Source: Fibrobacterales bacterium Fibro_02 (GTDB lineage Bacteria; Fibrobacterota; Fibrobacteria; Fibrobacterales; Fibrobacteraceae). Taken from it: a DNA stretch of 63,053 nt. Under the pieces are notes generated by a model that saw only the letters and a list, made by a program, of their open reading frames with translations, was not told where the DNA came from and did not search any database. Positions 1 through 63,053 of the stretch are shown here, piece by piece; the first letter of the stretch is position 1, and every line of letters begins with the position of its first letter. Where the stretch lies: positions 1 through 63,053 of the forward strand of contig LVAE01000011.1 in assembly GCA_001603905.1 (NCBI GenBank). The letters run 5' to 3'. The translations under genes and the position numbers were made by a program.

Positions 1-200
1 GACGAATCGCGCGGGGAAATAAATTCAGAACCATCGAATTCCTTGACGGCGGCAGCTATCTTAATCGGATAGTTGGTCACGTCGAAGCGATCGATCGTTG
101 CGAGTCCGGATTTACCTTCCAGCAGGTTGTTCCAAAGGAGTTCCGGCGTATTGCCGAGGGCGGAAACACACCCCATACCAGTGATTACGACTTCTTCCAT
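1..200 (-). CDS. fabF: 3-oxoacyl-ACP synthase II (FabF), N-terminal part, cut by window edge
   Basis: The reverse strand reads from an ATG at 200 as MEEVVITGMGCVSALGNTPE and continues open to the window edge, about 66 codons. ITGMGxVSxxG is the N-terminal signature of the KAS I/II condensing enzymes, which extend acyl-ACP with malonyl-ACP in fatty acid synthesis. The catalytic Cys and the two His lie outside the window. There is no Shine-Dalgarno sequence; a TTTTTCTATATTT element ends about 10 nt before the ATG, so the transcript may be nearly leaderless. FabF is favoured over FabB from the N-terminal wording only. Confidence 0.85.
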   Translation of the reverse strand, partial: MEEVVITGMGCVSALGNTPELLWNNLLEGKSGLATIDRFDVTNYPIKIAAAVKEFDGSEFISPRDS

Positions 201-209
201 AATGCGCCC

Positions 210-224
210 AAATATAGAAAAAAA
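210..224 (-). promoter_or_regulatory. Probable promoter of fabF (TTTTTCTATATTT type)
   Basis: On the minus strand, CTTTTTTTCTATATTT lies directly upstream of fabF, with TATATT 10 nt from the ATG. The same motif precedes many other genes in this window. A start site 6-7 nt after the TATATT box would leave a leader of only a few bases. Confidence 0.55.
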
Positions 225-327
225 GCAAACTTACTTTCTAGTATTTTATCCTTAATTTGTAGAATTATATGACATTTTTATTACTTTTTTACCACAAAAC
301 GATAAATAAGCTGTTTTTTGCCCCTAA

Positions 328-363
328 AAAAAGACAAGTTGCCGCAAGAACAACCTGTCTTTT
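328..363 (-). terminator. Rho-independent terminator of gltBD
   Basis: Read on the minus strand, AAAGACAGGTTG and CAACTTGTCTTT pair around a TTCTTGCGG loop and are followed by a run of T. It starts 22 bp past the gltD stop codon. Confidence 0.75.
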
Positions 364-384
364 GTGGAGTCAAGATACTTTTTT

Positions 385-1746
385 CTACAACGAATTCACG
401 ACTCGCTTCGCGTCGGCCATAGCACGCACCACGAGGGAAGCGCCGTTGGCGCAGTCACCCACTGCGTAAATGTGCCGGGCAGGATCAGCGATAATCGCCG
501 TACGCGGGGTAAGCTGCAGGCCAAGGTCGTTCACGATTCCTTCGGCAGGCACGCCGGTGAATCCCATCGCGAGCACCACCAGGTCGGTATCGATGACCTC
601 GGTAGAATTCGGGACTTCTGCAGGCTTGAGGGGGCGACCCTGCGGGGACATTTCCCATTCCACGCGGACAGCTTCAACACCGGCCACGCGACCATCCTTC
701 ACGATGAACTGCTTGGACGACACATTCCAGCGGCGTTCGCCACCTTCGTGCTGAGCATAGCTCGTGCGCAGCATGTACGGCCAATCCGGCCACGGCGTAG
801 ACGGAGAACGTTCCTCAGGCGGCTTGGGCATAAATTCCACCTGGAGTACACTTTCACATCCTTCACGGATGGCCTTGCCCACGCAATCGTTGCCCGTATC
901 GCCACCGCCAATCACCAAGACCTTGCGACCCTTGGCGCTGAACTTTTCGGGATTCTTTTCACCCGGCATTTCGGCACCGTGCAAAAAGTCGAGAGCGAGG
1001 AAAATACCTTCGGCTTCGCGGCCCGGGATTTTCAAGTCACGGGCGTTCGGTGTACCGATGGCGAGGAACACCTCGTCATAATTCTTGTGGATGTATTCCG
1101 CCGCGATGTCCTTACCGATTTCGGTATTGTAGACAAACTTAATGCCAGCCGCCTCGAGCAAGGCGATACGACGGTCGATAATGGACTTGTCAAGCTTCCA
1201 GTTCGGGATGCCGTAACGCAGCAGGCCACCCGCCTTTTCGCGTTTTTCGTAAACGGTAACGGCATAGCCCTTACGGCGGAGCGCCTCGGCAGCAAACAGG
1301 CCTGCAGGACCCGAGCCGATGACCGCGGCAGTCTTCCCGTTCGGTTCAGCCGTCGGGAGCACCACGCGACCTTCCTCGAAGGCGGTCTCGATAATGAACT
1401 TCTCGATCTGGCGAACCATCACCGGGTCGTTATGCACGTTGCCGGTACAGGCGGATTCGCAGAGTGCGGGGCAAACGCGGCCCGTAAACTCCGGGAAGAA
1501 CGCCGTCTTGCTGATGACTTCGTAAGCGCGTTCCGCATTTCCTACGGCAACCGCAGCATTAAATTCGGGAACGAGGTTTCCAAGCGGGCAACCTGCACCA
1601 TGGCAGAACGGAATACCGCATGTATGGCAGCGGCCCGCCTGGCCCACCACTTCTATCGAGGTGAGCTTACGTTCGACTTCGTTGTTATCCTTGACACGCT
1701 CTTCGACCGGACGGTAGATGTCAGCGATTCTTGTAACTTCTTGCAT
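385..1746 (-). CDS. gltD: Glutamate synthase (NADPH) small subunit
   Basis: 453 residues. This is the FAD/NADPH and iron-sulfur subunit that passes electrons from NADPH to the large subunit GltB for reductive formation of glutamate. The N-terminus has the two cysteine clusters of the family (CHTCGIPFCHGAGCP near residue 40 and CPALCESACTG near 95), then the FAD fingerprint VIGSGPAGLFAAEALRRKG near 141 and the second dinucleotide motif VIGGGDTGNDC near 277. It ends with the usual C-terminal FAD segment AVGDCANGASLVVRAM. It lies 15 bp downstream of gltB on the same strand and is surely co-transcribed from the gltB promoter. The length is slightly short for the family but nothing appears to be missing. 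Confidence 0.95.
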   Translation of the reverse strand: MQEVTRIADIYRPVEERVKDNNEVERKLTSIEVVGQAGRCHTCGIPFCHGAGCPLGNLVPEFNAAVAVGNAERAYEVISKTAFFPEFTGRVCPALCESACTGNVHNDPVMVRQIEKFIIETAFEEGRVVLPTAEPNGKTAAVIGSGPAGLFAAEALRRKGYAVTVYEKREKAGGLLRYGIPNWKLDKSIIDRRIALLEAAGIKFVYNTEIGKDIAAEYIHKNYDEVFLAIGTPNARDLKIPGREAEGIFLALDFLHGAEMPGEKNPEKFSAKGRKVLVIGGGDTGNDCVGKAIREGCESVLQVEFMPKPPEERSPSTPWPDWPYMLRTSYAQHEGGERRWNVSSKQFIVKDGRVAGVEAVRVEWEMSPQGRPLKPAEVPNSTEVIDTDLVVLAMGFTGVPAEGIVNDLGLQLTPRTAIIADPARHIYAVGDCANGASLVVRAMADAKRVVNSL

Positions 1747-1761
1747 ATGAACCTCAAATTC

Positions 1762-4700
1762 CTAAGCCTTTTGTCCCTTCTTCAAGAGAGCGTTTCTATA
1801 ATCCACCGGGAATACCTTCACGAACTTCGGACGTTCGCTATTCCAGTTCTCGAGAATGCGCTTGCCCTTCTCGCTACCCGTTGCCTGGACGTGCTGGTTG
1901 ATGATATCGAGCAATTCGCTTTCGCTCTCGGTACCCGGAAGCACACTTTCAAGGTCGGCAGAATCCACGTTGCAGCTCAAGTCAAAGTGACCCGTCTCGT
2001 CATACACGTAGGCAAAGCCACCCGTCATACCAGCAGCGAAGTTCACGCCCACGCGGCCAAGCACGACTACCCTACCGCCGGTCATGTATTCGCAACCATG
2101 GTCACCCACGCCTTCGCTAACGAGGAGCATACCCGAGTTACGGATACCGAAGCGTTCACCAGCAAGACCGTTGATAAAGATCTTACCCGAGGTACCACCG
2201 TAACCGATGACGTTACCTGCGATCACGTTGTCTTCAGCCTTGAAGCTTGCATTGCTAGGCGGACGCACGATGATCTTTCCACCCGAGAGGCCCTTGCCCA
2301 TAAAGTCGTTCGCTTCGCCTTCGAGGTCAAGCGTAACACCCGGAGCAAGGAAGGCACCGAAGCTCTGACCCGCGACACCCTGCAAGTGAACCTTGATGGT
2401 ATCTTCGGGGAGGCCCTTCACGCCAAAGTGTTCGTCCACTTCGCCGGAAAGTTCCGTACCCACCGTACGGTCGGTGTTGTGCACCACCGTGCAGAGTTCC
2501 ACGGCCTTGCCAGTCTTGAGTGTATCGGCCACGAACGGCAGGAGTTCGCGACGGTCGAAGTTCACCAAATCTTCCTTCACAAAGTTCTTGTCGAAGGACT
2601 TGATGCCGCCATTGACGGTTTCGAAAATCTTGGAGAAGTCGAGGTTGTGAGCCTTGTAGAAGGCAATTGCCTCGTCGCGTTCCAGGAGGTCGCTACGGCC
2701 GCAGGCTTCGGAGAGGCTCTTGAGGCCAAGGCTTGCGAGAATTTCGCGAACTTCGTCGGCAATGAAGTAGAGAAAGTTTTCCACATATTCGGGCTTGCCG
2801 GCAAAACGCTTGCGGTAGTCCGGATCCTGCGTGGCGATACCCATCGGGCACTGGTTCGTATGGCACTTGCGGTCCATCACGCAACCAAGGCTGACCAACA
2901 GGTTCGTTGCAAAGCCAAATTCTTCGGCACCGAGGAGAGCGGCCACCACCACGTCGCGGCCCGTCTTGAGCTGGCCATCGACCTGGAGCTTGATGCGTCC
3001 GCGCAGATCGTTCAGCACGAGAGTCTGTTCCGCTTCGGCAATACCGAGTTCCCACGGAAGACCGGCATGCTTGATGGAGGTAAGCGGAGATGCACCCGTA
3101 CCACCATCGTGACCAGAAATCAGCACCACGTCAGCGTGAGCCTTCGCGACACCCGCGGCAATCGTACCCACGCCCACTTCAGACACGAGCTTCACAGAGA
3201 CACGGGCCTTCGGGTTGGCGTTGCGCAGGTCATAAATCAACTGAGCAAGGTCTTCGATAGAGTAAATATCATGGTGCGGCGGAGGAGAAATCAGCGACAC
3301 GTTCGGGATAGAGTGACGGATACGTGCCACGAACTCGTTCACCTTGTGAGCCGGCAGCTGGCCACCTTCACCGGGCTTTGCACCCTGGGCCATCTTGATC
3401 TGCAAATCCTTTGCATGGCGCAGGTAGTCAATGGTCACACCAAAGCGGCCCGAAGCAATCTGACGGATGGCAGAGCTACGGATATCGCCGTTTGCGGCCG
3501 GAGTATCGCGATCGGGATCTTCACCACCTTCACCGCAGTTGCTCATGGCACCGATGCGGTTCATCGCAATGGCAATCGTTTCGTGGGCTTCGGGGCTCAA
3601 GGAGCCAAGGCTCATAGCGCCTGCCACAAAATGATGGATGATCGATTCGCGAGATTCAACTTCGGAAATATCGATCGGAGTCGTCTGCTTGAACTTGAAG
3701 AGGCCACGCAGAGTCGCTTGACGTTCGGACTGGTCGTTGATCAGCTTGCTGTAGACCTTGAACTTTTCATAATCGCCACCCTGAACTGCCTGACGGAATG
3801 CCGCCAAGGACTGCGGAGTCCACAGGTGCTTTTCACCTTCCTTGCGGAATGCATACTGGCCACCCGACTGGAGCACCTTGCTTGCATCGGCAAAGGCGAT
3901 CTTCTGGCGTTCGCCCACTTCGCGGGCGATTTCTTCGAGGCCGATACCTTCGATACGGCTTGCCGTACCCGGCAGGAACTTCTCGATGAGTTCGTGGTTC
4001 AGGCCCACGGCTTCAAAAATCTGTGCACTGCGGTAGCTACGAAGAGTGGAGATACCCATCTTCGACATAATCTTCAACAGGCCCTTGTCCACTGCCTTCA
4101 CGTAGTTTGCAGCAGCCGTCACCGGAGCCACATCCAGGTCACCGTTGTGGCACATGTTGGTGATGCTTTCGAAAGCGAGGTACGGGTTGATGACGGTCGC
4201 ACCGTAACCGAGCAACAGGGCAAAGTGCATCACTTCGCGAACTTCACCGGACTGCACGATCAGACCGATTTCAGGACGCACGCCCGCTTCCACCAAGGCG
4301 CGGTTCACGCAAGCCGTTGCGAGGAGAGACGGAATAGGCACATAGCCCCAGTCAATGTTCTTGTCTGAAAGAACGATGATGTCAAACTTATCGTTTACTG
4401 CACGCACGGCATCGCCAGCGAGGTTCTGCAGGGCTGCTTCCAGCACCGAGCCGTCACCACCGAGCGGGAACTGCATCTTGAGCACCTTCGCCTTAAAGCT
4501 CTTGTCGCCGATATTCTCGAAGCGACGGATTTCGTCTTCCGTCACGATCGGGCGCGGAATCTTGATCAGGTGCGCCTGCTCCGGAGTCTCTTCCAGAATG
4601 TTGCCGTGGTTCCCGATGTATGTCGTAAGGCTCATCACCAGCTCTTCGCGAATCGGGTCAATCGGCGGGTTAGTGACCTGAGCGAACAGCTGCTTGAAGT

Positions 4701-6189
4701 AGTTGAACAGCGGCTGCGGCTTGTCCGAAAGCACAGCAAGCGCGGCATCGTTACCCATGGAGCCAATCGGCTCGGCCCCGTTCTTGGCCATCGGCTGCAA
4801 GATGATGGAGAGGTCTTCGGCAGAATAGCCGAAGCGCTTCTGCTGCACCAGAATATCTTCGGGAACGTCAGACGGGTTAATCTCGCTAAAAAGCCCGCGG
4901 ACGCTCATCTTGTTCTCGGCAACCCAGCGGCGGTAAGGCTTGGCTCTCGCCACCTGAGCCTTCATTTCCGCATTCTTCAAGATGCGGTGATTTTCCAAAT
5001 CCAGATAAATGATTTCGCCGGGCTTGAGGCGGCCCTTTTCTTCGACTTCGTCGTCATGCAAGTCAAGCACGCCCGTTTCGGAAGCCATCACGAAAAGGCC
5101 GTCTTTACACAGAGTGTAACGTGCCGGACGAAGGCCATTACGATCGAGGATTGCACCCGCATTCACGCCATCGCTGAACGCAACGGCTGCCGGGCCATCC
5201 CACGGTTCCATAAGCATGGATTCATATTCAAAGAAGCCACGCACATCGCGGCCCAGGTAATGTTTCTGGCCCCAAGCCTGCGGCATGAGCATCATCATCG
5301 CATGCGGAAGGCTACGACCCGCAGCGACGAGAAGCTCAAACATATTGTCGAGGCTGGCCGAGTCACTCTGCCCCGCCGGAACAAGCGGCAAAAGTTTCTG
5401 CAGGTCATCGCCGATAATTTCGCTCTTCAGGTGCGGTTCGCGGGCACGCAGACTGTTCAGGTTTCCGCGCAGGGTGTTGATTTCGCCGTTGTGAGCGAGG
5501 TAGCGGAACGGATGCGCGAGCGGCCAAGTCGGGAAAGTGTTCGTGGAGTAGCGCTGGTGAACAAGCGCAATCGGGGACTCGAAATCGAGATCGTTCAGGT
5601 CCTTGTAGAAGCCTTCAATCTGGCTTGCGAGCAATAGTCCCTTGTACACGATGCTACGGCGGCTGCAGCTGCAAACATACAAACCCTTGCAAGCCTTTTC
5701 CATCAGGCGACGAATCACATACAACTTAATATCAAACGTACCGTCATTTTCAAAAGCGGAACCGTCAAAGAACACCTGACAGATATGGGGCAAGGTCTCG
5801 CGTGCCGTGCGGCCGATCTTTTCGGGATTCACCGGCACCTCGCGGAAGTTCAGCACCTTCACTCCCTCGGCCTCGGCAATTTCCTTGATCTTTGCGTCAA
5901 ACGCAGAAGCTTCGAGCGTATTTTCGACAAAGAACATCGCAACACCGTAGCGTTCCGGAAGTGTCGGGTACAGCTTGCGGAAGAACTTGTGAGGCATAGA
6001 AAGCAAAAGGCCGGCGCCATCACCCGTTTCAGGGTCGCCACCAGCCGCACCGCGATGCATGAGCCTTTTCAAGACCGTAATGCCCTGCAGCACAATCTGG
6101 TGCGAGGCAACATTATTAATATTGGCGACCAGGCCGACACCGCAGGCGTCGTGTTCGTTGGCCGGATCGTAAAGTGCTTGAGCGTTCAT
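1762..6189 (-). CDS. gltB: Glutamate synthase large subunit
   Basis: About 1475 residues from the ATG at 6189, chosen because AAGGAATTTT precedes it and it leaves a short propeptide before the catalytic cysteine. The frame stays open upstream but without homology. Cys16 in the EHDACGVG motif is the Ntn-type nucleophile that releases ammonia from glutamine. Next come the central domain, the FMN-binding synthase domain (PGEGGQLPAHKV, SGHDGGTGASPLTSIKHAG), the 3Fe-4S cysteines (CVMDRKCHTNQCPMG) and the C-terminal glycine-rich beta-helix (GGKIIVRPP, GGTSGKIFINGLAGERFG). It forms the GOGAT enzyme with GltD. Codon use is highly biased, as expected for a strongly expressed gene. A perfect sigma-54-like element lies 35 bp upstream. 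Confidence 0.96.
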   Translation of the reverse strand: MNAQALYDPANEHDACGVGLVANINNVASHQIVLQGITVLKRLMHRGAAGGDPETGDGAGLLLSMPHKFFRKLYPTLPERYGVAMFFVENTLEASAFDAKIKEIAEAEGVKVLNFREVPVNPEKIGRTARETLPHICQVFFDGSAFENDGTFDIKLYVIRRLMEKACKGLYVCSCSRRSIVYKGLLLASQIEGFYKDLNDLDFESPIALVHQRYSTNTFPTWPLAHPFRYLAHNGEINTLRGNLNSLRAREPHLKSEIIGDDLQKLLPLVPAGQSDSASLDNMFELLVAAGRSLPHAMMMLMPQAWGQKHYLGRDVRGFFEYESMLMEPWDGPAAVAFSDGVNAGAILDRNGLRPARYTLCKDGLFVMASETGVLDLHDDEVEEKGRLKPGEIIYLDLENHRILKNAEMKAQVARAKPYRRWVAENKMSVRGLFSEINPSDVPEDILVQQKRFGYSAEDLSIILQPMAKNGAEPIGSMGNDAALAVLSDKPQPLFNYFKQLFAQVTNPPIDPIREELVMSLTTYIGNHGNILEETPEQAHLIKIPRPIVTEDEIRRFENIGDKSFKAKVLKMQFPLGGDGSVLEAALQNLAGDAVRAVNDKFDIIVLSDKNIDWGYVPIPSLLATACVNRALVEAGVRPEIGLIVQSGEVREVMHFALLLGYGATVINPYLAFESITNMCHNGDLDVAPVTAAANYVKAVDKGLLKIMSKMGISTLRSYRSAQIFEAVGLNHELIEKFLPGTASRIEGIGLEEIAREVGERQKIAFADASKVLQSGGQYAFRKEGEKHLWTPQSLAAFRQAVQGGDYEKFKVYSKLINDQSERQATLRGLFKFKQTTPIDISEVESRESIIHHFVAGAMSLGSLSPEAHETIAIAMNRIGAMSNCGEGGEDPDRDTPAANGDIRSSAIRQIASGRFGVTIDYLRHAKDLQIKMAQGAKPGEGGQLPAHKVNEFVARIRHSIPNVSLISPPPHHDIYSIEDLAQLIYDLRNANPKARVSVKLVSEVGVGTIAAGVAKAHADVVLISGHDGGTGASPLTSIKHAGLPWELGIAEAEQTLVLNDLRGRIKLQVDGQLKTGRDVVVAALLGAEEFGFATNLLVSLGCVMDRKCHTNQCPMGIATQDPDYRKRFAGKPEYVENFLYFIADEVREILASLGLKSLSEACGRSDLLERDEAIAFYKAHNLDFSKIFETVNGGIKSFDKNFVKEDLVNFDRRELLPFVADTLKTGKAVELCTVVHNTDRTVGTELSGEVDEHFGVKGLPEDTIKVHLQGVAGQSFGAFLAPGVTLDLEGEANDFMGKGLSGGKIIVRPPSNASFKAEDNVIAGNVIGYGGTSGKIFINGLAGERFGIRNSGMLLVSEGVGDHGCEYMTGGRVVVLGRVGVNFAAGMTGGFAYVYDETGHFDLSCNVDSADLESVLPGTESESELLDIINQHVQATGSEKGKRILENWNSERPKFVKVFPVDYRNALLKKGQKA

Positions 6190-6223
6190 AAAATTCCTTT
6201 TCTTGTTTTTTGCGCTCTGTTTA

Positions 6224-6239
6224 TGCAAAAAACGTGCCA
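6224..6239 (-). promoter_or_regulatory. Sigma-54 (RpoN)-type promoter of gltBD
   Basis: The minus strand reads TGGCACGTTTTTTGCA, an exact match to the -24/-12 consensus TGGCAC-R-N4-TTGCW with the invariant GG and GC in correct spacing. A start about 12 nt downstream would give a leader of roughly 25 nt before the gltB ATG, including its AAGGA ribosome site. This fits nitrogen control of GOGAT by RpoN and an enhancer-binding protein. No enhancer-binding protein gene is visible in the window. Confidence 0.75.
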
Positions 6240-6394
6240 AATCTCAGCACAACCCGCCAATTATTGAAAAAGCGGAAAGAAAATGTAAAACACAAGGAAT
6301 TTACGGATTTTTCGCATAACCAAGGGTTTCAATTTATGTAAAAGAAATGGCAGTCATTACACTTTCCGTAATATAAAGGAGAAAGCCTTCCCCT

Positions 6395-6455
6395 CGCTCT
6401 CCTTCGACAGTCACAGGGCCGCTACCCCTTCTAGCAGGGGCTACTATGACATCAA
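6395..6455. repeat. Degenerate REP-like/hairpin stretch between gltB promoter and small gene
   Basis: This contains ACCCCTTCTAGCAGGGGCT, a short hairpin, and ends with TATGACA, echoing the GTCAT/ATGAC ends of the dispersed palindromes in this window. It lies just downstream of the 62-residue gene ending at 6465. It may act as a weak terminator, or it may be a decayed repeat copy. The rest of 6190-6464 holds the gltB promoter region and no gene. Confidence 0.35.
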
Positions 6456-6464
6456 GGTTATAGA

Positions 6465-6656
6465 TTACGGAATCTTGAACTGCAGAATTTCATCGGCAGT
6501 CAGTTCATCAAAATCCTTTCCAACACGCTCGGCATATCGCCCTAATTCCAGTAGGTTCAACTTGCCTTTAGGAGGATTTTTATAGGGATTCGGAGGAGCC
6601 AAGTACTCTTCCATGGAATCCGCCAGAATGACGGCGGGCTTTCTAATTCCACTCAT
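6465..6656 (-). CDS. Small protein, putative partner of the GNAT-like protein
   Basis: About 63 residues, starting at the ATG at 6656 (MSGIRKPAVILADSMEEYLA). The start overlaps the last 14 bases of the upstream GNAT-like gene in another frame, so translation is probably coupled. The C-terminal half has a helical look (LNLLELGRYAERVGKDFDEL, ending in an ILQFKIP tail). I do not recognise a named family. Its small size, tight overlap with an acetyltransferase-like gene and the operator at their promoter resemble the layout of toxin-antitoxin pairs, with this as the possible antitoxin; that is inference only. The frame stays open further upstream, but that part lies inside the neighbouring gene. 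Confidence 0.6.
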   Translation of the reverse strand: MSGIRKPAVILADSMEEYLAPPNPYKNPPKGKLNLLELGRYAERVGKDFDELTADEILQFKIP

Positions 6657-7200
6657 AGGTATAGACCTCCAGAAGTTTTTGTGATGCCATCCTGCTAAAA
6701 GCAAATTGGTATGGATGCAGAGCACCCAAATAAGTTGCACCTAGAACTTCAATATAGTGATTTAACAGCTCTTTGTTAAGGGCAAAACCATGAATAAATC
6801 CGTCATATCCCCATGCAAGGGAACGGTCCGCCGCTATGGCAAAAAGATGACCCCCAACACCGATGTATTTTTGCTTACCAAAAGCATGTTTATTATTGTG
6901 CGGAGCGGTACAAGCCCAATGCAAATAGGCGGCCTTTACATCCACGTCATTTCTTACCCCGACAAGCCCTTGAATTTCATTATTTTCCTTCAAGGCAAGG
7001 GCAAAGACCTCAACTTCTTTGGGAATTTTGATCCAATTAATTTCCCACCCGTTCTTTTCGTTGAATTTTTCCAGGAAAGACCTGCTTTCAATCCTGAACA
7101 CCACCGTTTCCTTGATTTCCCCAGTTTCGGTATCCTTGAGGCAGGGAACAATTTCGTCGAGCCATATGCCGACACCACCAGCGATTACGCCATTCTTCAT
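6643..7200 (-). CDS. GNAT-like N-acetyltransferase family protein
   Basis: 185 residues. The segment KYIGVGGHLFAIAADRSLAW near residues 110-130, followed by GYDGFIHGFA and LLNHYIEVLGA, matches the acetyl-CoA-binding motif A and the final strand/helix layout of the GNAT fold. The N-terminal half is less typical. The substrate cannot be read from the sequence. The gene leads a two-gene unit with the small overlapping protein at 6465-6656 and is divergent from a radical SAM gene. Its promoter has near-consensus boxes and a palindrome at the predicted start site, which suggests repression, possibly by its own products. Base composition is more AT-rich than the core genes nearby. Confidence 0.65.
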   Translation of the reverse strand: MKNGVIAGGVGIWLDEIVPCLKDTETGEIKETVVFRIESRSFLEKFNEKNGWEINWIKIPKEVEVFALALKENNEIQGLVGVRNDVDVKAAYLHWACTAPHNNKHAFGKQKYIGVGGHLFAIAADRSLAWGYDGFIHGFALNKELLNHYIEVLGATYLGALHPYQFAFSRMASQKLLEVYTYEWN

Positions 7201-7276
7201 CTTTCCTCCCTCCGCCTACATGCATAAAAAGGCGGGGCTTTGATTGTTTTGCTTCGTGTACGAAAAGCAATTTTCT

Positions 7277-7372
7277 ACACACTTGTGCACCAAATATAAA
7301 TTGCAAGATGGCGATTGTCAAGAGGTTTTGACAAAAAAAAGACTCGTAAATTGTATTTTCTCACACAAGTGT
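7277..7372. promoter_or_regulatory. Paired operator-like elements in the divergent promoter region
   Basis: ACACTTGTG at 7279-7287 and its exact reverse complement CACAAGTGT at 7364-7372 form an inverted pair 76 bp apart. The left copy sits where transcription of the GNAT-like gene should start. The right copy lies just upstream of a TTGACA (7379-7384) facing the radical SAM gene. One regulator binding both sites could control both directions. Between 7250 and 7275 there is also an imperfect hairpin (TTGCTT...AAGCAA). Confidence 0.5.
7293..7321 (-). promoter_or_regulatory. Sigma-70-type promoter of the GNAT-like gene
   Basis: On the minus strand, TTGACA (7321-7316), a 17-bp spacer and TATATT (7298-7293) make a near-perfect housekeeping promoter. 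The predicted start, about 7 nt downstream, falls inside the CACAAGTGT element. Confidence 0.7.
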
Positions 7373-7410
7373 CGTTTTTTGACACGTGAACGAATATATA
7401 TTTATCGTGT

Positions 7411-8496
7411 ATGGTGAAAAATCAATACATTTCAAAACGAAAAAACATGCACTCGTTGGCAGAATACCAACGAAAGTTGTGGAAAAATCCGCAACTCGCA
7501 TATTTGTTTCTTGAAGTGACCGATTGCTGCAATTTAAAATGCAAGCATTGCGGCAGCGGCTGCCTATCCACAAACCGTAACTACTTGCCTTTTGAAACTG
7601 CCAAAAAAGTGCTGGACGAAGTCTCCAAAGAATACGATGCATCGCAGATATTCATTTGCATCACAGGCGGCGAACCACTTTTGAACAAAGAACTATTCAA
7701 AATCATCGCCTATTCCAAGCATTTAAATTTTTCTTGCGGAATAACGACTAACGGAACCTTATTGTCCGAAGACGTCGGAGAACAGTTCAAGAAAGCCGGA
7801 CTGGACACAATCTCTATCAGCTTGGACGGTCTGGAAGAGAGTCACAACAACTTTCGATGTTCCCCAAATGCATTCCAACAAGCGCTGACAGGTATCCGAA
7901 ATGCGAAAAAAGCTGGGTTATATCCTGAAGTCGTAACCGTCGTCCACAAAAACAATTTGAAAGAACTGGATATCCTATACGAATTCCTTTGCGATGAGAA
8001 AATCGAATCATGGAAAATTGCGAACATCGAGCCCATCGGCAGAGCAAAAGAGAACTCATCGATGTTCCTCGACGCTCACGAATACAAAATGCTGCTCGAT
8101 TTCGTTAAACGGACCCGATTCCATCCGAACAACAAGATGGAAATTAATTTAGGCTGTTCGCACTATCTCGGAATGCAATACGAGTACATGGTTCGCGATT
8201 TTTATTTTCAATGCGGAGCAGGAACTAAAATCGCAAGCGTCATGGCAAATGGCGATATCGGAGCATGTCTGGACATTGAACGAAGCGAATTAACAATACA
8301 GGGAAACATTTATAAAGATTCCTTCGTAGATGTTTGGAAAAAACGGTTTGAAATTTTCCGTCAAGACAAGGCGGAATTAAATCCGCAATGCAAACAATGT
8401 AGCGAAAGGGAATTTTGCATGGGAGATTCAACCCATACCTGGAACTTTCAAAACAACGAACCCAATTACTGCGTTTTCAAAATGCTGGAGGCATAA
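7411..8496 (+). CDS. Radical SAM/SPASM domain protein
   Basis: 361 residues. The CNLKCKHC motif (Cys40, Cys44, Cys47) binds the S-adenosylmethionine-cleaving 4Fe-4S cluster, and ITGGEP near residue 88 is the SAM-contacting motif. The C-terminal quarter has the SPASM-type cysteine pattern: CGAG near 270, GDIGACLD, then CKQCSEREFC and a final Cys in NYCVF. SPASM proteins usually modify peptides or proteins (PqqE, AlbA and anSME relatives); no precursor gene is obvious next door. TATATT lies 8 nt before the ATG and there is no Shine-Dalgarno sequence; an alternative ATG exists at 7447. The zinc-ribbon gene starts 1 bp after the stop, so the two form an operon. Codon use is more AT-rich than the core genes, which suggests transfer. 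Confidence 0.85.
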   Translation: MVKNQYISKRKNMHSLAEYQRKLWKNPQLAYLFLEVTDCCNLKCKHCGSGCLSTNRNYLPFETAKKVLDEVSKEYDASQIFICITGGEPLLNKELFKIIAYSKHLNFSCGITTNGTLLSEDVGEQFKKAGLDTISISLDGLEESHNNFRCSPNAFQQALTGIRNAKKAGLYPEVVTVVHKNNLKELDILYEFLCDEKIESWKIANIEPIGRAKENSSMFLDAHEYKMLLDFVKRTRFHPNNKMEINLGCSHYLGMQYEYMVRDFYFQCGAGTKIASVMANGDIGACLDIERSELTIQGNIYKDSFVDVWKKRFEIFRQDKAELNPQCKQCSEREFCMGDSTHTWNFQNNEPNYCVFKMLEA

Positions 8497-8497
8497 T

Positions 8498-9286
8498 ATG
8501 CAGGGAAACATAAACAAAACTACGGACAAGGGGAACAAATGTGCCAATTGTCACGCAACATTGCCCAAAAACGCATTGTATTGTGATGCATGCGGTACAA
8601 AGAAAGGCGATGGCAAATTTAAGCCTCAAAGAAATAGACCTAGAGCCATTTATGGTCCACCGATAAGAATTACTCATCACTGTTCTTCGTGTGGTTATAT
8701 ATGGCAGAAATACGGCATGAGCATAAAGCAGTCTTCAAGTTGCCCCAAATGTGGAGCTTCGTTTGTAGATTATGTAACAGATAAGCCTAAACTCAAAGGC
8801 AACGTTGTTGGCAGTTATTTTGAAAAGAACGAACCTGTTCAAAAAATTTCTGAAACAGAAGTGGAAAAGCTCCTAAATCTGCGTGAAAAATATAACGCTG
8901 ACAAACAACGTGTTCTTGAAGGCCATGATGACGATTATTTATCCAAATTAATGATAAAGAATGATTTTTGCGAGTTTAAAAAACATGAAGACGGTAAGAA
9001 ACTTTCTAATTACGAGGCCGTAAGAATTAATCTGGCTAAAAAGATAATGAATTCCTTCGGATATAAAAATGCAATGCCTTCAAGGTTGACATGCCCCAAA
9101 TGCGAAGGGCATATCGCTTGTCAAATAAAAAAACTCCAACGGGAAGCGGGATCGAACAAAGAAATCATCCCACGAAATAAAAAAATTTTGGCCATATCAA
9201 ACAGCCGTATTCGAATTACGAATGGCATGCCGCTAATGTGCTTACAATGCGGTCAGGTATTCAAAATAAACACAAAAGAAAAATAA
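8498..9286 (+). CDS. Multi zinc-ribbon protein of unknown function
   Basis: 262 residues. Three paired CxxC knuckles are visible: CANC/CDAC near residues 15-32, CSSC/CPKC near 62-84, and CPKC near 200 with CLQC near 250. The first pair resembles the short zinc ribbon common at protein N-termini; the middle pair is spaced like a rubredoxin-type ribbon. The central part (residues 110-190) is charged and helical with no recognised domain. It begins one base after the radical SAM stop codon, which implies co-translation and perhaps a shared task, either as partner or as substrate. AT-rich codon use matches its neighbour. The last 45 bp overlap a low-confidence minus-strand reading frame. Confidence 0.75.
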   Translation: MQGNINKTTDKGNKCANCHATLPKNALYCDACGTKKGDGKFKPQRNRPRAIYGPPIRITHHCSSCGYIWQKYGMSIKQSSSCPKCGASFVDYVTDKPKLKGNVVGSYFEKNEPVQKISETEVEKLLNLREKYNADKQRVLEGHDDDYLSKLMIKNDFCEFKKHEDGKKLSNYEAVRINLAKKIMNSFGYKNAMPSRLTCPKCEGHIACQIKKLQREAGSNKEIIPRNKKILAISNSRIRITNGMPLMCLQCGQVFKINTKEK

Positions 9287-9526
9287 GGAACATTGCTCCG
9301 TAAAACGTTGATCCGCCCTTGTTTTACATTTTCCGTAACGACAGCATTGATTTTTCAGTTTTTGAAAAGCACTCATTTTCTGTAACCTGTCAAATTTCCG
9401 GCAAAATCGAGCAATCTGCCTTGCCAAAAGCGCTTGCGGTACAAAACTGGGCGACAGCACGACGTAATCGTCCGCCCACGCGGCAAAAGCGCAGAAAAAC
9501 ACAATCAGCAGACAAATCTTTCGCAT
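9242..9526 (-). pseudogene. Possible remnant of a secreted protein gene (signal peptide only)
   Basis: From the ATG at 9526 the minus strand encodes MRKICLLIVFFCAFAAWADD, a textbook signal peptide with an AWA-DD cleavage site. The remaining 74 or so residues are cysteine- and basic-rich, look unlike a folded domain, and run into the end of the zinc-ribbon gene. It may be a gene truncated by rearrangement or simply a chance frame. Nothing else is seen in 9287-9606 apart from the ligA promoter (TTTTTTATATTT at 9573-9584). Confidence 0.3.
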
Positions 9527-9591
9527 AGTTTGTATAGAGAAAAATAATAAAAAACACACCCGTACAGCCATCTTTTTTATATTTAGGATGA

Positions 9592-13795
<4,204 letters not shown>

Positions 13796-13959
13796 TTCAC
13801 CCACCAGTCTAATCCTTAAGCGAAAATATATATAGACTCACCCCCAAAAGCAATTATTCCAAATTGGAATTCCATTAATTTGCATAAAAATTTCTAAATT
13901 TTCGTCCAATTTTTGTACACCGTGAACAAAGAACTTCTTTTAACTGGAGGAAAGAGTCC

Positions 13960-16900
13960 ATGTTCTCACATCATAATCACTCTTTACACTCGCTCCGTAT
14001 GGGGTTTGTGCTCATCTTTACCCTGCTTATGGCAGCAACCTCGTTGGCTGCGGATCTTGAAGCAGTTTCGTACATTGATGAAAATGGCGCTGAAAAGTTC
14101 CTTGAACCGGGCTCTTATACCTTACTCAATACCTTGCTTGGTGATGATTATTATGCCATGGCCGACGATAACGGTGTCATCCACATCCCCGGTGGCTGGT
14201 ATGTGGTAAAGAGCCCCTATTCAAATGGCCAGAAAATCGATATTTTCGAAAACACGCTCTCCTTCGATGGCGAAACCCATATCGTCATTGAAGACGGCGC
14301 AGAAATGGAACTTAAATCAGACCGAAATACATTAATCCAGACTACAGGCGACTTGTCAATCTACGGACAGACGCTTGGTACGGGTACGCTGACTGTTTAT
14401 GATTCGTCTAATACGATTTGTCCCGTTGTTGTCAATGGGAACTTGAGCATTAACGGAGGGAATATCACCATAAGAAATGGTGATAGATCCAAGGCTATAG
14501 AAGCATCTGGAGAAGTCCATATCAACAGCGGCATTGTGAACATTTCCTCCAACATCTACGAAGATTATCTGGAAGCAACAATCCAAGCTGATGATGGTGT
14601 TATCTTGGATTGGCTCAGTGCAAAAGACCGCTATACATTAGGTCGTGGAAACAGCATTTCTTTTGCTAAAGATAAGGGTTTTAAAGATGAAGACGGCAAT
14701 GCTTATAATAAGTTTGATGAAAGCCTGATTGATAAAACCATCTCGCCATGCTATGTCGTGACCATCAACCTCCAGAACGGCAGCATGCCCAATACGGTCG
14801 CTACAACCTTTGACGAAAACGGCGTGGCACACGTTGCAAAGCCCAATGATCCGATTCGAGGCAACATGAAGTTTGTCGGCTGGTTCACTACTGAAAATGG
14901 CGATACAGAATTTGACTTCTCCGCACCCGTAACCGCAAACACTACCGTCTATGCCAAGTGGGCTAAAAAACTCCCAGAAATAGAAATTGACACAATTCCC
15001 GACCAAATCTACAGCGGGGACTCTATTTGTCCTACCCCCGCAATATACAAACCAGACAGCATTTCTGAAAACGACTACAAGATTTATTGCGAAAACAACT
15101 TAAATGTCGGTGAAGCGTCATTTGTCATTGAGGGAATCGGAAGATATTATGACAAAACTATAAAGGAATTTAACATCACAAAGGCCCCGCTCGTAATTAA
15201 GGCCAAGGATACTACGATTACTTATGGAGATGATTTTATTTCCACAGGTTATACATACGATGGCATTGTCGGTGTCGATACGTTAAAGGAAATATCCGAT
15301 ATTCTCAATGGTACGCTGTCTTATGAGTGTGATTATACGGCAGGGGACACCGCAGCTTCTGGCTATACAATTACGCCGGGTAATGTGACAGCCAACAACT
15401 ATGAAATTCAATTTGTAGAAGGTGAACTGACTGTTGTGCCGAAGGAAGTTTCCATCGCCTGGGACAAGCAGAATACGTTCACATACGATGGAACCGAACA
15501 TATCCCAGCAGTAACGTTTGAAGGTGTTTTGGAAAACGACAAGTGTAGTTTCACAGTGACGGGAGCCGCTACAAATGCAGGCAAATACACGGCTACGGTA
15601 ACAGAGTTGAGCAATCCCAACTACAAGTTGCCGGAAACAGGCTTCGAACAGGCCTTCGAAATTACAAAGGCTCCGCTCACGGTTACGGCAAAGAACGATA
15701 CGATTGTCTATGGCGATGAACCACCGTCTAACGCTGATGTCGAATTCAGCGGCTTTGTCAATGGAGAAAACGAAAAATCCCTAAACGGCACACTCGTTTA
15801 CAGCATCGATTACACACTATACGGCAATGTCGGCAAATACGCCATTACACCGAGCGGCCTGACTGCCGACAACTACGAAATTGAATTTGTCGAAGGCAAC
15901 TTGACCGTTGAACAAAAAAGAGTCTCTATTGTCTGGAGCGACACGCTATTTTTCTACGACGGAAATGAACATGTTCCGACAGCTACGCTTGATGGGCTCG
16001 TAAATGAAGACAAGTGCATCGCTACAGTGACAGGCGCCGCAGAAGAAATCGGAACCCACATCGCCACGGTGACGGAAATCAGCAACAGCAACTACAAGTT
16101 GAATAAGACTGCAAGCACATCTTTCTCCATCAGGGAATTGACCAGTATCGCCTACATCGACGAAAACGGCAGCGAACAAACCTTGACAAAATACAATGTC
16201 CTGACCGGAAACGAAACGAGTCTTGATGCGGGTTGGTATGTAGTGCTGAACGACATTACTTATACAAACTCCCTCCAAATTAGTGGCGACGTGCATATCG
16301 TTTTGACCGATGATTACACGATGAGCATCGGAACAACAAAAAATTACATTGAAAACAATGGTATCACCAAGGCCGAAGACGGCAAGGCCAGCCTGACCAT
16401 TTATGGACAGTCCACTGGCACCGGCAAACTCGATATTTATACTTGGAGTAAGGCCATTTTCGCAGACGACGTGATTCTCAACGGAGGTTCAATCTATGCA
16501 AAATCGGAATCTAACGCAATCCATTCCGAAGGTGGAGTAACAATCAACGATGGTAAAGTCATTGCAGAAAGTTTTGTTACCGCAATCTACGCATCCCAAA
16601 AGATAAATATCAATGGCGGTATCGTAACCATTAACGCACAGTCAACCAGCAGCAGCAGCATGACAGCTTGGAACGATTCAGACGATGCCGAAATCAACTT
16701 CAGTTGGAAAAATGAAACCGATACAATTAAGATTGATGGTCAATTTAATGGATTCATTTCCTTTGCAAGCGGCAAATTCTTCAAGGACGACGAAAATAAT
16801 ATTTACGCAGGGCATCAGCTTGTAAGCGTTAACAAACAAAAAACATTTACCCCTTATTACAAGCCATTCCTAGTTTATACAGAAAAAACAGAAGACTCTT

Positions 16901-17841
16901 TAGTCAAGACCAGTATCGTGATAGACGGAAACTTTAATGGCACAGATGCCATCAAGATCGAAACGGATATCGCTGTTGACAAAATCATCCTGAACCGCAC
17001 CTTTAAGCAGAGCGGCTTTGCAACGATCATGCTTCCGTTCGACTACGACGCCAGCAATCTCCAGGGTGTAAAATCCATCATCGAGTTCAATGGCGTTCAG
17101 CAATCTAACGGAAAATCAAGTGTGGGCATGCAGTACGTATGGTGCAACAAGGCCGTCCAGGATTCTCTTAAGGACGCCGCAATCGCAAAGTGCAACGAAA
17201 ACGGTGGTTCGGACTGCGAGAACACCGCCAAGTACGAACGATGCAACGAAGCCGATTATTTCGACAATGCGGGCAAGATAGCCGCCTACACGCCGTACAT
17301 GGTGCAGATGGATGCAGACGCCATCACGTTCTTGGCCGGAGCGACACTCTTACCGACCCCCGCAACAACCGAAACTCGCGGCCAAGCCGATGGAGATTGG
17401 GTATTCCGCGGTACGCTGCAAAAGCATACATGGACCGAGGATGAAACAAAGGGAGGCCTCATCCGCGCATTTGCCGCAAAGGTTCAGGACGGAGCCAAGC
17501 AGATTGGCCAGTTCGTAAAGCTCGGTGCTGGAGCCTACTCCCCGGCATTGCGAGCCTATATGATCAAGGAACCGAAGGTGCAGATGAACGCCCCTCTTCC
17601 AAGCAGTGCCAAGTACGCACCCGCAATGATGGCAAGCACCGAAAACGACCTTCCTGAAACTATGGATGTGGTCATCGTTAGCCGCAGCACCACAGGCGGC
17701 AACGAGCAAACCACCGTCATTGGCACACTCAACCCGCGCACGGGCGAATTCCGCCTGAACAACGTAGGCAAGCGCACCTTCGACCTCAAGGGCCGCAGCG
17801 TGAGTAAGCCGAGAGCCAAGGGAATCTACTTGAAGAAGTAA
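13960..17841 (+). CDS. Large modular secreted protein: duplicated beta-helix modules, InlB-type repeat, MBG repeats, sorting-like tail
   Basis: 1293 residues; the ATG is supported by GGAGG 9-13 nt upstream. A signal peptide ends near ATSLAAD (residue 31). Residues about 33-265 form a glycine/asparagine-rich repeat region resembling right-handed beta-helix carbohydrate-binding modules (SIYGQTLGTGTLTVYDSSN, INGGNITIRNG). About 270-330 is an InlB/Listeria-Bacteroides repeat ending in TTVYAKW. About 335-730 holds MBG-type immunoglobulin-like repeats (KAPLVIKAKDTTITYGD, KAPLTVTAKNDTIVYGD, each followed by an ITPxxxTADNYEIxFVEGxLTV segment). About 730-985 repeats the first beta-helix module (AYIDENGSEQTL, TIYGQSTGTGKLDIY). 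The C-terminus ends FDLKGRSVSKPRAKGIYLKK, like the last strand of type IX secretion sorting domains. It is probably a surface-displayed adhesin or carbohydrate-binding protein. The small peptide gene follows by 28 bp. Confidence 0.8.
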   Translation: MFSHHNHSLHSLRMGFVLIFTLLMAATSLAADLEAVSYIDENGAEKFLEPGSYTLLNTLLGDDYYAMADDNGVIHIPGGWYVVKSPYSNGQKIDIFENTLSFDGETHIVIEDGAEMELKSDRNTLIQTTGDLSIYGQTLGTGTLTVYDSSNTICPVVVNGNLSINGGNITIRNGDRSKAIEASGEVHINSGIVNISSNIYEDYLEATIQADDGVILDWLSAKDRYTLGRGNSISFAKDKGFKDEDGNAYNKFDESLIDKTISPCYVVTINLQNGSMPNTVATTFDENGVAHVAKPNDPIRGNMKFVGWFTTENGDTEFDFSAPVTANTTVYAKWAKKLPEIEIDTIPDQIYSGDSICPTPAIYKPDSISENDYKIYCENNLNVGEASFVIEGIGRYYDKTIKEFNITKAPLVIKAKDTTITYGDDFISTGYTYDGIVGVDTLKEISDILNGTLSYECDYTAGDTAASGYTITPGNVTANNYEIQFVEGELTVVPKEVSIAWDKQNTFTYDGTEHIPAVTFEGVLENDKCSFTVTGAATNAGKYTATVTELSNPNYKLPETGFEQAFEITKAPLTVTAKNDTIVYGDEPPSNADVEFSGFVNGENEKSLNGTLVYSIDYTLYGNVGKYAITPSGLTADNYEIEFVEGNLTVEQKRVSIVWSDTLFFYDGNEHVPTATLDGLVNEDKCIATVTGAAEEIGTHIATVTEISNSNYKLNKTASTSFSIRELTSIAYIDENGSEQTLTKYNVLTGNETSLDAGWYVVLNDITYTNSLQISGDVHIVLTDDYTMSIGTTKNYIENNGITKAEDGKASLTIYGQSTGTGKLDIYTWSKAIFADDVILNGGSIYAKSESNAIHSEGGVTINDGKVIAESFVTAIYASQKININGGIVTINAQSTSSSSMTAWNDSDDAEINFSWKNETDTIKIDGQFNGFISFASGKFFKDDENNIYAGHQLVSVNKQKTFTPYYKPFLVYTEKTEDSLVKTSIVIDGNFNGTDAIKIETDIAVDKIILNRTFKQSGFATIMLPFDYDASNLQGVKSIIEFNGVQQSNGKSSVGMQYVWCNKAVQDSLKDAAIAKCNENGGSDCENTAKYERCNEADYFDNAGKIAAYTPYMVQMDADAITFLAGATLLPTPATTETRGQADGDWVFRGTLQKHTWTEDETKGGLIRAFAAKVQDGAKQIGQFVKLGAGAYSPALRAYMIKEPKVQMNAPLPSSAKYAPAMMASTENDLPETMDVVIVSRSTTGGNEQTTVIGTLNPRTGEFRLNNVGKRTFDLKGRSVSKPRAKGIYLKK

Positions 17842-17869
17842 TTTAACCACTAACCAAATCCAAGCGACT

Positions 17870-18007
17870 ATGAAAAACGAAACTCAAACCGAACAGAAAA
17901 AAAACTACACCGCCCCGACGATGGAAGTGGTGAAAATCAACAACCAGACGAATCTGCTGTGCAGCAGCGACCCCAGCGATCCACCTTATTGCGATGAGAC
18001 ATACTAG
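17870..18007 (+). CDS. Unannotated 45-residue peptide with YTAPTMEVV leader and Cys-containing tail
   Basis: An ATG at 17870 opens 45 codons. The N-terminus is basic (MKNETQTEQKKNYTAPTMEV), and the C-terminus is NQTNLLCSSDPSDPPYCDET plus a final Tyr, rich in Ser, Asp, Pro and Tyr with two Cys. The leader-like half (Y-x-x-P-x-x-x-V-x-x-x, then a hydrophobic LL) resembles short uncharacterised Bacteroidetes and Fibrobacter peptides and has the general form of a ribosomal-peptide precursor: charged leader plus small-residue core. It sits 28 bp after the large secreted protein on the same strand and directly before a strong terminator. No clear Shine-Dalgarno sequence precedes it, which argues for coupling or low expression. 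Its function is unknown. Confidence 0.65.
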   Translation: MKNETQTEQKKNYTAPTMEVVKINNQTNLLCSSDPSDPPYCDETY

Positions 18008-18029
18008 TCTTCACCCGCAGAAATAATTG

Positions 18030-18062
18030 AAAAAGCCCTCGGAACCAATCCGAGGGCTTTTT
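18030..18062 (+). terminator. Rho-independent terminator after the peptide gene
   Basis: AAAAAGCCCTCGG-AACCAAT-CCGAGGGCTTTTT is a perfect 8-bp GC-rich stem flanked by A and T runs. It lies 22 bp past the peptide stop codon and can work in both directions. Confidence 0.9.
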
Positions 18063-18089
18063 CAGTCGCTTTTGTAGCCATTCTCCCAT

Positions 18090-18128
18090 AAAAAAAGCCC
18101 CCGGCTCTTGCGAGACCGAGAACTTTTT
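18090..18128 (-). terminator. Probable terminator of gdhA (bidirectional form)
   Basis: CGGCTC-TTGC-GAGACCG forms a hairpin with one bulged A, flanked by AAAAAA and TTTTT. On the minus strand it lies about 40 bp downstream of the gdhA stop codon. Confidence 0.6.
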
Positions 18129-18135
18129 AAAGGTG

Positions 18136-18157
18136 ATTCCGGCACGGAGGCCGGAAT
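18136..18157. repeat. Short palindrome (ATTCCGGC...GCCGGAAT)
   Basis: This is an 8-bp perfect inverted repeat, ATTCCGGC-ACGGAG-GCCGGAAT, followed by GACA, as at the ends of the other REP-like elements. It lies between gdhA and its terminator. Confidence 0.55.
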
Positions 18158-18168
18158 GACAGCCTTGA

Positions 18169-19548
<1,380 letters not shown>

Positions 19549-19623
19549 TTAATGTTTTTTCAACGGTTGTAAAGATAGCAAAGGGTTTAGAAAAAAAGTG
19601 AAAAAGTGGTAAAAAACTTTAAA

Positions 19624-19728
19624 AACTTACATTTTTGTAAGTTAGTATTTTGCAAGTTTTTCTAATTGCCTTTTTTCGTTAAATTTGAAGGCATACCGAG
19701 CAAAAAGTCTACATTTTTGTAAGTTTTA
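19624..19728. promoter_or_regulatory. Inverted and direct repeats upstream of gdhA
   Basis: AACTTAC-ATTTTT-GTAAGTT at 19624-19643 is a perfect 7-bp inverted repeat. The 15-mer ACATTTTTGTAAGTT recurs at 19711-19725, 82 bp away. They lie 105-210 bp upstream of the gdhA start in AT-rich DNA. A repressor or activator binding site is plausible. A TTTGCTATCTTTAC element on the minus strand near 19575-19588 may be the gdhA -10 region. Nothing else is visible in 19519-19826 apart from the hairpin at 19775. Confidence 0.5.
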
Positions 19729-19774
19729 AGTTTTAACGACAGAAAGTAAATTTCTTTTTACCGTTAAAACAAAG

Positions 19775-19795
19775 ATCCCTGACCAAGTCGGGGAT
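19775..19795 (-). terminator. REP-like hairpin acting as probable terminator of the suhB-like gene
   Basis: ATCCCTGACCAAGTCGGGGAT forms a hairpin (one mismatch). On the minus strand it is followed by CTTTGTTTT. It lies 32 bp downstream of the phosphatase-family stop codon, in a stretch with two ATGACA repeat ends. Confidence 0.5.
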
Positions 19796-19826
19796 GACAA
19801 AGGGGCGTCAGAATGACAAAAGGGTT

Positions 19827-20612
19827 TTATTCTACTGTCTTGATGAGTGTTTCGTGGAGAATCCCGTTCGAGAAAATCACCTGTTCGGCGTCCACGAATT
19901 GCATCGTCGAACCGTCAATACGAGTCGATTTTCCGCCAGCTTCCTCGACCAAGAGCGCAATCGCCGCGATATCCCAGGGGTAACTCATCGTCATCACGAA
20001 GCAGTCGATTCGTCCACAGGCGGTAAAGCAGCCTTCGATTACCGCCGACCCAAAACACTTCACGCGTTCGAAAGTTTCCGCCTCGCGGGCGAAGTTCTTC
20101 GAGTTCTGCGCATTGATCTTTTCAGCGACACCCACATTAAAGTCGCCGTTACTGACAATGGCATGTACCGGGTCAGATTCATCGCTCACGTGAATCGGCT
20201 TGCCGTTCATGAACGCTCCCCCGCCCTTCACGGCCGTAAAGAGTTCGCCAAGTTTCGGCAAGTTCACTACCGCTACCAGCGGTTTGCCTTCAAAGTGAAG
20301 TGCGATCGAAATGCCCCACAGCGGAATACCACGGCTAAAGTTCACCGTACCGTCCACCGGGTCGATAATCCAGCGGTAACGCGGATCCGAGCCTTCAATG
20401 ACTCCCGCCTCTTCGGTACGGATCGAATGTTCAGGGAACGCCTTGCGGAGACCATCCACAATCAGCTTTTCGCTCGCGATATCAGCGCGGGTCACCACAT
20501 CTTTCTTGGACTTATACTTGACATCACCCAGGTTCTGCTGGATTTCAAGACAAAGAGCGCCCGCTTCTTTAGCAAGCGACTCAGCCACTTTTAAATAATC
20601 TTGATATTCCAT
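19827..20612 (-). CDS. Inositol monophosphatase family protein (SuhB/HisN-like)
   Basis: 261 residues, full length for the Mg-dependent phosphatase family. The metal-ligand motifs are present in order: TEEAG near residue 67, WIIDPVDGTVNFSRG near 81, and YPWDIAAIALLVEEAGG near 211. Substrates in the family include inositol phosphates, histidinol phosphate and 3'-phosphoadenosine compounds; the sequence alone does not decide which. It follows the lipoprotein gene on the same strand, and its GGAG ribosome site overlaps the first unit of the 7-bp tandem repeat between the two genes. Confidence 0.9.
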   Translation of the reverse strand: MEYQDYLKVAESLAKEAGALCLEIQQNLGDVKYKSKKDVVTRADIASEKLIVDGLRKAFPEHSIRTEEAGVIEGSDPRYRWIIDPVDGTVNFSRGIPLWGISIALHFEGKPLVAVVNLPKLGELFTAVKGGGAFMNGKPIHVSDESDPVHAIVSNGDFNVGVAEKINAQNSKNFAREAETFERVKCFGSAVIEGCFTACGRIDCFVMTMSYPWDIAAIALLVEEAGGKSTRIDGSTMQFVDAEQVIFSNGILHETLIKTVE

Positions 20613-20623
20613 TTGTAATCAAC

Positions 20624-20651
20624 TCCGAATTCCGAAATCCGAAATCCGAAT
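20624..20651. repeat. Heptad tandem repeat (TCCGAAT/TCCGAAA x4)
   Basis: Four head-to-tail 7-bp units: TCCGAAT, TCCGAAA, TCCGAAA, TCCGAAT. They fill the gap between two minus-strand genes, touching the stop codon of the upstream gene and supplying the ribosome site of the downstream one. Confidence 0.85.
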
Positions 20652-22987
20652 TATTCCTTGTATGCGCAGCAGCGGAAGCCGATGCTCGGCGACCTGTAGA
20701 AATTCGCCGCGCCGCGGTAAGAAATGCGTTCGCCCGTAAGGAACACGACTTCGATGTGGTCGGGCACGTACTTCATCCCGTTGCCAATCTTTTCAAGCCA
20801 CTCCTCGCCGCCCTTCTTGTATTCCGAATACAGGGAATAATCCGTTCCTATGGAATTGCCGTTTGAATCCTGAACGTCAAAGAACTGCAACGAATCCTTG
20901 AAATCCTTCTGAGTCAACACCATGAAGAGAGTCCTTGATGTATCTGCCTGGAACACAGTATCCACCTTGGTTCCTTCGCGATACAGATAGATGGAATCCG
21001 TCGTATAGGCAAGACGCGTATATACCGGGAAACTGCGTCTCGTACAAAGCGCCTGCGTCTCAAGGTCAATCCCACTCAAGACAAGGTAAGATCCACCCTT
21101 GATCACAGCGCTGGTATCTTCAGAGCGCCCCATCGCCCACTCCTGATACTGCCCCGGCAGGTCGCGAACGCCCATCGGATTCATGCAATGGGGATTACGC
21201 AGCGTTATATCCGATGCCGGAGAGGAATCGTTGGTCGCCACGTTGCAATCCCTGAACAGGACGTCCGTCATTTCCAGAGTATCCTGGATGACACCATAAG
21301 CAAGCGTTCCGCCCGAAAGGCACACCAGTTCCCAGTCGCGTTCGTTGCAAAGGCTCACCTTGAAGCCGCTCGCCGAGATTGCCTCGCAAGCCGCAACTGC
21401 TTCGGAGTGCAGTACGTTCGTCACGAATGCGCCCGAATCGTTTCGGTGTTCCGTGCGTTCCATACAGAACTTCAGCGTATCAGACGCCTGCACCGCGACA
21501 AAGCCTTCGGGGCATTCGAGTTCCTTCGCCAAGGCACCCGGCGAGACATAGACTGTATCAATCAGGGCCGCAGAGAAATACCCGGACTTATCGACAGAAC
21601 GGATTCGCAGAATAAGCGTGTCACCAGGAGCCACCCAGCGGATTGTATCCGCCACGAACGTCCCAACCGTAGACACCGCAAAGGTATCAGCGGATACGCC
21701 ATAATGGGTACCATATCGGCCAGACTCATCGAGTTTCTTGCTGTAGGCAACCCACTGTTTTTCAATGCGGTCCCAATACTCGACCATATAGGTCTTCACG
21801 GTATCGTAGCAAAGCGAGTAAAGGCACGAATCCGGAATGTGCAAAATGGAATCCACCACGACGCCATGTTGTTTTGTATAGGGGTCAATGCTCCTGTTCC
21901 AGAAGATGCGCAAATGGTTGTTGCTGTCGAGACGCGCCATTCCCGGATACAAAGTATCTTCAACAATATAAAGTTTCGTCGCCATCAGCGGAGCCACAGA
22001 ATCGGTCGTCGAGATAAGCTCGTATGCGGCAGCGTTGCCGTCGGTTCCCGAATAGTTTCCGCTCGTATCCCAGGAGCTGTACCCCACCGAGTATTCGCTT
22101 TCGGCACGGAGTCCCTCGATAATCAGACGGAATTCGTTGGAATCCGAATTATCGACATTGTAGCCCTTGCCATCAAAAATCGCGATACGGAGTTCGTTCT
22201 TCTTGGAATCGGCACTATGGGCAACCGTATCCACCCAAACCGAATCGTTGTTGGAATAATATCTTGCATGGCGCTTGAACAGCGTTCCGCCCGTAGAATC
22301 AACTCCGTCGGGAGTTTCGACCCTAAGTTTCAGGTCACGCAGGTCTTCGTCCTTGTCGTCGGTATGCAACACAATATTATAACCGAGAATCGGACCCGAA
22401 AGTTCGTTCGGCTTGTAGTAAACCGTCTGATCAGTAGGACGCAACCACCTCAAGCGGATACCCGTCGTCCATACGGAATCACGGAGGTTACCGAGCAGGG
22501 AGGGATCCATGTCGTCACAGAAATGCAGATAGACGCGCTGTACAGAACCCGGACGACCACTCGAATACTCACAATAGAAAGCCACCAGCAGGCTGCAGCG
22601 TTCCGCCACGAAATCCTGGATATAAGGAGTCACATCCACCGTATCAAACAAGTTCGCCGAACCGGACGCATACTCAAAGCTTGTAGTCGCTTTCGCAAGC
22701 TTGTCCTCGTTCACGGTCTTTGCAGTATCGCCCACGACGTCGTCATCGACCCAGATGTAGACCTTTTTAAGCTTGTCCGTATCGATCGGATAACGGAAAC
22801 GCACCTTGAAGCAATAGGCCCCGCTGTCGGCGTCCTTGTCACATTCGCGAATCACCGACAGGTCCGAAATTTCACGGTTTAAAAGGAACTCGGCAGAACT
22901 GTCGTCGTCGGAACATGCAGAAAAGGTTCCCGCCAACGAAAGCAGGAAAGCCACAAAGGAAAAATAGTACAGCAAGGACTTGGGCAT
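20651..22987 (-). CDS. Lipoprotein with a formylglycine-enzyme-like C-terminal domain
   Basis: About 778 residues from the ATG at 22987 (an ATG at 22996 is the alternative). The lipobox is in LAGTFSAC, giving a lipid-anchored Cys near residue 25. Residues about 30-480 look like fibronectin-type beta-sandwich repeats (GPILGYNIVLHTDDKDE, SEYSVGYSSWDTSGNYSG, RSVDKSGYFSAALIDTVYVS). The C-terminal domain (from LECPEGFVAVQASD, about 500 on) resembles the sulfatase-modifying factor/C-type-lectin-like fold: RTEHRNDSGAF, CNERDWELVC, QYQEWAMG, IKGGSYL and a final GFRCCAYKE. Similar domains often carry no enzyme activity. The promoter region is squeezed into the few bases after the L27 terminator. Confidence 0.75.
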   Translation of the reverse strand: MPKSLLYYFSFVAFLLSLAGTFSACSDDDSSAEFLLNREISDLSVIRECDKDADSGAYCFKVRFRYPIDTDKLKKVYIWVDDDVVGDTAKTVNEDKLAKATTSFEYASGSANLFDTVDVTPYIQDFVAERCSLLVAFYCEYSSGRPGSVQRVYLHFCDDMDPSLLGNLRDSVWTTGIRLRWLRPTDQTVYYKPNELSGPILGYNIVLHTDDKDEDLRDLKLRVETPDGVDSTGGTLFKRHARYYSNNDSVWVDTVAHSADSKKNELRIAIFDGKGYNVDNSDSNEFRLIIEGLRAESEYSVGYSSWDTSGNYSGTDGNAAAYELISTTDSVAPLMATKLYIVEDTLYPGMARLDSNNHLRIFWNRSIDPYTKQHGVVVDSILHIPDSCLYSLCYDTVKTYMVEYWDRIEKQWVAYSKKLDESGRYGTHYGVSADTFAVSTVGTFVADTIRWVAPGDTLILRIRSVDKSGYFSAALIDTVYVSPGALAKELECPEGFVAVQASDTLKFCMERTEHRNDSGAFVTNVLHSEAVAACEAISASGFKVSLCNERDWELVCLSGGTLAYGVIQDTLEMTDVLFRDCNVATNDSSPASDITLRNPHCMNPMGVRDLPGQYQEWAMGRSEDTSAVIKGGSYLVLSGIDLETQALCTRRSFPVYTRLAYTTDSIYLYREGTKVDTVFQADTSRTLFMVLTQKDFKDSLQFFDVQDSNGNSIGTDYSLYSEYKKGGEEWLEKIGNGMKYVPDHIEVVFLTGERISYRGAANFYRSPSIGFRCCAYKE

Positions 22988-23004
22988 CACGCACATAAAA
23001 TAGC

Positions 23005-23036
23005 AAAAAAAGGGCCGCCCCGAATGGGACGGCCGC
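23005..23036 (-). terminator. Terminator of the rplU-rpmA operon
   Basis: The minus strand reads GGCCGTCCC-ATTC-GGGGCGGCC followed by CTTTTTT. It lies 21 bp past the rpmA stop codon and immediately before the next minus-strand gene, whose promoter must overlap its T-tract. Confidence 0.9.
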
Positions 23037-23057
23037 TAAACCGATTCAAAAATCAGA

Positions 23058-23318
23058 TTAGTTTTCTTCCGGGTAGACAGAAACCTTCTGACGCTTTGCA
23101 TCGAGGCGTTCAAACTTCACCTTGCCATCGACGAGAGAGAACAAGGTGAAATCCTTGCCCATGCCCACGTTGGTGCCCTGGTGGAAGTGAGAACCGCGCT
23201 GACGAACGATGATGTTGCCAGCCTTGACGACTTCGCCCGCATACTTCTTAACACCAAGGTACTTGGCGTTACTGTCGCGGCCGTTACGTACTGAACCTTG
23301 ACCTTTCTTATGAGCCAT
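23058..23318 (-). CDS. rpmA: 50S ribosomal protein L27
   Basis: 86 residues, the typical length. It starts [16 protein letters not shown] and contains the conserved [20 protein letters not shown]. The N-terminus reaches the peptidyl-transferase centre. There is no N-terminal extension of the kind that must be cleaved in Firmicutes. It is preceded by GGAGG at the right spacing, starts 3 bp downstream of rplU and is closed by a strong terminator. Confidence 0.98.
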
Positions 23319-23321
23319 GGA

Positions 23322-23807
23322 TTATACCTCCTTAGCCTTACGCAGAGAGTTCTTCTTGACCTTGGCGGGCTTCGGGAGACCCTGGGCAATCTTTTCCTTG
23401 CGAGTCAGAGGCACAGACTGCACCTTCTGCTTGGCGAGGGCAGCCACGCGAGCGCGGTTGCGTTCGATAACCTTGGAGTCGACCTTTGCGGATTCTGCGC
23501 CGGAGCGAAGTTCCGTAACCAGCACCTCGGTATAGCCCTGACGATGACCGTTACGACGTTCGTAACGGGTACGGCGCTTCTTCTTGTAAACGATGACGGT
23601 GTCATACTTGCCGTGAGCAAGCACTTCGACCTTCACGGAGGCGTCGTTCAGGACAGGGGTGCCGATTTGCACTTCTTTTCCTGCGAAAAGAAGAACGGAC
23701 TTGAGCTCCAGTTCGGAACCAACAGCGGCGTCGATCGTGGGGACCTTGTAGGCCTTACCCAGTTCGACTTTATACTGGAAACCACCTGTTTCAACAATAG
23801 AATACAT
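23322..23807 (-). CDS. rplU: 50S ribosomal protein L21 with C-terminal extension
   Basis: 161 residues. The first 103 or so are a normal L21 (MYSIVETGGFQYKVELGKAY, YKKKRRTRYERRNGHRQGYT). The remaining 55-60 residues are a lysine-, arginine- and alanine-rich tail (NRARVAALAKQKVQSV, KPAKVKKNSLRKAKEV) not found in the common form, probably an RNA-contacting extension. AAGGA precedes the ATG. A TTTCTATATTT promoter element lies 36 bp upstream. It is co-transcribed with rpmA. Confidence 0.96.
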   Translation of the reverse strand: MYSIVETGGFQYKVELGKAYKVPTIDAAVGSELELKSVLLFAGKEVQIGTPVLNDASVKVEVLAHGKYDTVIVYKKKRRTRYERRNGHRQGYTEVLVTELRSGAESAKVDSKVIERNRARVAALAKQKVQSVPLTRKEKIAQGLPKPAKVKKNSLRKAKEV

Positions 23808-23842
23808 TTTTGTAATCCTTTTTGGGTTGCTATTGGGGCCCT

Positions 23843-23855
23843 AAATATAGAAATT
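23843..23855 (-). promoter_or_regulatory. Promoter element of rplU-rpmA
   Basis: The minus strand reads AAATTTCTATATTT, the same motif seen before many genes here. It gives a leader of roughly 30 nt that contains the AAGGA ribosome site. Confidence 0.55.
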
Positions 23856-23991
23856 TTCACGAAACTGTAAAGGGAAATTGCAAATTTTTAGCCTAAAAAG
23901 GGGAAAATCCCCTCGTTTCAGCCACGGTTCAGCCTGCTCCGCAACCACTTTTTTCTATCTTTTCACCCAAAATTTCATAAAGGACACTCGA

Positions 23992-26844
23992 ATGAGCAAG
24001 ATTTTGAGCCTTGACGGCGACTGGCAGATGAAGTGGGACACTGAAGATGCCGGCATTTCCAACCGTTGGTATGCCACCTATCCCCAGGATACAGAAACTG
24101 TACAAGTTCCACATATCTGGGAAAAAGCCTTTGACAAGCTCCTAATGTCGCAAGATTGCGCCTTCTATTTCAAGCGTTTCACTATCGAAGACGAAAAACA
24201 GGTCACCAAGCGTATTTTCCTCCGTTTTGAACGAATTGCAACGCACGCCACCGTATGGCTCAACGGCAAGCTCCTCGGCACTCATTTCGGAGCCTACACC
24301 CCGTTTATCATTGAACCGCAGAAAGCGCTGAAAATCGGCGAAGAGAACATCCTTTGCATCCGTGTCGCGAACATGGGTACCACCAACGGCCGTATCGACC
24401 TCGGCCGCGAAAGCGAAGACGGCGCCGACGACCGCTACGCCCACCCGAGTGAAATGCCGGTAGGCCTCCCGTGGCAGCAATACCCGTTTGGCGGCATTTT
24501 CGGTCACGTGGATCTGATTCTTGGCACGACCGCCTTTATTTCTGACGTGCGCCTTGAACCCGATGCGGATACCCAGCGAATCGCCTGCGACATCAGCTTC
24601 AACAACCCGCGCAACTACCAGACCAGACTCCGCGTCCTGATGAAGAATCCCGACGGCGACGTGTACGAACACTTCGTGGACAACATCAAGCTCGACAAGG
24701 AAAACATGACGCTGCGCTTCGTGTTCGAAGTCAAGGAACAGCAGCGTCACAAGTTCCAGTGGAGCCTTGAACACCCGAACCTTTACGCCATCGAATTCCA
24801 GCTGGAAATCAAGGCCGGCAAGGAAAAGGACGGCAAGGAAATCAAGCGCGCCGAATACGCGTTCCCGGTCGTACGCACCTTCGGTTTCCGCAAGTTCGAC
24901 TGCCTCAAGGGTGACTACTACCTGAACGACCAGATTTTGAAGATCCAGGGCATCACCTACAACCAGCAGTGGAGCGAAGGCGGCCTCTGGACGCTCAACA
25001 ACCCGAAGCTCGAAAAGGACCTGCTGGCAGTCAAGAATGCAGGCTTCAACGCCATTCGTTCCTGCGGCGCACCGCTTACCGAAGAAGCGCTCAACATCTG
25101 CGACAAGATTGGCCTGATCGTCTTCCAGGAATTCCCCATCCACACCATGAGGTCTACCCCGCAGGGTCTCGAAATCGTGAAGAAGCTGATCAACGACATC
25201 GTCGAAGAACAGCACCACCACCCCTGCATCGGCATCTGGGTCATGGGCGCCGAAAACGGCACGCTCCTGTTGCAGAACGGTAACAAGCTCCTGAACGCCA
25301 TCAGCCCCGTCGACATGACGCGTCCGGTTATCAGCAACCTGAACAGTATCTACCTCGACAACGAAGGCAACTTCCGCAAGGATACCGGCAAGCTCCTGCC
25401 CGTCTCGGTCGACAAGATTTCGACTTACGCAACGCTCCGCATCAATCCGCGCATGACGCCGAATGCGGCCTACAGCCACTACCTCGCCCACAGCTTCGAC
25501 CGCGATGCCGAAGAACCGCTGTCCGTTCCCGATACGGGCCTCGGCGACAGCCACTTCCAGGACGAAGAAGAAAACGTGGCAAGCGACATTAACAACAAGA
25601 TGCTCGTGACCCTGAGGAACCACACGCTCCTGCCCGCCAATGCGACGAACATCACAGGCCCGCGCAGCGGCAAGGCCCAGAAGAACATCAAGGCGTTCAT
25701 CAAGAACATCGAGACGTTCGTCGAAAGCGACCTTTCTATCTGGAAGGACTACAAGAGCTTCATCGCCGACGCAAACCGCATCGCGCTGAAGAGCAAGCTC
25801 GACCAGATTACCGCCTTCCAGAGCAACCCGCAGATTGCAGGTTTCTTCCTGGACCAGTGGGCGGACTGCGGCACGGACTTCTACGGCCTGTGCGACGAAA
25901 ACCGCGTAAGCAAGGGCTTCGACAGTTTCATCAAGGAAATCACAACTCCGAGCCGCGCCCTCGTCAGCGAACTTGAACACGTCGTCGCTCCGCAGAGCGA
26001 AGTCAGCTTCCAGGTGACGCTCCTGAACAACAGCCGTTACGAAGACGTTTCCGTGGAAATCCGCCTGATCGACGAAAAGGGCAAGGAAGTTTCCTGCGAC
26101 AAGATTTCTCCGGAAGAAGCCGCAGGCAAGACGAGCCTTACGCAGATGGGCATCTACACGACCATGGCTCCCCGCAACGAAGGCAAGTACCAGTTGCAGA
26201 TTACGCTCAAGAACGACGGCAAGGAAATCCATACTTCCTACGAAGACTTGATCGTTATCGCCGAAGCCGACGTCAAGAGCGCCATGAAGAAGGTCTGCTT
26301 CCTTGACAACAGCGAAGAATCGAGCGACGCCCTCGCCGCCCTCACCGGCCCCGAACAGATTATCTTCACGGCTAACCTGAGTTCCTGGCCCGACGAAATT
26401 CTCGACAAGCTCGTGGACGTCGTGAAGAACGGCGGCAAGACGCTCCTGCTCTCCGACCTCACGCAGGAAGATATCGACTACCTGAACCAGAGTCACCAGT
26501 TCGATTGCAACATTGAATCTCACTGGAGCACCGGTGCAAACGAGCTCAGCCTGCACTACCTGCCCAAGGGTTCCGCACTCGCCCCGGTCTTTGGCGAAGC
26601 TCACGTTCTCGACCACAATGCGGCGGCCATTATGCCGAGCATCTCGCTGAACGAACTCCCCGAAGCCACCGTGTTCGCCCGCTCCGTCACCCTGAAGGAA
26701 GGCGAAATCAAGACCGGTGCAGACCTGCAGCTCTACCCGTTCGGCAAGGGCAAGATCATGTTCAACCAATTCAACGTATTCGAAGGCCTCGAAACGAACC
26801 CGCTGGCAGACAACTTGTTCGCAACGATCGTAAGCCTGCTGTAA
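23992..26844 (+). CDS. Glycoside hydrolase family 2-like protein, catalytic status uncertain
   Basis: About 950 residues from the ATG at 23992 (AAAGGA 8 nt upstream; frame open further up without homology). The N-terminus is a GH2 sugar-binding jelly roll (SLDGDWQMKWD, VQVPHIWEKAF, RIATHATVWLNGKLLGTHFG), followed by the immunoglobulin-like domain and a TIM-barrel part (RTFGFRKFDCLKGDYYLND, GFNAIRSCGAPLTEEALNIC). The acid/base region reads IGIWVMGAENG: Glu421 is there, but the usual Asn before it is Ala, and I cannot find a clear nucleophile Glu. There is no signal peptide, so it is cytoplasmic. Codon bias is extreme, which suggests abundant protein. It is a stand-alone gene with its own terminator. 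It is either an intracellular glycosidase of unusual type or a GH2-like binding protein. Confidence 0.75.
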   Translation: MSKILSLDGDWQMKWDTEDAGISNRWYATYPQDTETVQVPHIWEKAFDKLLMSQDCAFYFKRFTIEDEKQVTKRIFLRFERIATHATVWLNGKLLGTHFGAYTPFIIEPQKALKIGEENILCIRVANMGTTNGRIDLGRESEDGADDRYAHPSEMPVGLPWQQYPFGGIFGHVDLILGTTAFISDVRLEPDADTQRIACDISFNNPRNYQTRLRVLMKNPDGDVYEHFVDNIKLDKENMTLRFVFEVKEQQRHKFQWSLEHPNLYAIEFQLEIKAGKEKDGKEIKRAEYAFPVVRTFGFRKFDCLKGDYYLNDQILKIQGITYNQQWSEGGLWTLNNPKLEKDLLAVKNAGFNAIRSCGAPLTEEALNICDKIGLIVFQEFPIHTMRSTPQGLEIVKKLINDIVEEQHHHPCIGIWVMGAENGTLLLQNGNKLLNAISPVDMTRPVISNLNSIYLDNEGNFRKDTGKLLPVSVDKISTYATLRINPRMTPNAAYSHYLAHSFDRDAEEPLSVPDTGLGDSHFQDEEENVASDINNKMLVTLRNHTLLPANATNITGPRSGKAQKNIKAFIKNIETFVESDLSIWKDYKSFIADANRIALKSKLDQITAFQSNPQIAGFFLDQWADCGTDFYGLCDENRVSKGFDSFIKEITTPSRALVSELEHVVAPQSEVSFQVTLLNNSRYEDVSVEIRLIDEKGKEVSCDKISPEEAAGKTSLTQMGIYTTMAPRNEGKYQLQITLKNDGKEIHTSYEDLIVIAEADVKSAMKKVCFLDNSEESSDALAALTGPEQIIFTANLSSWPDEILDKLVDVVKNGGKTLLLSDLTQEDIDYLNQSHQFDCNIESHWSTGANELSLHYLPKGSALAPVFGEAHVLDHNAAAIMPSISLNELPEATVFARSVTLKEGEIKTGADLQLYPFGKGKIMFNQFNVFEGLETNPLADNLFATIVSLL

Positions 26845-26865
26845 TTCGGCAAAGACAAGCATTAG

Positions 26866-26894
26866 AAAAGGCGCGGATTATTCCGTGCCTTTTT
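26866..26894 (+). terminator. Terminator of the GH2-like gene (can act both ways)
   Basis: AAAAGGCGCGG-ATTATT-CCGTGCCTTTTT forms an 11-bp stem with one G-T pair and A/T runs on both sides. It lies between two convergent genes. Confidence 0.85.
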
Positions 26895-26946
26895 CTATTC
26901 TAAATCCCTGAAGGTCATGCCGCGGTTCAATGCAGCGACACCTCCG

Positions 26947-28689
26947 CTAATTTTTAACGCAGCGAATAGGATATCCGGATTTTCGCATTTTCATGTTATA
27001 GCTCCAACCAGTGATTTGCCACGTGTTCATGTCAGCAACACTAGGTGCACTGATCGATTTGGCAAGATCCATTCCCGCTGGGGCCCCTGCGATAAAGGAC
27101 TGCGTCTTATGTATCGAAGCCAGCCAAAATCCGTCGCGTTCTCCGACTTCAACAAACTCACCTTCATCGGTCCTATGCCCCGCAGGAATAACCGAAAATC
27201 CAGACGCATTAGCGGGATCCGTCCATGCTTCAAAATTCCACGCCGTAACCGACTTCATCGCATAAGGGACCGTATAGTAATCATTCGGAATGACATCACC
27301 TGTTATCGATGACGTCCACCACGCATTAGCCTCTTCTCCGTAAGTTGCCAGAATATAAGTTACAAGAGTATTCCAGTCCTCTTCGGAGGGGATACGCCAC
27401 CCGTCAGGGCAAATTCCCTGATTGACGGATGCCAACGGATATTCGACACTATCGTCAGCAAAGGACGCATCCAAATCCATTGCCGCCAAGAAAGTGTAGT
27501 AACGTCCCACCTTTTCACAGTTCGACGGATTGTCCTCATAGCACCAGCTATTGCCCTTCAGGTTCGGAGTCCTTGCGCTATCCGCATAATTCAAGTTCTC
27601 CGCCATCCACACTTGCGTGCCCAAAGAAACAGTCTTGTAGCTCTTTTGGTCGCGAGCATCAACAAGCGTTTCGTACACAATCGAAGGATTCAGGTAATCC
27701 GACTTCTGGAAATCCCACATGGTCGTCCTGCGGAATCCAGAATCCGTACAAATGAAATACTTAAAATCTTCGACAACGCCCTTAATAATTTTGGAGCTGC
27801 CTGCGACACATTCATTTCCGTATGTATTGCGTTCAATTTCGGTCGCTTCTCGCCAGAGACCGCCATCGCAAATATAGCGGTCATAATAATGGTCCTGATA
27901 GAAATTACCTTCGACAACGGCACCGTTTACGCACTTATTGCCGTAAGCATTGTATTCGGCCCTGTTGGCGGGGCGCCATCCCTTTTCATCGCAAACATAA
28001 TAGCCATTGCCTTCGTGAACGAGTTCATACTTATTCGACGAACCGCAAGAGGGCAACATATCCTTTGCATTGGTCGAATCCATCAGGCAACGCACCGAGA
28101 AACCCGCAATGGAGTCCTCGCAAACGAAGTCGTAATCTGTACCCGGCAAGATCCTTAAATAACAACCGGATTGCGATGTTGCCATGTAGGCTTCTTCATC
28201 AATCTTCTGGTAGGAATCATCCAGCCAACGGTACCCTGCACCACGAAGATGGAAATGAAAAAATCCTTCTCCCGGATGCCAAGAGTATTCCTTCAAGCTT
28301 TTTATCGGATCCGTTTCCGGTCTTGTAACCTTGACGTAATCTATCAGCTCACGCCACTCACCTTCCGAGGGGACGTGGAACTTTTCAGGACAAAGGTTTT
28401 CCAGTCCGCCAGCATACAACCTACCATATTCTACGCAATTAGAGTCGGCATCGTTATAGCACCAGCTAGGATCAGCCTTGTACTGCAAGTTTTCTTCGAA
28501 CCAGACCTGCGTTCCGATTTGCGTCGTGTAATAAACGCGGTCTTCCCTATAATCCTTGATTGGAGCCTCGATGGCATCTGTAGGTGATCTAAGGACATAA
28601 TCATCATCGGCACTCGAAGATGCAGTATCACCACATGCTGTAAGCGCCCAAAACGCAGACAACATAATAAAACTCTTGTAACCCTTCAT
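26947..28689 (-). CDS. FISUMP-domain lipoprotein
   Basis: 580 residues. The lipobox LTAC places the lipid-anchored Cys at 19, followed by a Ser/Asp-rich tether. A FISUMP domain covers about 45-215 (TTQIGTQVWFEENLQYKA, CVEYGRLYAGG, CPEKFHVPSEGEWREL, FSVRCLMDS). Three tandem repeats of about 40 residues follow (Y-V-C-D-E-K-G-W-R-P-A; Y-I-C-D-G-G-L-W-R-E-A; F-I-C-T-D-S-G-F-R-R-T), each with a Cys pair and a NxYGNxCV-type segment. A second FISUMP domain spans about 335-580 (KTVSLGTQVWMAENLNYAD, CPDGWRIPSEEDWNTL, PIRCVKN). It is probably an outer-membrane surface protein of unknown role. TATATT lies 7 nt before the ATG without a Shine-Dalgarno sequence. Confidence 0.82.
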   Translation of the reverse strand: MKGYKSFIMLSAFWALTACGDTASSSADDDYVLRSPTDAIEAPIKDYREDRVYYTTQIGTQVWFEENLQYKADPSWCYNDADSNCVEYGRLYAGGLENLCPEKFHVPSEGEWRELIDYVKVTRPETDPIKSLKEYSWHPGEGFFHFHLRGAGYRWLDDSYQKIDEEAYMATSQSGCYLRILPGTDYDFVCEDSIAGFSVRCLMDSTNAKDMLPSCGSSNKYELVHEGNGYYVCDEKGWRPANRAEYNAYGNKCVNGAVVEGNFYQDHYYDRYICDGGLWREATEIERNTYGNECVAGSSKIIKGVVEDFKYFICTDSGFRRTTMWDFQKSDYLNPSIVYETLVDARDQKSYKTVSLGTQVWMAENLNYADSARTPNLKGNSWCYEDNPSNCEKVGRYYTFLAAMDLDASFADDSVEYPLASVNQGICPDGWRIPSEEDWNTLVTYILATYGEEANAWWTSSITGDVIPNDYYTVPYAMKSVTAWNFEAWTDPANASGFSVIPAGHRTDEGEFVEVGERDGFWLASIHKTQSFIAGAPAGMDLAKSISAPSVADMNTWQITGWSYNMKMRKSGYPIRCVKN

Positions 28690-28695
28690 ACAAGC

Positions 28696-28707
28696 AAATA
28701 TAGAAAA
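28696..28707 (-). promoter_or_regulatory. Leaderless-type promoter of the FISUMP lipoprotein
   Basis: The minus strand reads TTTTCTATATTTGCTTGTATG: the TATATT box ends 7 nt before the ATG and there is no ribosome site. Confidence 0.55.
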
Positions 28708-28725
28708 TTTTAGGAGATATCGCGA

Positions 28726-29778
28726 TTATTTCTTTTCGCGAATACGCTTGTACAAATTCTCGGCCTTTTCGGTATCACCCGCATTCGAGAAAACGTGGCC
28801 TACATTTTCGGCACCGATGCGTCCCTGCGAATTCCCCGCAAGCCAAGCCCTCATATAGCAATCAAAGGCTTCGTCGTAACGCTTCTGGCTAAAATAAATT
28901 TGTCCTAAATCCAAGTTCAGGTCAGCCTTACCCTTATTATGACGGAGACCTTCTTCGAGCGTAAAGATGGCCATCCACGGAGAATTGTTCTGCACGTACA
29001 TCTGCGCAAGGTAGCGGCGGGCAGAGACATTTTCCGGATCCATCAGAAGGCCGTTTTCCATTTCGTTCAGGGACTGCCGCGTAGAATCCATGCTGCGGTA
29101 ATAGTAGGCCATGGTAAAGTGCACGTCTGCGCCTGCGGTAGCCGTCATCTGAAGCGCATTCTGAAGCGTCTTGATGGCATACTCATAGTCACCGAGCTTT
29201 TCGTAGACTTCGGCAAGGCCGTACCACGCATCCATTCGGTCCGGATTCAGCTGCAGGGCACGTTCAAAATTCTTCTGCGCAAGCGTCCAGTCGCGGCCCT
29301 TCAGGTAGCATTCCGCCAAAGCAAAATGCACATGGTCCGATTCCACGCCGAGTTCAATGGCGCGGTTATAAGCCGCAATGGCCTCGCCCACGTCGCCCCC
29401 TAAATAGTAGAGGTCACCCAGGAGCATCCATGCCTTCTCGAAATTCGGCAAGAGTTCCACCGTACGTTTGTAGGCCACCATCGCGACCTGCTTGCGGTCG
29501 AGCTGAACCAAGGCATTTCCCAAGTTGAACCAGGCAAAAGGTTCGTAACGGCCTTCGTCAATCGCAGCACGGTACAGCGGCACCGATTCCTTATATTTTC
29601 CCTGGTCGTACAACTCATTCGCCTTGAAGAAATAATCTTCGGCAGCGAAAAGAGGAATAGCATAAAATAAAATCAAGACGAGAGACAAGAGACGAGAGAC
29701 GAGAGAATTCCGTCTCAAACCTCTTTCGTCTTTCGTCTGTAGGGCGAAGCCCGTTCTTTCGTCTAATCTAGTTGACAA
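28726..29778 (-). CDS. TPR protein of the TonB2-type operon
   Basis: About 350 residues from a TTG at 29778, chosen because AAGGAG lies 7 nt upstream, inside the end of tonB. A signal-peptide core (SLVLILFYAIPLFA, cleavage near AAED) follows a long N-terminal stretch. Residues about 48-345 are eight or so tetratricopeptide repeats (AWFNLGNALVQLDRKQVAMV, AWMLLGDLYYLGGDVGEAIA, AWYGLAEVYEKLGDYEYAIK). In known TonB2 clusters a periplasmic TPR protein is the last gene, with a proposed role in assembling the complex. Residues 4-36 are largely encoded by a heptad inverted repeat. It is the last gene of the operon. Confidence 0.85.
   Translation of the reverse strand: MSTRLDERTGFALQTKDERGLRRNSLVSRLLSLVLILFYAIPLFAAEDYFFKANELYDQGKYKESVPLYRAAIDEGRYEPFAWFNLGNALVQLDRKQVAMVAYKRTVELLPNFEKAWMLLGDLYYLGGDVGEAIAAYNRAIELGVESDHVHFALAECYLKGRDWTLAQKNFERALQLNPDRMDAWYGLAEVYEKLGDYEYAIKTLQNALQMTATAGADVHFTMAYYYRSMDSTRQSLNEMENGLLMDPENVSARRYLAQMYVQNNSPWMAIFTLEEGLRHNKGKADLNLDLGQIYFSQKRYDEAFDCYMRAWLAGNSQGRIGAENVGHVFSNAGDTEKAENLYKRIREKK
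29676..29766. repeat. Heptad inverted-repeat element within the TPR gene signal sequence
   Basis: The left arm is tandem GACGAGA units (29676-29706). The right arm has TTTCGTC units (29722-29766) interrupted by GGGCGAAGCCC. The two arms are complementary, so a long hairpin can form. The whole element is translated near the N-terminus of the TPR protein. Confidence 0.8.
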
Positions 29779-30409
29779 AGCGGAACTCCTTTGTGGCTTT
29801 CTGCGCCACGGGGAAACCGCCCAGCTGCGCGGGGCTAAACTTCCACTGTCTTACAGCCTTCAGAGCTTCGTTGTCAAATCCATATCCGGGCGGCTCCTGC
29901 GTAAGCACCTGAGCCTGCGCCACGTCGCCATACACGTCAATCACAATCAAGACCTTCACGTAACCCGAAACGCCCATGCGCTTCGCCTTTTCGGGGAACT
30001 TCGGCTGGATTTCACGCAACACCTGTGCCTGTTCATCCACCTCGCCCGCTTCGTAAACGACATTTTCCATCGAGCCCGTCCCTACGGCCACGCCATCGCC
30101 GGCGGCACCGCGCGCAAGCGAGAGGTCCATCTGGAAATTCTGGCTGCGGGACACGCCCATATTCGCAGAAATCTTGAACGGGTTCGGGTTCATCACGGTC
30201 CGCAACACCTTCTGCTTGACCTCGGGCTTCTTTTCGCTCACTAAAACCTCGACTTCCGTCACCGATTCCAGTTCCTTTTCCGTCTTGACGCCCTTATCGA
30301 AGAAAAGCGTATTGATGACCGGAATCGCAAGGAAGAACACCGCGCTCACCACGAAGGAGAGCACCAATGCCAACGGGAAGCGGAAATATTTAGCGAAAAA
30401 ATCAAGCAT
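29768..30409 (-). CDS. tonB: TonB-family energy transducer
   Basis: 213 residues. One N-terminal membrane segment (LALVLSFVVSAVFFLAIPVI) is followed by a short periplasmic linker without the long Pro-Lys stretch of enteric TonB, and then a TonB C-terminal domain from about 125 (QPKFPEKAKRMGVSGYVKVL, VLTQEPPGYGFDNEALKAVR, WKFSPA). It carries proton-motive energy from ExbB/ExbD to outer-membrane receptors. The short linker resembles TonB2 proteins that rely on an added partner. The TPR gene starts inside its last codons. A heptad repeat separates it from exbD. Confidence 0.88.
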   Translation of the reverse strand: MLDFFAKYFRFPLALVLSFVVSAVFFLAIPVINTLFFDKGVKTEKELESVTEVEVLVSEKKPEVKQKVLRTVMNPNPFKISANMGVSRSQNFQMDLSLARGAAGDGVAVGTGSMENVVYEAGEVDEQAQVLREIQPKFPEKAKRMGVSGYVKVLIVIDVYGDVAQAQVLTQEPPGYGFDNEALKAVRQWKFSPAQLGGFPVAQKATKEFRFVN

Positions 30410-30415
30410 ATAACA

Positions 30416-30484
30416 GTTAGAAGTAGGAAGTAGGAAGTAGGAAGCTTTAAAACTGTCTACTGCCTACTGTCTACCGTCTACTCA
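30416..30484. repeat. Heptad inverted-repeat element between exbD and tonB
   Basis: The left arm is GTAGGAA repeated (30423-30444) and the right arm GTCTACT, GCCTACT, GTCTACC, GTCTACT (30455-30482). Both have a 7-bp period and are partly complementary around a CTTTAAAA loop. It fills the whole intergenic gap and may reduce downstream expression or protect the mRNA end. Confidence 0.8.
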
Positions 30485-30889
30485 CTCCTCCTCCTTATTT
30501 GCCGAAATAGAGACCTTGCGTACCTTGGCCAAGTTACATTCATCGAGGATATCCACCACTACCCCGTTAGGAGCATCGCGGTCACTCACGATAATCACCG
30601 GACGGTCAGGCGCTTCGGCCATCATCTGGCGCAGCACCGTGTTGAGCGTCGTCAGGTTCACCTGAGTCTCGTTGATGTGAATCGTGCCCTGACGCGTCAC
30701 ACCAATCAAGATGCTTTCCTTCGCCAAGTCCTTCGCCGAACTGGCCTTGGGCTTGGTCACGTCAACGCCCGTCTCGCGGGTAAAAGTCGAGGTTACGATA
30801 AAGAAGATGAGCAGGATAAACACCATGTCGAGCATCGGCGACACGTCTATTTTTCCTGCGTCCTGCGAACGTTTACGAATAAAACTCAT
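30482..30889 (-). CDS. exbD: ExbD/TolR-type proton channel subunit
   Basis: 135 residues. A single N-terminal membrane helix (ISPMLDMVF-type: DVSPMLDMVFILLIFFIVTS) carries the conserved Asp that takes up protons, and a periplasmic ExbD/TolR domain follows (VIIVSDRDAPNGVVVDILDE). It works with ExbB to energise TonB. Its start codon shares one base with the exbB stop (TAATG), so the two are translationally coupled. Confidence 0.93.
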   Translation of the reverse strand: MSFIRKRSQDAGKIDVSPMLDMVFILLIFFIVTSTFTRETGVDVTKPKASSAKDLAKESILIGVTRQGTIHINETQVNLTTLNTVLRQMMAEAPDRPVIIVSDRDAPNGVVVDILDECNLAKVRKVSISANKEEE

Positions 30890-31707
30890 TATTTCACCTC
30901 AGAATTTTCACTATGGATCCCGTCGCTCGTTCCACTCACTCCAGGATGACTTTGGGAGGAAGATTCAGTTGCGTCGCTCCTTTCAGTTCCGAACGCAATT
31001 TCGCGCTTTCCAGGATGACATTGGGAAGAACCTTCAGTTGCGTTATTCACTCCAGGATGACTTCCATCAGCGGAAAACACATAAGACTCGTACTTCAGGG
31101 CTTCGCTCCATGCCTCTTTTTCGACATTTTCAACGCGACCCGACAAGAAGTTGTAGGCAAGCATCAGCGGGAATGCCACCAAAAGTCCCGCCTGCGTCGT
31201 GAGAAGCGCTTCGGAAATGCCGTCGGCCAACAGCACCGGGTTTCCGAAACCGAAAAGCTGAATCGTCTCGAAGGTATGCACCATGCCGGACACCGTACCC
31301 AGAAGGCCAAGCATCGGGGCAATCGCCGCACAAGTAGAAATCGTCCGCAGCGACCTGGACAAGCTCACCGAAATGCGGTGACGCGTTTCTTCCATCGCAT
31401 TGCGAACCGCAACAGGGCCCTGGCCGCGATACCTGCGAACATCCGAAGCTAGCGCGTAAAAATAACCGTAACGACGGCGTTCCAGTTTCTTGAAAGCAAC
31501 GTCTTCGCCGCTCTTTTTCAAAGTGCGCCAGAAGCCACCGAGACCATTGATGTTGCCGCCTCTCAGCATAAAATAATAGCCGTAGCGTTCAATCATCAGA
31601 AACCAGCCGAACCACCCCAGAATAAATATAGGGGCAAGCACCCAGCCACCGCGAAACACGATGGCCATAGCCGCTTCGATAACCGATATTTGATTGACGG
31701 CTTCCAA
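30889..31707 (-). CDS. exbB: ExbB/TolQ-type proton channel subunit with repeat-derived tail
   Basis: 272 residues from a TTG at 31707, preceded by AAGGA 7 nt upstream and placed directly after the stop codon of the upstream gene (an ATG at 31668 is an alternative). Three membrane segments are visible: WVLAPIFILGWFGWFLMIE, the MLGLLGTVSGMVHTFETIQ helix and the LLTTQAGLLVAFPLMLAYNF helix. This is the standard MotA/TolQ/ExbB layout. After about residue 210 the protein continues with 60 or so residues encoded by a REP-like array (GSHPGVNNATEGSSQCHPG), which has no counterpart in the family and is hydrophilic. It is coupled to exbD by TAATG. Confidence 0.92.
   Translation of the reverse strand: MEAVNQISVIEAAMAIVFRGGWVLAPIFILGWFGWFLMIERYGYYFMLRGGNINGLGGFWRTLKKSGEDVAFKKLERRRYGYFYALASDVRRYRGQGPVAVRNAMEETRHRISVSLSRSLRTISTCAAIAPMLGLLGTVSGMVHTFETIQLFGFGNPVLLADGISEALLTTQAGLLVAFPLMLAYNFLSGRVENVEKEAWSEALKYESYVFSADGSHPGVNNATEGSSQCHPGKREIAFGTERSDATESSSQSHPGVSGTSDGIHSENSEVK
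30913..31062. repeat. REP-like array translated as the ExbB C-terminal tail
   Basis: It starts with TGGATCCCGTCGCTCGTTCC and contains three CCAGGATGAC ends (30941, 31011, 31052), separated by similar GAA(G/C)(A/C)TTCAGTTGCGT segments. The exbB frame reads through all of it. Confidence 0.8.
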
Positions 31708-33267
31708 CTACTTTTCCTTAATCCAGAGGGCGTTCAGCACGGTGAGACCGGCGCTTTCCATACGGGTGCGCAAGGCATCGGCGCGGTTCATCAAGAAGGT
31801 ATGAATCAACTGCAGCGGAATCGCAACGATAAGGCCCGCTTCAGTCGTCACGAGAGCAATCGAAATGCCACCCGCCAAAAGCTTCGGGTCAGAAGTACCA
31901 TGCATCGTAATCACGTCGAAAAGTTCGATCATACCCATCACCGTACCCAAGAGGCCGAGCAACGGAGCTGTCGCAGCAAACACAGAAATCCAGGTGAGGC
32001 CCGATTCCAGTTTCGGGACATCGGCACTGAACAATTCTTCGAGAGCCTTCTCGGCACCTTCGCGGCCTGCATAATTCTTGGCAAGCACCGTCTTGAGCAC
32101 CTTGCCCACCTTGCCGTGAGCCTTTGCCGACAACTGACGGGCCGTATCGATATCACCCTTCTTCAAGGCCTTGATGCAGCGCCTTGTCGAAAGTCCACCG
32201 AAGCCCACCACCATGAGCCACACGAAACGCCACAAGGCAACCAACAAGCCGAGAGCAAATAGCGTCACGATCGGATACATCAGGATGCCACCGTTCTTGA
32301 AGAATTCGCGGAGTTCATCCTTCCAGGTCTTTTCCTGATGGTTCGCCATTTCCGAAGAAAGCTCCGTACTCAAGAGCACATCGACCGGTACCATCGAATA
32401 AGCGGAATCCTTCGAGCTTGTAAAGGCCTTGCTGATTTCGGACTTCGTATCGGGAGTCAAGTTTTCCTGCCAGCTAAAGGCGCGCTTTTTCTCGCCCGCC
32501 ACCGGGAGCATCAATGCCGCCGGATGCAAACCGTTGATATCGACGGCATTTGCCATCTGCATCGCATAGAGGCCTCCCAAGCGCAAGCGGTTTCCCTGGG
32601 CCACGGCCGAGCCGAAAACAAGTTCCGCATTTTCCAGCTGAATTTCACGGGTAAAGGCAAGTTCGCCCTTCGCCACGTTCAAGAGAGCAATCGCAATACG
32701 AACCGGATCGTCGCGGTAAAGGCCCATTTCCTTCTTCACCTTGTTCTGCGCTTCGACGCGGTCAGCAATCTTAAAGGGAATTCCCTGTTCAGCAAACTTC
32801 GCAAGTGTCTCCAGGCGTTCGGGGCCAGCCGCAAGCGACAGGTACTCAGCACGGGCCTTTTCGGCCTGCAACTTGACCTGCGCCAAGTCCTCGCGGGCCA
32901 CACGCACGTCCTCGAACAGACGCGCACGTTCCGACATCAGAGCATCGACCTTTTCCTTGCTTTCGTTGTACTTTTCGTTAAAGAGTTCGCGTTCCTGATT
33001 CGCCGTTTCGCGGTCCTTCCAGCGGGCAGCGACGGCCATATCACGCTTCTTGCGGGCTTCTTCAAGGTCCGCCTTTGCGCTGTTGAGCGCAGCACGTTTC
33101 TTCACCGCATCGATATCGGAGTTCTGCTGCGCAAAGGAAAGAGGAGCCAACGTAGCGAGAGCCGCAACAAAGACGAAAGAGGAGAGACGAGAGACGAGAG
33201 ATTTATTAGAAGCAATCTTTCGTCTTTGGTCTGTAGCGAGCTTGCGAGCGTTCTTTAGTCTAAACAT
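31708..33267 (-). CDS. ttpC: TtpC-like MotA/TolQ/ExbB protein with periplasmic coiled coil
   Basis: 519 residues. A signal peptide (FVFVAALATLAPLSFA, then QQN) is followed by a long coiled coil (about 55-150, many Glu/Arg/Ala heptads), a periplasmic middle part, and a C-terminal TolQ/ExbB channel domain with three membrane segments (GGILMYPIVTLFALGLLVAL near 325, LLGLLGTVMGMIELFDVI, LVTTEAGLIVAIPLQLIHTF). This extra ExbB-like subunit, TtpC, is the hallmark of TonB2 systems described in Vibrio. GGAGGG lies before the ATG, and the start is directly after the DUF3450 gene stop codon. Residues about 4-33 are encoded by a heptad repeat element that runs into the signal-peptide core. Confidence 0.88.
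   Translation of the reverse strand: MFRLKNARKLATDQRRKIASNKSLVSRLSSFVFVAALATLAPLSFAQQNSDIDAVKKRAALNSAKADLEEARKKRDMAVAARWKDRETANQERELFNEKYNESKEKVDALMSERARLFEDVRVAREDLAQVKLQAEKARAEYLSLAAGPERLETLAKFAEQGIPFKIADRVEAQNKVKKEMGLYRDDPVRIAIALLNVAKGELAFTREIQLENAELVFGSAVAQGNRLRLGGLYAMQMANAVDINGLHPAALMLPVAGEKKRAFSWQENLTPDTKSEISKAFTSSKDSAYSMVPVDVLLSTELSSEMANHQEKTWKDELREFFKNGGILMYPIVTLFALGLLVALWRFVWLMVVGFGGLSTRRCIKALKKGDIDTARQLSAKAHGKVGKVLKTVLAKNYAGREGAEKALEELFSADVPKLESGLTWISVFAATAPLLGLLGTVMGMIELFDVITMHGTSDPKLLAGGISIALVTTEAGLIVAIPLQLIHTFLMNRADALRTRMESAGLTVLNALWIKEK
33171..33262. repeat. Heptad inverted-repeat element within ttpC signal sequence
   Basis: The left arm has GACGAGA units (33186-33201) and related AGACGAAAGAGGA; the right arm has TTTCGTC/TTTGGTC/TTTAGTC units interrupted by GCGAGCTTGCGAGC. 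The right end (CTGTAG...GTTCTTT-GTCTA) matches the element at 29676-29766 closely. It is translated in frame. Confidence 0.8.
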
Positions 33268-34062
33268 CTACTTGCCCTCCTTCGGAATTGCAACGGGAAT
33301 CGTCACAAGCCTAGGAGCAGTCTTTCCTTCGGCCACCTTCATTACATCCTTCAATACCGAGCGCATGTTCAAGTCGTCGGATACATTCTTCCAACTGTAA
33401 CCGCCATCGCCTGTCCGAGCAAGCCAGAGCACGTCGTTGCCGTCGTTGCTCACGAATACAGAAGACACTGCACCATAGCGCAAGAATGTTCCGGGAACGT
33501 TGCGAGCATCCACCTGCAGGAATCCCTTGTAGACTTCGGTCGTGTAACCAAGGCGGATTCGGTCGTAGAAGACCTCGAGCGTACGGTTGAGACCGTCGTC
33601 GGCCTCGATGAGTCCCTTATGCAGCTGGTTCGCAATTTCCTGCACACTCTTGATAGTCTCGTCGTTCCGGTAAGGGAAGTCCGACTCAAACACCGGCACC
33701 AGCGAATCAATCACCTTCGCCAGCGATTCACCGTACTTGGCCTTACGGTTTTCAAAGTACTTGACCGTTCCCATGGCCTTCTGACGGGCATCGGCCAGGT
33801 TCTTGAGTTCAGCCTTCAGGGAATCGATTTCAGCCTTCAAGGTCTTGTTCTGCGAAGCAAGGGCCTGCACCTTCTTGCGCCCGACCTCGACAAACTCGGA
33901 ATGGCGTTTCTTTTCGGCGTCGTGAAGCGACTTTTCACGAGCAGTTTCAGCTTCCACCGACTTGATCTGGCGGCGAACGCTCTCTACCGTTTCCTGCGCC
34001 TGCGAGAACACGCCCGCCAGACACAGACAAAGAAAGATCTTAGAGAACAAATGAAATTTCAT
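33268..34062 (-). CDS. DUF3450 periplasmic protein of the TonB2-type operon
   Basis: About 264 residues from the ATG at 34062 (frame open upstream without homology). A signal peptide (FSKIFLCLCLAGVFSQAQE) is followed by a coiled coil over about 25-115 and a C-terminal domain (SLVPVFESDFPYRNDET, RIRLGYTTEVYKG, GTFLRYGAVSSVFVSNDG, LWLARTGDGGYSW) that matches the DUF3450 pattern. In gammaproteobacteria this family sits first in ttpC-exbB2-exbD2-tonB2 clusters, as here. Its task is not known; a periplasmic scaffold or regulator of the channel is likely. It is the first gene of the six-gene operon. Confidence 0.85.
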   Translation of the reverse strand: MKFHLFSKIFLCLCLAGVFSQAQETVESVRRQIKSVEAETAREKSLHDAEKKRHSEFVEVGRKKVQALASQNKTLKAEIDSLKAELKNLADARQKAMGTVKYFENRKAKYGESLAKVIDSLVPVFESDFPYRNDETIKSVQEIANQLHKGLIEADDGLNRTLEVFYDRIRLGYTTEVYKGFLQVDARNVPGTFLRYGAVSSVFVSNDGNDVLWLARTGDGGYSWKNVSDDLNMRSVLKDVMKVAEGKTAPRLVTIPVAIPKEGK

Positions 34063-34152
34063 ACCCGAAAAATACAAAGAACCGCAGCCACTAGACCACG
34101 GTTCCATGTGAGAAATAGCGTTTTTTACTCAATAGTTGGATTCTACGACTCA

Positions 34153-34214
34153 GTCATTCTCGACCGAAGGGAGGGAATCCAGCGCTGGATCCCGTCGCTA
34201 CGCTCCAGGATGAC
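34153..34214. repeat. REP-like palindrome, intergenic type copy
   Basis: GTCATTCTCGACCGAAGGGA... and ...CGCTACGCTCCAGGATGAC face each other around AATCCAGCGCTGGATC. This full 62-bp copy shows the family consensus. It lies 3 bp after the stop codon of the minus-strand ankyrin gene... on its downstream side being the neighbour at 34218, and upstream of the TonB2 operon. Confidence 0.85.
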
Positions 34215-34217
34215 CTA

Positions 34218-34955
34218 CTACTTCTTGGAATCCTTGAAGTACTGCGGAGTATTCTTGGCGCCGGCCTTCTTCAGGGCCTTGATCAGGCGGGTATAGCCTT
34301 CGTTGGTCGCCCAGTCGAGCACAGAATAGCCCTGACCGCACTTGGCGTTCACGTCGACACCCTTGTTGATGAGGAACATCATGGCGTCATACTGTCCATT
34401 CTTCACCGTCCAGTGAATCGGGAGGTAACCATCTGCACTGCGCTGATCGAGCGGAGCACCGGCATCGGCCAGAACTTCGAGCATGTCGACCTTACCGGTC
34501 TTTGCGGCGAGAAGCACTGCAGTACCGAGAGTCTGCGGTTCAGCACCTTCGGCCTTGAGCTGAGTCAGAAGGCGGTTCACCACTTCCTTGTTGCCCATCA
34601 TCACGGCATTGTCAATCACAGCTTCGCCGTTGCCATTCTTGACATCGGCCTTTGCACCGTGATCGAACAGGTAGTTCAGCACGACCATGTTGCCCTTGTT
34701 GGCAGCAATGGCCACGGCATTGTTGCCGTTGTCTGCCGGAGCATCGATTTCGAAGGATGCCTGCAGGAAAATCGTCATCTTGGCGGTATCGCCACTAGCG
34801 GCGTACGAAACAAACTGGTTCGGGGTGAAGGGAATCTGCTGCTTGGTCAGGTACTTACGCACGGACTGCGGGTCGTTCGGGTCCATCTTGTCGTTACAGC
34901 CGGTAACGGTCATCATCAATGCAGCGGCACAGAGAGCCAACATCTGTTTCTTCAT
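34218..34955 (-). CDS. Ankyrin-repeat lipoprotein
   Basis: 245 residues. The lipobox VTGC anchors the protein at Cys20. Ankyrin repeats run from about 75 to 235 (NGNNAVAIAANKGNMVVLNY, NGEAVIDNAVMMGNKEVVNR, ADGYLPIHWTVKNGQYDAMM, CGQGYSVLDWATNEGYTRLI). It is probably a periplasmic or outer-membrane protein-binding module; no enzyme domain is present. TTGGAG lies before the ATG. It lies between ppa and the TonB2 operon on the same strand; the ppa terminator isolates it above and a REP element follows it. Confidence 0.88.
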   Translation of the reverse strand: MKKQMLALCAAALMMTVTGCNDKMDPNDPQSVRKYLTKQQIPFTPNQFVSYAASGDTAKMTIFLQASFEIDAPADNGNNAVAIAANKGNMVVLNYLFDHGAKADVKNGNGEAVIDNAVMMGNKEVVNRLLTQLKAEGAEPQTLGTAVLLAAKTGKVDMLEVLADAGAPLDQRSADGYLPIHWTVKNGQYDAMMFLINKGVDVNAKCGQGYSVLDWATNEGYTRLIKALKKAGAKNTPQYFKDSKK

Positions 34956-35025
34956 AAAAATCTACTCCAAATGAGGTTTTGCTTAATTTTGGTCTAAAAA
35001 ATAAACATTTTTTTGACAATAAATA

Positions 35026-35066
35026 CAAAAAAACTCTATTTAGAACTTTTTTTTACCAAATAGAGT
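35026..35066 (-). terminator. Terminator of ppa
   Basis: The minus strand reads ACTCTATTT...AAATAGAGT, a perfect 9-bp stem with a 16-nt loop, then TTTTTTT. It lies 32 bp past the ppa stop codon. Confidence 0.85.
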
Positions 35067-35098
35067 CTCGCTTTAAGCGTATTGTGAAAACAACGTCG

Positions 35099-35689
35099 TT
35101 AAATCAATTCGTCAGCAGACAAGTTGTCGCCACTTTCGGGTTCCTGGTAGCAGGTTTCAGGGACCTGGACCTGCATCTGGAAATAGGCCTTGTGGGCGGC
35201 AATCACGCGTTCGCGGGCAAAGGCGGCGTCCTTCCATTCGCCAATCTGCACGTCCTTGCCTTCGAGTTCCTTGTAGTTCTGGAAGAAGTTCCTGGTAATG
35301 CGGAGGAACATCTGGTCCACGTCGCTAATATCCTTGATCGGGCGCGGGTTGAAAGTCGGAACACCGAGAACCTTGTAGTCCTTCTTGCCACCATCGGTCA
35401 TGTCCAGGGCGCCAATCACGCGGCAGGTGCAGACCGTTCCCGTCATCATGGATGCCGGGCTGTAAATCAACATATCAAGAGCATCGCCATCGTCGGCCTT
35501 GGTGCTCGGGATAAAGCCATAAGTACAGGGATAACTCATCGAGCTGAGCAGGCAACGGTCCAAGCGGAACACGTGCAGGCGTTCATCATATTCGTACTTG
35601 AGATTAGTGTCCTTGCCGATTTCCACTACGCAATCCACTTCGAACGGGTACTTGCGACCAATCGGGAGATCCAAATAATTAATTGCCAT
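35099..35689 (-). CDS. ppa: Inorganic pyrophosphatase, family I
   Basis: 196 residues. It hydrolyses pyrophosphate and so pulls biosynthetic reactions forward. Metal-binding residues are in DDGDALDMLIYSP near 66 (usually DGDPLD) and in the VLGVPTFNPRPIKDISDVDQ region. YPCTYGFIPST is the family signature around residue 53. The form is slightly longer than the E. coli enzyme, with a short acidic C-terminal tail. GGAG lies 5 nt before the ATG. It is a single-gene unit with its own terminator. Confidence 0.95.
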   Translation of the reverse strand: MAINYLDLPIGRKYPFEVDCVVEIGKDTNLKYEYDERLHVFRLDRCLLSSMSYPCTYGFIPSTKADDGDALDMLIYSPASMMTGTVCTCRVIGALDMTDGGKKDYKVLGVPTFNPRPIKDISDVDQMFLRITRNFFQNYKELEGKDVQIGEWKDAAFARERVIAAHKAYFQMQVQVPETCYQEPESGDNLSADELI

Positions 35690-35784
35690 TTATACTCCAA
35701 GGGCCCACCAATGAGCCCATTTCATTTTTTTTTTATTACAATACGGTAAATTTAACATTTATTTACAATTTTTCAAGGGGTAGG

Positions 35785-37119
35785 TTATCTGCTGCGCCAA
35801 CGCGACGAAGTCACCTTGTCAAAGAGCCCGAAGTAGAATGCGGGTTCTCCCCTATCGGGCCTATAGCCCACTTCAAAGCGGATACGGTCTAGTGCGGGAA
35901 TCACCAGATGCAGGCCCCCATAGACAGCGCCCTCATAATCGTCCCAGCCGGGTCGGCCGCTATCCCACAAAAGGCTTCCGTCGAAACCCGCCACCAGCTG
36001 CACGCCATAGAAGAAGTTGACTCCCATGACACTGGCCGCGTGGCGCTCCATCAAAACAAAGCGTTCCTCAAGAGTCAGCAGGACCTCGTGGACACCCAGA
36101 CGCACCGAATCGGCACCGTCCTCTTTTCCGCCGAGCGCACTGCCGCCACGGCCGCGGAAAGTATTCGGGCCACCGTGATAATAATAGTCGTAGAATTTCA
36201 CATCACCCGGACGATAACGGGCAAGCGCAGTCGCTCCGGTCACGAACCGGCTCAAGGTCCAGTAGGCACGGGCATCCGTCAAAAGCTCCCAGTAGTTTTC
36301 GCCGCCCATATTCTTACAGTTCTTGTCCACAGACATGTCGCAATCGGAATCGTCGCCAAGCCCTACGTGAGTCAGCATGTATTCGTAGTAGATGCCCTTA
36401 CGGGTATCGAGCTTACTGTCGCGGAAATCAAACGCAAAACCCAAACCGAATTCAGGCAAGAAATCGGCATCCTTCAGCACACGACCTGCAACCGTTCCTA
36501 GGAGAGAAAGATGCGGCAACATCTCGTAATCCAAGTCAAGGTCCACAAGCCAGCTGTCGTCCTGGTAGCCATGGATGTCATCGTAGCTGTCGGTGCGCAG
36601 GAACTCAAAATTCCAGCCAAGCGGAAGGCCGAACAGGTATGGCGAACTCACATAGAAAGCGTACTCGTTATTTTCGAGGAACGGATCCGTCGAAGTACGG
36701 TACTGCACCTCGGCACGGATGTCTTCGCCAAGGACATTAAGGTTCGCAAGCGCAAGGCCGATCATCAGCCCGTCGCGATCGGTTTCCTTCCCTGCCGGAG
36801 ACGGAATCCAGCGGAAAATTTCCTTGAAGGAATAGGTGAGGTTTGAGGCTTGCTCACACGAAACCGTGATTTCGGTGAACAGGTCCAAGTCCTGCAGGCG
36901 ACGTTTTTCCGCCTCGAACTTTTCGGCAGAGAACGGCTCGCCCACGCGGTTCAACAGTTCTCGTTCCACCACGCGGGGTTTCGTATGTTCTAGCCCTTCC
37001 AAATGGATAGACGAAATGACCGTACCATCAGGACAACCTTTAGCAGGGGCATCGTCAGCCCATACCGCAGCCACCCCAAAAGACAAGGCAAGCACAGCTA
37101 TTTTTACAAATCTTGTCAT
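35785..37119 (-). CDS. Omp85/TamA-like outer-membrane protein with one POTRA domain
   Basis: About 444 residues from the ATG at 37119 (AGGA 5 nt upstream; the upstream open frame has no homology). The signal peptide is TRFVKIAVLALSFGVAAVWA. Residues about 30-95 look like one POTRA domain (VISSIHLEGLEHTKPRVVER, RLQDLDLFTEITVSCE). The rest is a beta-barrel with the Omp85 hallmark GGPNTFRGRGGSALG near 330 (the GG.N.RGY/F class) and a barrel end in FYFGLFDK. It is short for BamA (one POTRA, not five), so it is more like a minimal TamA/ShlB-type or patatin-associated barrel. The substrate is unknown. A hairpin-rich spacer separates it from the divergent gene at 37304. Confidence 0.8.
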   Translation of the reverse strand: MTRFVKIAVLALSFGVAAVWADDAPAKGCPDGTVISSIHLEGLEHTKPRVVERELLNRVGEPFSAEKFEAEKRRLQDLDLFTEITVSCEQASNLTYSFKEIFRWIPSPAGKETDRDGLMIGLALANLNVLGEDIRAEVQYRTSTDPFLENNEYAFYVSSPYLFGLPLGWNFEFLRTDSYDDIHGYQDDSWLVDLDLDYEMLPHLSLLGTVAGRVLKDADFLPEFGLGFAFDFRDSKLDTRKGIYYEYMLTHVGLGDDSDCDMSVDKNCKNMGGENYWELLTDARAYWTLSRFVTGATALARYRPGDVKFYDYYYHGGPNTFRGRGGSALGGKEDGADSVRLGVHEVLLTLEERFVLMERHAASVMGVNFFYGVQLVAGFDGSLLWDSGRPGWDDYEGAVYGGLHLVIPALDRIRFEVGYRPDRGEPAFYFGLFDKVTSSRWRSR

Positions 37120-37173
37120 TAATCCTAAATTAGAAAATTTTGCCTTCGCAGTAGTGCACAAACGAGTGTCGCA

Positions 37174-37233
37174 CAAGCAAGTTCTCTTGCTTGTATGACC
37201 GAGTGCAGTCACTGACGCCGTAGGCGTCCACTC
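37174..37233. repeat. Two adjacent hairpins in a divergent promoter gap
   Basis: CAAGCAAG-TTCT-CTTGCTTG (37174-37193) is a perfect 8-bp hairpin. GAGTG...GACGCC-GTA-GGCGTC-CACTC (37201-37233) is a nested hairpin. They lie between two divergent starts. The role is unknown; it could be another repeat family. Confidence 0.6.
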
Positions 37234-37303
37234 CGAGCCGGGTCCCCTCCCGCATAAATCATTTATTTTTCTATATTTTCTTTCGTAAAGAAAAGAGGTT
37301 TTT

Positions 37304-37768
37304 ATGTTAGATTTTCTCGCCAACTATTGGCCCTTCATTGTCGCCCTTGTCGTAATCGTGCTCGGCGTATTCGCATTCCGCGGTGTACGCAAAGCCCTCA
37401 AGGAAGGCGGTGGTGCGTTCAGCCTTGAAACGATCAAGAAGAACACCGAGCCCAACTTTGCCGCCCTCAAGCAGAAGTCCCGCGCTCTTCTGGCCGATGC
37501 CGACATGATTTGCGAAGTCAAAGAAGGCTCCCACCTCGTGGTTCCCAAGAAAGAAGACCTCAAGTTCTTCCGCCGCGCCGTTTCGCAGAAGTACAAGCTC
37601 GCCATGTTCCTGGTGCCCGGCACCAACAAGGTCGCCTACTTCTTCTGCAAGACCGAACAGGGACTCCGCCGCCGCATCGACAACCTGGTCATCAACCAGA
37701 AGTTCCACGAAGGCAAGAAGCCTTACAACGACGTTGCCACCGGCGAAAAGCTGAAATTCCCTCGCTAA
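37304..37768 (+). CDS. Small membrane-anchored protein of unknown function
   Basis: 154 residues. One N-terminal membrane helix (WPFIVALVVIVLGVFAF) is followed by a basic soluble domain (RALLADADMICEVKEGSHLV, KEDLKFFRRAVSQKYKLAMF, TEQGLRRRIDNLVINQ). I do not recognise a family. AGAGG lies 6 nt before the ATG, and a TTTTTCTATATTTT promoter element lies about 25 bp further up. The HrpB-like helicase starts 6 nt after its stop codon in the same frame, so the two are translated from one message. Confidence 0.75.
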   Translation: MLDFLANYWPFIVALVVIVLGVFAFRGVRKALKEGGGAFSLETIKKNTEPNFAALKQKSRALLADADMICEVKEGSHLVVPKKEDLKFFRRAVSQKYKLAMFLVPGTNKVAYFFCKTEQGLRRRIDNLVINQKFHEGKKPYNDVATGEKLKFPR

Positions 37769-37774
37769 TTACCC

Positions 37775-40378
37775 TTGCAATATCAAGACCTTGCACTCGC
37801 CGAAGAAGAAGGTAAACTGGAAGCCGCAATCGCGGCTTCTCGCAATTTATTGATAGAAGCACCGACCGGCTCGGGCAAGTCGCTATTCATCCCCTACTTT
37901 TTAAGTAAGCACTGCAAGGGCCGCGTCGTCGTACTGCAGCCCCGCCGCATCGCGGCACTCGCGCTCGCGCAGTTTTCAGCAAAGCTCCACGGAGAGCCTT
38001 GCGGCAAAACCGTCGGCTACCAGTTCAGGCAGGACAGCTGCAAGAGTGCCGACACGCGCATTCTATTCCAGACCTACGGAAACTTTCTACAAGAATTGCT
38101 GCACGGCAAGCTTGATGCCGACTGGATCGTATTCGACGAATACCATGAACGCAAAGCCGATATGGATTTGCTGTTCGCGTATTTTCTCAGGGGCGCGGCG
38201 ATTAGAGCCGAACGGCCTCGTATCGCAGTGATGTCGGCGGCGTTGAACCGTTCCGAACTCGAAACGGTTCTCGGCGTCAAGTGCTTAAGCCTCGGCCACC
38301 CGCTCTACCCCGTGCAAATTATCAACCAGACCACGGCCACGGGAACATCGCTTGTTTCGGGCGTTGGACTTGACGCCGAAGTGGTGCGGGCGCTCCGCAC
38401 ACTGTACCGCAACAATATCTGGCAGACCACGCTGGTCTTCCTTCCGGGCAAAGCAGAAATCGCCCGCTGCCATACCGCCGCCGCGGAAGCGCTCGGCAAC
38501 AACTGCGCCGAATTTCTGGAGCTCTACGGCGGACAGGATCGCGAGACACAAGACCGCATCTTCGAAGTCACCGAACGCCCGCGCGTCATTTTCACGACGA
38601 ACATCGCCGAGACCTCCATCACCGTGCCGAACGTGACAGGTGTCGTGGACAGCGGCATTGAACGCGTGAGTTTGTACGACGACAGCGAAAAGGTGAATGT
38701 GCTACGCACACTCCCGATTTCGATGCAAAACGCGATTCAGCGCAGCGGCCGTAGCGGCCGTACACAAAACGGCTGCGCCATTCGCCTATGGAGCGAAGAA
38801 AGCGAAAAACGCATGCCTACGGGAATCGTACCCGAGGTACTGCAGATTGAACCTTCGGAATTGTTGCTGCAAAAAGCGGCTCTAGAATCCATGGACCCTA
38901 TCAGTCGTCCTACGGACTCCTTCCAGGGTGACAGCAGACTCACACTACCAACGGCGATTCCGGAAGCACGAGAAAAGACGGCGACGGCACTCCTCGAAAA
39001 ATTCGGAATGCTCCAGGACGGAGCCATCACCGAACTCGGCCTCAAGGCAATCCGCACACCGATTTCCAGCATTCCGCTCGCGCTGCTCCTTGCGTCAGCC
39101 CAAAGCAAGGCCGACCTTCCCGACTTGCTCCTCGCCGCACTCGCTTGGATTCATTCCGGCACCGAATTTCTGCAAAAAGCAAAGGTCGCCTACGACATTC
39201 TGACACTTGCAAGCGATACACTGTCAAAGAACCGAGACATTCCGCGCGAAGTGAGTTTCACTCTCCGACAGCTGCGGGATTATAGGGAAAATTTCACGAA
39301 ACAGTCATTCTCGACCGAGCAACGCGAGGAAGGGAATCCAGAACATTTAAAAGATGGATTCCGTCGCCCCAGGCTCCAGAATGACTCATCTTTCACGATT
39401 CACAGTCTACTCAAGGCTTTCCCCGACAGGCTCGCGACTCCGAGCGGAAACGCATACAAACTAGCGAATCAGAACGTCATTCGCCTGCAGGTTGCAGAAC
39501 TGCCCTACGCCATTCTCGCCCTCAGCATGCTCCGCACCGGTACCACCAAGTCGGAACTCAAGGTAAACCTTTACGCGCCCATTTCAAAGGACATGCTCGG
39601 CGGCGAAGAAGCAAAGACCCGCTACGAGCTCCTATGGCGCAGCGGCCAGGAACGTTTCATCGGCGTAGAAATCAGCGAAACTGAAAACACCGACGGCACA
39701 ACCACCGAACTTTCCCGCAAGGAAATCCTCACACAAGAGGCGTCGCCTAAGGTTCTCGAAGAACTCAAGAAACTTACCGTCGATGCATGGCGCGAAAAGA
39801 TCGAGAAGGAAAACTGGAGCGGAAAATTCCTGACCGAATCGGTACAGACGCAACTTATCAAGATGCGCCTTGCCGCAAAACTTTATCCGGAATACGGTCT
39901 CCCCGAATTCAACGAAGAAGATATGGAGCTCATCTTCGACGAATTCGCAAGCGGCAAGTTCCTGCTCCGCGATATCAACGAAGACCGTTACCGCAGCATT
40001 GTTGAAGATTATTTCGGCAAATCCATGCTGCAGTGGCTCGGCAAGACATTCCCCGACCATTACATGCTCCCGAACGGCAAGCGCGCACGCTACAGCTACC
40101 AGGAAGTCGCCGTAACCGACGACGGAAAATCCGTACAAAGTATCGAAGGCGTTCTCGTTGAAATCTCGGCACGCATCGAAGACCTGATGCAGCTCCGCGG
40201 CGAGCACAAGATTGCTGATGGCAAATTAAAAGTCCGGTACGACATTCTCGCACCGAACTTCCGCACGATTCAAAAGACATGGGACTTGACTGGATTCTGG
40301 CAGAACACCTACGCCGAAGTGCGCAAGGAGTTGCGAGGCCGCTACCCCAAGCACCCCTGGCCCGAGCAAGTTATTTAA
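37775..40378 (+). CDS. hrpB: HrpB-like DEAH-box ATP-dependent helicase
   Basis: 867 residues from a TTG at 37775, the only plausible start before the Walker A motif (no ATG until beyond residue 120, and the next codons upstream run into the stop codon of the preceding gene in the same frame). Motif I is APTGSGKS, motif II DEYH, motif III MSAALN (SAT-like), motif V TTNIAETSITVPNV, and motif VI IQRSGRSGR. A C-terminal HrpB-type domain follows and ends near GRYPKHPWPEQ, as in the family (GRYPKH.WP). Its cellular role in bacteria is unclear; RNA substrates are assumed. Two stretches (about 373-386 and 510-537) are encoded by REP-like insertions. Its 3' end overlaps the convergent gene by 8 bp. 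Confidence 0.9.
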   Translation: MQYQDLALAEEEGKLEAAIAASRNLLIEAPTGSGKSLFIPYFLSKHCKGRVVVLQPRRIAALALAQFSAKLHGEPCGKTVGYQFRQDSCKSADTRILFQTYGNFLQELLHGKLDADWIVFDEYHERKADMDLLFAYFLRGAAIRAERPRIAVMSAALNRSELETVLGVKCLSLGHPLYPVQIINQTTATGTSLVSGVGLDAEVVRALRTLYRNNIWQTTLVFLPGKAEIARCHTAAAEALGNNCAEFLELYGGQDRETQDRIFEVTERPRVIFTTNIAETSITVPNVTGVVDSGIERVSLYDDSEKVNVLRTLPISMQNAIQRSGRSGRTQNGCAIRLWSEESEKRMPTGIVPEVLQIEPSELLLQKAALESMDPISRPTDSFQGDSRLTLPTAIPEAREKTATALLEKFGMLQDGAITELGLKAIRTPISSIPLALLLASAQSKADLPDLLLAALAWIHSGTEFLQKAKVAYDILTLASDTLSKNRDIPREVSFTLRQLRDYRENFTKQSFSTEQREEGNPEHLKDGFRRPRLQNDSSFTIHSLLKAFPDRLATPSGNAYKLANQNVIRLQVAELPYAILALSMLRTGTTKSELKVNLYAPISKDMLGGEEAKTRYELLWRSGQERFIGVEISETENTDGTTTELSRKEILTQEASPKVLEELKKLTVDAWREKIEKENWSGKFLTESVQTQLIKMRLAAKLYPEYGLPEFNEEDMELIFDEFASGKFLLRDINEDRYRSIVEDYFGKSMLQWLGKTFPDHYMLPNGKRARYSYQEVAVTDDGKSVQSIEGVLVEISARIEDLMQLRGEHKIADGKLKVRYDILAPNFRTIQKTWDLTGFWQNTYAEVRKELRGRYPKHPWPEQVI
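38892..38932. repeat. Degenerate REP-like half element inside hrpB
   Basis: TGGACCCTATCAGTCGTCCT...CTTCCAGGGTGAC keeps the TGGATCC...CCAGGATGAC outline with several changes and adds about 14 residues (SMDPISRPTDSFQGDS) between conserved helicase parts. Confidence 0.5.
39304..39385. repeat. REP-like palindrome translated inside hrpB
   Basis: GTCATTCTCGACCGAGCAAC...GGAATCCAGAAC and ...AAGATGGATTCCGTCGCCCC...CTCCAGAATGAC face each other, as in the intergenic copy at 34153. It adds about 28 residues (SFSTEQREEGNPEHLKDGFR and on) that are unlike the helicase. Confidence 0.8.
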
Positions 40379-41924
40379 CCGTATAAATCGTCAGGGTCTT
40401 GCTGTATTCGTAACCGACGACAAGCAACGCCTGGTCCGCAAGCGGACTCTGGTCTGCAGGAATGAACAGAACGCCTTCAGGACCGCGGTCCAACGGATCC
40501 AAATAGAAATCCACCAACTTCGGCGATACCGGTTCCGTTATATCAAGCACCACTACACCGCTCGTACGTTCCAAGCCAACAAAAGCATAGCGGCGGCGGC
40601 CTACTTCACCCACGGTTACATTCTCGGGTTCAGAGCCCTTATCGGAACTCCGCTTATCCATTTTAGGCTTATTCTTTTTCGAATTCCAGTTAAAATACTC
40701 CGGGGAATATTTTGCAACGGCGCGTTCAAACAGTTCGCCGGAATCCCACAGCAGTTTACCGGATTCACCATCAAAAACACTCATAGAACGTGAGCCGAAC
40801 GTATACATATAAGGACACGCGCCGCTCTTCGTACGATCCGAACCGACATCGCAGCGTTCCAGCCCACTCACCGACAATTCCTTCAGCTCGTTCAACAGAG
40901 CATCCGTAAACACCTTACCATCCAGGCGACCCGCCTCCGCCAATTTCGCGGGAGTCACCACATCGGTCCAAGCCTCGTAATCATTCACCGGGGCACCTTC
41001 ATTTGCAGTCAACACAAAATGCCTTCCTCCTGCAGCAAACGAGGCGATTCCATCGGGCTGACGAAGCCCACGCAGCGGATAATTCTTGATATCAATCTGT
41101 CCATCGCTTACGGCATCTAGCGCAAAGCCCTGCTTTGAATGGTCTACATAACCCAACGGGAAAACCTTCGCAATCTTTTTTGCCGACACATCAACCTTGG
41201 CTACGGCATTATTTTCCTGCAAGCTCACCCACGCCAACTTTGAATCGTCAGACACCGTAATGTATTCCGGCTCCAGCGACTTCACAAAGCCCTGCGTTCC
41301 GGGAGCGCGCACACCTGCCGCTTTCAGAGCAGCCGTATCAAGATTATCAAAACGGGCAACCGTCAATTCAGCTTCTTTCCATGATTCGGCATCCGCCTTG
41401 GCAACCGACAAAATTGCAACGCCACCTTCAGGGTCTTCCGAAAAATCCTTACTCGGCGAACCTTCGCATGCCACCAGCAAATTCTTGCCGTCGGGCGTAA
41501 ACTTGATCATGTCGGGCTGACTGCACACCTTGTAGAGTCCAAGCAACTCAAGGCTATCGGTATACCGCATCACCTGCACCTGACCATCTTTCCATTCTTC
41601 GTCTTCAAGCATCGACACGGCAACCAAGTCACCGTAAACCGTCACACTCGACGCATTCCCAGGAATATCCTTTTCCAAGAGCTTTTTCGGAAGGCCAGGA
41701 TTACTCAAATCAACAACCTCGACTATCCGCGCATCGCCGACGACGAACAACTTATTCTTGGCGGGCATAAACGCCGAAATTTCAGCCGTTTTCATCGGAA
41801 CCGTCGCAAGCGGCGTCAGAACGCCCCCCATCTGGAACGGCCCCGCCAACGAAGCACGCATCTTCGCAAAAGAAAAGCCTGCGCACAAAAGCAGGCTAAC
41901 ACAAATAGTTATAAACTTATTCAT
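40371..41924 (-). CDS. Secreted choice-of-anchor I beta-propeller protein
   Basis: About 517 residues from the ATG at 41924. A signal peptide (FITICVSLLLCAGFSFA) is followed by beta-propeller-like repeats (KLFVVGDARIVEVVDLSNPG, MIKFTPDGKNLLVACEGSPS, YITVSDDSKLAWVSLQENNA, RRRYAFVGLERTSGVVVLDI). The segments LTANEGAPVNDYEAWTDVV, GSRSMSVFDGESGKLLWDSG and SDKGSEPENVTVG are typical of the family often annotated as choice-of-anchor I or alkaline-phosphatase-like esterase. No catalytic residues can be named. It is the last gene of a long minus-strand run and ends in an 8-bp overlap with hrpB. Confidence 0.8.
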   Translation of the reverse strand: MNKFITICVSLLLCAGFSFAKMRASLAGPFQMGGVLTPLATVPMKTAEISAFMPAKNKLFVVGDARIVEVVDLSNPGLPKKLLEKDIPGNASSVTVYGDLVAVSMLEDEEWKDGQVQVMRYTDSLELLGLYKVCSQPDMIKFTPDGKNLLVACEGSPSKDFSEDPEGGVAILSVAKADAESWKEAELTVARFDNLDTAALKAAGVRAPGTQGFVKSLEPEYITVSDDSKLAWVSLQENNAVAKVDVSAKKIAKVFPLGYVDHSKQGFALDAVSDGQIDIKNYPLRGLRQPDGIASFAAGGRHFVLTANEGAPVNDYEAWTDVVTPAKLAEAGRLDGKVFTDALLNELKELSVSGLERCDVGSDRTKSGACPYMYTFGSRSMSVFDGESGKLLWDSGELFERAVAKYSPEYFNWNSKKNKPKMDKRSSDKGSEPENVTVGEVGRRRYAFVGLERTSGVVVLDITEPVSPKLVDFYLDPLDRGPEGVLFIPADQSPLADQALLVVGYEYSKTLTIYTVK

Positions 41925-41948
41925 CCACGCCTCAAAAATGCAGCCCAA

Positions 41949-42380
41949 TCATTTCATGATAAGCCACATAATCAGAAGTCCGATACCGAGACCGCCCAAG
42001 AAAGAAGAAGACGTCATCATAGCCGCATTACGACGTTCGTCCTCCTCTTTTTCCTTCCTCTTCTCATTCACCCCAATAGAGGTGCTGAGCATCTGGGCAC
42101 AGGTCTCGTTATCTTTTTTTATGGTGTTGTAGCTTTTTTCCCAATTTTCGCTTTTAGCCTTTTCGGTATCGATCGCAGCACGCAAGGAATCCTTTTCCAA
42201 GGTACAGGCATCCCCCTGCACCTGCATGAGACTATCACGCAAGGCAAGCTCCTGCTTGAGTTCCGTTTCTACCGACGGGGCAGAAGCATCCGTTGCCGGT
42301 TGAACAGATTCGTCGGCAAAAGCCACCGACAAAGAAAGGGAAAGCGCAACCATTACGATTTTAACAATTCTATTCATCAT
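41949..42380 (-). CDS. Small exported coiled-coil protein with C-terminal membrane anchor
   Basis: About 143 residues from the ATG at 42380 (a second ATG follows at once). It has a signal peptide (IVKIVMVALSLSLSVAFADE), a coiled-coil middle (ELKQELALRDSLMQVQGDAC and on to about residue 115) with two Cys, a charged stretch (EKRKEKEEDERRN) and a C-terminal helix GGLGIGLLIMWLIMK. The family is not recognised. It lies 24 bp upstream of the choice-of-anchor gene and 35 bp downstream of the kinase, in the same operon-like run. Confidence 0.65.
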   Translation of the reverse strand: MMNRIVKIVMVALSLSLSVAFADESVQPATDASAPSVETELKQELALRDSLMQVQGDACTLEKDSLRAAIDTEKAKSENWEKSYNTIKKDNETCAQMLSTSIGVNEKRKEKEEDERRNAAMMTSSSFLGGLGIGLLIMWLIMK

Positions 42381-42415
42381 CCGTTCTACCTCGGCATACA
42401 GAATTTTCTTTGGCA

Positions 42416-43378
42416 CTAACCGCGAGCGGCCAAGATGCGCTTCCAGCCGTCATCAGGAATCTGGGCACCCATCACCTGCACCACCTCGTTAGAGACGACG
42501 CTGCCGAGGTTACCCGAGCGTTCCATATCCCAGCCGTTCATGTAGCCATACAGGAATCCCGATGCCCACAAGTCGCCAGCACCCGTCGTGTCAATGGCCT
42601 TGGCAGGGCCAGCCTGCACATGCACCACCTTGCCGTCCTTTGCAATCAAGGCGCCGCGCTTGCCGATTTTCACGACAGCGACCTTAGCCTTCTTGGCAAG
42701 TACATCGAGAGCAGCTTCTTCCTTGACGCCGGCATAAGCAAAAGCTTCGTCTTCGTTTGCGATAATGATGTCAATCATCTTGCCCTCAAAGAGTTCATCG
42801 AAAGTCTTGCGGCAGGCATCGACCACGCCAAAGCTACTGAAATCAAGAGCTGTTTCTACGCCGAGGCTACGGGCCAAGGTGAACGACTTCTTGAAACAGT
42901 CAGCGTTAAAGGCTCGGTAACCTTCGGCATACAACAGACCCACGCCATCGTAAAGGGCGGGCACAAAGTCATCGCTTCCCAGGAAGTCAGAAGCTCCCAG
43001 ATATGTCCACATGGAACGTTGCGCATCGGGAGTCACTGCAGAGAAAACGCAACCCGTAGCGGCATCCGAAAGACCGAGCTTCGATTCCACTCCGTTATTC
43101 TTCAGGTGTTCCTGGAAAAGCTTTCCGAGTTCGTCGTCACCAATCTTCGAAATAAAGGCTGCCTTACCACCGAGGCGAGAAAGTCCCACCATGGTATTGC
43201 AGGTAGAACCACCCGGAACGCGTAGCGGATTCTGGAGAGCACCCAGGAACTTTTCCATCTGCGGCCAATCCACCATGTTCATGCCACCTTTCTGCACGCC
43301 CTGTGCTGCAATCCAGGCATCATCTACATTAGCCAAAATATCAACAAGGGCTGCGCCCATACCTAAAACTTTCTTCAT
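42416..43378 (-). CDS. PfkB-family carbohydrate/nucleoside kinase (adenosine-kinase-like)
   Basis: 320 residues. The C-terminal PfkB signature DTTGAGDLWASGFLYG (about residues 262-277) carries the catalytic Asp and the anion hole. The N-terminal part shows GMGAALVDILANVDD and VPGGSTCNTMVGLSRLGGKA, typical of ribokinase-fold sugar and adenosine kinases. The two-Gly pattern and length are close to bacterial adenosine-kinase-like members, but the substrate cannot be fixed from sequence. The start codon overlaps the rhomboid stop codon (TAATG), indicating translational coupling. Confidence 0.9.
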   Translation of the reverse strand: MKKVLGMGAALVDILANVDDAWIAAQGVQKGGMNMVDWPQMEKFLGALQNPLRVPGGSTCNTMVGLSRLGGKAAFISKIGDDELGKLFQEHLKNNGVESKLGLSDAATGCVFSAVTPDAQRSMWTYLGASDFLGSDDFVPALYDGVGLLYAEGYRAFNADCFKKSFTLARSLGVETALDFSSFGVVDACRKTFDELFEGKMIDIIIANEDEAFAYAGVKEEAALDVLAKKAKVAVVKIGKRGALIAKDGKVVHVQAGPAKAIDTTGAGDLWASGFLYGYMNGWDMERSGNLGSVVSNEVVQVMGAQIPDDGWKRILAARG

Positions 43379-44268
43379 TAGAATCCTCCTCTGCGGCGGC
43401 GCAACTTTTCGCTCGCCTGTAAAAGAAATTGACGTTCAGACTCATTCAGCGAATTAATTCCCTCGCGATTAACTTTTTTCAGGATTTCATCCATCCGCTT
43501 GTTTTCGTCCACATAAAAAACTTCACCTTCAATGGCATCCGAATCGGATTTTGATTCCGTACGGGACTCGCTCTCGGAGCGGCCACCCGGATGTACCGTA
43601 AACTTTGGGCCACGCATTTTTTCAAAGGCCTTGCCGATGTTACCAAAACCACGTTCGTAGAAATGCATATAGAGGAACCCGCCCACGACACCGCCCAAGT
43701 GTGCAAAATGCGCCACGCCATCTCCCGAATGCGCCATGAACACGTCTACCGCAACCATGAACCACATCGCATACTTGATTCGCATCGGGAAAAAGAAGAA
43801 CATCAGAAGCATGCGGTTCGGGAAGAACTTGTAGTACGCCACGAAAATTCCCATGAGCGCACCCGAAGCTCCGATAATCGGGCTATTCGTCATACCGAGC
43901 CAGAACATGGCCAGGCTGAACACCGCCGCAAAAATTCCGCAGAAAAGATACATTCCCGTAAAATGCTTTGTCCCCATCATATCGGCCACTTCGCTACCGA
44001 ACATCCAGAGCATCAGCATATTGAAGAGGAAATGCCAGAAATCTACATGCACGAACATGTAAGTTACAAAGCGCCAAGCCTGCTCCGGGGCAAACGGCCA
44101 GAAGGCGCCAAAGTAGGCAATGTATTCGGAAATGCTACCATAACCGAGGCCGGGCAAATTCAGGTGCAACCCGAGAATGTTGCCGCCAATGAACGCCAGT
44201 GCAAAAACGACCGCGTTAATGATCAGCAGGACTCGCAAAACTTTCGGCAAAAATCTAAAAGGTCTCAT
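43378..44268 (-). CDS. Rhomboid-family intramembrane serine protease
   Basis: About 296 residues from the ATG at 44268; the frame is open upstream but that part is read from the REP-like element and overlaps coaD. Six membrane segments are visible. The catalytic Ser lies in NSPIIGASGALMG and the catalytic His in GVAHFAHLGGVVGG; WHFLFNMLMLWMFG is the conserved segment after TM2. The C-terminal 85 residues are soluble and charged (Ser/Glu-rich SESESRTESKSDSD, then a helical RMDEILKKVNREGINSL). It cleaves membrane proteins within the bilayer; targets are unknown. It is coupled to the downstream kinase by a TAATG overlap. Confidence 0.92.
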   Translation of the reverse strand: MRPFRFLPKVLRVLLIINAVVFALAFIGGNILGLHLNLPGLGYGSISEYIAYFGAFWPFAPEQAWRFVTYMFVHVDFWHFLFNMLMLWMFGSEVADMMGTKHFTGMYLFCGIFAAVFSLAMFWLGMTNSPIIGASGALMGIFVAYYKFFPNRMLLMFFFFPMRIKYAMWFMVAVDVFMAHSGDGVAHFAHLGGVVGGFLYMHFYERGFGNIGKAFEKMRGPKFTVHPGGRSESESRTESKSDSDAIEGEVFYVDENKRMDEILKKVNREGINSLNESERQFLLQASEKLRRRRGGF

Positions 44269-44292
44269 AATTATTGTATCATCCTGGAGCGT

Positions 44293-44363
44293 GTCATCCT
44301 CGAAGCGTAGCGGAGGGGAGACGGGATCCAGCGCTGGATTCCCTCCCTTCGGTCGAGAATGAC
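44293..44363. repeat. REP-like palindrome forming the 3' end of coaD
   Basis: GTCATCCTCGAAGCGTAGCG... and ...CCCTTCGGTCGAGAATGAC face each other around GGGATCCAGCGCTGGATTCCC. The coaD stop codon (TGA at 44296-44294) lies in the GGATGAC end of the element. Confidence 0.85.
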
Positions 44364-44875
44364 TGAGTTGAGGAATCAATAGTTGATGTTATTAATAAAG
44401 GAAGTACATCTGCAGGGACGTATTTGGCGAGCTTCGAACGGTCTTCCCCGTTCGCAATGCCGACTTTCAAAAGTTCGCGCACCACGGTGCTGGACACCAT
44501 CAAGTGTTCCGGTGCGCTTGACAAGAAAACCGTTTCACATTCAGGGTAAAGCACCTTGTTGTTCCAAGCCACCGACTGTTCGTATTCCACATCGGCACTG
44601 CCGCGGATACCGCGCACCAAGAACTTGGCCCCGATACGCTTCATAAATTCCACCGTAAGGCCGTCAAAAGATTCCACCTTCACGTTCGGAACGCCTGCGA
44701 CCGCCTTGCGAATCATTTCAATCCTCGCCGATTCCGAGAACATGTACTTTTTTGAAGCGTTCACCGCCAAAAGCACATACAGTTCGTCAAACAACGCCGC
44801 AGCGCGCTTCACGATATCGAGGTGCCCTAGGGTAAACGGATCAAACGATCCTGCGAATACGGCAATTTTCTTCAT
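44294..44875 (-). CDS. coaD: Phosphopantetheine adenylyltransferase with repeat-encoded tail
   Basis: 193 residues against about 160 in most bacteria. It transfers AMP from ATP to 4'-phosphopantetheine in coenzyme A synthesis. The nucleotidyltransferase motif GSFDPFTLGHLDIV is at 9-22, LVRGIRGSADVEYEQSVAWN near 87 and SSTVVRELLKVG near 128. The last 22 or so residues (TQSFSTEGRESSAGSRLPSA...) are read from a REP-like palindrome that also supplies the stop codon. TATATTT ends 5 nt before the ATG with no ribosome site, so the mRNA may be leaderless in addition to read-through from rsmD. Confidence 0.95.
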   Translation of the reverse strand: MKKIAVFAGSFDPFTLGHLDIVKRAAALFDELYVLLAVNASKKYMFSESARIEMIRKAVAGVPNVKVESFDGLTVEFMKRIGAKFLVRGIRGSADVEYEQSVAWNNKVLYPECETVFLSSAPEHLMVSSTVVRELLKVGIANGEDRSKLAKYVPADVLPLLITSTIDSSTQSFSTEGRESSAGSRLPSATLRG

Positions 44876-44880
44876 GCCGT

Positions 44881-44893
44881 AAATATAGAAATT
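44881..44893 (-). promoter_or_regulatory. Leaderless-type promoter of coaD
   Basis: The minus strand reads AATTTCTATATTTACGGCATG. The TATATTT box ends 5 nt before the start codon and overlaps the rsmD stop codon region. No Shine-Dalgarno sequence fits between. Confidence 0.55.
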
Positions 44894-45440
44894 ATGCCCT
44901 GTAAATAACCAGTGAAGATTCGCCGTAACGGCGGACTTGCACCATTCCCGCCTCGTCGGCTTCCTTGACCCACACAGGCAAGTTTCGGCTCGGAGCCTCG
45001 AACACGGCGACGCCCCCCGGATTCAGCCACTCCCAATACGGGCGCAGGTCCGGATAGTCCATATCCTTGAACGGAGGGTCGGCATAAATCAAATCGAAAC
45101 CCTCGCTTGCACAGAGCGAATCCTTGTCAAGCGCAAGGGCGCTCTTTTCTAACAAAGTAAGTTTCGATTCCAGGGACAAGGCCTTGTACGCCTGCAACAC
45201 CAGCCGCGCCTGGGCATGCGCCATTTCGACCGCCACGACGTTTGCGGCTCCTCGGCTGAGAGCTTCAATTCCCATAATGCCCGTCCCCGCAAAAAGGTCT
45301 AGCACACGGAAATTTTCGACTCCCTGCAAAATATTGAAGAGAGCTTCCCTCGTACGGGAAGCCGTCGGTCTAGTCTTGGAAGTATCCGGAGAAGGAACGT
45401 TCCTTCCCCGCATGAGTCCACCGGTAATGCGAATAGGCAT
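44892..45440 (-). CDS. rsmD: 16S rRNA (guanine966-N2)-methyltransferase
   Basis: 182 residues, full length. It is a SAM-dependent Rossmann methyltransferase: ITGGLMRGRNVPSPD at the N-terminus, PTASRTREALFNIL near 26, the SAM loop VLDLFAGTGIMGIEALSRGA near 45 and the catalytic DLIYADPPFKD near 115 (DPPF in place of DPPY). It modifies G966 of 16S rRNA in 30S assembly. The pair rsmD-coaD is a common neighbourhood in bacteria. It starts 6 bp after the PilN/O-like gene. Confidence 0.94.
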   Translation of the reverse strand: MPIRITGGLMRGRNVPSPDTSKTRPTASRTREALFNILQGVENFRVLDLFAGTGIMGIEALSRGAANVVAVEMAHAQARLVLQAYKALSLESKLTLLEKSALALDKDSLCASEGFDLIYADPPFKDMDYPDLRPYWEWLNPGGVAVFEAPSRNLPVWVKEADEAGMVQVRRYGESSLVIYRA

Positions 45441-45446
45441 ATTCCG

Positions 45447-46460
45447 TTACTTGACAACAAACATTTCGAATCGTGTCGTCGAGAACATGTCTCGCTTAGC
45501 CTGCTTCAGTTCGATGTTCTGGATACCCATACGCACCGGAGAAGAAGAGAAAGCAACCAGGAATGCCTGCAAGTCGCTGAAGTCCGACGAGGACGTTACT
45601 TTGTACGTATATCGTTTGTAGACACCAAAGTCTTCGACGACAGGCTTGTCCAGACCAGCCAGTTGAACCTTGCTTGTTGCGGCCAGAGTCTTGAGAGCCT
45701 TGACTTCGCCAGCCACTTCCGCAGAAGTAACAAAGCTAGAGACAGCAGCCAGGTTCACGTTATTCACATTGTACTTACCGAAAGCGGTAATGTCCGTTGC
45801 CGGAGCATTTTCAGGCAGGGGCGGAGTCCTGAAGTCGGTACTTACCGCACGGATGCGATCCAGGAATGCCTTCTGGGATTCAGACTTGGCGGCAACGCCA
45901 CGCAGGTAGAAATAGTTCGGAGCCTGGAACACGCAGTCCGAGAAGCCAACATCATCAGGAGTCGTGGTGTTGAGGAATGCCACGAACTGTCCGAGAGCGG
46001 CCTTCTGGAACGAGATCTTTTCAAGCGGCAAGAAGGAGTTGTAATCCGTACGCTTGTTGTTGAACAGGACCTGCGGATTGATTTCACCCACGACCTGCTT
46101 CACGGTCACGGCATCACGTTCGCGCTTGATTGCTTCGGCGGCTGCGGCCTGAGCCTCGAGCGAACCACCGGCGGAAGTCCGCTGTCCTTCGCCCATCATC
46201 AAAGCGGAACGACTAGGATCCTCGGCACCAATCAAAGAAAGGTACTGGGCAGGCAGAAGTCCCTGCAACGGAGCGGGAACGCCAGCGACACTCAAGAAGC
46301 AGCTGAAAGCCACCACCACGAACAGGGCAGCAAGGGCAACCGTCAAGGCCTTCTTGCGAGACTTCTTCTGCAAGTCGGCAACGCTCGTCACATGGACCGG
46401 AGCGACGTTTTCCGCTTCAACCAGACGTTCAGCGGCATTAATCAAGTTCAAATGAATCAT
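45447..46460 (-). CDS. PilN/PilO-like inner-membrane protein
   Basis: About 337 residues from the ATG at 46460, preceded by GGAGGG. It has a short cytoplasmic N-terminus (MIHLNLINAAERL, like the INLLP segment of PilN that binds PilM), one membrane helix (ALTVALAALFVVVAFSCFLS near 55) and a periplasmic part with a helical region and a C-terminal ferredoxin-like segment (RYTYKVTSSSDFSDLQAFLV, VRMGIQNIELKQAKRD), as in PilO/PilN. It overlaps the pilM stop by 4 bp (ATGA). With PilM it would form the inner-membrane platform of a type IV pilus or related machine. Confidence 0.7.
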   Translation of the reverse strand: MIHLNLINAAERLVEAENVAPVHVTSVADLQKKSRKKALTVALAALFVVVAFSCFLSVAGVPAPLQGLLPAQYLSLIGAEDPSRSALMMGEGQRTSAGGSLEAQAAAAEAIKRERDAVTVKQVVGEINPQVLFNNKRTDYNSFLPLEKISFQKAALGQFVAFLNTTTPDDVGFSDCVFQAPNYFYLRGVAAKSESQKAFLDRIRAVSTDFRTPPLPENAPATDITAFGKYNVNNVNLAAVSSFVTSAEVAGEVKALKTLAATSKVQLAGLDKPVVEDFGVYKRYTYKVTSSSDFSDLQAFLVAFSSSPVRMGIQNIELKQAKRDMFSTTRFEMFVVK

Positions 46461-47371
46461 ACACCCTCCATCACATTCAGGGCAGCACCGATAGCGCCGG
46501 CGCAAGAAAGCACAGCGGCGGAATCTTCCGCCTCGATAGGCAGTCTAAGGTTCGAGAAGGAATCCATCGGGATTACCTGACAGTCCGAAAGCTTCTGGCG
46601 GAGACCGCCCACAAACATCATGTCGTTCGCCATATCGCCGCAAAGCTTGATCTGCTTTGTAACGATGGAGGCGTTTTCTTCCTGGGCAACGCGAATCTGT
46701 TCGGCAATGCCCGACACGAGGAACTGGTAAGCCTCTTCCGGAGTCTTGTTCACCAGCGAAAGCGTCGAGACGCAGCGGAGCGCCTGGAGGTTATCCTTGG
46801 TGAGCCAGAGCAGCGTCACACCGGCGTAGTCAGCCTTCACCACGCAGGTCAGTTCAGTCACATTTTCTGCGAAATCAACAAGATTCATGATGGAAAGCAC
46901 GTCGACATCCATCGCCTTCGGGGCAAGCATCTTGCTACGGAAGCCCTTGCGCAGGTTATCAACCCACTTTTCACGCACGGCAATCAGCATGACCGTAAAG
47001 CCAAGCGATTCCTCGCCACTCAAAATCTGGTAGTCAATAATATAGGCGTTCGCCTCGGCATTGGTAATCAGCGAGACGTACCACTTGATGTAGTCGTCCA
47101 TGTTCTTCGCCGCTTCGGGCGGAACAAAAACCTGACGGACAATGGACCTAAAGGCAGGGATCGAAACCGAAACGGCCTCAACCGACTCGATCTGGCAGTA
47201 TTCCAACCAGTTCTGCACGGCCGATTCAAAAGCGTAAACGTCATCGAGCGGACTAGCCTCCGTATCCAAGACTGCCGTCTTCAGAACGCGGCGTTCCGTC
47301 GCGTCCACAAGAGCCACTTTGAGGTTTGCATCCCCCGCTTCGACACCCATGTAAATCTTCGTATCACTCAT
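46457..47371 (-). CDS. pilM: PilM-like actin-fold protein
   Basis: 304 residues. It has the actin-like ATPase layout of PilM: an N-terminal phosphate-1 loop region (YMGVEAGDANLKVALVDATE), VEAVSVSIPAFRSIVRQVFV near 64, and C-terminal ADYAGVTLLWLTKDN and LCGDMANDMMFVGGLRQKLS. The usual GL(D/E) of the first motif reads GVEAGD. It sits under the inner membrane and binds the N-terminus of PilN. Only pilM and the PilN/O-like gene are present here; no pilP, pilQ, pilB or pilin is in the window. ATG without an obvious ribosome site. Confidence 0.75.
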   Translation of the reverse strand: MSDTKIYMGVEAGDANLKVALVDATERRVLKTAVLDTEASPLDDVYAFESAVQNWLEYCQIESVEAVSVSIPAFRSIVRQVFVPPEAAKNMDDYIKWYVSLITNAEANAYIIDYQILSGEESLGFTVMLIAVREKWVDNLRKGFRSKMLAPKAMDVDVLSIMNLVDFAENVTELTCVVKADYAGVTLLWLTKDNLQALRCVSTLSLVNKTPEEAYQFLVSGIAEQIRVAQEENASIVTKQIKLCGDMANDMMFVGGLRQKLSDCQVIPMDSFSNLRLPIEAEDSAAVLSCAGAIGAALNVMEGV

Positions 47372-47408
47372 ATTATCAACGACTTATGAAAAAATGTACA
47401 CTCTAAAA

Positions 47409-47855
47409 CTAATCAAAATTTACACCAGAAATCATGTTTTCCAACTTTTTCTTGCCAATTCCGGGCACTTTTTGCAAATCTGCACCCGATTTGAAGGGTC
47501 CCTGGGCCTCCCGGACGGCAATAATCTTCTCCGCGAGCTTGGGTCCGACCCCTTTCAAGGCACAAATTTCTTCGACCGTGGCAGTATTAATATGGATAGG
47601 CAAGGTCACTTTTGGGGCCGATTTATGCGTTTTTGGATGTTTTTCGCGCCCAACAGAGTCATTTTTTGACACAATAGATTTCGGTGACGCATTTACCCCC
47701 GAATTCTGGGCAAGAGTATCGGCCGACACGATCAAGGCATCCCCCACCTCGAACGTCTCGATGGACGGGAGTCCCCACGGCAGATAGCGCATCACAATTC
47801 CAAGGACCAGCAGACAGAGAGCCAGCCGGACCACGTTCCTTTCGGGACCATTCAT
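47409..47855 (-). CDS. ComEA-like helix-hairpin-helix protein
   Basis: 148 residues. One N-terminal membrane helix (VVRLALCLLVLGIVMRYLPW) and a Ser/Lys-rich linker lead to a C-terminal double helix-hairpin-helix (INTATVEEICALKGVGPKLA and FKSGADLQKVPGIGKKKLEN), as in ComEA, which binds incoming DNA at the membrane in transformation. The link with pilM next door fits a DNA-uptake theme. AGGAGG lies 7 nt before the ATG, flanked by GGTAACC/GGTTATCC, which could fold over the ribosome site. Confidence 0.85.
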   Translation of the reverse strand: MNGPERNVVRLALCLLVLGIVMRYLPWGLPSIETFEVGDALIVSADTLAQNSGVNASPKSIVSKNDSVGREKHPKTHKSAPKVTLPIHINTATVEEICALKGVGPKLAEKIIAVREAQGPFKSGADLQKVPGIGKKKLENMISGVNFD

Positions 47856-47895
47856 AGGATAACCTCCTTTGGTTACCCTCGACCACCAGTTATTT

Positions 47896-48597
47896 TTAAA
47901 ACGCCCTCGTCAGGGCAGCCTCGACGGCCGCTACGTCAGAAGGAACATCCACCGAAACGGACGGAAACGGGCTCTGGACTATGCGGATCGGACGTTTGCC
48001 CAAAATACGCATCTGCTCCAGGGAGCGTTCCTTTTCCACTTCACTTTGCGGCAAAGACGAGAACTCATCGCGGCACCGCCTGGAATAAGCATAAATGCCC
48101 TGATGCTGGAACCAGCGGGAAGCGTCCTCAACCGCTACCGACCGGGTAAAATCCAGCGCATAATCGCCTTTCACCAAAACCTTGACGACCGTCTTCAGTT
48201 CAGCCTCGGCCGGATTCAGCGGGCACGCGACCGTCACCCATTCGTCGGGATGACTTTCGAGTGCCGACGCCACATCACGAAGAACGGACGGTTCCACCAG
48301 GGGTTCGTCCCCCTGCAAGTTCACCACCAAGTCCAGGCCCAGCTCTTGCGCCGCCATGGCGACCCGGTCCGAACCGGTAGCTGCAGAGCCCGTCAAGACA
48401 AACTCAAATCCCGCCCGAGAGACTACCCCGGCAATTTCTTCAGAATCGGTCGCACAGACAATACGGTCGAAACATTCCGCCCGCACCGCTCGTTCCAGCG
48501 TGCGCACGATCATTTCTTTGCCGAGAATTTTAACCAGGGGCTTTCCGGGAAAACGGGACGACCCCATACGGGCAGGAACTATGCAATGCACAGCCAT
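47896..48597 (-). CDS. kdsB: CMP-KDO synthetase (3-deoxy-manno-octulosonate cytidylyltransferase)
   Basis: About 233 residues from the ATG at 48597. It activates KDO with CTP for lipid A core assembly, which shows a Gram-negative envelope. Motifs: the nucleotide loop IVPARMGSSRFPGKPLVKI at 5-23, VVNLQGDEPLV near 95 (metal-binding Asp) and the C-terminal VDVPSDVAAVEAAL. It is somewhat shorter than typical (about 245-250), mainly in surface loops. GGAATTTT precedes the ATG. It lies between gatC and the comEA-like gene on the same strand. Confidence 0.93.
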   Translation of the reverse strand: MAVHCIVPARMGSSRFPGKPLVKILGKEMIVRTLERAVRAECFDRIVCATDSEEIAGVVSRAGFEFVLTGSAATGSDRVAMAAQELGLDLVVNLQGDEPLVEPSVLRDVASALESHPDEWVTVACPLNPAEAELKTVVKVLVKGDYALDFTRSVAVEDASRWFQHQGIYAYSRRCRDEFSSLPQSEVEKERSLEQMRILGKRPIRIVQSPFPSVSVDVPSDVAAVEAALTRAF

Positions 48598-48627
48598 AAA
48601 ATTCCGCACCCCAAAGCAGATTCGGGA

Positions 48628-48915
48628 CTAGCCGCCAATCACCTTCGGAATGGCGAAGTGGTCGTTTTCGACCGCCGGGGCATTCATGAAAGCCTTTTCG
48701 AGCGAGAGACCCTGCACCGGGACATCTTCGCGGAGAATGGTTGCGCCGTTTTCGACAGCGGTCATCGGTTCCACGTCAGAAAGGTTCAGGGCCTTAAGGG
48801 CTTCCAGATGGTTCAGCATCTTGTCCAGGTGACCCTTCACGGATTCGATATCTTCTTCGGCGACTTCGAGCCTAGAAAGCTTCGCGAGTTTCAAAACTTC
48901 TTCACGTTCGAGCAT
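48628..48915 (-). CDS. gatC: Asp/Glu-tRNA amidotransferase subunit C
   Basis: About 95 residues from the ATG at 48915 (AGAGG upstream; the open frame above has no homology). EEVLKLAKLSRLEVAEEDIE and LNLSDVEPMTAVEN are the GatC signature, and the C-terminal AFMNAPAVENDHFAIPKVIG is highly typical. It stabilises GatA-GatB in the conversion of misacylated Glu-tRNA(Gln) or Asp-tRNA(Asn). gatA and gatB are not in the window. Confidence 0.95.
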   Translation of the reverse strand: MLEREEVLKLAKLSRLEVAEEDIESVKGHLDKMLNHLEALKALNLSDVEPMTAVENGATILREDVPVQGLSLEKAFMNAPAVENDHFAIPKVIGG

Positions 48916-48990
48916 AAAACCTCTTTTCTTACGGCCACAAAATAGCAAATAATTGAGCCCAAAAAGCAACTCAGAGTTGCTAAATGCGCC

Positions 48991-51486
48991 CTAGCCTACA
49001 ATTTGCAGCGCCGCATACTTCAAAATAATGGTGCGAATCGTCGGATCGTTCCCGAAGCGAACATCCACGCGGGCATTGTCGCCCGAGCCGTAGCACTTGA
49101 CAATCGTCCCGACACCGTACTTGGAGTGGCGTACACGGACTCCCGGATGGAACGGATTCTCGCTAAATTCGTCGAAGACTACACGCGGGCCGGACGGTTC
49201 CGCGGGCTTAGGCGGAGCCGCCACCTTGATCGGATTACGGTAGACGATGCGCTTGTCGTTCTTCTTCACGGAATTCGGGATAGAAGGCCGGCTAAAGCCG
49301 TGCGAGCCGAAGTTGTCCGGGCGCGAAGAACTGCCGCCAAAGCTACCCGACGGTCTACGCGGGAAACTGGGCGGAATGTTCGGGCGCGGCGGACGCGAGA
49401 ACTGTTGACTCGAGAAATCCTGGTTGAAGTCATCGCCACCGAAGCCACCACCAAAGCCTGAATCAAAGCAAGGCTTGAAATCCACAACGGACGGATCGAG
49501 TTCCTTCAGAAAACGCGACGGCGCGAACGGGCGAATGTTTCCTTGGAAGAACCGGCGTTCCGCGTGGTAAAGGTACAGCTGCTTTTCGGCACGGGTACAA
49601 CCCACGTAGAAAAGGCGGCGTTCTTCTTCCATCTGCTCGTTCATCTCGGCGCCCGACATCATCGAGGACATGCGGATAAGCGGGAAGATTTCTTCGTCGC
49701 AGCCCGCAATATGCACGGTATTAAACTCAAGGCCCTTCGCCATGTGGATCGTCATGAGCGTCACCTGGCCCTTAGAGTTATCCACCTTCTTGTCTGCATC
49801 GGTAAGGAGCGAAATATCCTGAAGGAAGGCATCGAGAGTCGCCCCCGGATGTTCTTCGTCGAATTCGCGGATGGCGTTCACCATTTCGTCTAAGTTGCCG
49901 ATGCGTTCATCGGCGGTAATCTCATCTTCCTTGCGCAGGAATTCCTTATAGCCCACGTCGTTAATGATGCGTTCCGCCAAAATCGGGAGCGGAGTTTCGC
50001 CCGCAGCAACCAGCGCCTTCCAGTTAAGAACCAGGTCCGTAAATCCCTTGAGCTTGGGGGCGGTACGGCCCACGCCATTCGCTTCGGAGAGCAGGTTTTC
50101 CCAGAAGGTTCCTTCTCCGTTGCGTTCGCGCTCCAGGATGTTTTCGACAGTCGTCTTGCCGATGGCTCGCGGCGGCGTGTTGATTACGCGCAGGTAGGCG
50201 GCATCGTCCTTTTCGTTAGCCAAGAGGCGCAAGTACGCGAGGACATCCTTGATTTCCTTGCGGTCCCAGAATCGCATGCCGCCAAAAATGACCGACGGAA
50301 TGCGGCGGTCATTCAGCGCCTTTTCCAAGGCGCGGGACTGCGCGTTCGTGCGGTAGAACACCGCCGTCTTCGCATAAAAATCGGGACCAGCCTTCGCAAT
50401 CGTATCGGCAATAGCAGAAGCTTCGCCACGGTCATCCATAAAGTGGCGCACATGAATAAGTTCGCCCGCATCTTCCTTGGAGAACACATTCTTCTGCATT
50501 TCTTGCGGACGGATGTTGTGCGCAATCACGGAACCAGCGCCCTTCACGATGTTTGCCGTGGAGCGGTAGTTGCGTTCAAGCTTTACAATCGTCACCGGGG
50601 CAAAGTCACGGTGGAAGTTACGAATAATCTTGATGTTCGCGCCGCGCCAGCCATAAATACTCTGGTCGTCGTCGCCCACCACCGTCACATTTTTTTGTTC
50701 ATTTATCAGCAATTTCAACAATTCATACTGGACGTCGTTGGTATCCTGGTATTCGTCCACCACCACATAACGGAATCGCTGTGCCAACTGATCAGCCAGT
50801 TTCGGCAATTTCTGCAACATATAAACGGTGTTGAATAGCAAGTCATCGAAGTCCATTGCGTTCGATTCCTTGAGACGCTTCTGGTATTCAGCATAATACT
50901 TCGCGCGCTTTTCTTCGTCGGCAAAGGTAGCCATTTCAAGCGCGATATCTGGCGTCTGCAACTGCGCAAATCCACCCTTGTTCAAAATGGTATTCTTGTA
51001 CTTCGAAATTGCCGCATGCAACTTTTTGACTTCGGAGGCTTCAAAGTTGTCGCCCAGGTCTTCCTTCAAGATTTCCTTGAGGATCCGCTTCTGGTCGTCG
51101 TCGTCGTAAATCGAAAAATTGCCATCGTACCACTGACCGCCCATGGCGGCCACCACCGATTCCTTCGAAAGGCAAAGCTTCAACAGGCGCAGGCACACGG
51201 AGTGGAAAGTCCCCATCCAGCTGAAGTTCATATTACAATCAAGCAACTTCTGGATACGCGACTTCATTTCACGCGCGGCCTTGTTCGTAAACGTCACCGC
51301 CAAAATACGGTCCGCCTCAACCCCGTGTTGCGAAACGAGGTGGGCAATCTTATAGGTAATGCAACGCGTCTTTCCCGAACCTGCACCCGCCAAAATCAGC
51401 ATCGGCCCGTCAATTTTTTTGGCAGCCGCCGCCTGCTCCGGGTTTAATTCACGATCAAGAACTGCACCATCTACAATGTTTGCCAT
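48991..51486 (-). CDS. pcrA: UvrD/PcrA-type DNA helicase
   Basis: About 831 residues from the ATG at 51486 (AGGAG 7 nt upstream; the TTG one codon earlier is less likely). Superfamily 1A motifs: Q motif LNPEQAAAAKK, motif I LAGAGSGKTRCITYK near 33, motif II VVDEYQDTN, motif III GDDDQSIYGWRGA, motif IV ERNYRSTANI, motif V VTLMTIHMAKGLEF, motif VI RRLFYVGCTRAEKQLYLYHA. It unwinds DNA in repair and replication restart. A Gly/Ser/Pro/Phe-rich linker (about 670-760) leads to a Tudor-like C-terminal domain (HPGVRVRHSKYGVGTIVKCY) that in PcrA binds RNA polymerase. It is divergent from dnaG. Confidence 0.95.
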   Translation of the reverse strand: MANIVDGAVLDRELNPEQAAAAKKIDGPMLILAGAGSGKTRCITYKIAHLVSQHGVEADRILAVTFTNKAAREMKSRIQKLLDCNMNFSWMGTFHSVCLRLLKLCLSKESVVAAMGGQWYDGNFSIYDDDDQKRILKEILKEDLGDNFEASEVKKLHAAISKYKNTILNKGGFAQLQTPDIALEMATFADEEKRAKYYAEYQKRLKESNAMDFDDLLFNTVYMLQKLPKLADQLAQRFRYVVVDEYQDTNDVQYELLKLLINEQKNVTVVGDDDQSIYGWRGANIKIIRNFHRDFAPVTIVKLERNYRSTANIVKGAGSVIAHNIRPQEMQKNVFSKEDAGELIHVRHFMDDRGEASAIADTIAKAGPDFYAKTAVFYRTNAQSRALEKALNDRRIPSVIFGGMRFWDRKEIKDVLAYLRLLANEKDDAAYLRVINTPPRAIGKTTVENILERERNGEGTFWENLLSEANGVGRTAPKLKGFTDLVLNWKALVAAGETPLPILAERIINDVGYKEFLRKEDEITADERIGNLDEMVNAIREFDEEHPGATLDAFLQDISLLTDADKKVDNSKGQVTLMTIHMAKGLEFNTVHIAGCDEEIFPLIRMSSMMSGAEMNEQMEEERRLFYVGCTRAEKQLYLYHAERRFFQGNIRPFAPSRFLKELDPSVVDFKPCFDSGFGGGFGGDDFNQDFSSQQFSRPPRPNIPPSFPRRPSGSFGGSSSRPDNFGSHGFSRPSIPNSVKKNDKRIVYRNPIKVAAPPKPAEPSGPRVVFDEFSENPFHPGVRVRHSKYGVGTIVKCYGSGDNARVDVRFGNDPTIRTIILKYAALQIVG

Positions 51487-51516
51487 CAAGCGCTCCTATA
51501 TGATATACGGATGTGC

Positions 51517-51542
51517 AATATAGCAAATATTTTTTCTATATT
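51517..51542. promoter_or_regulatory. Back-to-back promoters of pcrA and dnaG
   Basis: TTTTTCTATATT at 51531-51542 faces dnaG and ends 7 nt before its GTG. AATATA at 51517-51522 is the TATATT box facing pcrA, 30 nt from its ATG, with an AGGAG site in the leader. The two genes share a 63-bp gap. Confidence 0.6.
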
Positions 51543-51549
51543 AGCACCC

Positions 51550-53751
51550 GTGGCGTTCTACTCAAACGAAATCATTCAGCAGCTCAAGGCCCATGCGGAC
51601 ATCGCATCGGTCATCGAGAACTTTGTACCGCTGAAACGTTCGGGTAACGGGCGCTTCCTGGGCGTCTGCCCCTTCCACGACGACCGCAGCCCATCGATGA
51701 ACGTGAACCCAAGCCTAGGCATTTACAAGTGCTTTGCCTGCGGCGCGGGTGGCGACGTGTTCAAGTTTGTACAGGAACACGAAAAGATGGACTTCAAGGG
51801 AGCTGTTGAATGGGTCGCCAATTTTACCGGCTTTGCCCTCCCCCAGCTAGGTGCCCCCGAAAACAACGAAAAGACCGAAGAACGCGCCATGGTCCGCAGG
51901 CTAAATGAACTCGCCTGCGAATGGTTCGAACAGGAACTTTCACGTTCTCCCAAGGCTCTCGAATACCTTTCGAGCCGACACATTACCGATGAGACTCGCA
52001 AGCGATTCCATATCGGATACGCTCCCGACGGACGCGAAGGCTTTATCGGATACGCCGTGAAGAACGGTTTTTCGCCGCTGGACTGCGTGAAAGCGGGGCT
52101 TGCGGTCCAAAAGGAAAATGGTGGCATCTCGGACAAGTTCCGTGACCGTCTGATGATCGCCATCCAGAATATGTCGGGCATCATCGTTGCATTCGGCGGC
52201 CGCGACCTCTCTGGAAAAAGCCACGCCAAGTATATGAACAGCCCCGAAACGGAGCTCTATCTCAAGAGAGACATTCTTTTTGGGCTGTACCATAGCAAAC
52301 AAAGTATCGCCAAAGAACGCGAAGTGATTATTGTCGAAGGCTACTTTGACATGATCAGCCTTTTTCAGGGGGGCGTCACCAACGTGGTGGCCGCCTCGGG
52401 AACCGCCCTTACCGACCTGCACGCAGGTATTCTCGCCCGCTACGCTGAAAAGGCATACCTTGTATTCGACGGTGACGAGGCAGGTAGAAAAGCGACTTTC
52501 AACAGCTTAGCTATCGTACTCCCCAAGGGAATCGCGCCACGCATTTTTGCACTTTCGCGCCCAGACGGGACCAAGATCGACCCCGATAACTTTGTAAACG
52601 AGTTTGGAGCAGATGCGTTCAGAGAAGCCCTCAAGGGATCCGAGGACTGGCTTTCTTACCTGATGCGAATACGCGACATGGAAAGTCCCGAAGAACGCGC
52701 AAAGCTCGTCACCTTCGCGAAGTCGCTCGTCAAGAGTATCCCCGACCACGAACTGCGCAACCAGTACGTGAAATTGATTTCGGAACGATTCAACACGGAC
52801 CGTTCACTCTCGCAGGTAAAGGCCCTAAAGCCGCAAAAAAGTTTTGATGAACGTCGCCCCGCCCACGGAAACGGCGCACCTAACGCAAACGGCGAAAACG
52901 CAGAGGTCATCCCGCAGTTGGAACAGGAGGCAACCCTAAACTGGGCTTCAATTCCTCCGATGGAAATCCGCTTTGCAAACCTGGTGCTCCGCAACCCGAC
53001 TCTTATGGACCGCGCCCTGGAATACTTCGATATGGACTGGGCCGCAAGCGGAATCCAGATGTTCGAATCTCCGGTGGTCGAAGAATTCGTGAATTCCGCA
53101 ATCGCCCTGTACGCCGAAACGGGAGCCATGTCGCCCCAACTGCTTTACGACAACGTGTCGCCCACGCTCAAGCTGTTCCTGGAAGGGCTTCCCGAAGAAA
53201 AGTGGAAACCGCCCCAGGAAATTGTTGAATTCTACCAGACTCTCACCGTTCTTTCGACCAAGCTCTGCGACCGTCAAAAGCACCAGATTCCGCTAAATAC
53301 CAACGAGGCAGTCTCGGTGCGTATGCAGATGTCCAAGTTTACGCAGGGCATGCAGAAGCTGAACAACCTATTCAACGCCGAAAAAATCAACATTGACGCC
53401 TTTGCAGACCAGGTGGTACGCAGTAGGACTCCCCTGATGCAGTTCCAGGCAGCCATTCAAAGCGGCGAACCCGTTCAGGCCGAAATCACTCCGTCCATTC
53501 CCACGCATACTGCCGCACCCGCAGCTGCACCGCAAAATACGAAACCCAGCGCAGCACCGTTTGTCACCCCGCAACCGCAGCAGGCCCCTGCAGAATATGC
53601 CGATGAGCAAATGGCCGCAAGCGAGCCTTCCACGAACAATGACGAACCACCCGAAGGTTTCGAGCCTCCCCCACCCTCCGATGACGACGAGGAAGCCTAC
53701 TCCTACGGCAATGACGACAACTTCAACGAAGACTTTGACGACTTCGGGTAA
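51550..53751 (+). CDS. dnaG: DNA primase
   Basis: About 733 residues from the GTG at 51550. This start gives the expected N-terminus (VAFYSNEIIQQLKAHADIAS); an upstream ATG at 51511 would put the promoter box inside the gene. The zinc-binding domain is CPFHDDRSPSMN...YKCFACGAGGD. The TOPRIM core has VEGYFDMISLFQGG and VFDGDEAGRKA, and the RNA-polymerase motif is GYAPDGREGFIGY. It makes RNA primers at the fork. The C-terminus extends beyond the usual helicase-binding region as a Pro/Ala-rich stretch and a strongly acidic tail ending FNEDFDDFG. Confidence 0.95.
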   Translation: MAFYSNEIIQQLKAHADIASVIENFVPLKRSGNGRFLGVCPFHDDRSPSMNVNPSLGIYKCFACGAGGDVFKFVQEHEKMDFKGAVEWVANFTGFALPQLGAPENNEKTEERAMVRRLNELACEWFEQELSRSPKALEYLSSRHITDETRKRFHIGYAPDGREGFIGYAVKNGFSPLDCVKAGLAVQKENGGISDKFRDRLMIAIQNMSGIIVAFGGRDLSGKSHAKYMNSPETELYLKRDILFGLYHSKQSIAKEREVIIVEGYFDMISLFQGGVTNVVAASGTALTDLHAGILARYAEKAYLVFDGDEAGRKATFNSLAIVLPKGIAPRIFALSRPDGTKIDPDNFVNEFGADAFREALKGSEDWLSYLMRIRDMESPEERAKLVTFAKSLVKSIPDHELRNQYVKLISERFNTDRSLSQVKALKPQKSFDERRPAHGNGAPNANGENAEVIPQLEQEATLNWASIPPMEIRFANLVLRNPTLMDRALEYFDMDWAASGIQMFESPVVEEFVNSAIALYAETGAMSPQLLYDNVSPTLKLFLEGLPEEKWKPPQEIVEFYQTLTVLSTKLCDRQKHQIPLNTNEAVSVRMQMSKFTQGMQKLNNLFNAEKINIDAFADQVVRSRTPLMQFQAAIQSGEPVQAEITPSIPTHTAAPAAAPQNTKPSAAPFVTPQPQQAPAEYADEQMAASEPSTNNDEPPEGFEPPPPSDDDEEAYSYGNDDNFNEDFDDFG

Positions 53752-53855
53752 ACCGTTCGTCTGATTATAAGAAAAATTGATAAGACACGGGCCGCAAGTT
53801 TTTCTAAATTTGTGCCGTAAAAATTGATTCTAGCGCAAAAAGCGCCGGAGGTAAT

Positions 53856-54602
53856 ATGCTGTCCATCAAGAACCTGAAAGCAAGTATCGAAGACGGAACC
53901 CAAATTTTGAAGGGTATCAACCTGGAAGTCAAACCGGGCGAAGTTCACGCCATCATGGGCCCGAACGGGTCTGGCAAGAGTACGCTTTCAAAGGTAATCG
54001 CAGGCCACCCCGCCTATACCGTGAACGACGGTTCCGTGACTCTCGACGGCAAGGACCTGCTCTCGATGGAAATCTGCGACCGCGCCAATTCGGGCCTCTT
54101 CATCAGCACGCAGTACCCCACCGAAATTCCGGGCGTGAACAACGTGGAATTCTTGCAGATGGCGCTCAACTCCAAGCGCGCTTACCAGGGGCTTGAACCG
54201 CTCGCCGACGCCGACTTCAAGAAGCTTTGCGAAGAAAAGATGGCCATGCTCGAAATGGACGACCGTTACCGCGACCGCGGCGTGAACGACGGCTTTAGCG
54301 GCGGCGAAAAGAAGCGCAACGAAATTTTGCAAATGGCGATTCTGGACCCGAAGGTATCGTTCCTCGACGAAACGGACTCGGGACTCGACATTGACGCTCT
54401 CCGCATTGTGGCTCACGGTATCAACCAGATTATGTCGCCCGAAAAGGCCGTGATTCTGGTGACGCACTACCAGAGACTTCTGGACTACATCAAGCCGACT
54501 TACGTGCACGTGCTTCGCCACGGAAAAATCATCCTGAGCGGCGGCCCGGAACTTGCGCTGAAGCTTGAAGAACAAGGCTACGACTGGATCGAGGAAAACT
54601 AA
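53856..54602 (+). CDS. sufC: SufC-type ABC ATPase for iron-sulfur cluster assembly
   Basis: 248 residues. Walker A is MGPNGSGKSTLSKVIAGHPA near 33, the signature FSGGEKKRNEILQMAILDPK near 145, and the Walker B region reads VSFLDETDSGLDIDALRIVA, the unusual ETDSGLD form specific to SufC. It drives scaffold changes in the SUF complex. It is preceded by GGAGG at good spacing and a TTTTTCTAAATTT element further up. The stop codon overlaps the start of the next gene by one base. Confidence 0.96.
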   Translation: MLSIKNLKASIEDGTQILKGINLEVKPGEVHAIMGPNGSGKSTLSKVIAGHPAYTVNDGSVTLDGKDLLSMEICDRANSGLFISTQYPTEIPGVNNVEFLQMALNSKRAYQGLEPLADADFKKLCEEKMAMLEMDDRYRDRGVNDGFSGGEKKRNEILQMAILDPKVSFLDETDSGLDIDALRIVAHGINQIMSPEKAVILVTHYQRLLDYIKPTYVHVLRHGKIILSGGPELALKLEEQGYDWIEEN

Positions 54603-55597
54603 TGGACGCCATAACCCGCATTAAACAATTGGGAATGCCGCGTCGCAATAACGAATTGTGGACGTTTTTCCCGGTCAACAAGATTCCGAACATTCTGAGT
54701 GCGGACGGAAATTGCCGCATTGCAGACGAATGCTCCAGCAGCGAAGACTTCGCAAACGAAGATGACTTTGCCGCCCTTTTGCCGATTGTATGCAACGCCC
54801 GTGAGCTCGTGAAGACGATTGATGACGGCGAAAACGAAATGGCGATGCTCAAGTGCAACAACGACTTCGGCCGCACGGTCTTGAACGTCGGCAAGAATGC
54901 GAAGGCAAGCTTCGAAATCCTTGACAACAAGGTGATGCACGAAATTTGCGCCGAGCGCTTCGATATTAACGTTGCCGAAGGCGCCGAGCTCGAAATCTTT
55001 TTTGCAAACCCCGCAAACGACTTGCCGCTGACCTTTAGGCATTTCGACATCAAGCAGGCCGCGCATTCTACGGTGCATTTCGCGAACGTCTTGCAAGACG
55101 CAGGCATTGGCCGCATCAGTGCACGCGTCGAATTGAACGGCGAAGGCGCCAACTTCGATTACCGCAGCCTGAACATTCTGAAGGGTACTGCCTCCAAGCA
55201 CCAGCGCCTGACGATTTTGCACAACGCCCCTGAAACGGTGAGCACGCAATTTGTTCGTAACATTCTTGACGAAAACGCCTACGCCAGTTACGACGGCCAT
55301 GTGGTCGTGGGCAACAGTTGCAGCAAGGTGAATTCGAGCCAGCTGGTAAATACGATTCTTTTGAGCGACGGCCCGAGCGTTTCGGTGAAGCCGGTGCTCA
55401 AGATTTACCACGACGACGTGGAATGCACGCACGGCAATACCGTGGGCGAACTCGATAAGGATCAGATGTTCTACTTGACGAGTCGCGGAATTCCCTCCGA
55501 CAAGGCCCGTGCAATGCTCACCAAGGCATTTGCAAAGGAACTGTTCCTGGAACTGCCCGAAGGCCCCGCCAAAAAGCGCCTGATGCAGGTCATTTAG
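54602..55597 (+). CDS. sufD: SufB/SufD family protein, short form
   Basis: 331 residues, clearly shorter than standard SufD (over 400) or SufB (about 470). RRNNELWTFFPVNKI at the N-terminus corresponds to the SufD RK-x-E-x-W segment, and the C-terminus has the family motif DDVECTHGNTVGELDKDQMF followed by YLTSRGIPSDKARAML. The conserved Cys and His of this motif are present. The stretch normally found between the N-terminal motif and the beta-helix is reduced. The gene order sufC then a single short SufB/D, with no sufB, sufS or sufU nearby, recalls minimal SUF-like two-gene systems. One-base overlap with sufC. Confidence 0.85.
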   Translation: MDAITRIKQLGMPRRNNELWTFFPVNKIPNILSADGNCRIADECSSSEDFANEDDFAALLPIVCNARELVKTIDDGENEMAMLKCNNDFGRTVLNVGKNAKASFEILDNKVMHEICAERFDINVAEGAELEIFFANPANDLPLTFRHFDIKQAAHSTVHFANVLQDAGIGRISARVELNGEGANFDYRSLNILKGTASKHQRLTILHNAPETVSTQFVRNILDENAYASYDGHVVVGNSCSKVNSSQLVNTILLSDGPSVSVKPVLKIYHDDVECTHGNTVGELDKDQMFYLTSRGIPSDKARAMLTKAFAKELFLELPEGPAKKRLMQVI

Positions 55598-55646
55598 AGG
55601 TTCCCAAATCGAGGTTTGCAAGATGCGACCTCGACCTCGCTAACTC

Positions 55647-55671
55647 GACTCGTTTTGCGAGTCATTTTTTT
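55647..55671 (+). terminator. Terminator of sufCD
   Basis: GACTCG-TTTTG-CGAGTC followed by ATTTTTTTC, 50 bp after the sufD stop codon. Confidence 0.8.
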
Positions 55672-55727
55672 CATTTTCTTGATTTTCGGCATTTTTAGGC
55701 GATAAAAAGCTATTTGAAAAGTTTACA

Positions 55728-55739
55728 TTTTTCTATCTT
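55728..55739 (+). promoter_or_regulatory. Promoter element of the BadF-type activase
   Basis: TTTTTCTATCTT lies with TATCTT 10 nt before the ATG at 55750, and there is no ribosome site in between. TTGAAA is found 14 nt further upstream. Confidence 0.5.
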
Positions 55740-55749
55740 TGTGCCCACT

Positions 55750-57609
55750 ATGAGCAATTTGAAGAACGATTTATGGGTCGGCGTGGACGTTGGTTCCACC
55801 ACCGTGAAGATTGCGGTTGTCGATCCAGAGACCAACAAGCTTTTGCATTATACCTACCAGCGCCACAACGCCATGCAGGCACAGAAGGTTTTCGAAGTGC
55901 TGCGCGAGGCGCACGGACTTTTCCCCGATAAGAATTTCAGGGTCGCCTTCTGCGGCAGTGGCGGTCAGCCCTTCGCCGAAGCCACCCACGCCTTCTTTGT
56001 GCAAGAAGTCGTGGCAAACGCCCTTGCGGTGCGTGCAACTTACCCGGAATCCAGGGTCGCCATCGAACTCGGCGGACAAGATGCAAAGGTGGTGTTCTTC
56101 GAAAAAGACAAGACCACCGGCAAACTCATCGCCTCGGACATGCGTATGAACGGCGTGTGCGCCGGCGGTACGGGTGCATTCATCGACCAGGTGGCCGAAC
56201 TTCTGCGCATCAAGACCGAAGCCTTCGAAGGCTTTGCCAAGCGTGGCCAAAAGGTCTACGAAATTTCAGGCCGTTGCGGCGTGTTCGCGAAAACCGACAT
56301 CCAGCCGATGCTCAACAACGGCATCGCCAAGGAAGATATCGCCCTTTCCAGTTTCCATGCCATCGCGAAGCAGACCATCGGTGGCCTTGCCCAGGGTATG
56401 GAAATCAAGCCGCCCGTGATTTTCGAAGGTGGCCCGCTCACATTCAACCCGACGCTTGTCCGCGCCTTCAAGGAACGCCTGGGCATTAACGACGAACAGG
56501 CCATTGTGCCGGAACACTCCGAAGTGCTCGTAGCCATGGGTGCAGCCCTGTCTCTCGGCTCCATGTTCGCCGACCAGGAATGCTTCTACCGCAAGGAAGG
56601 CTCCCTGGACGCGCTCATCCACTTTAACGAAACCCGCCAGGCCGAAAACAAGGCCAAGGCTGCCGCCGACCTGTTCTTCAAGAACGAAGCCGAATACAAG
56701 ATGTTCCTCGAAGAACACAAGATGGCCGGCAACCACTACCCGCAGCCCGTATCGGGCTCTACGCTCAACGTGTACCTGGGTATCGACGCGGGTTCTACCA
56801 CCACGAAGTTCGTGCTCATGGACGAACAAGAAAACATCGTGGACGGTTTCTACGCGAGCAACAACGGCGAACCGCTGCAGGTGCTCAAGAACGCCCTCAA
56901 CGAACTTTCGGACCGCTACGAAGAATACGGCTGCAAGCTCAACATCTTGGGTGTCGGTACTACCGGTTACGGTGAACAGCTGTTTGCGAAGGCCGTACAC
57001 GCCGACTTCCACACGGTGGAAACGGTCGCACACGCCAACGCCGCCCAGAAGATTTGCCCCGACGTAAGCTTTATCCTCGACATCGGTGGCCAGGACATGA
57101 AGGCCATCTCCGTGCAGGACGGCGTGGTCACGGGTATCATTCTGAACGAAGCATGCTCTTCCGGTTGCGGTTCGTTTATCGAAACGTATGCCCGCAGCCT
57201 CGGCATTCCGATGGAAAAGATTGCAGAACTCGCGTTCAACGCAAAGAGCCCCTCTCAGCTGGGTTCCCGCTGCACCGTATTCATGAACAGCTCCATCATT
57301 ACGGAACAGCGCGACGGCAAGCAGCCCGAAGATATTATCGCAGGCATTTGCCGCTCCATTATCAATAACGTTTTCACGAAGGTGATTCGTATCCGTAACC
57401 TCAACACACTCGGCAAGAAGGTCGTGGTGCAGGGCGGTACGTTCAAGAACAACGCCGTTCTCCGCGCCTTCGTACACCGGCTTAAAGCCGATTCGCCCCG
57501 AACGTCCGGGCGAAATGGGCGCTATCGGTATCGCTCTTTTGACCAAGAAGTTCATGGAAGAAAAGCGCAAGACCGAACCGGAACTCAAGAGCCGCTTTAT
57601 CGGGCTTGA
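55750..57609 (+). CDS. Giant BadF/HgdC-type CoA-dehydratase activase, N-terminal fragment (frameshifted)
   Basis: About 619 residues, of which about 574 belong to the family and the rest are out of frame. Two ASKHA-type ATPase units are seen: the first begins LWVGVDVGSTTVKIAVVD and carries NGVCAGGTGAFIDQVAELL and SGRCGVFAKTDIQPMLNNG; the second begins VYLGIDAGSTTTKFVLMD near 350 and carries FILDIGGQDMKAISVQDGVV and NEACSSGCGSFIETYA with its cluster-binding Cys. In this family both units and a C-terminal HgdB-like region form one chain of about 1400-1500 residues. It should couple ATP hydrolysis to low-potential electron transfer. The frame breaks at about 57471, after VLRAF. Codon use is highly biased, so the intact gene was strongly expressed. 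Confidence 0.8.
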   Translation: MSNLKNDLWVGVDVGSTTVKIAVVDPETNKLLHYTYQRHNAMQAQKVFEVLREAHGLFPDKNFRVAFCGSGGQPFAEATHAFFVQEVVANALAVRATYPESRVAIELGGQDAKVVFFEKDKTTGKLIASDMRMNGVCAGGTGAFIDQVAELLRIKTEAFEGFAKRGQKVYEISGRCGVFAKTDIQPMLNNGIAKEDIALSSFHAIAKQTIGGLAQGMEIKPPVIFEGGPLTFNPTLVRAFKERLGINDEQAIVPEHSEVLVAMGAALSLGSMFADQECFYRKEGSLDALIHFNETRQAENKAKAAADLFFKNEAEYKMFLEEHKMAGNHYPQPVSGSTLNVYLGIDAGSTTTKFVLMDEQENIVDGFYASNNGEPLQVLKNALNELSDRYEEYGCKLNILGVGTTGYGEQLFAKAVHADFHTVETVAHANAAQKICPDVSFILDIGGQDMKAISVQDGVVTGIILNEACSSGCGSFIETYARSLGIPMEKIAELAFNAKSPSQLGSRCTVFMNSSIITEQRDGKQPEDIIAGICRSIINNVFTKVIRIRNLNTLGKKVVVQGGTFKNNAVLRAFVHRLKADSPRTSGRNGRYRYRSFDQEVHGRKAQDRTGTQEPLYRA

Positions 57610-60178
57610 CGCCATGAAGACCTTCAGCTGGCACAACCAGCCGGGTCAGCTCTGCCAGTACTGCACCAACCATTGCTCGCGCACCATCGTGACCTTCAGC
57701 GATGGCCAAAGCTTCGTGACGGGTAACCGCTGCGAACGCGGCGAAGTCACCGCCGACCCGAACGATCCGAAGACCAAGGCACTCATCGCCGAAATCAACA
57801 AGAAGATGCAGGCCGTGCCCGACATGATCAAGCGCACGAACCAGCTCTTGGTCAAGGACTACGCTCCGGCAAAGCTCGTCGAAAACAACGGCAAGACCAT
57901 CGGTATTCCGCGCGTGCTCGAATTCTGGGCATCTCTCCCCTTCTGGAAGGCCTTCTTTACTAGCCTCGGCTACACCGTCGTGGTAAGCCGCCAGAGCGAC
58001 TACAAGATGTTCGAAGCGGGCCTCCACAGCGTGCCCTCTGACACGGTTTGCTTCCCGGCAAAGCTCGTGCACGGCCACGTGCTCAGCCTCATTGAAAAGA
58101 AGGTCGACCGCATCTTCTTCCCGATGATGGTTGCAATCCCGAGTGACCACACCAAGTTCACGGCAACATCTGTTTGCCCGGTGGTGCAGGCCTACCCGAA
58201 CGTTTGCAAGAACACCGACGAACCCGAAAAGAATTACGGCGTTCCCATGGACCAGCCGATTTTCCACTGGTTCAACGCCAAGCTCCGCAGAAGCCAGACC
58301 ATTGACTGGTTCCACGAACATTGGAAGCTCGACAAGAAGCTTTTGGACAAGGCCGTTACCGAAGGCGAGAAGGCACTCAACAACTACCGCACCACGCTTT
58401 TGGAAGAAGGCCAGAAGATTTTGGACGATGTACGCGCGAAGAACTCCTTTGCCGTGGTGATTGCAGGCCGCCCCTACCATGCGGACACGCTCATCAACCA
58501 CAACATCGCAAGCCACTTTACCGCCATGGGCATTCCGGTGCTCACCACCGAATCGCTCCCCGGCGTTTACGACCAGGATGTGCCGAACCACACCCGTATC
58601 GAAATCAAGAACACCTTCCACCTGCGCATGATTGGTGCCACCATGATTGCAGCGAAGGACCCGAACATCGAACTTGCCCAGATTGTAAGCTTCGGTTGCG
58701 GACACGACTCGATTTTGACCGACGAAATGATGCGCATGCTGCACCTTGATTCCAATAAGGAAATGCTCATGCTCAAGCTCGACGAAGGCGATGCCCGCGG
58801 CCCCGTGGGAATTCGCGTCAAGAGCTTTATCGAAACGGTAAAGGCCCGCCGTGCAGCGAACCTGCCCGACAAGCCCGAAAGCAACGAACCGCTGTTCCAC
58901 ACGCCGTTCTTGCCCGAAGACAAGAAGCGCCGTCGCATTCTGACGCCGAACCTCTCCCCCGCCTTCTCCGTACTCGCCAGCGAATACATGAAGCGCGAAG
59001 GATTCATCGCCGAATACTTGCCGGTCGCCGACAAGAAGGCAATCGAACTCGGCAAGAAGTACGTGCATAACGACATCTGCTTCCCCTGCCAGGTGAACAT
59101 CGGCGAAGCGCTCCACTGGCTCGTCGATCACCCCGAAGTTCCGCAGAACCAAGTTTCCATGTGCTTGGCGAAGAACTGCGAAAACTGCCGCGCCGTGCAG
59201 TACGCGGTACTCGCCCGTAAGGCTTTGGACGAAGCGGGTTTCAAGGACGTGACCATCATTACGACCGGTGTGGACTACAAGGGAATGCACCCGGGCTTCC
59301 AGCTGGGTCTGGACTTTAGACTCCACATGCTGTGGGGCCTCGTGACCATGGACGCTATCGAAACCATGTACCGCGCCGTTCGCCCGTACGAAGTGAACGC
59401 CGGCGACACCCAGAAGGTTTACGACGAATGGATGCCGAAGGTGATTGGCGTTGCAGGCCACCTCTCCACCATGCAGCTCGTGCGCCCCTCCAAGCTGATC
59501 GAAGTCTTTGAACAGTGCATCGAAGCATTCAACGGTATCGAAATCACCGAAGAACGCAAGAAGGGCATCCGCAAGCCGCGCGTTGCCGTACTTGGCGAAA
59601 TCTTGATGAACTACCACCCGAGTGCAAACGGCTTTGTAGAAAACTACCTGATGAACAACGGCATGGAAGTCTACCTGCCGGGCATGACAGACTTCTTCCG
59701 CGTTGACGAAGTGGTTCGCGAAGAAAAGATCAAGCGCGGATTCTCAGCAAACCCGATGATGGACCGTCTCGAAGGCGGCGTGACCTCAAAGGTCTATACG
59801 CACGCTGTAGAAACCGCCCGCAAGTCCATGCACAAGTTCAAGCTGTACGAACATCATGCAGACTGCGTGGAACTCAAGGACTACGTGTCCGATATCATCG
59901 ACCCCACCTACAACACGGGTGAAGGTTGGATGATTCCGGGCGAAATCCTGTACAACGCAAAGCACGGCATCAACAGCTACATCATTTTGCAGCCGTTCGC
60001 ATGCCTTGCCAACCACATCTCTGGCCGCGGCCTCACCAAGGCTGTGAAGGAACGTTGCCCGCATATCCAGGTTTTGAGCCTCGACTACGACCCGGATACG
60101 AGCTTCGCGAACATCGAAAACCGCCTGCAGATGCTCATCATCAACGCACGTGAGTTGGAAAAGGCTAACCAGAATTAA
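57515..60178 (+). CDS. Giant BadF/HgdC-type activase, C-terminal part (other side of the frameshift)
   Basis: The family reading continues in this frame from about 57473 (YTGLKPIRPERPGEMGAIGI); 57515 is merely the first ATG and lies inside a conserved segment without a ribosome site, so it is not a real start. The part after it holds CQYCTNHCSRTIVTFSDGQS, a DUF2229-type domain (IGIPRVLEFWASLPFWKAFF, SVPSDTVCFPAKLVHGHVLS) and HgdB/FldI-like segments with further Cys (NDICFPCQVNIGEALHWL, MCLAKNCENCRAVQYAV). Together the two frames make about 1475 residues. The substrate is unknown; relatives of this size occur widely in anaerobes. The gene ends before a REP-like repeat. Confidence 0.8.
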   Translation: MGAIGIALLTKKFMEEKRKTEPELKSRFIGLDAMKTFSWHNQPGQLCQYCTNHCSRTIVTFSDGQSFVTGNRCERGEVTADPNDPKTKALIAEINKKMQAVPDMIKRTNQLLVKDYAPAKLVENNGKTIGIPRVLEFWASLPFWKAFFTSLGYTVVVSRQSDYKMFEAGLHSVPSDTVCFPAKLVHGHVLSLIEKKVDRIFFPMMVAIPSDHTKFTATSVCPVVQAYPNVCKNTDEPEKNYGVPMDQPIFHWFNAKLRRSQTIDWFHEHWKLDKKLLDKAVTEGEKALNNYRTTLLEEGQKILDDVRAKNSFAVVIAGRPYHADTLINHNIASHFTAMGIPVLTTESLPGVYDQDVPNHTRIEIKNTFHLRMIGATMIAAKDPNIELAQIVSFGCGHDSILTDEMMRMLHLDSNKEMLMLKLDEGDARGPVGIRVKSFIETVKARRAANLPDKPESNEPLFHTPFLPEDKKRRRILTPNLSPAFSVLASEYMKREGFIAEYLPVADKKAIELGKKYVHNDICFPCQVNIGEALHWLVDHPEVPQNQVSMCLAKNCENCRAVQYAVLARKALDEAGFKDVTIITTGVDYKGMHPGFQLGLDFRLHMLWGLVTMDAIETMYRAVRPYEVNAGDTQKVYDEWMPKVIGVAGHLSTMQLVRPSKLIEVFEQCIEAFNGIEITEERKKGIRKPRVAVLGEILMNYHPSANGFVENYLMNNGMEVYLPGMTDFFRVDEVVREEKIKRGFSANPMMDRLEGGVTSKVYTHAVETARKSMHKFKLYEHHADCVELKDYVSDIIDPTYNTGEGWMIPGEILYNAKHGINSYIILQPFACLANHISGRGLTKAVKERCPHIQVLSLDYDPDTSFANIENRLQMLIINARELEKANQN

Positions 60179-60184
60179 CCAAGG

Positions 60185-60331
60185 TGTCATCCTGAGCAAG
60201 CGAAGCGCGTCGAAGGATCTAAAAAATTTTTCAACCTAGATTCTTCCACATAGTGGATAACAAAACTAAAACAATAAATTGCTAAGTTTTGTATATCGAC
60301 TCCGCATCTTCGATGCTTCGCTCAGAATGAC
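60185..60331. repeat. Long inverted repeat (GTCATCCTGAGC type)
   Basis: GTCATCCTGAGCAAGCGAAG at the left and CTTCGCTCAGAATGAC at the right are inverted copies about 110 bp apart, with AAGGATCT next to the left end. The AT-rich loop (60220-60290) encodes nothing recognisable. This is a related but different subtype from the GGATCCAGCGCTGG elements. Confidence 0.75.
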
Positions 60332-60355
60332 AAAATAAAACGATTATAAATTCAT

Positions 60356-61948
60356 ATGTTAAACGTTTCTAATGTCAGTCTTCAATACGGTAGCCGTGTT
60401 CTCTTCAAGGAAGTAAACCTCTCCTTCAAGCGCGGCAACTGCTACGGAGTCATCGGCGCGAACGGCGCCGGAAAGTCCACCTTCCTGAAAATCCTTTCGG
60501 GCGAACTCGAACCCAACACCGGTGAAGTCACCAAGGACCCGGGCGAACGCATCGCCGTCCTGAAGCAGGACCACTTCGCCTACGAACAGAACACCGTTCT
60601 CGAAACCGTTATGATGGGCTACCCCGAGCTCTATGAACTCGGCAAGAAGCGCGACGAACTCTACGCGCTCCCCGAAATGACCGAAGAACAGGGCATGCTG
60701 GCTATGGAAATCGAGACCCGTTTCGGCGAAATCGGTGGCTACGAAGCCGATTCGAACGCAGCAGTGCTCCTGAAGGGCCTCGGCATTCCCGAAGACTTGC
60801 ACTACAGCCTGATGGCAGACCTCGACGGCGGCCAGAAGATTCGCGTGCTCCTCGCCCAGGCTCTGTTCGGCAACCCGGACATTTTGCTGCTTGACGAACC
60901 GACGAACCACTTGGATTTGGAAACCGTCGGCTGGCTCGAAGACTACCTCGAACGCTTTGAAAACATCGTGATCGTGGTGAGCCATGACCGTCACTTCTTG
61001 AACGCAGTCTGTACGCACACTTGCGATATCGACTACGGCAAGATCAACATCTACGGCGGTAACTACGAATTCTGGTATGCAGCTAGCCAGCTCGCCCAGA
61101 AGCAGCGCAAGGACCAGAACCGCCGCGCCGAAGAAAAGATTGAAGAATTGAAGGCGTTCATTCGCCGCTTCGCCAGTAACGCCGCCAAGGCCAAGCAAGC
61201 CACCTCCCGTAAGAAGCTCCTCGACAAGATGACCGTCGAAGAAATGCCTGCTTCCAGCCGTAAGTTCCCGTGGGTCAACTTCAAGATGGACCGCGAACCG
61301 GGCAAGATCGTGCTCGAAGTCAAGAATGCCACCATTGACGGCGGTGACGGCATCATTTGCAAGGGACTCGACTTTAGCCTGAACAGCGGCGACAAGGTGG
61401 CCCTCGTCGGTGAATACGACACACTCAAGACCGCCTTCTTCCAGCTCATTGCCGAAGAAACCAAGGCACCCGATGGCGTACTCAAGTGGGGCAACACCAT
61501 CAGCTACAGCTACTTCCCCAAGAACAACGATGCCTACTTCGGAACGGACCTCTCCCTCGTGGATTGGCTGCGCCAGTACAGCAAGGAACAGGACGAAACC
61601 TTCATCCGCGGATTCCTCGGCCGAATGCTCTTTACCGGCGAAGAAGCCCTCAAGAGTGCCAACGTGCTCTCCGGTGGTGAAAAGGTGCGCTGCATGCTCT
61701 CCAAGATGATGCTTGCAAACGCCAACTGCCTGCTTCTCGACGAACCGACCGCCCACCTCGACTTGGAAGCCATCACCGCCCTCAACAACGGCCTCACCGC
61801 ATTCCAGGGCCCGATTATCTTCTGCTCACAGGACCACGAATTCGTACAGACGATTGCGAACCGCGTGCTCGAACTGACCCCGAACGGCGTCATCGACCGC
61901 AGCATTACCTTCGACGAATGGCTCGAAAGCAAAAAGAAGAAGAAATAG
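60356..61948 (+). CDS. ABC-F family ATPase (YbiT-like) with degenerate second site
   Basis: 530 residues, two ABC domains joined by the ABC-F linker (about 240-315, rich in Lys, Arg, Glu and Ala). Domain 1 has Walker A GANGAGKSTFLKILSGELE near 34, a changed signature DLDGGQKIRVLLAQ, and Walker B DILLLDEPTNHLDLETVGWL. Domain 2 has a signature LSGGEKVRCMLSKMML and Walker B CLLLDEPTAHLDLE, but its Walker A reads LVGEYDTLKTAFFQL, lacking the glycines of GxxGxGK[ST]. ABC-F proteins bind the ribosome E site and adjust translation. TATAAA lies 5 nt before the ATG and no ribosome site is present. Confidence 0.92.
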   Translation: MLNVSNVSLQYGSRVLFKEVNLSFKRGNCYGVIGANGAGKSTFLKILSGELEPNTGEVTKDPGERIAVLKQDHFAYEQNTVLETVMMGYPELYELGKKRDELYALPEMTEEQGMLAMEIETRFGEIGGYEADSNAAVLLKGLGIPEDLHYSLMADLDGGQKIRVLLAQALFGNPDILLLDEPTNHLDLETVGWLEDYLERFENIVIVVSHDRHFLNAVCTHTCDIDYGKINIYGGNYEFWYAASQLAQKQRKDQNRRAEEKIEELKAFIRRFASNAAKAKQATSRKKLLDKMTVEEMPASSRKFPWVNFKMDREPGKIVLEVKNATIDGGDGIICKGLDFSLNSGDKVALVGEYDTLKTAFFQLIAEETKAPDGVLKWGNTISYSYFPKNNDAYFGTDLSLVDWLRQYSKEQDETFIRGFLGRMLFTGEEALKSANVLSGGEKVRCMLSKMMLANANCLLLDEPTAHLDLEAITALNNGLTAFQGPIIFCSQDHEFVQTIANRVLELTPNGVIDRSITFDEWLESKKKKK

Positions 61949-61953
61949 TCCAA

Positions 61954-62068
61954 GTCATCCTGGAGCGTAGCGACGGGATCCAGCACTGGATTCTCCCCTT
62001 CGAGGACCATGCGCACTAAGGCAACAAGTTGCCAAGTGCTGTCCGCCCTCCCTTCGGTCGAGAATGAC
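61954..62068. repeat. REP-like palindrome after the ABC-F gene
   Basis: GTCATCCTGGAGCGTAGCGA with GGGATCCAGCACTGGATTC, and at the far end CCCTCCCTTCGGTCGAGAAT-GAC. About 40 extra bases (including GCAACAAGTTGC) sit between the core and the right end. Confidence 0.8.
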
Positions 62069-62091
62069 ATAAACAAAGATCTCTAATTTGC

Positions 62092-62127
62092 AAAACGTCC
62101 CGCTAGGTTAAACCCGGCGGGACTTTT
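62092..62127. terminator. Bidirectional terminator between ABC-F and GH74 genes
   Basis: AAAACGTCCCGC...GCGGGACTTTT: a 7-bp GC-rich core stem (GTCCCGC/GCGGGAC) with A and T flanks, placed between convergent genes. Confidence 0.8.
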
Positions 62128-62159
62128 CATTTATCAAGAAAATCGTTATTTTATTTCAA

Positions 62160-63053
62160 TTATCGTGTCACGATCACACGATTCGCAAACAGAACCTTCT
62201 TGCCGTTGTCGACGCGGACAAAGTAACTTCCTTTCGCCTTCACGAGTTCCTTGAGCGGAACCGATGCAGAGCTGCTGTAATAGCGGCTAAAGAGTTTCTT
62301 GCCATTCATATCGAACACGCTCACGCGTGCGCTCGATGCATTCAACGTCAGTTCCAAGTTTCCATGCGCATAGGCAACCGAGGCATTCGATACGACATTC
62401 GCCTTCGGGACAACCTTCGTGGATCCATCGGAACTAGAGCTCCCCATTTTCCAGTCGCTCGGCACGCGGGCTGCAATGCCGCGGCCAGCCGTACTCATGT
62501 ACACAACGCCGTAGGTGTTCATATCGCCCATCACGAATTCGCCGTTTGCAAGGCCGCCGTATTCGTGACCGTCGTCATTCACGCGAGTCCAGGTTTTACC
62601 CTTGTCATCGGAGCCGAACACGCCCGTTACCTTACCGACCGTTGCAAAGACATAAATTGCCGGATAGCCGCCCTTTTCCTTGGGGGCACCGTAGCCCACC
62701 GCTTCGCAGTAGCCGACTCCTTCAACCGTAGCCCAAGTGGCACCGCCATCGGTCGAATGCAAGAGCTTTCCGCTTGCCGGCGTTCCGTTCGACGGATCCT
62801 GAATAGCGACAGGCAACCACAAGTCACCCTCAAAGCCCGGAATGGCACGGAACTTCTTGAAAGCACTTACGCCCGGCGTACCTACGGCCTTGAAACTAGC
62901 ACCCGCATCGGAGCTCTTATAGAACTTGCCATCCGCCTTGGTATAGGCGTAGAACACGTCGTCGTTTTCAGGGTCACCCACCACGTAGGCCGTGTTGTCG
63001 ATACCCGTCACCTTTTCCCAAGTCGTGCCGTTGTAATTGCGGTAGACATCGGT
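62160..63053 (-). CDS. GH74-type xyloglucanase/endoglucanase, C-terminal part, cut by window edge
   Basis: At least 297 residues, open to the window edge. Asp-box (BNR) repeats are present: FYKSSDAGASFKAVG, LLHSTDGGATWATVEGV, FGSDDKGKTWTRVNDDGHEY. The segment GEFVMGDMNTYGVVYMSTAG with RGI matches the last blade of GH74 propellers, where DDxHxxG and GDPRxYGxVYxxTxGRGI are typical. A Ser-rich linker (MGSSSSDGST) and a C-terminal immunoglobulin-like domain follow (RVSVFDMNGKKLFSRYYSSS, FANRVIVTR), which resembles a type IX secretion sorting domain. GH74 enzymes cut xyloglucan and related beta-glucans outside the cell. The catalytic Asp residues are expected upstream, outside the window. Confidence 0.85.
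   Translation of the reverse strand, partial: TDVYRNYNGTTWEKVTGIDNTAYVVGDPENDDVFYAYTKADGKFYKSSDAGASFKAVGTPGVSAFKKFRAIPGFEGDLWLPVAIQDPSNGTPASGKLLHSTDGGATWATVEGVGYCEAVGYGAPKEKGGYPAIYVFATVGKVTGVFGSDDKGKTWTRVNDDGHEYGGLANGEFVMGDMNTYGVVYMSTAGRGIAARVPSDWKMGSSSSDGSTKVVPKANVVSNASVAYAHGNLELTLNASSARVSVFDMNGKKLFSRYYSSSASVPLKELVKAKGSYFVRVDNGKKVLFANRVIVTR

What the first reader, a model, noticed from the sequence alone, without database searches (positions are those of the whole stretch)
29676..33262. Heptad inverted repeats encode parts of two signal peptides in the TonB2 operon
Seen: elements at 29676-29766 and 33171-33262 share 7-bp units (GACGAGA / TTTCGTC) and a common right end. In both genes the start codon and ribosome site lie outside and the element is translated in frame to give SLVSRLLSLVLI and SLVSRLSSFVF, running into the hydrophobic core. 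Three heptads equal seven codons, so expansion by three units keeps the frame. This is a possible route for creating or tuning signal peptides from repeat DNA, and a potential phase-variation site.
Basis: partly seen in the sequence, partly recalled or inferred. Interest (0 to 1): 0.7.

Follow-up and report, generated by a model that had tools for sequence, protein, structure and literature searches.

The report
Swappable signal peptides built from repeats
In Fibrobacter bacteria, two genes of one TonB-type transport operon carry short repeated DNA between the start codon and the conserved protein, in the stretch predicted to be the export signal; close relatives often carry quite different repeats there while the rest of the protein hardly changes, so this signal is likely built from repeat DNA and swapped between strains as a cassette.

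Summary
Both elements (29676-29766, 33171-33262) lie between start codon and mature protein of two genes of a six-gene TonB2-type operon, in frame. I compared the operon in 77 Fibrobacter genomes. The segment from start codon to predicted cleavage site has been replaced many times by unrelated repeats: five heptad families plus longer elements. In the last gene (ttpD-like TPR) the same TTG starts an open frame in 76 of 76 genomes; the other two frames are open in 2 and 0. A heptad with stop codons on one strand occurs in these segments only on its open strand (40 pattern hits to 0). Among close pairs the 70 nt before the cleavage site are under 70% identical in 19 of 46 (ttpC) and 52 of 73 (TPR) pairs, against 0 of 66 for the first gene's signal peptide. 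Proteins with an identical 474-residue mature part carry unrelated signal peptides. Phase variation by slippage is not supported: GACGAGA-type runs stop at four units, with one exception. No RAYT transposase was found to explain the spread. Best reading: gene-junction repeats become translated signal-peptide cassettes where start and stop codons overlap, and cassettes are likely exchanged by recombination. Signal-peptide function is predicted, not tested.

The parts
33268..34107 (-). DUF3450 gene (ttpB-like), first gene; its own signal peptide is conserved
   Evidence: PF11932; 0 of 66 close pairs under 70%
33276..33282 (-). ribosome site AAGGAGG of ttpC, outside the element
   Evidence: sequence
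31708..33267 (-). ttpC-like long MotA/ExbB gene, ATG at 33267 next to the upstream stop codon
   Evidence: PF01618; ortholog in 77 of 80 genus genomes
33171..33262 (-). element 1: GTAG-tagged, weakly paired right end, heptads, and an inverted four-unit heptad arm; predicted n-region and start of h-region of TtpC
30889..31707 (-). exbB
   Evidence: PF01618
30482..30889 (-). exbD
   Evidence: PF02472
30410..30481 (.). exbD-tonB spacer with another heptad pair (AGTAGAC / CTTCCTA)
29768..30409 (-). tonB; its end holds ribosome site and TTG start of the next gene
   Evidence: PF03544
29786..29792 (-). ribosome site AAAGGAG of the TPR gene
   Evidence: sequence
28726..29778 (-). TPR gene (ttpD-like), TTG at 29778, 8 nt before the tonB stop
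   Evidence: TPR families; same TTG in 76 of 76 genomes
29676..29766 (-). element 2: GTAG-tagged hairpin, heptads and inverted four-unit heptad arm; predicted n-region and start of h-region of the TPR protein

Best explanation
In Fibrobacter, short dispersed repeats gather at the gene junctions of this TonB2-type operon, and at two junctions, where the next gene's start codon lies at or before the upstream stop codon, they lie inside the next gene's reading frame and are predicted to be translated as the n-region and part of the h-region of a signal peptide. The left edge of the replaced segment lies just after the upstream stop or the start codon in most close pairs, and for the TPR gene the right edge lies 2-21 nt before the predicted cleavage site (shown). 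The insert must stay stop-free in the frame of the fixed start codon (shown by frame and by strand bias). Heptads suit this because 7 is not a multiple of 3: an array spells one seven-residue cycle in every frame. GACGAAA gives DERRKTK and its inverted partner TCTCGTC gives SRLSSLV, so the inverted pair reads charged, then hydrophobic, in the order of a signal peptide (codon arithmetic shown; function inferred). New alleles presumably arise as repeats insert or are replaced after the stop codon, by an unknown mechanism. Existing alleles likely move between strains by short-tract homologous recombination using the conserved flanks. The signal peptide would be cleaved off, so the mature protein need not change.
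For: Frame: TPR start TTG at -8 of the tonB stop and open frame in 76 of 76; other frames open in 2 and 0; segment 96-396 nt. Strand: stop-bearing heptad strand 0 pattern hits, open strand 40 (in 9 segments), against 11 and 9 in the exbD-tonB spacers, where both strands occur. Repeats: 7-bp periodicity in 47 of 70 ttpC and 25 of 76 TPR segments, 0 in equal lengths of mature gene; other lags 4-13 at most 2. Turnover: at least 37 and 41 label changes on a tree of the six proteins without these segments. Replacement: different repeat label in 23 of 46 (ttpC) and 58 of 73 (TPR) close pairs. Control in the same operon: 0 of 66. Exchange: G064 and G070 share a 98.7% identical ttpC cassette with flanks of 87% and 91%, while G018, 98% like G064 in both flanks, has no insert; identical 474-aa mature parts with unrelated signal peptides (P0019 against P0061 and P0071). 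Relaxed constraint: pN/pS 0.44 and 0.37 in cassettes against 0.10 and 0.04 in mature parts.
Against: No experiment and no signal-peptide predictor was run; signal peptides were judged by eye and by hydrophobicity. Two other genes with a signal-peptide-like N-terminus whose start abuts the upstream stop in G076/G077 are not hypervariable in the genus, so overlap alone does not explain it. A later in-frame ATG/GTG exists in 36 of 76 TPR cassettes, and a later ATG/GTG/TTG in 47 of 70 ttpC cassettes; a public record likely from strain UWB12 starts at such a codon (P0137). For ttpC the right edge is scattered (39 nt before to 10 nt after the predicted cleavage site) and could be followed in only 9 of 19 pairs. 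Recombination is inferred from identity contrasts, not from mapped tracts.
Confidence: 0.6

Rival explanations
1. Adaptive cassettes: signal-peptide diversity itself is selected, for example to retune amounts of TtpC and TtpD or to escape something that senses the export signal.
For: Unrelated alleles on identical mature proteins; the first gene's signal peptide in the same operon is conserved; of 220 ortholog pairs in stretches around and including the operon only ttpC was scored as replaced (2 pairs).
Against: Cassettes evolve under relaxed constraint; no phenotype known; many unrelated repeats serve equally.
Confidence: 0.22
2. Slipped-strand phase variation at the heptads switches the two genes on and off.
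For: Tandem heptads lie inside the frame; one other family differs by three units; runs on the GACGARA strand of ttpC cassettes range from 2 to 5 units.
Against: Runs reach at most four units in the 20 own-genome sites and in 1.5 Mb of six other genomes; arrays are short and imperfect; every TPR frame is open.
Confidence: 0.04
3. The elements are GTAG-tagged REPs moved by a RAYT transposase that happened to land in coding DNA.
For: GTAG next to a short stem of varying sequence in 6 of 9 own-genome matches; REPs inside genes are known (PMC3733652, passages read); Y1 genes are present in two of the richest genomes, G021 and G020.
Against: 3 of 9 matches have no stem and element 1 pairs only weakly. 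The one own-genome Y1 gene reads like IS200 tnpA by eye and no GACGAGA lies in the 3.4 kb around it. Y1 genes occur in 27 of 80 genomes and are missing from nearly complete genomes with many heptads such as G017 and G007. The other heptad families lack the tag.
Confidence: 0.08
4. Wrong start sites: translation begins downstream and the repeats are extragenic.
For: TTG start in the TPR gene; later in-frame starts in many alleles; Di Nocera et al. warn of this for N-terminal REPs (PMC3733652).
Against: 76 of 76 open frames and the strand bias; no later start before the h-region in own ttpC.
Confidence: 0.07
5. Artefact of chimeric metagenome bins or short-read collapse.
For: Many of the genomes appear to be MAGs and repeats are hard to assemble.
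Confidence: 0.03

Closest known systems
Rickettsia palindromic elements (RPE)
   Same: Small inverted-repeat elements inside unrelated coding genes, in frame, product presumably tolerating the insert (PMC10969869, passages read).
   Different: Here the place is the predicted signal peptide of two fixed genes, hit repeatedly by unrelated repeat families, with alleles apparently swapped between strains.
GTAG-tagged REP / REPIN with RAYT transposases
   Same: GTAG beside a stem of varying sequence in 6 of 9 own-genome matches.
   Different: The tag is embedded in heptad arrays; no RAYT recognised; other families lack the tag. PMC3733652 does not mention Fibrobacter in its main text (term search).
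Heptamer direct repeats: TAACTGA of Beggiatoaceae, STRR of cyanobacteria
   Same: Seven-base units, mostly intergenic, many near gene starts (PMC4679880, abstract and passages read; STRR recalled, and seen in listings).
   Different: Forward TAACTGA makes stop codons in all three frames (same paper), so it can only end an ORF; several families here are read through in frame.
TonB2 operon ttpB-ttpC-exbB-exbD-tonB-ttpD of Vibrio
   Same: Same gene order and kinds: first gene, long TtpC, ExbB, ExbD, TonB, TPR protein (PMC6957404, passages read).
   Different: That paper's main text has no occurrence of 'signal peptide' or 'signal sequence'; the passages I read say nothing of repeats.

Membership tests
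Rickettsia palindromic element | inserted in frame in coding genes | tested here: met
   further own-genome cases by home-made gene calls
Rickettsia palindromic element | about 150 bp palindrome of a named RPE family | tested here: not met
   elements of about 91 bp built of heptads; sequence identity to RPE families was not searched
GTAG REP mobilised by RAYT | GTAG tag next to a hairpin | tested here: inconclusive
   stem of 3-4 bp in 6 of 9 own-genome matches, none or chance in 3; element 1 pairs weakly
GTAG REP mobilised by RAYT | RAYT gene in the genome, flanked by the repeat | tested here: not met
   own draft genome is 89% complete
slipped-strand phase-variable locus | unit number varies freely and moves the gene in and out of frame | tested here: not met
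   no strain-level reads
TonB2 system operon | gene order ttpB-ttpC-exbB-exbD-tonB-ttpD | tested here: met
   Pfam order DUF3450, MotA_ExbB (519 aa), MotA_ExbB, ExbD, TonB_C, TPR; order in Vibrio; ttpB equated with DUF3450 by position and because that paper names DUF3450
cleavable Sec signal peptide | charged n-region, hydrophobic h-region, A-X-A cleavage site | tested here: inconclusive
   seen by eye and by a home-made hydrophobicity rule, which missed TtpC in one pair; no predictor run
cleavable Sec signal peptide | export and cleavage in the cell | not testable with these tools
   none

The most novel reading that the evidence does not exclude
A modular signal-peptide system: selection keeps a pool of repeat-built, interchangeable signal-peptide cassettes that recombination swaps onto constant TonB2 proteins, and heptad repeats serve as the raw material because any stop-free heptad is readable in every frame and an inverted pair spells the charged-then-hydrophobic plan of a signal peptide.
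Probability: 0.25. Interest if true: 0.88.

Novelty: new variant of a known kind. Interest (0 to 1): 0.68.

Why it matters
Repeats inside genes are known, but usually as scattered, tolerated inserts. Here one segment, the predicted export signal of two conserved proteins of a TonB system, has been rebuilt from different repeats dozens of times while the protein behind it changed little. That makes three questions directly testable: how little sequence a bacterial signal peptide needs, how new signal peptides arise, and why some start-stop overlaps are open to repeat invasion. It also gives a natural series of allele swaps on one mature protein.

Tried and rejected
Phase variation by heptad slippage: not supported by unit counts. 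RAYT mobilisation: no matching gene distribution, though two heptad-rich genomes (G021, G020) do hold Y1 genes. Known structured RNA: 0 Rfam matches up to E 0.1 in 29600-33400. RNA hairpin as the main point: the two start regions gave z -1.19 and -2.67, not consistent, and families without inverted arms occupy the same place. Looping-out of the exbD-tonB insert to bring ribosome site and ATG together: in 43 spacers over 25 nt (two over 400 nt left out) the path was not shorter than in shuffled spacers (median 0.40 of shuffles reach the observed path). General hypervariability of signal peptides: not seen in 220 ortholog pairs or in two control genes. That 220-pair script did not count the TPR gene because my gene caller chose other starts (rows), and 51 of its 76 signal-peptide-like pairs come from G076/G077, in which the ttpC and TPR cassettes are kept too. 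Literature: the listed rows (8 to 20 rows of 11 to 1,655 papers) showed no paper on repeat-built variable signal peptides in bacteria, and one search returned none; the library holds open-licence papers only.

Rows dropped or set by hand: G078 ttpC (cut gene), G048 TPR (contig end), G022, G050 and G068 (no ttpC ortholog). In one search seven ttpC rows came out not open because the script missed their start; G010, G040, G033, G035, G032 and G034 read open and were labelled by hand, G037 was reassigned. Repeat labels come from patterns written after seeing the sequences; several 'none' TPR rows (for example G029, G030, G032, G036) have longer segments and may hold unrecognised inserts.
Full report
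What was claimed and what is there. The window lies in a Fibrobacter draft genome (PF09603 gene beside the operon; named neighbours). On the minus strand stands a six-gene operon: DUF3450, a long MotA/ExbB protein, ExbB, ExbD, TonB, TPR. This is the order of the Vibrio tonB2 operon ttpB-ttpC-exbB-exbD-tonB-ttpD (PMC6957404, passages). The two elements are real, share units and right end, and lie between start codon and conserved protein of ttpC and of the TPR gene. In the own genome a search with element 1 found the full-length composite only at these two places; the other 32 matches up to E 10 are parts, many at chance level. A looser arrangement with two GTAG ends lies between genes on contig C83.

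The elements belong to a repeat world. The 14-mer of two heptads is found in 65 of 80 genus genomes, up to 184 times in one; the reversed control matched once in all. GTAG-tagged ends sit inside some arrays; 6 of 9 such matches in the own genome have a 3-4 bp stem of differing sequence, 3 have none or look like chance, and element 1 pairs weakly. In the own genome a script with a home-made gene caller placed 9 of 21 sites between genes and 12 in or touching a gene; two of the 12 only touch an edge and one has a weak call. So in-frame entry into genes is not confined to these two.

Comparison across the genus. ttpC has an ortholog in 77 of 80 genomes. I fetched the operon from 76 further genomes. 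ttpC and TPR cassettes were labelled in 76 genomes each: 55 and 53 carry recognised repeats, 21 and 23 none. At the same place different species carry GACGAGA, AATTCGG, AATGTGR, AGGYTCS or CTTCCTA heptads and longer elements, sometimes stacked: the predicted TPR signal peptide runs from 18 to 118 residues. The 7-bp period, a test that needs no labels, is seen in 47 of 70 ttpC and 25 of 76 TPR segments and in none of the equal-length controls.

The inserts are very likely translated. The TPR start TTG is at the same distance from the tonB stop in 76 of 76 genomes and its frame is open in all, the other two in 2 and 0, although the segment runs from 96 to 396 nt. For ttpC the script found 70 of 77 open (other frames 10 and 13); the other seven were missed starts that read open. 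A heptad with a stop codon on one strand appears in the two segments 40 times (overlapping pattern hits in 9 segments) on the open strand and never on the other, but on both strands (9 and 11) in the exbD-tonB spacers of the same operon. Against this, later in-frame start codons exist in 36 of 76 TPR and 47 of 70 ttpC cassettes, so some alleles could start later. Because 7 and 3 share no factor, an array spells one seven-residue cycle in all frames: DERRKTK or DERRETR on one strand, SRLSSLV on the other, and a hydrophobic SYFLLPT cycle for the CTTCCTA family. In 9 TPR cassettes that last family supplies much of the predicted h-region.

Cassettes are replaced as blocks. On a quick tree of the six proteins without these segments at least 37 (ttpC) and 41 (TPR) label changes are needed (20 of 74 inner branches are weak). 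Among pairs whose next 400 bp are at least 93% identical, labels differ in 23 of 46 and 58 of 73 (pairs are not independent). In the pairs tested for edges the left one lies 5-13 nt after the first base of the ttpC start in 15 of 19 and at 10-17 nt, just after the tonB stop, in 34 of 46 TPR pairs. The right edge could be followed in 39 of 46 TPR pairs, in 35 of them 2-21 nt before the predicted cleavage site; for ttpC in only 9 of 19, scattered from 39 nt before to 10 nt after it. The first gene's signal peptide (90 nt measured) is never under 83% identical in 66 close pairs, whereas the 70 nt before the cleavage site are under 70% in 19 of 46 (ttpC) and 52 of 73 (TPR). In 220 ortholog pairs of three genome pairs, in stretches around and including the operon, replaced N-termini were scored twice, both times in ttpC. 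Two other signal-peptide-like genes with abutting starts align from residue 16 or earlier in 77 of 77 genomes and from residue 20 or earlier in the best match of 74 of 78, while the ttpC alignment starts at residue 21 or later in 64 of 77; signal-peptide lengths differ, so this comparison is rough. Junctions in general do turn over: 8 of 46, 11 of 39 and 18 of 103 are under 70% identical by home-made gene calls.

Exchange. G064 and G070 share a nearly identical ttpC cassette (98.7%) with less similar flanks (87 and 91%), while G018, 98% like G064 in both flanks, has no insert. Public proteins include identical 474-residue mature parts with unrelated signal peptides (P0019 with P0061 and P0071). 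Likely explanation: recombination within conserved flanks. Cassettes evolve with pN/pS 0.44 (14 pairs) and 0.37 (16 pairs), mature parts with 0.10 and 0.04.

Against phase variation. GACGAGA-type runs are two, three or four units long in six sampled genomes (21, 7 and 8 runs) and reach four in 12 of 20 own-genome sites, never more. Runs reading TCTCGTC on the coding strand have four units in 17 of 23 cassettes and two in six. Runs on the other strand are less even, two to five units, with one run of five. One other family differs by three units between two sister genomes.

Mobility. The only Y1 transposase gene of the own genome reads like IS200 tnpA by eye, and no GACGAGA lies in the 3.4 kb around it. 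Y1 genes occur in 27 of 80 genomes: present in heptad-rich G021 and G020, absent from nearly complete, heptad-bearing G017 and G007. How the heptads spread remains open.

Limits. Everything rests on sequence. Signal peptides were not run through a predictor. Labels and gene calls are home-made. Many genomes are drafts and likely MAGs, though contigs of 1-2 Mb (G042, G046, G077) hold such cassettes.

Noticed in passing
window 30410-30481; same junction in 76 genomes: The exbD-tonB spacer holds another inverted heptad pair between the ribosome site inside exbD and the tonB ATG; spacing runs from 3 to 871 nt, 25 nt or less in 31 of 76. Folding does not bring the two together better than shuffles.
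   Followed up: partly
window 30936-31063: The end of exbB holds TCCAGGATGAC-type repeats, a third case of repeat DNA in frame in this operon.
   Followed up: no
own genome sites L011, L012, L021, L025, L028, L035: Heptads apparently in frame inside other genes, for example DERRKTKDEK in a gene I read as uvrA by eye; empty sites in relatives were not checked.
   Followed up: no
20 own-genome sites and 1.5 Mb of six sampled genomes: GACGAGA-type runs have a ceiling of four units there, as if the array were a module of set size; one run of five was seen in a ttpC cassette.
   Followed up: partly
L195-L274: A 22-base stretch of the same heptad array occurs in Nitrospirota, Sorangium, Rikenellaceae/Alistipes, Gemmatimonadetes, Kapaibacterium and planctomycetes.
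   Followed up: no
TPR cassettes of 20 genomes, for example G054 and G067: A long GCGGGCGGGGCCCC element is read in frame; with further repeats it makes predicted signal peptides of up to 118 residues.
   Followed up: partly
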